Program-made: the position numbers and the translations under genes | Assembly: GCA_030037265.1 (NCBI GenBank) | Contig: JASHRQ010000046.1 | Span: 1 to 33,593 of the forward strand | Origin: Thermoplasmata archaeon | GTDB lineage: Archaea > Thermoplasmatota > Thermoplasmata > Lutacidiplasmatales > UBA184 | Direction: 5' to 3' | Length of the DNA: 33,593 bases | Notes under the pieces: model-generated | Databases searched by the model: none | What the model was told of the DNA's origin: nothing | The model's input: the letters and a program-made list of their open reading frames with translations, nothing else | Shown here: one piece after another, positions 1 to 33,593 of the stretch | Position numbering within the stretch: the stretch's first letter is position 1 | How the letters are laid out: every line of letters begins with the position of its first letter

Positions 1-392
1 GGATGCTGCGACCGATGTGCGCCTACAAGGAAGCGGGTCGGTCCGGCCGCTATGTGGAGGTGCCTTCGGAGGGCACGACGCAGACCTGCTCGGGGTGCGG
101 GAGACGGCACGACCCTCCACTGACGCTCCGGGACCGCACGTACGACTGCCCGTGCGGTCTGCGTCTCGACCGGGACGTGAACGCGGCGAGGAATATCCTC
201 GCCCGGGCGATGGCCTTGGATTCTCCTTGGGAGCTACCGCGGAACACGCGGGAAGTGACGCGCGGGGAGAGGTCGCCTCCACCTCAGCGGGCAGGCCGCA
301 GGGTCTACCAGCAGAGGCGAGTGACCTCATCGAACCGCGAACACGCGACCCGGCACGAGTCGGCCAGCGCCTTCTCCGTGCCACAAACGTGA
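1..392 (+). CDS. tnpB: IS200/IS605-type TnpB (OrfB), C-terminal part, truncated by the window edge
   Basis: Zinc-ribbon CSGCG...CPCG followed by the RuvC-like motif 'LDRDVNAARNILARA', typical of TnpB C-termini. Frame is open to the left edge. Confidence 0.85.
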   Translation, partial: MLRPMCAYKEAGRSGRYVEVPSEGTTQTCSGCGRRHDPPLTLRDRTYDCPCGLRLDRDVNAARNILARAMALDSPWELPRNTREVTRGERSPPPQRAGRRVYQQRRVTSSNREHATRHESASAFSVPQT

Positions 393-511
393 GCTGTTAC
401 GAGCGGTCAAGATCGAGCGTCGCTGGACCGGTCTGCCGCAATGCCGGCAGCACAGGGCAATCTGGGGGCGAAGTCCCGTTTTGAGAGCGGGGGTCACCCT
501 GTAGGCTCGCA

Positions 512-991
512 TCAGGCTCGAACGCCCCTGAGCCCCCTGCACAGCCAGTCGCTCGAGAGAAGGTCCTTCCACGCTCGCGCCGTTCGCGTGGGGTCCTCGG
601 AGAAACCGGTGAGCAGGTGCTGCGCCGACCCGTCCGTCCACTCGAGAAAGACCTGCGGAATGAGGTAGTCGACCGAGTCGTCCCCAAACTCTCGTACGAG
701 CCGATCGGCGAGGACGAGCTCCTTTCGCCGCTCGATGTCCAGCGTCCGAAACGGCACGAGGAGCCGTCGGGCGAGCCTTTGACCGTTCTTGATCGAGATC
801 GGCACGCAGTGGGGGCGCCAGTGTGCGAAGACGATCGTCAGGCGGCGCGGTCTCCGGGCCGCCTTCCGAGGTGCCGGCGATCTCGAGCGAAGGTTCCCTC
901 TGCTCCGAGCCGCGACAATCCCCTTCGTGGTGCCGCCGGGTCCGATTCCCGCTCGAGCCCCGATCGCGCCCATGTCCCACCGGATGGGCAA
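512..991 (-). CDS. Thioredoxin-fold-like small protein (start uncertain; the conserved-looking part begins near LTIVFAHWRPHC)
   Basis: 'LTIVFAHWRPHCVPISI...VPFRTLDIERRKE...YLIPQVFLEWTDGSAQHLLTGFSE' resembles a thioredoxin fold (Cys after first beta strand, cis-Pro-like IPQVFL, DG turn). Confidence 0.5.
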   Translation of the reverse strand: MPIRWDMGAIGARAGIGPGGTTKGIVAARSRGNLRSRSPAPRKAARRPRRLTIVFAHWRPHCVPISIKNGQRLARRLLVPFRTLDIERRKELVLADRLVREFGDDSVDYLIPQVFLEWTDGSAQHLLTGFSEDPTRTARAWKDLLSSDWLCRGLRGVRA

Positions 992-1045
992 GCACGGCCG
1001 GGACCGCCCATCAGCTTTGGACCGCAGATGACGGCGGGAGGTCGA

Positions 1046-1753
1046 TCAGACCGGCGGCTCGCTGCCCGTGCGCATCCGAAGATACGGACCCACCGCGGCG
1101 ATGACCTTGTTCTGCGCCTTCCTCAGGTGCTCGGCGAAGCTCGTCCGAGGGATCCCCAGCCGGCGCGCGATCTCCAGCGAACTGGCGCCTCGGGGCATGC
1201 TGTAGTACCCGTGGTCGAGAGCGGTCACCAAGGCTCGGGCCTGCTTCTCGGTGAGGGCGCTGAGGAGCGACCCCGTCGAGACCATGAGGCTCTCATGCAC
1301 GGAGCCCTCCGCGATCGTCCTCCTGGACACGAGCTCAACCTTGGAAACCCGTTCCAGGTCGCGGAACAGTCGCTTGATGTCGCGGTCCGAGAAGGCCGCG
1401 ATGCGGTACCGCTCCCATCCTTCCGAGTAGATCATGGGTTGAAGGTTGAGGCAGTTCCGTTCCTCGATCGTGGGAAGCGTGGGGGGCGGTAGTTTGTCGC
1501 AAGCGCACTGCTGGATCATGATTCGTTCTCTCGGTCCGGCCTGACTCGCACGAACCTCCATGGATCCGAGCTGCTCGATCATTCGACGCAGGTCCCGACG
1601 TATCCGCGGTTCCGGCTCCTCCGGGTGGAGGACCTCGATCACGTCATGATTCCAGTTGCACCAGTGCGACATCACGACCGAAGGATGCTCTTGCGAGAAC
1701 TTGCTGTAGGGGCACTCGTGCTGGAGCCGGAAGTCAACCTCGTAGTAGCTCAC
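1046..1753 (-). CDS. HTH-10 (bacterioopsin activator-type) transcriptional regulator with a Cys-containing N-terminal domain
   Basis: C-terminal 'LTEKQARALVTALDHGYYSMPRGASSLEIARRLGIPRTSFAEHLRKAQNKVI' matches the archaeal HTH-10 pattern; GTG start about 30 nt after a TTTATC box. Confidence 0.85.
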   Translation of the reverse strand: MSYYEVDFRLQHECPYSKFSQEHPSVVMSHWCNWNHDVIEVLHPEEPEPRIRRDLRRMIEQLGSMEVRASQAGPRERIMIQQCACDKLPPPTLPTIEERNCLNLQPMIYSEGWERYRIAAFSDRDIKRLFRDLERVSKVELVSRRTIAEGSVHESLMVSTGSLLSALTEKQARALVTALDHGYYSMPRGASSLEIARRLGIPRTSFAEHLRKAQNKVIAAVGPYLRMRTGSEPPV

Positions 1754-1780
1754 GGTCGATGGAGGGAGACGGTGTCGGCG

Positions 1781-1786
1781 GATAAA
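1781..1786 (-). promoter_or_regulatory. TATA-like box (TTTATC) for the HTH-10 gene
   Basis: Minus strand CCCTTTATCCG, about 30 nt upstream of the GTG at 1753. Confidence 0.5.
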
Positions 1787-1794
1787 GGGAGATA

Positions 1795-1806
1795 CGTCAT
1801 ATGACG
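1795..1806. promoter_or_regulatory. 12-bp perfect palindrome CGTCATATGACG, candidate operator
   Basis: Perfect dyad just upstream of the HTH-10 TATA-like box. Confidence 0.4.
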
Positions 1807-2025
1807 GGGGGCTCAGCGTTTGCCAGACCTTGGCGAACCGGCGAGGGGTCCTGAGCGCGACTGTTCCTCGTCACGCACAACCCATCGGTGGTCGTGTCTC
1901 GTGGGCGGAGACAGGGCGATGGTTCCACGGCCGTTCGTGTCCGTGCCATCGCCGGGCGCGATCAGGGCCGTCACATGTCGGTCGCAAGCTAAAGGCCCCG
2001 TCCGCGAAACGGGAGTGGGACAGCC

Positions 2026-2406
2026 ATGAATCCGAAACTGAGCTACACAGGAATCCGAGTGAGAGACCTTGAGAACTCCGTGCAATTCTACACGAGATTC
2101 CTCGACATGGAGGAGATCTGCCGGACATCGTTCCCGGAAACCGATGGCGAGTCGGTGTCGCTCCGCAACGAAAATCCCGGCCCGGTACTCGAACTGAACC
2201 ACTACCGGGACGGAAGCCGATTCGACACAAAGTTCCCGCCCGGCGACGCGTTGGACCACCTCGGCTTCAAGGTCGAGAATCTCGATGCGTTCCTGCTCAA
2301 CGCTCGAGCCGCCGGCGTGCCCCAGCTCCTGGAGAGGAAGTCGCACGGCGTCCGCTGGGCGTACGTCGAAGGTCCGGACAGGGTCTGGATCGAGGCTGTC
2401 GAATAG
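2026..2406 (+). CDS. VOC (glyoxalase/bleomycin resistance/dioxygenase) superfamily protein
   Basis: 'LSYTGIRVRDLENSVQFYTRFLDMEE...GDALDHLGFKVENLDAF...VEGPDRVWIEAVE' is a VOC pattern. Confidence 0.85.
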   Translation: MNPKLSYTGIRVRDLENSVQFYTRFLDMEEICRTSFPETDGESVSLRNENPGPVLELNHYRDGSRFDTKFPPGDALDHLGFKVENLDAFLLNARAAGVPQLLERKSHGVRWAYVEGPDRVWIEAVE

Positions 2407-2413
2407 GTGACCC

Positions 2414-3532
2414 ATGTCCGAGATCAACGGATCAGAGGACCTGACCCGCGAGGCGTGCCGGAACATCCTCACGAAGTACCTCCGAGTGAAGAGCGGAGAG
2501 AACGTCGCGATCGAGACGTGGACCCACTGCCTGCCCATGGCCAGCGTCATGGTGGACGAAGCCCGAAAGCTCGGCGCGAGGACCCTCGTTCACTACGAAG
2601 ACGAGCGAGCTTTCTGGGCGGCGATGGACCGGAGTCAGGAGAAACTCCTGGGAGAGGCCAGCGAGCCCGAGTGGTCATCGCTGAAATCTACCGACGCGTA
2701 CGTGTTCTTCTGGGGGCCCGAGGACCGGCCGAGGGCGGCGCAGTACTCGGGGAAGACCTTCGACGAGGCGACCCAGTACAACTCGGGATGGTACGATGTC
2801 GGGTGTCAGACCGGTCTCCGCGGTGTCCGAATGGAAGTGGGCAACGCCGGGGACCCCCAAGCGCGATTTTGGGGAGAGGATGGCCCGCAGTGGAGAGAGA
2901 AGCTCATGAGGGGTTGTCTCGCGGATCCCGCGGAGATGGCAAGTGCGGGTGATCGCCTCGCGAAGGCGTTGAGCGGGCCACGGAAGGTCCGGGTGCGTCA
3001 CGAGAACGGAACGAACGTCGAGTTTCGGCTCAAGGGGGCTCCGGCGCGGGTCGACCCTGGCTACCCCCAACCGAGAAACAAGGAGAATTCTCTCAACATC
3101 CTGAAATCGATGCCCGCCGGGATCTTCCGCGTCGCGTTGGACGAGACGTACGGCGAGGGAGTCGTCGTGGCCAATCGGAAGAGCTACCCATCCATGGGTG
3201 TCAAACCGCTCGAGGGAGCCCGCTTCAGGTTCCACGAGGGAAAGCTCGTTGAAAGGTCGTTCTCGCAGGGAGCCCAATGGTTCGAGGCGGGGGTAATGAA
3301 AGGGGGCCCGGGCGCCGACCAGCTGGGCGCATTGCACATCGGGCTCAACCCGATGCTCGAAGAGGCCGCCAAAGTCGAGGATCAGGAACTGGGAGCCGTG
3401 CTCATCGGCGTGGGCGGCAACGAATCGATCGGTGGGTCGAACCCCGGCAAGTTCTTTGGTTTCGCCGTCGTTGGGAAACCCGAGGTCTGGGTGGACGACC
3501 GGCTCATCGTTCGAGATGGAAAAATCCTCTAG
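2414..3532 (+). CDS. M29 (thermophilic aminopeptidase)-like protein
   Basis: Overall pattern: 'LTKYLRVKSGENVAIET...EARKLGARTLVHYED...LGALHIGLNP...GVGGNESIGGSNPGKFFGFAVVGKPEVWVDDRLIVRDGKIL'. Confidence 0.6.
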   Translation: MSEINGSEDLTREACRNILTKYLRVKSGENVAIETWTHCLPMASVMVDEARKLGARTLVHYEDERAFWAAMDRSQEKLLGEASEPEWSSLKSTDAYVFFWGPEDRPRAAQYSGKTFDEATQYNSGWYDVGCQTGLRGVRMEVGNAGDPQARFWGEDGPQWREKLMRGCLADPAEMASAGDRLAKALSGPRKVRVRHENGTNVEFRLKGAPARVDPGYPQPRNKENSLNILKSMPAGIFRVALDETYGEGVVVANRKSYPSMGVKPLEGARFRFHEGKLVERSFSQGAQWFEAGVMKGGPGADQLGALHIGLNPMLEEAAKVEDQELGAVLIGVGGNESIGGSNPGKFFGFAVVGKPEVWVDDRLIVRDGKIL

Positions 3533-3640
3533 TGTGGTGTCCGAGCCGCTTCTACGTTTATGCCTCCCTCGAGCGTTAGGGCCATGTGTTCCCGTTCTGA
3601 GGGGCGGATAAGCGTAGCCAAGTAGAGGACACCACCCTAG
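3529..3640. mobile_element. MITE-like 104-bp inverted-repeat element (3533-3636) flanked by CTAG
   Basis: Arms 3529-3561 and 3608-3640 are inverted copies: CTAG[T/G]GTGGTGTCC-N9-CTACG[T/C]TTAT. CTAG lies at both outer ends. Confidence 0.6.
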
Positions 3641-3961
3641 CTCGGAGAGAACCAGTCCCCTCCACAGCGTGGCGCCGTACATCGGACGCCAGAGAAAGCT
3701 GGTCCACTCTGCGAAGTTCCGGGGCCGCCGGCGCTCCCAGAACGCCTCTGGCCCCTGCGAACGCAACTGGTCCGCGGCCCACCCGACGCGACCCAACTTC
3801 GACTTGGCTTCCCGGACATCGGGATCGCTCTCCTTGCGGCACAAGAGGTCGACCAAAGTCCGACAACGGACGGCGGGTTGACTCTCTTGGAGCAACCATT
3901 CGATGACTTGGGCATCGGATCGGCCGCGTCCGGAGTCGTTCCCGCCTCGATACCTACGCAC
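3637..3961 (-). pseudogene. Truncated N-terminal fragment of a prenyltransferase/squalene-cyclase-like repeat protein
   Basis: 'VIEWLLQESQPAVRCRTLVDLLCRKESDPDVREAKSKLGRVGWAADQLRSQGPEAFWERR...EWTSFLWRPMYGATLWRGLVLSELG' resembles the start of alpha/alpha-repeat cyclase-like proteins; sequence beyond this is the MITE-like element and antisense of the M29-like gene. Confidence 0.5.
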
Positions 3962-4293
3962 GTCGGGCCCCTCCTCGGGTCATAGGTCGGGAAGGGCGTC
4001 CGAGCACGAGTCGAATCGCGCGAACGACCTGATTCTGACGAGTCGACCGTGACCAACCGCAAGTGACCACGACAGAGTCTCGCTGCTTTCCAACGATTCG
4101 TGGCTGTTGTTGTGCAGGCTGGGCGGTTCTTGTGCACGGCAGAGTTTTCGGGCAAACCCAGACGAACCCGCGGTCGCGGCGAGATCGGCCCGCGCGGTGG
4201 GTAACTCCCACTCCGACCGAGGAGCGCCGGTCGCGGAGCCCGCTCCGGATTCCCCGCCGAAGAGCTAATCCCGAGCGCGCCGGTCCGCTGGAC

Positions 4294-4815
4294 GTGGCGA
4301 GGCGCGGTCCGAAGGGGCTCGGCTTCTACGGCTACTCCATCGCCGACGTCATGACCCGGCCCGCGATCTCGATCCGACCCGAGGCGTCGCTCGAGACGGC
4401 CGCCTCGATGATGAGCACGCACGGGATCTCGGGGCTGCCCGTCGTCGACGCCCGGGGGAGGCTCGTGGGGGTCCTGAGCCAGAAGGACGTGGTGCGGGTC
4501 CTCCACGAGCGGGCGAAGCTGTCGTTGCCCGGGGGCCTCTTCGACCTGATCCTCGACTCCACGAAGGCGCGCCGGGCCCGGCTCCCGGAGGTGTGCCGCG
4601 AGGTCCTCCAGACGACGCGGGTCCGCGAGGCGATGTCGTCCCGGCCGATCACCGTCGACTCGACCGCCTCGCTGGACGAGGCGATCCGGTCCCTGGTCGA
4701 CCACGGCATCAACCGGCTCCCGGTCCTCAAGGACGGCGCGCTCGTGGGCATCGTGACGCGCCACGACCTGCTCGCGGGGGCCGCCGGCGCGTCGGCCGCG
4801 CCGGCAAAGGCGTAG
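4294..4815 (+). CDS. Tandem CBS-domain protein (GTG start proposed; the 4063 ATG is probably too far upstream)
   Basis: 'VMTRPAISIRPEASLETAASMMSTHGISGLPVVDARGRLVGVLSQKDV' and 'AMSSRPITVDSTASLDEAIRSLVDHGINRLPVLKDGALVGIVTRHDLL' are two CBS motifs. Confidence 0.9.
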   Translation: MARRGPKGLGFYGYSIADVMTRPAISIRPEASLETAASMMSTHGISGLPVVDARGRLVGVLSQKDVVRVLHERAKLSLPGGLFDLILDSTKARRARLPEVCREVLQTTRVREAMSSRPITVDSTASLDEAIRSLVDHGINRLPVLKDGALVGIVTRHDLLAGAAGASAAPAKA

Positions 4816-4867
4816 CGCCGGTCGGCCCGGCCGGCTCAAGTACCGGGGTCTCCCGTAGTCCCGGGGG

Positions 4868-5932
4868 ATGGGCGCGGCCCCGGCGGTCCCGGCCGACGGG
4901 ACGGCTCGCGCGTCGGTCCCCCGGCGGCTCGCGGCGTGGTTCGTCCGCTGCACGCCGTGGCTGATCCTCTCGTTCCTCTCGATCGACCTGGCCGAGCTCC
5001 TGACCGGCTCGACGTCCGTCCGGACGGCCCTCACGAACCCGCTCTCCGTGCCGGTCCTGCTCGGCTACTACGGCGCCGGCGTGGTGGCGATCCGGGAGGT
5101 GTGCCTCCGGTGGAGGAAGGGGTGGGGGTCGGTGCTCCTGCTTGGCCTCGCGTACGGGATCCTCGAGGAGGCGATCGGCACGAAGACGTTCTTCGACCCG
5201 CACAGCCCGCCGGTGGGATACCTCGGGATCTTCGGCCACTGGCTCGGCGTGAACTGGGTCTGGGCGGTCCTCCTCACGCTGTTCCACAGCCTGTACAGCA
5301 TCGCGATCCCGATCCTCCTGTTCCACCTCGCGTTCCCGCAGTACCGCGGGCGGCGCTTCTTCTCCGACCGGGGGCTCGTCGCCACCGCGGCGATCCTGGT
5401 CGCGACCGTCGGCGCCACCTCGCCGTTCTTCGACCCGAACCACTACTGGGAGGGATGGGGCCTCGTGCTCGCCGCGCTCGCGGTGATGCTTCTCCTCGCG
5501 CTCTCCGCGTGGCGGGCTCCCGCGGACCTCCTGACGCCGTGGCGGGAAGGGCCGACGTGGAGCGCGCGTCGGCTCCTCGGCCTGGGGCTCTTCTTCTCGT
5601 TCGCCTTCTTCCTCGTGGCCTACTCGCTCCCCCGGCTCCTGCCGGTCCCGGCCGGGATCGTCGTGCTGGAGGTCGCGGTCGTCCTCGGCACGCTGCTCGT
5701 CCTGCTCCGGAACGTCGGACGTCGCCGAGCGGCGAGCGGCGTGGTCGCGTTCGCCGCCGGCAGCCTCGGCTTCCAGTTTCTGCTCGACGTCGTGCTGGAG
5801 TTCCGACCCGCCGAGGCGGGGATCCTCGCGATCCCCGCGATCGACGCGGCGGTCCTCGTCTGGCTCTGGCGTCGGATGCGGTCCGAGGAGTCCGCCGCCC
5901 CGGGCACGTCGGCGAACGTCGGGGCGGCCTGA
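4868..5932 (+). CDS. Polytopic membrane protein of unknown function
   Basis: Multiple hydrophobic segments with good third-position G/C bias. Confidence 0.7.
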   Translation: MGAAPAVPADGTARASVPRRLAAWFVRCTPWLILSFLSIDLAELLTGSTSVRTALTNPLSVPVLLGYYGAGVVAIREVCLRWRKGWGSVLLLGLAYGILEEAIGTKTFFDPHSPPVGYLGIFGHWLGVNWVWAVLLTLFHSLYSIAIPILLFHLAFPQYRGRRFFSDRGLVATAAILVATVGATSPFFDPNHYWEGWGLVLAALAVMLLLALSAWRAPADLLTPWREGPTWSARRLLGLGLFFSFAFFLVAYSLPRLLPVPAGIVVLEVAVVLGTLLVLLRNVGRRRAASGVVAFAAGSLGFQFLLDVVLEFRPAEAGILAIPAIDAAVLVWLWRRMRSEESAAPGTSANVGAA

Positions 5933-5972
5933 CCTCCACCGGGGAGCCCGGGGCGGCGGGCTCGCGGCGCGG

Positions 5973-8402
5973 TCACGCCGCCGGATCGCGGGCGGGTGCC
6001 GTCGCGGTGGCCCGACGTGCCCGGAGCCGGAGGTACAGCTCCAGGTACTCGAGCCCCTTCTTCGCCGCGCGCTCCGCGCCGGTCGGCAGGTGCTGGTCGA
6101 ACCGCTCCCGCACCGCGGCGGGCCGGTCGAGGCCCAGGCACGGGATCAGGAACTCGTAGACGATCGGGAGGAACGACGTGCCGCCGAGGAGCTCGCCCAG
6201 CCGCTGCTCGTTCTCCACGAGCCAGCGCCACACCGTCTCCTGGTTGCCCGGGAGCCGGGCCGCCTCGAACGCCGCGAACGGGACGAGCTGGAACGGCATC
6301 TCGCCGCGACCGGCCCGGGCGAACAGCTCCGCGACGAGCGCGCCGCCGGGAAGCGAGCCGAGCGCGCGGACCATCAGCGTCGCCTCGGCGTCGTTCCCGC
6401 GCCGGAGCCGCTCCCAGAGCGGCTCGACGGCCGCCGCGCCGCGCGCCCGGGCGAACGCCATGGCGACGGGAAGCCGGACGTCGGGGTCGATCCGGTCGAG
6501 GTCGGGGTACCTCGCGGCCAGCCGCTCCGCGAACTCGGGGTCGAGCGCGAGCCGGCCGCGCAGGATCCCCTCGCGGGACGACCGCTCGAGCTCGCTCTCG
6601 CCCGGCCGGCGGGCGAGTCCGAGCCGGTCGGCGTGGAGGCGGAAGAACGTGCGGTACATCTCCGCGAACTCGGGGTCGTCCCGCAGCGCGATCAGGAGGC
6701 GGCCCAGCTGGCCGGAGACGCCGCGCGCGACCAGCGGGTCGGGGTCCCTCGCGGCCCGGTCGACGAAGCGCCGGTAGAGCGCGAAGTCGACGTCGCCCGA
6801 CAGCAGGAACGCGAACAGGTCCTCGAGCACCGCCCACCGCTCCGGCGGGGAGAGGGCGTCCCACCGGGCGAGGAGCCGGTCGTACGTCCCCGGGTCGTAC
6901 CGCACGCGGTAGAAGCCGAGCGCCCCCTCGTTCAGGAACAGGTCGGCTCCCTCGGGCACCGTGAGCGTCGCGTCCGGCCCGGCCAGGAGGAGCCGCACGG
7001 CCCGGCCGTCGGCTCGCCCGACCAGCGGGACCGGCCAGTACTGCCGGGCGTGGCGGCCGTCGAGCGAGAACCGGCGCTGCTCCAGGTGCACGCCCCCCGC
7101 CGCGCGATGGACGATCACGACCGGGTGGCCCGGCCGGTCCACCCACCGGTGCATGATGTCGGAGACCGGCTGCTCGGCCGCGGCCTCGAAGGCGGACCAC
7201 AGGTCCTCGCTCCGGGCGTTCGAGAACTGGTACTGGGCCAGGTAGTCGTGGACGCCGCGGCGGAACTTCTCCTCCCCGAGGAACGCCTCGAGCATCCGCA
7301 GGACGCTCGCCCCCTTGCCGTAGCTGATCTCGTCGAACACCTGGTCGATCTCCTCCGGCCGCTCGACGGCGACGCGGATCGGGTGCGTGAGCGACAGCGA
7401 ATCGCCCTGGAGGGCGCCCGCGGTCTCGCTCAGGAGGAAGTCGTTCCAGATGTCCGGCACGAGCCCGGTCCGGTCGAGGATCTTGTGCGCCATGAACGCG
7501 GCGAAGCTCTCGTTGAGCCAGATGTCGTCCCACCAGCGCATCGTCACGAGGTCGCCGAACCACATGTGCGCGATCTCGTGCGCGGTGACCATCGCGATCG
7601 ACCGACGCAGGCCGGAGGAGGTGCGCTCGTCGGCGAGCAGCAGCTGCTCGCGGCTCGCGATCGCGCCCCAGTTCTCCATCGCGCCGGCGGCGAAATCCCG
7701 CACCGACACCAGGTCGAGCTTGGGGAGCGGGTACGGCACGCCGTAGTACTCCTCGAACGCCGCGAGCACCCGGCTCGCGACGTCGAGGACGTAGGCGCCC
7801 TGGGCGCTCGCCCCCGGCGGGGTCCAGACGGCGAGCCGGGCGCGGTCCCCCTCGCCCCGGAGCACGTCGAACGTCCCGACGCCGAGGAACAGGAGGTACG
7901 GGGCCATCCGGGGCGTCGGCTGGAACCGGAGGTGCTTGCGACCGCCCTCGACGCGGCTCTCGGCGACGGGGGTGTTGAAGATCGCCTCCCGGTCGGCCGG
8001 GATCGTGACCTCGACGTCGAAGGTCGCCTTCTGGTCCGGCCGGTCGAGGCCGGGGAACATCCGGCGCGCCCCGACCGACTCGAACTGCGTCGCGATCATG
8101 AAGTCGGGCGGCTGGACCGAACGGTACGGCCCCACCAGTCCGCGCTCCGAGACCTTCCCCCGGTACTCGATCTCCAGGGCGGTCGCCCCGGCCGGGACCC
8201 CGTCGAGCTCCACGGCCTGCTCCGAGGGGATCGGGGTGATCGTGAGCGGAGCGGCTCCGGCCCGGGCGGAGAGGAGCTCGAGGTCGACGGCATCGAGGCG
8301 CATCCGGGGGGCGTCGAGCTGTCCCTCCAGGCGCAACCGACCGGAGAAGGCGAGGCGTTCGAAGTCGATGTCGAGCGACAGGTGGTACGCTTCGGCCCTC
8401 AC
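5973..8402 (-). CDS. M1-family aminopeptidase (tricorn-interacting factor F2/F3-like); start GTG 8402 or TTG ~8445
   Basis: GAMEN and HEIAHMWFGDLVTMRWWDDIWLNESFA zinc-peptidase signatures, followed by an ERAP1-like C-terminal region. Confidence 0.93.
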   Translation of the reverse strand: MRAEAYHLSLDIDFERLAFSGRLRLEGQLDAPRMRLDAVDLELLSARAGAAPLTITPIPSEQAVELDGVPAGATALEIEYRGKVSERGLVGPYRSVQPPDFMIATQFESVGARRMFPGLDRPDQKATFDVEVTIPADREAIFNTPVAESRVEGGRKHLRFQPTPRMAPYLLFLGVGTFDVLRGEGDRARLAVWTPPGASAQGAYVLDVASRVLAAFEEYYGVPYPLPKLDLVSVRDFAAGAMENWGAIASREQLLLADERTSSGLRRSIAMVTAHEIAHMWFGDLVTMRWWDDIWLNESFAAFMAHKILDRTGLVPDIWNDFLLSETAGALQGDSLSLTHPIRVAVERPEEIDQVFDEISYGKGASVLRMLEAFLGEEKFRRGVHDYLAQYQFSNARSEDLWSAFEAAAEQPVSDIMHRWVDRPGHPVVIVHRAAGGVHLEQRRFSLDGRHARQYWPVPLVGRADGRAVRLLLAGPDATLTVPEGADLFLNEGALGFYRVRYDPGTYDRLLARWDALSPPERWAVLEDLFAFLLSGDVDFALYRRFVDRAARDPDPLVARGVSGQLGRLLIALRDDPEFAEMYRTFFRLHADRLGLARRPGESELERSSREGILRGRLALDPEFAERLAARYPDLDRIDPDVRLPVAMAFARARGAAAVEPLWERLRRGNDAEATLMVRALGSLPGGALVAELFARAGRGEMPFQLVPFAAFEAARLPGNQETVWRWLVENEQRLGELLGGTSFLPIVYEFLIPCLGLDRPAAVRERFDQHLPTGAERAAKKGLEYLELYLRLRARRATATAPARDPAA

Positions 8403-8499
8403 CCGGATCCGTCCCGCGGCCCGGCCAAGCCGCCCGCCGTACAAAGCGTTCGCCCGCCGGACCCGGAGCTTAAAGCGCGCCGGAGAGTCGCGCCCCTCC

Positions 8500-9975
8500 G
8501 TGACGGCTCGCCGGTCCGCCCTGGTCGACTCGTCGATCCGCGCCGAACTCTCGCGGGCCCGCGTCCCCGGGTTCGCGCTCGGGCTCGCCCGCGCGGGGCG
8601 GCCCACCCTGCTCCGCGGCTTCGGCGAGCGGGACCGGGAGCTGCACCGGCCGGAGTCGGTCGATACGGTGCACGGCCTCGCGTCGGTGACGAAGTCGTTC
8701 ACCGCGCTCGCGGTCCTCCGCCTCGCCGACGAGGGCCGGCTGTCGGTCCAGGACCCGGTGCGGAAGTACCTGCCGGGATACCGCACTCCGAGGCCCGACT
8801 GGAGCCGGCGGACGACGGTCCACCACTTCCTCACGCACACGACCGGTCTGCCGCCGCTCCCCGCGCTCTACTACGAGATGGTGGACAGCCTCGCCGTCGA
8901 CTTCTCGTTCGACGCGGCGGACTACCGCCGCGCCGGGATCGACCTCCGGGAGCCGCCCATCCACACGTTCGATGAGATGCTCCAGTACCTCGCCCACGCC
9001 CGGTACCGGCCGCTGGGGCCGCCGGGGAGCGTCTTCAGCTACTCGAACGAGGCGTTCGGGCTGTTGGGCGCGGTCGTCGAGGCCGCCTCCGGCGAGACGT
9101 ACGAGCGGTACGTGGAGGAGGCGATCCTGCGGCCCGCCGGGATGACCCGGACGACCTTCGACACCGGCGTGATGCAACGGTTCCCCGAGGTCGCGACGCT
9201 CTACACCCCGGTGCGTCGCGGGACGAGGGTCCGGGTGGTGGCCGCGCCGATCTGGCACGAGTCGTCGGTCCTGCGCGCGAGCGGGGGCCTCCGGTCGACG
9301 GCGCGGGACATGCTGCGGTACCTCGAGGTGTACCGGACCGGGGGCCGGGTCGGTTCGACCCGGATCGTCTCGGCGCACGCGGTGCAGCGGATGACGACGC
9401 CGCACGTCGCGACCGAGCCCGGGAGCTACTACGGCTACGGCCTGTCCGTCACGCCGGTCGCCGGCGTGGGCACGTACGTCGGCCACGGAGGGTCCCTGAA
9501 GGGAGTCGCGTCCGCGATCGCCGTCGTCCCCGAGTGGGGGGTGACCGGCGTCGCGCTCTCGAACCTGGACGGCGCTCCGAGCGGGACGATCCTCCGCGAG
9601 GAGGTGAACCGCTTGCTCGGCCGCCCCCGCGCGGCGCCCCTGGTCCGGCGGCCGGCGCTCCGGGAGCCTCCCCGGACGCTCGGGGACCTGGTCGGGTTGT
9701 TCGGTTCCGGCGAAGGGTGGTGGCTCCGCACGCGCGTCCGTCGGGGGCGGCTCCTCCTCGACTTCCTCGGCATCGAGATCACCGGCCGGGGCCTGGAGGC
9801 GGTCCCGATCGGACCGGACCTGTTCCGCGTCGGCCGCGGCGCCGACGAGCGCCTGGTGCACTTCCGGCGCTCGCCGTCGGGCCGGGTGGAGGGGCTCGAC
9901 ATGGACAAGCGCGTCGTGCGCCGCCGGACGGAGCGGGAGTGGCGGCGGCTCCCCCGCGAGCTCCCCGTCTGGTAG
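8500..9975 (+). CDS. Class C beta-lactamase-like serine hydrolase
   Basis: SxxK (SVTK), YSN and HGG motifs: 'ASVTKSFTALAVLRLADEG', 'FSYSNEAFGLLG', 'YVGHGGSLKG'. GTG start about 28 nt after a CTTAAA box. Confidence 0.9.
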   Translation: MTARRSALVDSSIRAELSRARVPGFALGLARAGRPTLLRGFGERDRELHRPESVDTVHGLASVTKSFTALAVLRLADEGRLSVQDPVRKYLPGYRTPRPDWSRRTTVHHFLTHTTGLPPLPALYYEMVDSLAVDFSFDAADYRRAGIDLREPPIHTFDEMLQYLAHARYRPLGPPGSVFSYSNEAFGLLGAVVEAASGETYERYVEEAILRPAGMTRTTFDTGVMQRFPEVATLYTPVRRGTRVRVVAAPIWHESSVLRASGGLRSTARDMLRYLEVYRTGGRVGSTRIVSAHAVQRMTTPHVATEPGSYYGYGLSVTPVAGVGTYVGHGGSLKGVASAIAVVPEWGVTGVALSNLDGAPSGTILREEVNRLLGRPRAAPLVRRPALREPPRTLGDLVGLFGSGEGWWLRTRVRRGRLLLDFLGIEITGRGLEAVPIGPDLFRVGRGADERLVHFRRSPSGRVEGLDMDKRVVRRRTEREWRRLPRELPVW

Positions 9976-9977
9976 CG

Positions 9978-10460
9978 CTACGGGTTCGCGCCGTGGGCCC
10001 GGAGCCGGGCGAATACGTCGGCCCACGCCTCGGCGAACCAGCCGCGCGCGGCCTCTCCGTCGGCGCCCTCCGGCCAGCCGCGCTGCTCGAGGCGGAGCCG
10101 CGTCCGTCCCGGGCCCATCGGCTGGAACCGCACCCCGAGGAAGACCGGGTGGGTTTGGGCGGCCGCGGGTCCCACCGGGGGTTCTCCCGGCACGCGGAGC
10201 TCGAGGAGATACTCCTCCTCGAGCGCGCTGATCGGGCCGCCCACGGGCCGGTCGATCGGGCGGCTCCCCAGGGAGCCCTCGAGACGGTACTCCCCGCCGA
10301 CCCGGAGGTCGGCGGCGAGACGGCCGGTCAGCCACGGCACGGCCGCCGCCGGGTCGGTCCACCAGGCCCAGAGGTCCTCCACGGGATGCGGGAACTCCTC
10401 GATGAGGACGATCGGCTCCACCGGTGCCGCCTCTCCGGCCCCTCGAACGTCGGGGGCCAC
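9978..10460 (-). CDS. SRPBCC/AHSA1 domain protein
   Basis: 'HPVEDLWAWWTDPAAAVPWL...ADLRVGGEYRLEG...GRTRLRLEQRGWPEG...AWADVFARLRAH' is AHSA1-like. Confidence 0.75.
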   Translation of the reverse strand: MAPDVRGAGEAAPVEPIVLIEEFPHPVEDLWAWWTDPAAAVPWLTGRLAADLRVGGEYRLEGSLGSRPIDRPVGGPISALEEEYLLELRVPGEPPVGPAAAQTHPVFLGVRFQPMGPGRTRLRLEQRGWPEGADGEAARGWFAEAWADVFARLRAHGANP

Positions 10461-10489
10461 TTACGGGTTTTGGCGGCCGGCCCCGACCG

Positions 10490-10732
10490 TCAGTCGTCCT
10501 CGGAGCCGAGGATCCGGGCGCACGACAGGCACTGCACCGGACGCGACTGGAAGTCGTACGAACGGTGCGGGACGCGCTCGATGGGCGGCGGAGAGCTCGC
10601 GGGCCAGCTCTCGCCCAGCTTCGACGCGACCACCGTCCGGAGCACGTCGCCGTCTCCGCTGCACCGCGCGCACAGGTCGAACTCCCTTCCCGCCGGCGGG
10701 CCGCCGGCTCCCGTCGTCCGGAACCGCGGCAC
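10490..10732 (-). CDS. Small zinc-ribbon-like protein
   Basis: 80 aa with paired CxxC motifs: 'CARC...CLSC'. Confidence 0.5.
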   Translation of the reverse strand: MPRFRTTGAGGPPAGREFDLCARCSGDGDVLRTVVASKLGESWPASSPPPIERVPHRSYDFQSRPVQCLSCARILGSEDD

Positions 10733-10876
10733 GGGCGGGCCCAGGCCCGACGCCTACAAGACCCGGTGGATGGCCCGACCCGACGGTCGTTCGCTGGCCC
10801 CCGGGCACCGGCGCACCGGGCGGCCCCACGGACCTCGCCCGGTCAGGCTCTTATGGGACCGAGCTAACGGGGGCCG

Positions 10877-11332
10877 ATGATCGCTGCCGGTGCGCCCGCC
10901 CCCGACTTCGAGGCCGTCACCTCCACGGGAGAGAAGCTCCGCCTGTCGAGCCTGAAGGGAAAGCCGGTCGTGCTGTACTTCTATCCGAAGTCGTTCACGA
11001 CGGGCTGCACGATCGAGACGAAGAAGTTCGCGGACCTCTCGCCGGAGCTCGCGAAGCACGGCGTCGTCGTGGTCGGGGTCAGCGTCGACGATGCGGCCAC
11101 GCAGAAGGCGTTCGCCGCCGACTGCCACGCCGGCTTCCCGATCGTCGCGGACTCGGACAAGAAGATCGCGGAGAGCTACGGCGTGCTGGGCACGTTCAAG
11201 ATGGCGAAGCGGGTGACCTTCTTCATCGACGCCTCCGGGAAGGTCGACGAGGTCGTCGAGTCGATGCGGCCGGGACCGCACACCGAGCGCGCGACGGAAC
11301 GGTTCCTCACCGGCGCCCCGACGAAGGGCTGA
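10877..11332 (+). CDS. bcp: Peroxiredoxin (AhpC/TSA, BCP-like)
   Basis: 'GKPVVLYFYPKSFTTGCTIETKKFADL...VVVVGVSVDDAATQKAFAADC...FPIVADSDKKIAESYGVLG'. Confidence 0.9.
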   Translation: MIAAGAPAPDFEAVTSTGEKLRLSSLKGKPVVLYFYPKSFTTGCTIETKKFADLSPELAKHGVVVVGVSVDDAATQKAFAADCHAGFPIVADSDKKIAESYGVLGTFKMAKRVTFFIDASGKVDEVVESMRPGPHTERATERFLTGAPTKG

Positions 11333-11350
11333 GCGAGTCGGGCCGGCACC

Positions 11351-12088
11351 GTGAGCCCCGCGGGCCCTCGAGCTCGCCAACCCCGGAGCGGGCCCCGGGC
11401 GGGCCGACGAGCTCCGCCCGGCGCGGCCTCGCCCGGTCGCTACCGGTTGCGTCGGGCCACCGTCCGCGACCTCGCCGTCCTGACCCGCCATCGGCACGCC
11501 ATGTTCGCCGAGATCGGCGGCGTCACGGACCGCATGCTCCGCCAACACGACCGACGGTACGCGCGCTGGGCCGCCGCGCGGCTCTCGACCGGCGAGTTGG
11601 TCGGCTTCGTGGCCGAGACCCGGGACGGCGCGTCGGCGGCGAGCGGATGCGTCTGGTTCCGCCCCGACCAGCCCCGTCCCGGGCAGCCCCAGCTCGTCGT
11701 GCCGTACCTGCTCTCCATGTACACCGAGCCCGGGCACCGCCGACGGGGGCTCGCGCGTCGTATCGTCCGGGCCGGCGTACGACTCGCCCGGGTGAGGGGC
11801 TCGGCCCGGGTGGAGCTCCACGCCGCCCGCGCGGGGCGTCGGCTGTACCGGAGCGAGGGGTTCGCGCGGACGTGGGAGATGCGACGCTGGCTCCGCTCCC
11901 TCCGCGGACCGGGTCGGCGGCCTAGGCCGGCGGCGGGCCGGGAGGAGGCGGCGGGGGGTAGTACGACGGGGAAGGAAGCGGGGTCGCGACGGCGTAGCTC
12001 GGGCCGGCGGTCGCCGGCAGCTGCGCGAGCGTGGACTGGGCTCCGATCAGCACGAGGATCGACCCGACCACGCTCGCGAACGGGATGA
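11351..12088 (+). CDS. GNAT family N-acetyltransferase (C-terminal tail overlaps an antisense gene)
   Basis: 'YRLRRATVRDLAVLTRHRHAMFAEIGG...VPYLLSMYTEPGHRRRGLARRIVRAGVRLAR...LHAARAGRRLYRSEGF'. Confidence 0.8.
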   Translation: MSPAGPRARQPRSGPRAGRRAPPGAASPGRYRLRRATVRDLAVLTRHRHAMFAEIGGVTDRMLRQHDRRYARWAAARLSTGELVGFVAETRDGASAASGCVWFRPDQPRPGQPQLVVPYLLSMYTEPGHRRRGLARRIVRAGVRLARVRGSARVELHAARAGRRLYRSEGFARTWEMRRWLRSLRGPGRRPRPAAGREEAAGGSTTGKEAGSRRRSSGRRSPAAARAWTGLRSARGSTRPRSRTG

Positions 12089-12758
12089 TCATGAGGACCG
12101 CGCCGACCTTGAACAGGTCGTTGTGGTAGCGGGCTCCGAGCCTCCAGATCCCGACCAGCGTCCCGATGAATCCGACCAGGGCGAGGATCGCGGCGAGGAG
12201 GATGAGACCCACCACCCCGAGCAGCCCGGCGACGTTGACGCACGTCGTCGCGTTCCCTCCCGCCGGGGTCGAGGCGATGCAGTTGATCGTCGGGATCAGG
12301 ATGGCGAAGAGCGCCACGAACGCGAGCACCGCCAGGGCGACCCCGATCATGGCCAGGAGGGCGAACGTGGGCGTGGTCGAGAACCGGGGGTCGTGCGGCC
12401 GGAGGTACCGGAAGCCCCCCCGGAAGAACCCCAAGGACACCAGGTCGATGATGAAGCCCAGCACACCCAGCAACAGGACCAGGACGACCGCATCGGTCGC
12501 GACATGGACGACCGCGCCGGTCGTGACGAGACTCACCGGGAGGGCGCCGGTCAGGTCCAGTACCTCGAAGCCGAGCGAGAGCAACGCGCCGACCACCGCG
12601 ACCAAGGCGCCGTTCCGGACCCCGAGGATCCCCAACCCATCGGTGGCCTTCGACGGGGCCACCCCGACGGGCTCGGCCGCGGGGTAGCCGCCCGGGGGCA
12701 TCCAGACCGGGGGGCCCATGGGCGGGGGCGGCGGCGGAGGCGGGGGCGGGGCGGCCAC
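11922..12758 (-). CDS. Polytopic membrane protein with polyproline tracts at both termini
   Basis: N-terminal 'MAAPPPPPPPPPPMGPP', several hydrophobic segments, C-terminal 'SYYPPPPPPGPPPA'; ATAGAAATA box about 30 nt upstream of GTG. Confidence 0.75.
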   Translation of the reverse strand: MAAPPPPPPPPPPMGPPVWMPPGGYPAAEPVGVAPSKATDGLGILGVRNGALVAVVGALLSLGFEVLDLTGALPVSLVTTGAVVHVATDAVVLVLLLGVLGFIIDLVSLGFFRGGFRYLRPHDPRFSTTPTFALLAMIGVALAVLAFVALFAILIPTINCIASTPAGGNATTCVNVAGLLGVVGLILLAAILALVGFIGTLVGIWRLGARYHNDLFKVGAVLMIIPFASVVGSILVLIGAQSTLAQLPATAGPSYAVATPLPSPSYYPPPPPPGPPPA

Positions 12759-12987
12759 GATAGGCGCCGGACGGGGGTGGACCTATTTCTATGCACTCCC
12801 GGCCGCCCCGCTCCGCGGGCGGCATCCTCGAGCGGCCCCGCCGGCCGACGGCAGGCCGAGTGCCGCGCACGGATACGCATTTTTACCCTTCGCCCGCGAG
12901 GATAGATATACGTCCTCTGCGGTCTAGTACGTCAGTGAACGCCGGACGTCGGGGGTGCGGCCCCGACGCGCGGTGGGGGGTTTCACG

Positions 12988-13359
12988 ATGCTCGCCGACG
13001 TGCGGGTCTATGCACCGATTCCCGAGCTGAAGTCCCGGCTGGACGCGATCGCCGTCGCGCTCGTCTCGGAGGACGGCCAGATGCTCCAGAGCGCCCTGCC
13101 GACCGGCGTCTACGCCGACTCGTTCGCGGTCATGTGCGCGACGATCGTCGGCGCCGCGGCGACCGTGAGCAGCGACCTGAAGCGGACGCCGCCCGACCAC
13201 ATCGTGATCCGCGGCCCGGATTTCACGACCATCCTGGCCCGGTACGACCGGTCGCGCCTCCTCGCGACGGTCGTCGGCCCCGGCGCGGACGTGGAGAAGG
13301 TCGTGGGGCTGGTGGACGAGTTCATCGTGACGTACCGTCCGCCCGAGACGGCCCCGTAA
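12988..13359 (+). CDS. Roadblock/LC7-like protein
   Basis: 'PELKSRLDAIAVALVSEDGQMLQSALPTGVYADSFAVMCATIVGAAATVSSDLKRTPPDHIVIRGPDFTTILARYDRSRLLATVVGPGADVEKVVGLVDEFI'. Confidence 0.75.
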   Translation: MLADVRVYAPIPELKSRLDAIAVALVSEDGQMLQSALPTGVYADSFAVMCATIVGAAATVSSDLKRTPPDHIVIRGPDFTTILARYDRSRLLATVVGPGADVEKVVGLVDEFIVTYRPPETAP

Positions 13360-13429
13360 TTCCCCCGTCGACCTCCCGGGGTCCGGTGCGCCGGAAACCT
13401 CATGGAGGCCGTCCGCTGGGTCCCTCCCC

Positions 13430-14851
13430 ATGCCCGCCCCGGACGAACCGGTCGTGGTGATCGGGGCCGGGCCGGCCGGTCTCGCGTGCGGGGAGCGGCT
13501 GCTCGCCGCCGGGGTCCCGTGCCTCCTCCTCGAGGCCCGGGACCGGGTCGGGGGCCGGACCCTCACCGACTACTCGCTGGCGCCGGGGTTCCCCGTGGAG
13601 CTGGGCGCGCAGATGATCCACGGGCGGCATGTCGTGACCCATCGCTGGGCCGCGGCGCTCGGCCTCTCGACCACGCCGTGGCCGATCCTGCAGCGCAGCC
13701 GGATGGTCGTCGAGGGGCGGGCGGCGGCCTTCCCGTGGTTCGCCTTCCCGCTCTACCCCCGGTTCGGGACGCGGGCGTTCCTTCGCGGCGTCCGCACGAT
13801 CCCGCGGGAGCTGATGGCGCACCGGCCCCCGGACGAGTCGCTCGCGAGCTTCCTCGCCCGCCGTCCGCCGCCCGAGGGCGCGCGGCGGATCGTGGAGATC
13901 CTGCACGCCCATGCCTACGCCGCCGACGCCGACCAGATCGGCGTCGACGGGCCGGCGGAGGAGGCGCGCGCGGCGTCCGAACGGTTCGGCTACCGGAACT
14001 TCCGGTTGGAGGGGGGATACTCGGAGCTGTTCCGCCGCCGCGCCGACCCGTGGAAGGACCGCATCCGGCTAGGCACCCGGGCGACCCGCATCCGCGTGGC
14101 GAACGACCACCTCCGGGTGGAGACGGAGAGCGGGCCGGACGCGTCCCCGGCGACCTGGGCGGCCTCGCGCGTGGTGGTCACGGTGCCGCTGGGCGTGCTG
14201 CAGCACCGCGCGATCGAGTTCGACCCGCCGCTCCCCGCGTCGAAGCAGCGCGCGATCGACCGGCTCGCGTTCGGCACGGGATACGCGCTCCAGCTCCGGC
14301 TCGCAGGGGGGAACCTCCGGGAGCGGTTGGGGAACTTCTCGGTGGTCTGGGGCGGCGGCGCCTCGTCGTTCCACCGGCCGGCGCTGGGCCGCCCCGGACT
14401 CCCGGAGATCCTCACTTCGTTCACCGTGGGCCGCGAGGCCGGCCGCCGGTCGCTGATGAGCGAGGCCGAGCGGCTCGAGGCGACGCTCGCCGAGCTCCGC
14501 TCGATCCTTCCGTCCGGGGCCGACCCGGGTCGCGTGGGCGCCGCCTCGGTCCACCTCTGGCCGCTCGACCCCTACTCTCGAGGGGCGTACTCCTTCCTCC
14601 CGGTCGGCGTGGGCCTCGACGCGCGACGCGAACTGGCGGCGCCGGTAGACGGCCGGCTCTTCTTCGCCGGGGAGGCCACGCACACGGCGGGCGAATCCAC
14701 GACGGTGCACGGCGCGATCGAGACCGGCTACCGCGCGGCGGACGAGGTACTCCGGTCGCTCCGCACCGGGCCGGCGGTCGCGGGGGAATCCGCCGGGCGG
14801 ACGGCCGGTCCCAGCGTTCCACGGTTCCATCCCGCCCTCCCGTCGGAGTGA
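13430..14851 (+). CDS. FAD-dependent amine oxidase family protein
   Basis: 'VVVIGAGPAGLACGERLLAAGVPCLLLEARDRVGGRTLTD...' Rossmann motif and C-terminal 'GRLFFAGEATHTAGESTTVHGAIETGYRAADEVL'. Confidence 0.92.
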   Translation: MPAPDEPVVVIGAGPAGLACGERLLAAGVPCLLLEARDRVGGRTLTDYSLAPGFPVELGAQMIHGRHVVTHRWAAALGLSTTPWPILQRSRMVVEGRAAAFPWFAFPLYPRFGTRAFLRGVRTIPRELMAHRPPDESLASFLARRPPPEGARRIVEILHAHAYAADADQIGVDGPAEEARAASERFGYRNFRLEGGYSELFRRRADPWKDRIRLGTRATRIRVANDHLRVETESGPDASPATWAASRVVVTVPLGVLQHRAIEFDPPLPASKQRAIDRLAFGTGYALQLRLAGGNLRERLGNFSVVWGGGASSFHRPALGRPGLPEILTSFTVGREAGRRSLMSEAERLEATLAELRSILPSGADPGRVGAASVHLWPLDPYSRGAYSFLPVGVGLDARRELAAPVDGRLFFAGEATHTAGESTTVHGAIETGYRAADEVLRSLRTGPAVAGESAGRTAGPSVPRFHPALPSE

Positions 14852-14953
14852 CCGACCGATGGCCCGCGGGGAACGGCGCCCCCGGGAACCCGCGAGGGCC
14901 CCGCCGAGCCGGGCCAAGCCATTAATCGACCCCCGCGGCTAGAACGTAGCGGA

Positions 14954-16492
14954 ATGCGGCCGAGCCACCCCCGTCGTTCATCGGGCCGGCGGCGGTCGCT
15001 CGCCCGGGCGCTCGTCGTCGTCGGGCTCCTGGCGTGCCTCGTCACGACCCCGGTGCTCGTTGGGGCGTCCGGTCCGGCCTGCGACCGGGCCGACACGACG
15101 CTCTGCGCTCCCGCGGCGCCGTCCTCGGCGAGTACCGCGGCCTCGACGTCCTCGTTCCCCGGCGCGTACCCGTCGCCGCGCGAGGGAGCGCGCCTCGCCG
15201 TGGACCTGCCGTACACCGAGGCGGTCCTGTTCGGGGGCGAGACCCCCTCCGGCCAGATCCTGGGGGATACCTGGACCGTCTATCCGGGCTCCTACGGGGT
15301 GAACTGGACGGAGCTCTCGCCGTCCGCCGCGCCGACGCCCCGCTACGACTACGCCCTCACGTACGACGGGGCGATGGGCGAGGACCTGCTGTTCGGCGGC
15401 AACTCGTCCACGGGACCGTTGAACGACAGCTGGACCTTCTCCGACGGGGCGTGGACCAACGTGACGACGGGCGTCGCGCCGCCGGCGCGGAGCGGCGCCG
15501 TGCTCGTCTACGACCCGGTGGACTCCGAGGCGGTGCTGTTCGGGGGCGAGGGCGCCCAGGGGCCGCTCAACGACACGTGGACGTACAGCCCGACGGCCGG
15601 CTGGGAGAACGTCTCTCCCGTACACTCCCCGTCGCCGCGCTCCGGTGCGGCGGCCGCGTACGACGGGGAGTGCGGCTGCGTGCTGCTGTTCGGCGGCCGC
15701 GCGGCGGACGGAGCCGCGTTAGGCGACACCTGGACGTTCGCGTCCGGCGCGTGGACCGAATTATTCCCCTCCGGGGCACCTCCGGCCCGCTACGAGGCCG
15801 GCATGGCGAACCTGAGCGCGTACGGGGTCCTGCTGTTCGGAGGCTCGAACGGGACCGGGGACCTCGGCGACACCTACACGTTCGGGAATCTCACGGGCGG
15901 GTGGACGTACCAGGGCACGGGACCGGCCCCGCGGGCCGACCCCGCGCTCGCCTGGTTCCCGGGCAACAACGGCGGCGGGGTCGACATCGGCGAAGCGAAC
16001 TACTCCTACGCGCTGCTGTTCGGCGGCTACCAGGGCTCCACGCCGTTCAACGACAGCTGGGGCTGGAATCCGACCTGGTTCGAGCTCGCGAACCCGGGGT
16101 TCGGCTTCGACATCGTCGCGTCGTCCACGCTCCTCGCCTGGGGGGAGTCGCTCACGGTCTCCGTCTCGGTCCTCGGCGGCAGCCCGCCGTTCTCCTTCGC
16201 GTACGGCGGGGAGCCGCCCGGGTGCGGCGGCGCGAACGGCTCGTCCTTCTCGTGCGTCCCGTCCGCGCCGGGAGGCTATCTCGTCACGGTGGCCGTCGGG
16301 GACCGCCTCGGGAACCAATCGGTCCACTCCATCGCCCTCTCCGTCGCGACGCCGACGAGTCCGCCGGTCGGGAGCGTACCCTCGCCGCTCGGCTTCTCCG
16401 ACTGGCTGCTGCTCGCTCCGGTCGCGGGAGGGATCGCCCTGCTGGGCCTCTCCGGCCGCTCGCCCCGGCCACCGAGGGCCCCCTCCCCGTGA
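14954..16492 (+). CDS. Secreted or membrane-anchored Kelch-repeat protein
   Basis: Signal-like N-terminus, six 'LLFGG...LNDTWTF...PPARSGAALVYD'-type repeats, C-terminal hydrophobic helix. Confidence 0.88.
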   Translation: MRPSHPRRSSGRRRSLARALVVVGLLACLVTTPVLVGASGPACDRADTTLCAPAAPSSASTAASTSSFPGAYPSPREGARLAVDLPYTEAVLFGGETPSGQILGDTWTVYPGSYGVNWTELSPSAAPTPRYDYALTYDGAMGEDLLFGGNSSTGPLNDSWTFSDGAWTNVTTGVAPPARSGAVLVYDPVDSEAVLFGGEGAQGPLNDTWTYSPTAGWENVSPVHSPSPRSGAAAAYDGECGCVLLFGGRAADGAALGDTWTFASGAWTELFPSGAPPARYEAGMANLSAYGVLLFGGSNGTGDLGDTYTFGNLTGGWTYQGTGPAPRADPALAWFPGNNGGGVDIGEANYSYALLFGGYQGSTPFNDSWGWNPTWFELANPGFGFDIVASSTLLAWGESLTVSVSVLGGSPPFSFAYGGEPPGCGGANGSSFSCVPSAPGGYLVTVAVGDRLGNQSVHSIALSVATPTSPPVGSVPSPLGFSDWLLLAPVAGGIALLGLSGRSPRPPRAPSP

Positions 16493-17094
16493 ACGGCCCT
16501 CCCCCACGGCGCGGACGCGTGGTCGGCTCGGTCGCGATGGCCGCGGGACTCCTCGTCCTCGTGACTGGCCTGGTCGCCGCCCCCGTCGGAGCCCTGCCCG
16601 GCGCGGCGGCCCGACCGACGGGGACGGCGCTCGGCCCCGAGCCGTTGGCGTCGCCGCTGGAGGTCGGCATCACCCTGGCCCCGACGACGACGACCGCGGG
16701 CTCGACGGTCCGCATCGAGGTCGTCGCCTCGGGCGGCGTACCGCTCGTCAACTCGACCGGGGGGGACTACTACATCCTCACGGTCCTGTTCGGGGACGGC
16801 GGGCTCCGGGTGCTCGACACGTGCAACCCGTGCACCGTGGACCATACGTACGACCGCCCGGGCAACTACTCGGTCTCCGCGATCGCGGCGGACGGTACCA
16901 GCACGACCGCGAACGCGACGACGCGGCTGTGGGTGCGGTCCGCCACGAACCCCGTCGTCACGGACCTCGAATACGCGGGACTGGGCGCCGCGCTCGCCCT
17001 CGAAGCCGCCGCCGCCGTGTACCTCGTTCGGCGGCGCCGGGCCCCGCCGCCGCGGACCTCGGCTCCCGTCGGAGACCCGCCGAAACCTTCGTAA
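16489..17094 (+). CDS. PKD-like domain surface protein with C-terminal TM anchor, GTGA overlap with the upstream gene
   Basis: 'VRIEVVASGGVPLVNSTGGDYYILTVLFGDGGLRVLDTCNPCTVDHTYDRPGNYSVSAIAADGTST' is PKD-like; N-terminal signal-like helix and C-terminal TM + RRRR. Confidence 0.75.
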   Translation: MNGPPPRRGRVVGSVAMAAGLLVLVTGLVAAPVGALPGAAARPTGTALGPEPLASPLEVGITLAPTTTTAGSTVRIEVVASGGVPLVNSTGGDYYILTVLFGDGGLRVLDTCNPCTVDHTYDRPGNYSVSAIAADGTSTTANATTRLWVRSATNPVVTDLEYAGLGAALALEAAAAVYLVRRRRAPPPRTSAPVGDPPKPS

Positions 17095-17119
17095 GCCCGG
17101 ACGGGTAGAGCGCGGACCG

Positions 17120-17644
17120 ATGCCCCGCTCCGCCGCCCCGGACCCGTCGGACGGCGAGGGCCGGGTCCTCTCGCTCCACCGGAAGCCCGAGGTCCCGGGC
17201 GAGCACGGGCTCCCGAAGGCGGAGATCGCCGAGGTGCTCGTGACCGCCCGCGGAGTGGAGGGAGACTTCAACCGGTACCGCCACGAGGTGCAGCGGGACG
17301 AGCCCGGGCAGGCGCTGCTCCTGATGCCGATCGAGATGATCCGGACGCTCAACGAGGAGGGGTGGCCGATCCGTCCCGGCGACCTCGGCGAGAACGTCAC
17401 GACCGAGCGGATCCCGTACGACCGGTTCCGGGTGGGCGGCCGCGTGAGGGTCGGCGAGGTGCTCGCGGAGGTCTCGAAGCCGTGCACGCCGTGCACCAAC
17501 CTCGAGCTCCTCCCGTACGTCGGCCACGCCCGGGGACCCGAGTTCATCCGCACGATGGTCGGGCGACGGGGCTGGTACGCCTGGGTCCGCTCGGAGGGCC
17601 GGGTCCGACGGGGCGACCCGATCCAGCTCCTCCCCGCGAAGTAG
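17120..17644 (+). CDS. MOSC domain protein
   Basis: 'GVEGDFNRYRHEV...ALLLMPIEMIRTLNEEGWPIRPGDLGENVTTERIPYDRFRVGGRVRVGEVLAEVSKPCTPCTNL'. Confidence 0.85.
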   Translation: MPRSAAPDPSDGEGRVLSLHRKPEVPGEHGLPKAEIAEVLVTARGVEGDFNRYRHEVQRDEPGQALLLMPIEMIRTLNEEGWPIRPGDLGENVTTERIPYDRFRVGGRVRVGEVLAEVSKPCTPCTNLELLPYVGHARGPEFIRTMVGRRGWYAWVRSEGRVRRGDPIQLLPAK

Positions 17645-17702
17645 ACCGCGCGGGTCGACCCACAGAGTAGATGAGCCGGAAGCCGGCTCTTGGGGACGAC
17701 GG

Positions 17703-18419
17703 ATGACGATCAACCTGCGCGTCAGCCTCACGATCTTCTCGATCGGATTCGCGCTGGAGGCCGGCGAGGACGTCTACTACCTCGTCACGGGCTCCGTCCG
17801 GCTCTTCGCCGGCGGCCTCCTCTTCGCGATCGGCATCGCGGCCACGGTGCTGGGACTCCTGTTCCTCACGATCGGACGCCACGAGTGGAACGAGCTCCAC
17901 CGGGACCGGGTCCGGAGCGCGCACTGGACGTTCGCCACCGTGGTGCTGCTCGGCGTGGCCGCGGCGCTGCCCGTCGCCTACTACCTGTACCGCCCCGGCA
18001 CCGGGATGCCCGCCTGGGCGGCGCTGGAGGTCGGGGCCGCCGTCGCGGGGTCGCTGTTCTTCACGTTCATCCTGTACGCGGTCATCGTCTACCACCTGCT
18101 CGGCCGCGCGGGCCGGGCGGTGCTCGTGGGCGCGCTCGCGGCGGCCGTGCCGGTCTGCGGGGACGTCGGCTGGCGGGTGTCGCAGGGACTCCCGTCGTAC
18201 CTGCTCCTCGCGCGGTCCAGCCCGCTCACCCTCGTCGCCGTCGTGGAGCCGATCGTCTCGCTCCTGTCGTACATGTTCCTCGCCTACCTGCTGTTCCTCG
18301 CGGCGTTCGTCGCCGCCCACCGCCGGGTCGCGCAGGGCGCCCCCGTGCGGAGCCCCGCGCGATGGGTCCCGCCGTCGGCGCCGCCGTCGAGCCCGCCGCC
18401 GGGCCGGTCGGGCGCCTGA
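17703..18419 (+). CDS. Polytopic membrane protein (about 6-7 TM) of unknown function
   Basis: Repeated hydrophobic segments; compact ORF between MOSC and aminotransferase genes. Confidence 0.7.
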   Translation: MTINLRVSLTIFSIGFALEAGEDVYYLVTGSVRLFAGGLLFAIGIAATVLGLLFLTIGRHEWNELHRDRVRSAHWTFATVVLLGVAAALPVAYYLYRPGTGMPAWAALEVGAAVAGSLFFTFILYAVIVYHLLGRAGRAVLVGALAAAVPVCGDVGWRVSQGLPSYLLLARSSPLTLVAVVEPIVSLLSYMFLAYLLFLAAFVAAHRRVAQGAPVRSPARWVPPSAPPSSPPPGRSGA

Positions 18420-18496
18420 GCCGGGGGCCCGGGGGCCCCCGCCGGACCTCCCGCCGGCGCGGGAGCGATTTAACTCGGGCGGCCATCGGTCCCGCG

Positions 18497-19639
18497 ATGC
18501 ACGTCGACGAGATCGGGGAGTCGCCGATCCTCTCGCTCATCGACCGGATCTTCGAGCGCCGCCAGCGGGGCGAGGCCGTCCTCGGCCTCCACATCGGGGA
18601 GCCCGCGTTCGACACGCCGGAGGGCATCCGCGCCGCCGCGGCGCGCGCGATGAGCGAGGGGCTCACGCACTACACGTCGGCGCAGGGGATGCCCGACCTC
18701 CGGGAGGCGATCGCGCGCCGGATGGAGCGGCGCCACCGGATCCCGTGCTCCGCCGCAGACGTCGTCGTGCTGCCGGCGAAGTACGCGATCTTCGCGAGCC
18801 TGCTCGCCACCGTCGGCGAGGGGGACGAGGTGCTGCTGCCCGACCCGACGTACCTGTTCGAGCAGCCGGTCCGGCTCGTCGGCGCCCGACCGGTCTACTT
18901 CCCGCTGCGGCCGGACTTCTCCTTCGACGCGGAGGCGCTCGCGCGGGCGGTCACGCCGCGCAGCCGGGTGCTGATCCTCACCTCCCCGTCGAACCCCACC
19001 GGCCGGGTCCTGTCGCGGGCCGAGGTCGGGGAGGCGCTCGAGGTCGCGCGCCGCCATCGGCTCCACGTGCTGAGCGACGAGACGTACGAGTCGCTCGTCT
19101 ACGAGGGCACGCACGTCGCCCCCGCGAGCCTCCCGGAGGCGGACGGCCGGGTGGTGACGATCGGGAGCTTCTCGAAGCTGTTCGCGATGACCGGCTGGCG
19201 CGCGGGGTACGCCATCGCCCCGCCCGAGCTCCGCGCCCGGCTCGTGAAGGTGATGGAGCACACGCTCACCTGCCTCCCGCCGTTCATCCAGCGCGCGTGC
19301 CTGTGGGGGCTCGAGCACGCCGAGGCGGACGTCGACCGGTTCCGCGAGGAGTTCCGGCAGCGCCGGGACCGGCTCCTCGGTTGGCTCCACGGCGCGCCGG
19401 GCCTCACCGTCCGGCGCCCCGAGGGGGCGTTCTACCTCTTCCCCCGGTACGCCGGTCCGATGTCGTCCGTCGACTTCTGCTACCGGCTCCTCGACGAGGA
19501 GGGGCTCGCCGTCGTCCCCGGCGTCTCGTTCGGACCGGGCGGGGAGCACCACGTCCGGATGAGCTTCTGCTCGTCCCTCGAGGACCTCCGGGAGGGAGCC
19601 CTCCGGCTCCGCCGGTTCCTGGAGCGGAATCCGGCGTGA
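18497..19639 (+). CDS. Class I/II PLP-dependent aminotransferase
   Basis: 'LGLHIGEPAFDTPEGI', 'LILTSPSNPTGRVLSRAEV', 'GSFSKLFAMTGWRAGY'. ATG about 26 nt after a TTTAA box. Confidence 0.93.
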   Translation: MHVDEIGESPILSLIDRIFERRQRGEAVLGLHIGEPAFDTPEGIRAAAARAMSEGLTHYTSAQGMPDLREAIARRMERRHRIPCSAADVVVLPAKYAIFASLLATVGEGDEVLLPDPTYLFEQPVRLVGARPVYFPLRPDFSFDAEALARAVTPRSRVLILTSPSNPTGRVLSRAEVGEALEVARRHRLHVLSDETYESLVYEGTHVAPASLPEADGRVVTIGSFSKLFAMTGWRAGYAIAPPELRARLVKVMEHTLTCLPPFIQRACLWGLEHAEADVDRFREEFRQRRDRLLGWLHGAPGLTVRRPEGAFYLFPRYAGPMSSVDFCYRLLDEEGLAVVPGVSFGPGGEHHVRMSFCSSLEDLREGALRLRRFLERNPA

Positions 19640-19679
19640 GTCCACGCGCTTTTAGGGAAACCCGCCTCTGCGCCGTCCG

Positions 19680-20339
19680 ATGGCGACGGAACCCACAGTC
19701 CACGACCTGACCGCCCTGCTGGAGACCCACATGCCGGTCTGGCCCACGGCGCCGCTGCCGGTCTTCGAGCCGGTGGCGATCCTCGCCCGCGACGGGCTCG
19801 CCGCCGAGCGCGTGAGCTGCCTCACGCATACCGGGACCCACCTCGACGCCCCGTTCCACCTCCTCGAGGGCGGGCGCACGGTCGACGAGATCCCGGCCGG
19901 CCGGCTCCTCGGCACGGCCGCGTTGCTGGACGTCCGCCACGACCTCGACGGGAACCTCATCCGGACCGCCGTGGTGGAGAAGCACTGGCCGCGCCGCTTC
20001 GAACCCGAGGTCGTGCTGCTCGAGACCGGCTGGAGCCGGCTCCGAGCCCCCACGCGCCAGTACCTCTACGAGTTCCCCGGCCTCGAGCCGGCGGCCGCCG
20101 AGTGGCTCGCGCGGAAGCCGCTCAAGGGCGTCGGCATTGACTCGCTCGGGATCGACCCGTTCTCGAACGCCCAGTTCGAGGCGCACAAGGCGCTGCTCGG
20201 GAAGGACCTCTGGGTCGTGGAGGCGCTCGACCACCTGGACGGGCTCCGCGAGGAGACGCCGTACCGCCTCGTCGTGGCGCCGCTCAAGATCGCCGGGGCG
20301 AGCGGCGCGATGGCCCGCGTGTTCGCGACCGAGGCGTGA
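19680..20339 (+). CDS. Cyclase family protein (kynurenine formamidase/isatin hydrolase-like)
   Basis: 'HTGTHLDAPFHLLEGGRTVDEIPAGRLLG' signature; ATG about 28 nt after a TTTTA box. Confidence 0.9.
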   Translation: MATEPTVHDLTALLETHMPVWPTAPLPVFEPVAILARDGLAAERVSCLTHTGTHLDAPFHLLEGGRTVDEIPAGRLLGTAALLDVRHDLDGNLIRTAVVEKHWPRRFEPEVVLLETGWSRLRAPTRQYLYEFPGLEPAAAEWLARKPLKGVGIDSLGIDPFSNAQFEAHKALLGKDLWVVEALDHLDGLREETPYRLVVAPLKIAGASGAMARVFATEA

Positions 20340-21142
20340 GCGCGCCGATGCCGGTCGCGTTGGGCCTCCGGGGCCAGCGGGTGTTCGTCACCGCGGCGAG
20401 CCAGGGGATCGGGTTCGCGACGGCGCGGGCGTTCCTCGAGGAGGGCGCGCGCGTCGTCGTGAACGGGTCGCACCCGGGCCGGCTCGCGGCGGCGGTCGAG
20501 CGGCTCCGGCCGCTCGGCGAGGTGCACGGGGTGGTCGCCGACCTGACGCAGGAGCAGGAGCTCGACCGCCTCGTGCGCGAGGCCCACGACGCGCTCGGCG
20601 GGTTCGACGTCCTCGCCTACGTCACGGGGTCGCCGGCCCCCGGCACGTTCCTCGAGCAGGACTTCGACCGGTGGCACGCCGCGGCGCTCCTGCTCGCCGT
20701 GAGCCCGGCGTACCTCGCGCGGCTCGTCGCGCGCTCGATGCTCGAGGACCGGATCGCCGGCCGGATGGTGTTCCTCGCCTCGTTCGCGATCCGCGAGCCG
20801 ATCGCGAACATCGCGACCTCCAACGTCTGCCGCATCGCCATCGCCGGCCTCGTCCGGACGCTCGCGCGGGAGCTGGGGCCCGTCGGGATCCGGGTGAACG
20901 GGGTGCTGCCCGGCTACATCGCGACGGAGCGCGTCGACCACGTGTTCGAGGACGCGGGCCGGCGGCGCGGGGTCCCGGCGGCGGAGGCGCGCGCGGCCGT
21001 CGAGCAGGAGATCCCGCTCGGGCGGATCGGCGCGCCGGAGGAGCTCGCCCGGGCGGTCCTGTTCCTCGGAAGCGACCTCTCGTCGTACGTGACGGGGGCG
21101 CTGCTCCCCGTCGACGGCGGGATCCTCCGGTCAGTCGGGTAG
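20336..21142 (+). CDS. SDR family protein with atypical active site
   Basis: 'VFVTAASQGIGFATARAFLEEGARVVVNG', 'IRVNGVLPGYIATERV', 'SSYVTGALLPVDGG'. GTGA overlap with the cyclase gene. Confidence 0.9.
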   Translation: MSAPMPVALGLRGQRVFVTAASQGIGFATARAFLEEGARVVVNGSHPGRLAAAVERLRPLGEVHGVVADLTQEQELDRLVREAHDALGGFDVLAYVTGSPAPGTFLEQDFDRWHAAALLLAVSPAYLARLVARSMLEDRIAGRMVFLASFAIREPIANIATSNVCRIAIAGLVRTLARELGPVGIRVNGVLPGYIATERVDHVFEDAGRRRGVPAAEARAAVEQEIPLGRIGAPEELARAVLFLGSDLSSYVTGALLPVDGGILRSVG

Positions 21143-21154
21143 GTCGGCGGGCCG

Positions 21155-21523
21155 CTACGGCTCGTCGGGCGGAAGGGTCTCGGAGAGGAAGTCGCCGCGC
21201 TCGGGCGTGAAGACGTCGAGGATCACCGTCGGCCGCTTCGCGTCCGTCCGGAGCTCGTGGGGGACGTCCGGCGGCACGAAGTAGGCGTCCCCGGGACCCA
21301 TCGTCCACACCCGGTCGCCGACGGCGAACCGACCCCCGCCCTCGAGCACCGTGCCGTACTGCGCGTGCGGGTGCGTGTGCTTCGGGAACAGACGGTCCGG
21401 CTCGATCCGGTACAGGACGAGCATGCCGGACGGGGCGTGTGCGAGGATCCGCCGCCGGACCCCGGGCAGGATCTCGTGCCAGGCGTCGGGCCGGTCGTGC
21501 CAGAGCGGCATGGGGACCCGCAC
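21155..21523 (-). CDS. Cupin domain protein
   Basis: 'RLFPKHTHPHAQYGTVLEGGGRFAVGDRVWTMGPGDAYFVPPDVPHELRTD'. Confidence 0.88.
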   Translation of the reverse strand: MRVPMPLWHDRPDAWHEILPGVRRRILAHAPSGMLVLYRIEPDRLFPKHTHPHAQYGTVLEGGGRFAVGDRVWTMGPGDAYFVPPDVPHELRTDAKRPTVILDVFTPERGDFLSETLPPDEP

Positions 21524-21542
21524 GGGTCCGGGTATTATCCCG

Positions 21543-22694
21543 TTACGGGCGCCCGCCGTCCAGCGCCTGGCGGAGGTCGTCGACGAGGTCGGCCGGGTCC
21601 TCGATCCCGACCGAGAACCGGAGCAGCCCGTCGCCGATCCCCGCGGCGCGGCGCTGCGCGGGCGTCATCGCCCGGTGCGTCATCCGTGCCGGATGGTTCA
21701 CGAGCGACTCGACCCCGCCCAGGCTCTCGCCGAGCGTGAACAGCTTGAGCCGCCGCGCGACGCGGGTCGCGGCCGCCGCGCCCCCCCGGAACTCGGCCGA
21801 GAGCATCCCGCCGTATCCGTCCATCTGGCGACGGGCGATCGCGTGGCCCGGATGCGACGGGAGGCCGGGATAGAGCACGCGCGAGACCTGGGGATGGCCC
21901 TCCAGGAACCGCGCCACGCGCGCCGCGTTCGCGGCGTGCCGACGGACCCGAACCCCCAGGGTCCGGAGGCCCCGCAGCAGGAGGTAGCAGTCGAAGGGAC
22001 TCGGCACGCCGCCCGCCGTGTTCTGGAACCACCGGAGCCGGTCGACGAACGCCCGCGACCGGCCGATGAGGGCCCCGCCGAGCACGTCGCTGTGCCCGCC
22101 GATGTACTTGGTCGTGGAGTGCACGACCAGGTCCGCGCCGAGCTTGAGCGGCCGCTGGAAGACCGGCGAGGCGAACGTGTTGTCGACGGCCACCCGGGCG
22201 CGGCCCTCGCGGGCGATCCGGATCGCGCCCCGGAGGTCCGTGACCTTGAGGAGCGGGTTGGTCGGGGTCTCGAGGTACAGGAGGTCGACGCGCGGTCCGC
22301 GCGCGAACGCGCGCCGCACGTTCTCGAGGTCCGTCGTGTCGACGAAGTCCACCCGGACGCCATGGGAACGCGCGACCTCGAGGAGGCGGGTGCTCCCGTG
22401 GTACAGGTCGTCTCCCGCGACGATCCGGCGGCCCGACGGATAGCTCATGAAGAGCGCCGAGACCGCCGCGAGCCCCGAGCCGAACGCGAGGGCGTCGGCC
22501 CCGCCCTCGGCGCGCGCCAGCGCGCGCTCGAGCGCGGAGCGGGTCGGGTTGCCGGTCCGGGAGTAGACGAACCCTTTCGCCACGCCGGGCGCCGACTGGC
22601 GGTAGGTGACGGACAGGTAGACCGGCACGTTCACCGCGCCGGTGAGCGGGTCCGGCGCCTGCCCATCGTGGATGAGGCGGGTGTCCCACTCCAT
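21543..22694 (-). CDS. Cys/Met metabolism PLP-dependent enzyme (cystathionine gamma-synthase/lyase family)
   Basis: 'TRLIHDGQAPDPLTGAVNVPVYLSVTY', 'YSRTGNPTRSALERALA', 'DLVVHSTTKYIGGHSDVLGG'. Confidence 0.93.
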   Translation of the reverse strand: MEWDTRLIHDGQAPDPLTGAVNVPVYLSVTYRQSAPGVAKGFVYSRTGNPTRSALERALARAEGGADALAFGSGLAAVSALFMSYPSGRRIVAGDDLYHGSTRLLEVARSHGVRVDFVDTTDLENVRRAFARGPRVDLLYLETPTNPLLKVTDLRGAIRIAREGRARVAVDNTFASPVFQRPLKLGADLVVHSTTKYIGGHSDVLGGALIGRSRAFVDRLRWFQNTAGGVPSPFDCYLLLRGLRTLGVRVRRHAANAARVARFLEGHPQVSRVLYPGLPSHPGHAIARRQMDGYGGMLSAEFRGGAAAATRVARRLKLFTLGESLGGVESLVNHPARMTHRAMTPAQRRAAGIGDGLLRFSVGIEDPADLVDDLRQALDGGRP

Positions 22695-22769
22695 CGGCCG
22701 CCGGGAGCCGCCCGGCCACATCAACCGTTCGACCCGTACCGCCGAGCGGGTTTCTGCACTTTCGCGAAC

Positions 22770-22776
22770 TTATTTA
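22770..22776 (+). promoter_or_regulatory. TATA-like box (TTATTTA) upstream of the permease gene
   Basis: AT-rich heptamer in a very GC-rich context, about 70 nt upstream of ATG, with a GGAG-like SD between. Confidence 0.5.
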
Positions 22777-22843
22777 GCCCCCCGTCACCACTCGCGGCCG
22801 CCTCGCGGCGGACCGACGGGCCGACCGCGGAACGGAGCGGAAC

Positions 22844-24508
22844 ATGACCCCGGCCTTGCAGGCGGAGACCCCCGGAGCGATCGTCGACCGGTCCGAGCGC
22901 GCCACGCCCGCGGCGGTGGCCCAGCCGGGGCTGTACGTCCGCCAGACGTCCGGCCTCGTGCGCACCGTCGGCGCGCGGACCGCGCTGTTCGCGAACCTGG
23001 TCGGCATGGGCATCATCGTGAACTACTTCTGGATCGTCTTCGCGTCGGCCGGCTACCCCAACGCGAACCTGATCACCACCGTCGCGATCGGGGTGCTGAT
23101 CAACCTCGGCGTCGGCTACGTCTACTGGATGCTCGCGAGCTCGATGCCGCGGTCCGGCGGGGACTACGTGTTCACCGGACGGATCTTCCACCCGAGCATC
23201 GGGCTGGGGACGAACCTCCTGTTCACCGTCGTGTTCATCAGCTGGGCCGGATACTTCGCCTACTACACCGCGCTGTTCGGCATCCCCACGATGCTCGCCG
23301 CCTACAGCGTCGCCGGCGGGGGCACGCAGGCGCTCGCGTGGGCCACCGCCCTCACCGGGTCGACGACGAACCTGTTCCTCGTCGGCTTCGGGGTCCTCGT
23401 GGTGGTCATCCTCGTGAGCCTCCTGCCCACGAAGTGGATCTTCCGCACCGCGATCGGCATCTTCGCCGTCTCCGCCGTGGTCTACGTGGCGATGCTCGTC
23501 CTCCTGCTCACGACCCCCTCGTCGACCTTCGCCGCGGACTGGAACGCGGCGAATCCCACGACCCAGAGCTACCAGGCGCTCGTCAGCAGCGTCTCCTCCA
23601 CGAGCTCGATCACGGCGGCCGGCACCTTCCTCGGCATCGTCTACACGATGCTGAGCTTCATCGGCTACGCGAACAGCTCCTACTACGGCGGGGAGATCCG
23701 CGGCAGCCCGACCCGCACGCAGGGCCTCGCGATCTTCGGAGCGCCGCTCATCTTCGCGGCCCTCATCGGCGCGCTGTACGCGGCGGCGTACTACACCTTC
23801 GGCCGGCTGTTCCTGATCGGCGTGAGCACGGGCTACGTGCTCGGGACGACGACGCTGCCGGGCGGCACGATCCCGAGCCCGCTCTTCCTCGCCGCGTACG
23901 TCGTCCACGTGCCCGTCCTGGCGGCGTTCCTCGCGTTCGGGCTCGTCCTCACGTTCTTCGGCTTCTCACTCGTCTACTTCGTCCTCCCGACGCGGAATCT
24001 GTTCTCCTGGTCGTTCGACCGGATCTTCCCGTCCTGGCTGACGGCGGTGAGCCGGAACGGCGTCCCGTACGCGGCGGTGATCGTGCTCGCCGTCGCCTCC
24101 GGGATCGCGCTGTACGTCGCGGCGTACACGCAGCTGTTCACCTACCTGTCGTACTCCAACTTCGGCTTCTGGTTCGCCGTCGGGATCGTCTGCCTCGCGG
24201 GCGCGTTGTTCCCGTTCCTGCGGCCCCAGCTGTTCAAGTCCTCGCCCGCGATCGTCCAGGCGAAGGTCGGCCGGGTGCCGATCCTCACGATCGTCGGCGT
24301 CGCGAGCTGGATCGCCGCCTGGTTCGTGAGCTACGCGGCGTCGACGGCGTCGTACGTCGAGCCGTCGAACGGCTACAACTACGCCTACCTGATCTTCCTC
24401 CCCGCGGTGTTCGTGATCGGGATCGTCGTCTACTTCATCTCGCACGCCATCCAGAAGTCGCGCGGCGTGCCGATCGACCTCATCAACAAGGAGCTCCCCC
24501 CGGAGTGA
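22844..24508 (+). CDS. APC-superfamily amino acid permease
   Basis: About 12 TM segments; N-terminal 'RTVGARTALFANLVGMGIIVNYFWIVFASAGYPNANLI' APC-like pattern. Confidence 0.85.
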   Translation: MTPALQAETPGAIVDRSERATPAAVAQPGLYVRQTSGLVRTVGARTALFANLVGMGIIVNYFWIVFASAGYPNANLITTVAIGVLINLGVGYVYWMLASSMPRSGGDYVFTGRIFHPSIGLGTNLLFTVVFISWAGYFAYYTALFGIPTMLAAYSVAGGGTQALAWATALTGSTTNLFLVGFGVLVVVILVSLLPTKWIFRTAIGIFAVSAVVYVAMLVLLLTTPSSTFAADWNAANPTTQSYQALVSSVSSTSSITAAGTFLGIVYTMLSFIGYANSSYYGGEIRGSPTRTQGLAIFGAPLIFAALIGALYAAAYYTFGRLFLIGVSTGYVLGTTTLPGGTIPSPLFLAAYVVHVPVLAAFLAFGLVLTFFGFSLVYFVLPTRNLFSWSFDRIFPSWLTAVSRNGVPYAAVIVLAVASGIALYVAAYTQLFTYLSYSNFGFWFAVGIVCLAGALFPFLRPQLFKSSPAIVQAKVGRVPILTIVGVASWIAAWFVSYAASTASYVEPSNGYNYAYLIFLPAVFVIGIVVYFISHAIQKSRGVPIDLINKELPPE

Positions 24509-24557
24509 CGGGACGGGCCGTCGACCTTTTGTGGGGACTCGCTCCTCCACCGAGCCC

Positions 24558-25589
24558 GTGGCCGTAGAGGTCGTCGTCGACCCGTTCACGCGGGCGACGG
24601 TGCCGGTCGAGCTTCCGCTCCGGTTCCGCACCGAGCCCGAGGAGGCGCGACGGGCGCTCGGCCTGCCCGACTACCTGGACGTCTCCGACCCGATCGTCCG
24701 GCGGGCCGTGGGGCTGCTCCACGCCCTCGCCGCCGTCGAGCCGTCGATCCCGGTCGCCTTCTTCGGCGGGGTGGCCTACCGGATCCGCAGCCCCACCAGC
24801 AACGGCCCGACGAGCGGGCTCCGGCGAAACCTCCACGACATCGACCTCGCCTGCCTCCAGCCGGACGGGCGGCGGATGACCGCCGCGCTCCTCGCGCTGG
24901 GCCCGCGCGGCGGGAGCGCCCTCACGGTCGTCGAGACGCACGCCGACCACATGTTCAACGCGCTCCAGAGCGGGCTCCGCCTCCGGTTCCACATGATCGA
25001 CCACGTCGACGAGCAGGGGCGCGCGACGCTCGGGACGATCGACGTCGTCGCGAACGAGTTCCGCTTCTGCCACAACCTCGACCTCCGGGCCGACGTGGCG
25101 GCCGCGCCGAGCCATGCGCGCGCGCTCTCCCCGGAGAGCCTCCTCCTCACGAAGCTGCAGGCGATCCAGAGCATCCCGGCGGAGCACGGGAACCTCGTGC
25201 CGGGCCGGGTGCTCGGCCCGTTCGGCAAGCGCGACCTCCTCATCGGCCCGGAGGAGAAGGACGTGCGCGACGTGCTCGCGCTCCTCGCCGACCGGACGGT
25301 GGGGGACAACGGGACCGCCGACGTGTCGGCCGACCGGTTCATCGCCCCGCTCGCGAACGACTGGGGGTTCTGGACGACGGTCCGCCTCAACCTCGACAAC
25401 CTCGGCCGATCGCCGCTCCTGCCGGCCCTGCCGCCGGCCGTCGCCGAGCGGATCCGGTCGAACGTCGGGCGGCTCCGCGCGGCCACCGACCGGGTCCAGC
25501 CGAAGCGGCGGTTCGGCTTTCTCCAGAAGGAGTGGTGGGAGCCGGTCGAGTCCCTCGGCACGACCCCCCCGCCGACGGGGCCGCCGTAG
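24558..25589 (+). CDS. AbiEii-like nucleotidyltransferase-fold protein (start re-called to GTG 24558)
   Basis: 'VAFFGGVAYRI...GLRRNLHDIDLAC' (GG...DxD NTase motif) and 'LLLTKLQAIQS...GPEEKDVRDVLALLAD'. Confidence 0.6.
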   Translation: MAVEVVVDPFTRATVPVELPLRFRTEPEEARRALGLPDYLDVSDPIVRRAVGLLHALAAVEPSIPVAFFGGVAYRIRSPTSNGPTSGLRRNLHDIDLACLQPDGRRMTAALLALGPRGGSALTVVETHADHMFNALQSGLRLRFHMIDHVDEQGRATLGTIDVVANEFRFCHNLDLRADVAAAPSHARALSPESLLLTKLQAIQSIPAEHGNLVPGRVLGPFGKRDLLIGPEEKDVRDVLALLADRTVGDNGTADVSADRFIAPLANDWGFWTTVRLNLDNLGRSPLLPALPPAVAERIRSNVGRLRAATDRVQPKRRFGFLQKEWWEPVESLGTTPPPTGPP

Positions 25590-25597
25590 GCGCGCGG

Positions 25598-26554
25598 TCA
25601 GCCGGTCGTCAGCACGTGGGACCGGATGCGGTCCGGCTCGAAGTCGACCACGAGCCCCAGGAGGATCCCCTCCGAGTAGCTGCTGCCCGGGTTGTACACC
25701 GCGGTCCGACCGACCGCCCCCACGCCCCGCGACTCGTGGATGTGGCCGTGGAGGCCCGCGAGCGGCTGGTACCGCTCGATCGCCGCGCGGACGGCGCTGC
25801 TCCCCACGTGGACGAGCTCCTCGTCGCCCCCCGGGCCCATCACCTTCGTCAGGTCGGCGGTGAGGCGCGGCGCGAGGTCGAGCGGCGTGTTGAGCGGGGG
25901 CACGTGGCAGTTGAACACCGCCCGCGTCGTGTCCGAGAGCTTCGCGGCGAGGGCGTCGATCCGCCGGGCGATCGCCTCCTCGGACAGCTCCCGGTGGGTG
26001 TGCCACGGGGTGGGGTTGCTGTAGGCGAGCGTCAGGAGCTCGTGCCGGTCGTCGACGCGGAGGACCGCGTCGTCGGTGAGCTCGACGTAGTCGCTCGCCC
26101 GCACGACCGCCTCCATGCCGTCGAAGTCGTCGTTCCCGAGGCCCACCAGCGTCCGGATCCCGGACCCCTGGAGCCGGCTCTCGGCGAGCCGGACCCAGGC
26201 CGCGAGGCTCTCGAGCGCGAGCGACTGGAACAGGTCGTCCAGCCGGCTCCGGTGGGCGGACAGGTCGGCCCACTCCCCCGGGGTGGTGCGGTACGGGAGC
26301 GACCCCAGGTCGCGCAGCTCCGCCTCGAACCGCTCGAGCTCCGTCTCGGTCTCGACGTGGCGGCGCTCGCCGAAGTACTGGCCGACCCAGCCGCCGTTCT
26401 CGCGCCAGAGCGGGGTGATCGTCTTGCCCGCGATGTCGCCGCCGATGAGCAGCACGCCGGCCTTGTAGACCCGCCCGGCGTTGAGGAACTTCCGGAAGCA
26501 GCGCTCGGACCCGTGGAGGTCGGCGACGAAGAAGACGCGCGTCGGGGGAGCCAT
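25598..26554 (-). CDS. Calcineurin-like metallophosphoesterase
   Basis: 'FFVADLHGSERCFRKFL', 'LLIGGDIAGK', 'GLGNDDFD', 'FNCHVPP', 'GLHGHIHESRG', 'YNPGSSY'. Confidence 0.93.
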   Translation of the reverse strand: MAPPTRVFFVADLHGSERCFRKFLNAGRVYKAGVLLIGGDIAGKTITPLWRENGGWVGQYFGERRHVETETELERFEAELRDLGSLPYRTTPGEWADLSAHRSRLDDLFQSLALESLAAWVRLAESRLQGSGIRTLVGLGNDDFDGMEAVVRASDYVELTDDAVLRVDDRHELLTLAYSNPTPWHTHRELSEEAIARRIDALAAKLSDTTRAVFNCHVPPLNTPLDLAPRLTADLTKVMGPGGDEELVHVGSSAVRAAIERYQPLAGLHGHIHESRGVGAVGRTAVYNPGSSYSEGILLGLVVDFEPDRIRSHVLTTG

Positions 26555-26686
26555 GGCCGTCGAACCGGACGGGCGAGCCGACCCCGGCTAAAACATCTCC
26601 GAGTTGGGCGGGGACGGGTCCGGACCGCGGCGAGGGGCCCGGCGCGGCACAAACCCTAAAGGCGCTCGCCGAGAGTGGGCTCGCCG

Positions 26687-27142
26687 ATGGACGAGGAGCT
26701 GTACCCGATCGTCATCCAGGTGACGATCCCGCTCCCGACGAAGATGATCTTCGCGGCGCTCACGGAGCCGGCCGGCCTCGCGGGGTGGCTGTGCCGCGAG
26801 GCGCGCCTCGACCCCCGGGTCGGCGGCGAGTACGCGCTCGCGTTCGACGGGCCCCCGCCGTTCCGCTCGTGGGGCCGGCTGACCCACTTCACCCCCGAGG
26901 TCGACGTCGGCTACGACTGGCGCGCGCCGCCGGAGTTCGACGACCTCATGAACCGTCCGGAGCCGAAGACCCGGGTCTACTTCCGGCTCCAGGACTCGCC
27001 GGAGGGGATCGACGTCACGCTCGAGCAGTTCGGCTGGGTGAGCGGGCCGGCCTGGGAGGAGGCGCGCTCCTGGCACTTCCACTTCTGGGACGAGCGGATG
27101 ACCCGGCTCAAGGAGCATCTCCTGAAGCAGGCCTACGGCTGA
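26687..27142 (+). CDS. SRPBCC/AHSA1 domain protein
   Basis: 'PLPTKMIFAALTEPAGLAGWLCREARLDPRVGGEYALAF...GIDVTLEQFGWVSGPAWEEAR'. ATG about 29 nt after CCTAAA. Confidence 0.8.
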   Translation: MDEELYPIVIQVTIPLPTKMIFAALTEPAGLAGWLCREARLDPRVGGEYALAFDGPPPFRSWGRLTHFTPEVDVGYDWRAPPEFDDLMNRPEPKTRVYFRLQDSPEGIDVTLEQFGWVSGPAWEEARSWHFHFWDERMTRLKEHLLKQAYG

Positions 27143-27342
27143 GCGGTCGCCCCCGCCGGCGGGCCGCCGGCCGGCGAGTACCGGCCGCAGACGGAGGCGC
27201 CGCAGCGGGCGCACGGCCCGGTCGGGGCGAGGTGGAAGCTGCTCCCCGCGCCCGGCGCGTCGGGCGTCACCGCGAGGTGGTCCGTCGGGAGGTGGCCGCA
27301 CCGGCACCGTCGGGCGGTGGCGCGAGACGTCGACGAGGACAT
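27133..27342 (-). CDS. Small putative zinc-binding protein
   Basis: 69 aa with 'CRCGHLPTDHLAV...CARCGASVCGRY'. Confidence 0.4.
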   Translation of the reverse strand: MSSSTSRATARRCRCGHLPTDHLAVTPDAPGAGSSFHLAPTGPCARCGASVCGRYSPAGGPPAGATAQP

Positions 27343-27451
27343 CCGGGGGGCTCCGCGGCGGCGTACCGTCGCGCGGCCCAGAAAGCGTTGTCGGCGAACC
27401 GCCCGCCGCCGGGGAGGGAACCGCTAAGGGCCCGGACCGCTCGCGCGCGCC

Positions 27452-28165
27452 GTGGAGGTCGGCGGCTGCCCCGTGCCGGACGACTGCCTCGTCGACGTCG
27501 AGAACGACGTCTGGGCCCGCGCGGACGGGCCGGGCGGCGCCTACGTCGTGGGACTCCTCGCGTCCCACGCCGCGTTCGCGGGCCGGCTCCTGTCGGTCCG
27601 GTTCCGGCCGCTCGAGGGCCCGGTGGAGCGCGGCCGCAGCGTCGCGACGATCGAGAGCGGCCGGCTCACCGGCCCGGTACGGCTCCCGTTCTCGGGCACG
27701 ATCGTCGAGCGGAACCCGCTCCTGCTCGAGCGGCCGAAGTGGGTCAACGACTCGCCGTACGACCGCGGCTGGTTCGTCCGGGCGGTGCCCGCCGACCCGA
27801 ACGAGCCCGCGCGGACGCTCGCCCGTCCGGAGGCCGCGCGGGCCGCGCTCGCCGCGCAGATCGCCGAGCGGCGGATCCAGTGCTACCCCGCCGCGCCGGA
27901 CCTCGAGATGATCGAGATCGGCTCGGAGTGCAGCGCGATCCTCGCGAAGCTGGACGACGAGCTCGCCCGCCGGGCCCCCGACGACATCGTGCTCCTCGTC
28001 TCGGACGACCCCACGAGCCCGATCGAGCTCGTGCGCTGGACCGACCGGACCGGCCACACGGTCCTCCACCACCGGGTGGACGGGACCCTCCACCGGTTCC
28101 TCATCCGCAAGGAGGCGCACCCGGTCCCGCGGCCGCCCGAGCGCGGGACGCCGGCGGAGCCGTAG
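27452..28165 (+). CDS. GcvH-like (lipoyl-site K->R) fused to a TusA-like domain
   Basis: N-terminal 'YVVGLLASHAAFAGRLLSVRFRPLEGPVERGRSVATIESGRLTGPVRLPFSGTIVERNPLLLERPKWVNDSPYDRGWFVRAVPAD' parallels GcvH; C-terminal 'IEIGSECSAILAKLDDELARRAPDDIVLLVSDDPTSPIELVRWTDRTGHTVL..RFLIRK' parallels TusA/SirA. Confidence 0.75.
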   Translation: MEVGGCPVPDDCLVDVENDVWARADGPGGAYVVGLLASHAAFAGRLLSVRFRPLEGPVERGRSVATIESGRLTGPVRLPFSGTIVERNPLLLERPKWVNDSPYDRGWFVRAVPADPNEPARTLARPEAARAALAAQIAERRIQCYPAAPDLEMIEIGSECSAILAKLDDELARRAPDDIVLLVSDDPTSPIELVRWTDRTGHTVLHHRVDGTLHRFLIRKEAHPVPRPPERGTPAEP

Positions 28166-28176
28166 GCGTCCCGCGC

Positions 28177-29043
28177 TCAGGCCGTCTTCTCGACCGGCAC
28201 CCGGACGCGGTTCCCCCACTCCGACCAGGAGCCGTCGTAGTTCCGCACGTCCGGGTAGCCCAGGAGGTAGGTGAGGACGTACCAGGTGTGGCTCGACCGC
28301 TCCCCGATCCGGCAGTAGGTGATGACCGGCTTCCCCGGCACGACGCCCTTCGGCGCGTAGAGCGCCTCCAGCTCCTCGCGCGACTTGAACGTCCCGTCGT
28401 CCCGCACCGCCTGGGCCCACGGGATGTTCGCGGCGCCCGGGATGTGGCCCCCGCGCTGGGCGGCCTCGTTCGGGTACTCGGGGGGCGCGGTGATCTCGCC
28501 GGAGAACTCCTTCGGCCCGCGCACGTCGACGAGCGCGGAGCCGCCGGCCTTCACGTCGGGCAGGCGGCCGAGCACGTCGTCGAAGAACACCCGGATCCGC
28601 TCGTTCGGCTTCGCGGCCGCGCTGAACTGCGTCGCGGGGTAGCTCGGGACGTCCTTGGTGAGCGGGCGGTCCTCGGCGACCCACTTCTTCCGCCCGCCGT
28701 CGACCAGCCGGACGTCGCGGACGCCGTGGTACTTGAACACCCAGAAGGCGAACGCGGCGAACCAGTTGTTGAAGTCGCCGTACAGCACGAGCGTCGTGTC
28801 GGGCCCGATCCCGCTCCGCCGGAACAGCGCCGTCAGCTGCGGCCCCCCCAGGATGTCGCGCGACGTCGGGTCGTTGATGTCCTTCCGCCAGTCGAACAGC
28901 ACCGAGCCCGGCACGTGGCCGGTGACGTAGTTCGCCGCGGGGTCGTAGTCGACCTCCGCGATGCGGACCGCCGGGTCCTTGAGGTGCTTCCCGACCCATT
29001 CGGTATCGACGAGCGTTTCCGGATGCGCGTAGCTGGCTCCCAT
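28177..29043 (-). CDS. sseA: Thiosulfate/3-mercaptopyruvate sulfurtransferase (tandem rhodanese)
   Basis: 'LVDTEWVGKHLKDPAVRIAEVD', 'YVTGHVPGSVLFDW', active-site loop 'YCRIGERSSHTWYVLTYLLGYPDVRNYDGSWSEWGN'. Confidence 0.93.
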   Translation of the reverse strand: MGASYAHPETLVDTEWVGKHLKDPAVRIAEVDYDPAANYVTGHVPGSVLFDWRKDINDPTSRDILGGPQLTALFRRSGIGPDTTLVLYGDFNNWFAAFAFWVFKYHGVRDVRLVDGGRKKWVAEDRPLTKDVPSYPATQFSAAAKPNERIRVFFDDVLGRLPDVKAGGSALVDVRGPKEFSGEITAPPEYPNEAAQRGGHIPGAANIPWAQAVRDDGTFKSREELEALYAPKGVVPGKPVITYCRIGERSSHTWYVLTYLLGYPDVRNYDGSWSEWGNRVRVPVEKTA

Positions 29044-29187
29044 GTGGGGTCCCTTCCGGCGGCCACCGGGTCGTCCCCGCTTAATACGCCAGCGACGGGC
29101 GCATCCGGCGGCCCGGCCCGCAGATTCGGCGCGGGCTTGAGCGCAGAAAACGGCTCGCTTGCCCGGGGCGAGCAGCGCGCGCCGCGC

Positions 29188-29505
29188 TCAGTCGCGCCGG
29201 CCGCGCCGGGGGAGCTCGTCCGTCGACACCTCGATCGTCTCCGGGTCGAAGCCGAGCCGCTCGAGCTCCGAGCGGATCCGCGCGCGGTGGTCGCCCTGGA
29301 GGTACACCTCGCCCTCGACGACCGACCCGCCGGTCGCGAGCCGGTTCTTGAGCGTCCGGGTCGTCTCGGCGAGGTCCGTCCCGGACGGGAAGCCGGAGAT
29401 GACCGTCGCCGGCTTGTTGTAGCGACGGGGCTCGACGCGGACCCGGATCCGCGCGGTCTCTCGGTCGAGGGCGCTCAGGATCTCGTCGAACTCCTCGTTA
29501 CCCAT
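29188..29505 (-). CDS. aIF1/SUI1-family translation initiation factor
   Basis: 'RIRVRVEPRRYNKPATVISGFPSGTDLAETTRTLKNRLATGGSVVEGEVYLQGDHRARIRSELERLGF' matches the SUI1 pattern. Confidence 0.88.
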   Translation of the reverse strand: MGNEEFDEILSALDRETARIRVRVEPRRYNKPATVISGFPSGTDLAETTRTLKNRLATGGSVVEGEVYLQGDHRARIRSELERLGFDPETIEVSTDELPRRGRRD

Positions 29506-29551
29506 GGTCGAACTACTTCCCTAGGACCGGCGACCCGCGCACGAGGTTCCC

Positions 29552-29595
29552 CGCCCGGACGCAGGGCCCGGTTCGGGCCCTGCGTCCCACGGGCG
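29552..29595 (-). promoter_or_regulatory. Strong hairpin in the apparent 5' leader of the aIF1 gene
   Basis: 14-bp perfect stem GGACGCAGGGCCCG/CGGGCCCTGCGTCC (29557-29570 / 29574-29587, 3-nt loop), plus 5 more bp CGCCC/GGGCG after a 3-nt bulge. Confidence 0.65.
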
Positions 29596-29651
29596 TACGG
29601 AGGAAGATTCTCGGGGCAGCACCGGATTCCTCGGGTCGATGCGGGCGGACG

Positions 29652-29657
29652 TTATAG
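29652..29657 (-). promoter_or_regulatory. TATA-like box upstream of the aIF1 gene
   Basis: Minus strand GGGCTATAACGTCC, the only AT-rich box near the expected position. Confidence 0.45.
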
Positions 29658-29703
29658 CCCCTGCGTCGGGACCGAACGGTGGGGCGCGCGCCGCGCGCAG
29701 ACC

Positions 29704-30486
29704 CTACCGTTCCTGCCACCGGTAGAGCGAGAGCGCGATGGCGGTGCCGACGACCGCGGACACGACCAGGAGGACCGCGTCGCCGGCCATCGAGAACCCG
29801 AACGACACGCCCGCGGGCACGAGCCCGACCGACCGCTGCACCAGGAGCGCCGCGTACGTCCCCGGGAGGAACCAGGCGATCGCCGCCCAGGCCGACGGCA
29901 GGATCCAGATCGGCAGGTACAGCGGGCTCAGCATGCCGACCGAGGTGAACAGGAGCCCGCCCACGGGCCAGATCTCCCGCTGGCTCTTCACGCGGCTCGA
30001 GACCGCGATGCCGATCGCGGAGAACAGGACCCACAGCACGCCGATCGACCCGGCGAGCGCGACCCAGGCGTACCAGGGGACCGGGACCGCCCACGACAGC
30101 AGGAACGCGAGCGCGACGTAGGCGGGGATCGCGGAGATGAGGTTCGAGAAGGCGATGCCGAACAGGTACCGTACCTTCCCGAGCGGCGAGACGACGAACA
30201 GGTCCTGGAGCGAGTGCTGGATCCGCCAGTAGGCGGAGTCGCCGAGCACCCAGTTCCCGATGTTCTGGGTCGTGAACAGCATCGCCCCCACGATCTCGAC
30301 CGGCCAGAGCGCCGGCGGCGAGATCAGCTTCAGGAAGAACAGGAACATGAACGGCAGCAGCACGGGCGCGACGGTCGCGGCCGGGTTCCGGCTGATCCAT
30401 CGCCAGCCGATGAGCCCGAACGGCGCGAGGAAGTGCCCGCGCATCGGGACCTCCCCCGGCGGGGCCGAGACGAGCGCCGTCGCCAC
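29704..30486 (-). CDS. ABC-2 type permease (start GTG 30486 or ATG 30444)
   Basis: Six-TM ABC-2 permease pattern; lies 2 bp after the upstream permease gene. Confidence 0.82.
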   Translation of the reverse strand: MATALVSAPPGEVPMRGHFLAPFGLIGWRWISRNPAATVAPVLLPFMFLFFLKLISPPALWPVEIVGAMLFTTQNIGNWVLGDSAYWRIQHSLQDLFVVSPLGKVRYLFGIAFSNLISAIPAYVALAFLLSWAVPVPWYAWVALAGSIGVLWVLFSAIGIAVSSRVKSQREIWPVGGLLFTSVGMLSPLYLPIWILPSAWAAIAWFLPGTYAALLVQRSVGLVPAGVSFGFSMAGDAVLLVVSAVVGTAIALSLYRWQER

Positions 30487-30488
30487 CG

Positions 30489-31259
30489 TCAGCCCTCCCG
30501 GACCTGGCGCCGGGCCCAATAGAGGGCGAACAGGAACGCGGCCGCGCTGAGCGTCACCAAGCTCGCGAGCGCGAGCTCCACCTGCCCCGCGGAGAGCGAG
30601 AGGATGCCGGCCGCCCGCTCGGCGAGCGCGGTCGCGCCGCTCGAGGGGAGGACGAGCGCGAGCGGCTGGAGGTACGCGGGGAACAGCCAGAGCGGGTAGA
30701 AGACCGGCGGCAGCACCCCGAACAGGTTGTAGAACAGCGTGGCGTACGGCCAGATCACCCGCATGTCGTGGAACAGCGTCGAGAACGTGTAGCCGATCGA
30801 CGAGACGAACACCCACGTGAGGCCCAGGAGCCCCGCGAGCACGAGCGTCGCCGAGACCCCGAGCGGCACGATCACGACGGCCGCGACGAACAGCACGACG
30901 ATCGGCAGCATGTACGCGATGCCGACGCCGGTCGCGAGGCCGAGGAAGTACGCCTCCGGGGTCAGCGGCGAGGCGTGGTACAGCTCGTGGAGCTTGTGGT
31001 CGATGCGGATGAACGCCGCCTCGTTCTGGACGCGCTGGCCCGTCTGGAAGGCGGAGTACAGGACCGCGCCGACGAGCGTGTACGGCAGGTAGCTGCGCGC
31101 GAGCACCGAGACGAAGACAAGGAAGATCACCTGGACGGTGACCGAGACGGCGATCGCGAGCCCCTCGTGCATCTGCACGCGGAGCTCCGTCGCGGCGAAC
31201 GCCCCGGCGCCGCTCCAGCGGGAGCGGAACCGGTCGACGAGCGTCGCCTCACGATTCAT
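30489..31259 (-). CDS. ABC-2 type permease
   Basis: Multiple TM segments; start overlaps the end of the ATPase gene by 11 nt. Confidence 0.82.
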   Translation of the reverse strand: MNREATLVDRFRSRWSGAGAFAATELRVQMHEGLAIAVSVTVQVIFLVFVSVLARSYLPYTLVGAVLYSAFQTGQRVQNEAAFIRIDHKLHELYHASPLTPEAYFLGLATGVGIAYMLPIVVLFVAAVVIVPLGVSATLVLAGLLGLTWVFVSSIGYTFSTLFHDMRVIWPYATLFYNLFGVLPPVFYPLWLFPAYLQPLALVLPSSGATALAERAAGILSLSAGQVELALASLVTLSAAAFLFALYWARRQVREG

Positions 31260-32178
31260 CGTCGATCGACCTCCCGACGACGCGGAGGAACGCCTCCTCG
31301 AGCGAGACCGGACCGACGGTCGCCGGAAGCTTCGCCCGCATCGCGAGCGCGAGGAGCTCCTGGACGCGCGACGGGTCGGTCACGACGTGGACCGACTCCC
31401 CGTCCTGGACCGTCGGCCCGAAGGTGCCGAGCTCGGGCAGGATCGCGCGCCCGCCGGTGACCGAGACCCGGAGCGTGCCGCCCATGCTCTGCTTGAGCTC
31501 CTCCGCCGTCCCGGCCGCGAGGAGCTTCCCGCGGTCGATGATGTACACCCGCTGCGACAGCGTCTCGGCCTCGTCCAGGTAGTGCGTCGTGAGGAGGAGC
31601 GTCGACCCCTTCCGCGTCAGGTTCCGGAGCGACTCCCAGACCTCCCGGCGGGCGAACGGGTCCATGCCGATCGTCGGCTCGTCCAGGAACAGCAGCGGCG
31701 CCTCCGTCGCGATGACCGTCGCGACCATCACGCGCTGGCGCTGGCCGCCGGAGAGCGTGATCGAGAGGCGGTCGGCCACCTCGGTGAGCCCCATCTGGGC
31801 GAGCGCGGACTCGGTCCGGTCCTTCGCCGTTCCACGCGAGAAGCCGCGCGCGCGGAGGTAGGTGTACGCCTGCTCGCGCGGCGTGAGGTGGAAGAACGGC
31901 TTCCCCTCCTGCGGGACGACGGCGATGAACGGGCGGACCGACTCCGGACTCGCGATGGCGTCCTTCCCGAACACCTCCACGCGCCCGGAGGTGGGCGCGA
32001 GGAGCGTCGAGGCGATCCGGAGGAACGTCGTCTTCCCGGCCCCGTTGCGGCCCAGCAGGGCGACGCGCTGGCCCTCGGCGATGCTCAGCGAGACCCCCGA
32101 CAGCGCCTCGACGGGGGAGGCGTTCCGCGGGCGGTAGACCTTTCGGACGTCCGCCGCGACGAGCGCGTCGCCGCTCAT
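31249..32178 (-). CDS. ABC transporter ATP-binding protein
   Basis: Walker A 'LLGRNGAGKTT', signature 'LSGGQRQRV', Walker B 'LLFLDEPTIGMD', H-loop 'LLTTHYLDEAE'. Confidence 0.97.
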   Translation of the reverse strand: MSGDALVAADVRKVYRPRNASPVEALSGVSLSIAEGQRVALLGRNGAGKTTFLRIASTLLAPTSGRVEVFGKDAIASPESVRPFIAVVPQEGKPFFHLTPREQAYTYLRARGFSRGTAKDRTESALAQMGLTEVADRLSITLSGGQRQRVMVATVIATEAPLLFLDEPTIGMDPFARREVWESLRNLTRKGSTLLLTTHYLDEAETLSQRVYIIDRGKLLAAGTAEELKQSMGGTLRVSVTGGRAILPELGTFGPTVQDGESVHVVTDPSRVQELLALAMRAKLPATVGPVSLEEAFLRVVGRSIDDES

Positions 32179-32332
32179 GGGTCCCGCGCGGGTTCCGTCA
32201 TCGCTCGCTCCGTCGGACCCGCGGTCCGCACCGCCGGCCCGGCCGGCTTAGCCGGGAGCCCGACGGACTCCCCTCCCACCCGCCGGCGAGTCCCCTTCGG
32301 TCCCCGTCCCGGGGACCCCGCACCCGGGGGTC

Positions 32333-32758
32333 CTAGCCGCCGCACCCGCAGCCGCCGCCGTTGGCCGCGTTGCTCCCGCAGGAGCTGCAGCCGCCCGCTA
32401 TCCCCGCTTCGTCGGGCTCGGGCAGTTTCGGGTTGGTGATCTTGAACCCGGATTCCTGGAGGGTCTCCACGTAGTCGACGACCGCGCCGTCCACGAACTG
32501 CTGGCTGCTCGGGTCGACGAGGATCGAGAGCCCGTTCACCTTGACGACGGTGTCGTCCGACCGGGGCTTCGAGAACGCCATCCCGAACATCACGGCCGAC
32601 GCGCCCCCCCCGCATCCACAGCCGCCCCCGCCGCAGCCGCATCCCCCGCCGCTGCCTCCCGGCTGCGCGTAGATGCGGACCCCGACCTCGCCTTTCTGGG
32701 ACTGGATCAGTCGGCGAATCTGCTCGGTGGCCACGGGCTTGAACTCGACAGAGATCAT
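32333..32758 (-). CDS. HesB/IscA-type iron-sulfur carrier with Cys/Gly-rich insertions
   Basis: 'DTVVKVNGLSILVDPSSQQFVDGAVVDYVETLQESGFKITNPKLPE' is the A-type carrier core; 'GGCGCGGGGCGCGG' insert and 'GGCSSCGSNAANGGGCGCGG' tail. Confidence 0.85.
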   Translation of the reverse strand: MISVEFKPVATEQIRRLIQSQKGEVGVRIYAQPGGSGGGCGCGGGGCGCGGGASAVMFGMAFSKPRSDDTVVKVNGLSILVDPSSQQFVDGAVVDYVETLQESGFKITNPKLPEPDEAGIAGGCSSCGSNAANGGGCGCGG

Positions 32759-32906
32759 CGGAGCGCCTCGGACGGTACCGACGAGCGGGTGGGGACTGAT
32801 AAGCGTTCTGCCTTTGACTCGCAGTCGCTTTCCCGTCGTTCACCGCGCGACAGACCGCGGCCCGAGGTGGGGCCGCGGCCGGAGGCGTCGGGAGCCGCGC
32901 GCCGCG

Positions 32907-33593
32907 CTACGGCGAGGGCGGGGGCCGGGACGCGGGGATCGCCGTACCGTCGTACGACTCCCTCCAGCAGACCTTCGCGACGGCGTTCGTGAAGCCCGGC
33001 GGGAGCCCCACGGACCCGAGCATGAGCCGGACGTCCTCCCGGGAAAGCTCGCCCACGGCGATAAGCACCCCGACGTACACCGCGAGCGCGATGAGCCCGA
33101 TCCCCACCAGCTCGTACCAGCGGTTGACCGTCACCACGGCGTTGAACCGGGACATCACGAGGAACTCCGCCGCCGCGGCGACTAAGATCGTGACGGCCGG
33201 ACGCCAGCGCACCGGGACCCGGACGAGCCGGTAGAGGAAGTAGGCGTTGAGGATCAGCGCGGCGATCGACGACAGGAGCGCGGAGAACGAGAGCGCGGCC
33301 AGGCCGGTGAATCCGAGCACGCCGCCGGAATGGATGAACCAGAACGCCGAGCCGAACAGCACCGCCACCTGCGTGAGGGTGAGGTAGAGCTCGAGCCGCT
33401 GCTGGCCGACGGCGTTGAGCGAGGTCCCGATGATCTGGCTCAGCGACAGCGGCACGGCCGACAGCGCGAGCAGCGCGAGCGGCACGGCCCCGCCGCCGCC
33501 CGGCAGGTACGAGTGCGTCGACAGGTCGAACCCGGTCGCGTAGGTGTTGTTGAACAGGATCCCGAGGAGCGTCGAGCGATAGACGACGAACAG
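32907..33593 (-). CDS. Polysaccharide biosynthesis/flippase-like (MOP superfamily) membrane protein, truncated by the right edge
   Basis: Polytopic; frame remains open to the window edge ('FVVYRSTLLGILFNNTYATGFDLSTHSYLPGGGGAVPLALLALSAVPLSLSQIIGTSLNAVGQQRLELYLT'). Confidence 0.7.
   Translation of the reverse strand: MFVVYRSTLLGILFNNTYATGFDLSTHSYLPGGGGAVPLALLALSAVPLSLSQIIGTSLNAVGQQRLELYLTLTQVAVLFGSAFWFIHSGGVLGFTGLAALSFSALLSSIAALILNAYFLYRLVRVPVRWRPAVTILVAAAAEFLVMSRFNAVVTVNRWYELVGIGLIALAVYVGVLIAVGELSREDVRLMLGSVGLPPGFTNAVAKVCWRESYDGTAIPASRPPPSP

Follow-up and report, generated by a model that had tools for sequence, protein, structure and literature searches.

An LbpA-TusA fusion protein of the Lutacidiplasmatales that keeps three invariant cysteines, has lost the lipoyl lysine and is paired with a thiosulfate sulfurtransferase

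A gene found in uncultured soil archaea of the order Lutacidiplasmatales encodes, in a single chain, LbpA joined to a TusA-type sulfur carrier. Computation recovers both folds, three cysteines are invariant among the orthologs, the lipoyl lysine has been lost in the Lutacidiplasmatales protein though not throughout the fusion family, and the gene forms a conserved pair with that of a thiosulfate sulfurtransferase. In our estimate there is about an even chance that the fusion works as a lipoate-independent, cysteine-only carrier of sulfane sulfur (persulfide) fed by the neighbouring sulfurtransferase. The window, by which we mean the whole stretch of DNA analysed, comprises 33,593 nt (Thermoplasmata archaeon, assembly GCA_030037265.1, contig JASHRQ010000046.1) and contains the following features, among which the reading frame of the fusion and the codons of Arg71 and Cys160 lie exactly where an earlier note on this DNA had placed them.

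27452..28165, + strand: LbpA-TusA fusion protein (GTG start, 237 amino acids; 101 distinct full-length orthologs)
27452..27886, + strand: LbpA/GcvH-fold half, residues 1-145 (Pfam GCV_H over residues 18-132; Foldseek 1onl; branches apart from GcvH)
27467..27469, + strand: Cys6 codon, N-terminal LbpA-type cysteine in a GCPxP motif (invariant, 101/101)
27662..27664, + strand: Arg71 codon CGG, at the lipoyl-lysine position (sequence, model, orthologs and tree)
27881..27883, + strand: Cys144 codon, C-terminal LbpA-type cysteine (invariant, 101/101)
27899..28111, + strand: TusA-fold half, residues 150-220 (Pfam, Foldseek and orthologs)
27929..27931, + strand: Cys160 codon TGC, at the TusA active-site position (sequence, model and orthologs)
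28177..29043, - strand: thiosulfate sulfurtransferase, a two-domain rhodanese with the active-site loop CRIGERS (converges on the fusion gene tail-to-tail; the 3' ends are separated by 11 nt)
27133..27342, - strand: small Cys/His-rich protein of 69 amino acids, CxC...CxxC...C (diverges from the fusion gene head-to-head, the starts lying 109 nt apart; no Pfam match)

The earlier note, made from the sequence alone, had proposed a chain composed of a GcvH-like and a TusA-like part, and profile searches and structure prediction both bore this out. The N-terminal half matched Pfam GCV_H (E 4.9e-20, 72.1 bits, residues 18-132) and the C-terminal half matched Pfam TusA (E 1.9e-6, 28.1 bits against a curated cut-off of 28.6 bits, residues 157-220); in the genome search the TusA part reached 30.7 bits, above this cut-off, and both families were matched by 45/45 aligned orthologs, TusA at E<=0.01. 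Searching the fusion with Pfam revealed no DNA-binding domain. The AlphaFold2 model (mean pLDDT 95.3, pTM 0.87) was compared with the PDB by Foldseek, which retrieved GcvH (1onl, target TM 0.94, rmsd 1.3 A) and E. coli TusA from its complex with IscS (3lvj, target TM 0.86, rmsd 1.4 A). In this model Arg71 occupies the turn that connects strand 63-69 to strand 73-77, i.e. the lipoyl hairpin, as the earlier note had expected, and helix 160-173 opens with Cys160. The C-terminal half thus shares with TusA/SirA (PF01206, E. coli TusA 3lvj) the fold and a cysteine at the start of helix 1, but it differs from that family in lying behind an LbpA domain, in its borderline score against the curated Pfam threshold and in the absence of the CPxP motif.

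The identity of the N-terminal half had to be revised. According to Cao et al. 2018 (PMC6067878), what distinguishes LbpA from GcvH is a cysteine close to each terminus, a rule from which some archaeal LbpAs deviate; the lipoyl lysine, they report, is strict in LbpA (95/95). The earlier note had called this half GcvH-like; judged by its residues and its phylogeny, it is better described as LbpA-like, because it keeps the N- and C-terminal LbpA cysteines and branches with the LbpAs of sHdr systems apart from GcvH. In the domain tree the fusion proteins form one clade (100/98, with a copy from family f26 cut off at a contig end included) separate from GcvH, and the window's fusion scores far below the cut-offs of the GcvH equivalogs (37.4 bits against 115.85 for TIGR00527; 63.6 against 117 for PRK01202). 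The nearest homologues of the fusion proteins in the same genomes are Lys-bearing LbpAs (36-40% identity), which carry the N-terminal motif of the fusion, GC-x-x-P-D/E-D, together with a C-terminal IRCxRCQ, a pattern also displayed by LbpAs elsewhere in the phylum. The fusion therefore resembles LbpA in its GcvH fold, its GCxxPDD-type N-terminal cysteine and its C-terminal cysteine (PMC6067878), but unlike LbpA it does not conserve the lipoyl lysine, is fused to a TusA-like domain, and is encoded outside the sHdr cluster next to a thiosulfate sulfurtransferase. With GcvH (PF01597, 1onl), the partner of the P, T and L proteins in glycine cleavage, it shares the fold and the hairpin, whereas the replacement of the lipoyl lysine by Arg71, the additional terminal cysteines and the low equivalog scores distinguish the two. 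A plain GcvH with a chance extension is ruled out by the three conserved cysteines, by the fold and by the presence of a separate GcvH gene.

The fusion was detected in 80/106 genomes of the window's order, all belonging to one family (f1, Lutacidiplasmatales/UBA184). Family f1 was equated with UBA184 because the fusion locus of the UBA184 record (L032) agrees with locus L011 of f1 in position and match statistics; the paper describing the order assigns UBA184 to Lutacidiplasmatales (PMC9287336). When 400 genomes sampled from the class were searched by profile, families f25 and f11 were added as well as the truncated f26 copy, and a draw of 390 genomes from the phylum yielded no full-length fusion outside f1, f25 and f11, only separate LbpAs. 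Exact peptide patterns searched in 84,980 genomes, a method that reaches close relatives only, matched UBA184 alone. Literature searches for an LbpA/GcvH-TusA fusion returned nothing relevant. Nearly all of the genomes are fragmented and incomplete assemblies, that of the window being 82% complete.

Cys6, Cys144 and Cys160 show no variation in the 101 distinct full-length orthologs that these three Thermoplasmatota families provide; the first two had escaped the earlier note. The CPxP motif, which that note had reported missing from the window's protein, is present in 0/101 orthologs, its place being taken by CSAV (the commonest form), CSAI, CAAV and similar sequences. Residue 71, by contrast with the cysteines, is Arg in 88 orthologs, Lys in 12 and Thr in one, and its state has changed at least seven times on the tree, which argues that lipoylation is not selected across the fusion family. 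Arg71 is fixed in 80/80 sequences of f1, and lipoylation at the usual site would therefore be impossible in the window's lineage, as first supposed; in f25 and f11, the only families with Lys orthologs, Lys71 and Arg71 interchange among close relatives. Of the two residues whose conservation the earlier note had proposed to check, Cys160 is conserved throughout and Arg71 in f1 only. Orthologs with Lys71, which the earlier note had regarded as a sign of a sequencing error or an isolated mutation, do exist in two sister families, but either explanation of Arg71 is ruled out by its fixation in f1. Since the lipoyl site is free to vary while the three cysteines are fixed, it would be the cysteines, and not lipoate, that do the work in this protein, and this is our main argument.

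The kinship of both halves with LbpA and TusA had pointed the earlier note towards sHdr-type sulfur metabolism. The kinship is real, but the fusion itself is not tied to sHdr. No hdr-like genes occur among its conserved neighbours, and some 18 genomes of the order have true sHdr-LbpA clusters at other sites. In these clusters (L053, L054-L062) LbpA is accompanied by two CCG-domain HdrB-like proteins, an Fer4 (HdrC-like) protein, an FAD protein, two DsrE proteins and TusA; they also include another GcvH-like protein, which is shorter and contains ESEKWVGH. With LbpA matches used as a proxy for the distribution of sHdr, no LbpA was found in 64/80 fusion-bearing genomes, which argues that the fusion is not an sHdr subunit, and membership of an sHdr operon was rejected given the lack of hdr-like conserved neighbours and the non-significant co-occurrence with LbpA (p 0.23). 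In the paper on Lutacidiplasmatales (PMC9287336), neither 'heterodisulfide' nor 'TusA' turned up when the text was searched. A link to the sulfite oxidase PF00174 was also discarded: it occurs in 45/106 genomes, is absent from the window's assembly and shows no significant association with the fusion (p 0.07).

The constant partner of the fusion gene in f1 and f11, overlooked in the earlier note, encodes the thiosulfate sulfurtransferase. This neighbour matches Pfam Rhodanese in two stretches, its best solved relative being 1uar (E 1.7e-112), and it combines the tandem rhodanese domains with the catalytic CRxGxR-type loop of its class; CRIGERS was present in 98/98 sulfurtransferase ORFs. A thiosulfate sulfurtransferase has been reported for Lutacidiplasmatales (PMC9287336). 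In f1 the two genes lie tail-to-tail in 74/80 fusion loci, with gaps of 2-76 nt save one of 684 nt; the remaining six loci include four contig ends and one whose contig carries the sulfurtransferase at a distance of about 9 kb. In f11 they are tail-to-tail in 7/7 loci (7-13 nt). The orientation in both families is always convergent, so the pair is not an operon. Genome by genome in the window's order, 78 contained both genes, two the fusion only, six the sulfurtransferase only and 20 neither (Fisher p 2e-14, with no correction for phylogeny). In f25, a sulfurtransferase lies near the fusion in only 3/14 loci, and a match was found somewhere in 20/22 genomes queried (21 of f25 and one of f26).

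At L082 (5623-5760, - strand), a remnant of a sulfurtransferase 3' end that has lost the active-site cysteine is separated by about 20 nt from the point where an f25 fusion gene ends; this is likely a fossil of an ancestral tail-to-tail arrangement and suggests that the pairing was broken by insertions. On contig C37 of genome G159 (L135-L136, 15.9-41.7 kb), at least seven partial copies of the sulfurtransferase 3' end (82-97% identity) are scattered among long YD/RHS-repeat ORFs between the sulfurtransferase and the fusion, which are about 44 kb apart; this gives the 3' end of the sulfurtransferase gene the look of an insertion hot spot.

The transfer of the sulfane sulfur of thiosulfate to the cysteine of a sulfurtransferase is established chemistry for this class of enzymes. 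In the mechanism that we propose, the CRIGERS cysteine would take up this sulfur with release of sulfite, and the persulfide would then pass to Cys160 in the TusA-like domain, a residue that we assume to be reactive despite the missing CPxP. Cys6 and Cys144 would allow the LbpA-like domain either to receive the persulfide or to present it to a downstream acceptor; a lipoyl arm would no longer be needed, and residue 71 would need only be basic. The direction of sulfur flow, the contact with the sulfurtransferase, the transfer between cysteines and the final acceptor are all postulated here. Relays from a rhodanese to carrier proteins that feed sHdr have been described, and the TusA-like protein TsuB can cleave thiosulfate and become persulfidated (PMC11582611). 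TsuB (YeeD) resembles the fusion in its TusA-like fold and its one reactive cysteine for thiosulfate sulfur, a role predicted for Cys160, but it lacks an LbpA domain and works with the membrane importer TsuA, whereas the partner gene of the fusion encodes a rhodanese-type sulfurtransferase. The earlier note had listed a scaffold, a persulfide carrier and a regulatory protein as outcomes of a changed mechanism; of these we favour the persulfide carrier.

A different use of the same cysteines can be envisaged, in which the fusion carries no bulk sulfur and acts as a redox or sulfane-sulfur sensor or adaptor, a switchable disulfide or polysulfide altering its binding to a partner such as the small Cys-rich protein. 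The small five-cysteine protein (RCxCGHxPTxHM...GPCxxCGxxxC) lies head-to-head with the fusion in 63/80 f1 loci, always divergent and mostly 110-171 nt from the fusion start; it probably binds metal, and its family is undescribed. This conserved neighbour would suit such a reading, and the disappearance of lipoyl lysine and CPxP alike fits a non-catalytic role, but the fusion lacks a DNA-binding domain, the small protein is absent beside the f25 and f11 orthologs, and the link to the sulfurtransferase is older and wider than that to the small protein. We therefore regard a sensor or adaptor as unlikely.

It is quite unlikely, in our view, that the fusion is a biosynthetic sulfur donor, taking the place of a separate TusA in the thiolation of tRNA or in Moco or Fe-S assembly, its LbpA half being an inert docking domain. 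Its TusA half is indeed the only TusA-family match in the window's assembly, but that assembly is 82% complete, CPxP is missing from every ortholog, and the LbpA cysteines are as invariant as that of TusA, which an inert domain would not need. An A-type Fe-S carrier gene (Fe-S_biosyn) speaks for such a donor: it belongs to the same syntenic block as the fusion, SUI1 and an ABC transporter in 18/30 loci. In the window this gene (32333-32758, - strand) contains a Gly/Cys-rich insert (GGGCGCGGGGCGCGGG). Elsewhere in the window, an ORF at 17120-17644 (+ strand) appears MOSC-domain-like by eye, and a MOSC-like ORF also occurs near the fusion in 6/13 f25 loci.

Synteny of much of this block, SUI1 and the ABC transporter included, raises the question of whether the tail-to-tail pairing is mere conserved gene order and the fusion acts in an unrelated process. 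This is very unlikely given that the pair persists in L046-L048, where SUI1, the ABC transporter and other neighbours have been lost, that it recurs in f11 amid different neighbours, and that genomes G066 and G082 each contain it twice, with both genes together each time; overall, the two genes tend to be present or absent together. Least probable of all is that the protein is still a lipoate-type carrier, lipoylated in its Lys71 members and apo or recently degenerated in the Arg71 ones: the Lys in the hairpin of 12 f25 and f11 orthologs and of the LbpA relatives would fit, and lipoylation is probably available to the cell, since the window's genome has its own Lys-bearing GcvH (ESVK) and a lipoate-ligase-family gene, but a protein in which Arg is fixed across f1 and the remainder is well conserved is not degenerating, and Lys and Arg are swapped repeatedly among close relatives.

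As a persulfide carrier, the fusion would be a candidate acceptor of sulfane sulfur for the thiosulfate sulfurtransferase of Lutacidiplasmatales, for which we found none named in the text available from PMC9287336. More tentatively, and with the balance somewhat against it, the family may represent a lipoate-free branch of LbpA in which both carriers of the rhodanese-TusA-LbpA relay reside in one chain and cysteines alone move the sulfane sulfur of thiosulfate independently of sHdr; the two LbpA cysteines would then be sulfur-carrying sites and the lipoyl arm dispensable. LbpA, which is lipoylated by sLpl(AB) with LipS1/S2, is thought to act through lipoate. In the fusion, the lipoate site has been removed while the cysteines are kept and TusA is joined to them, and the role of the LbpA cysteines thereby becomes directly testable.
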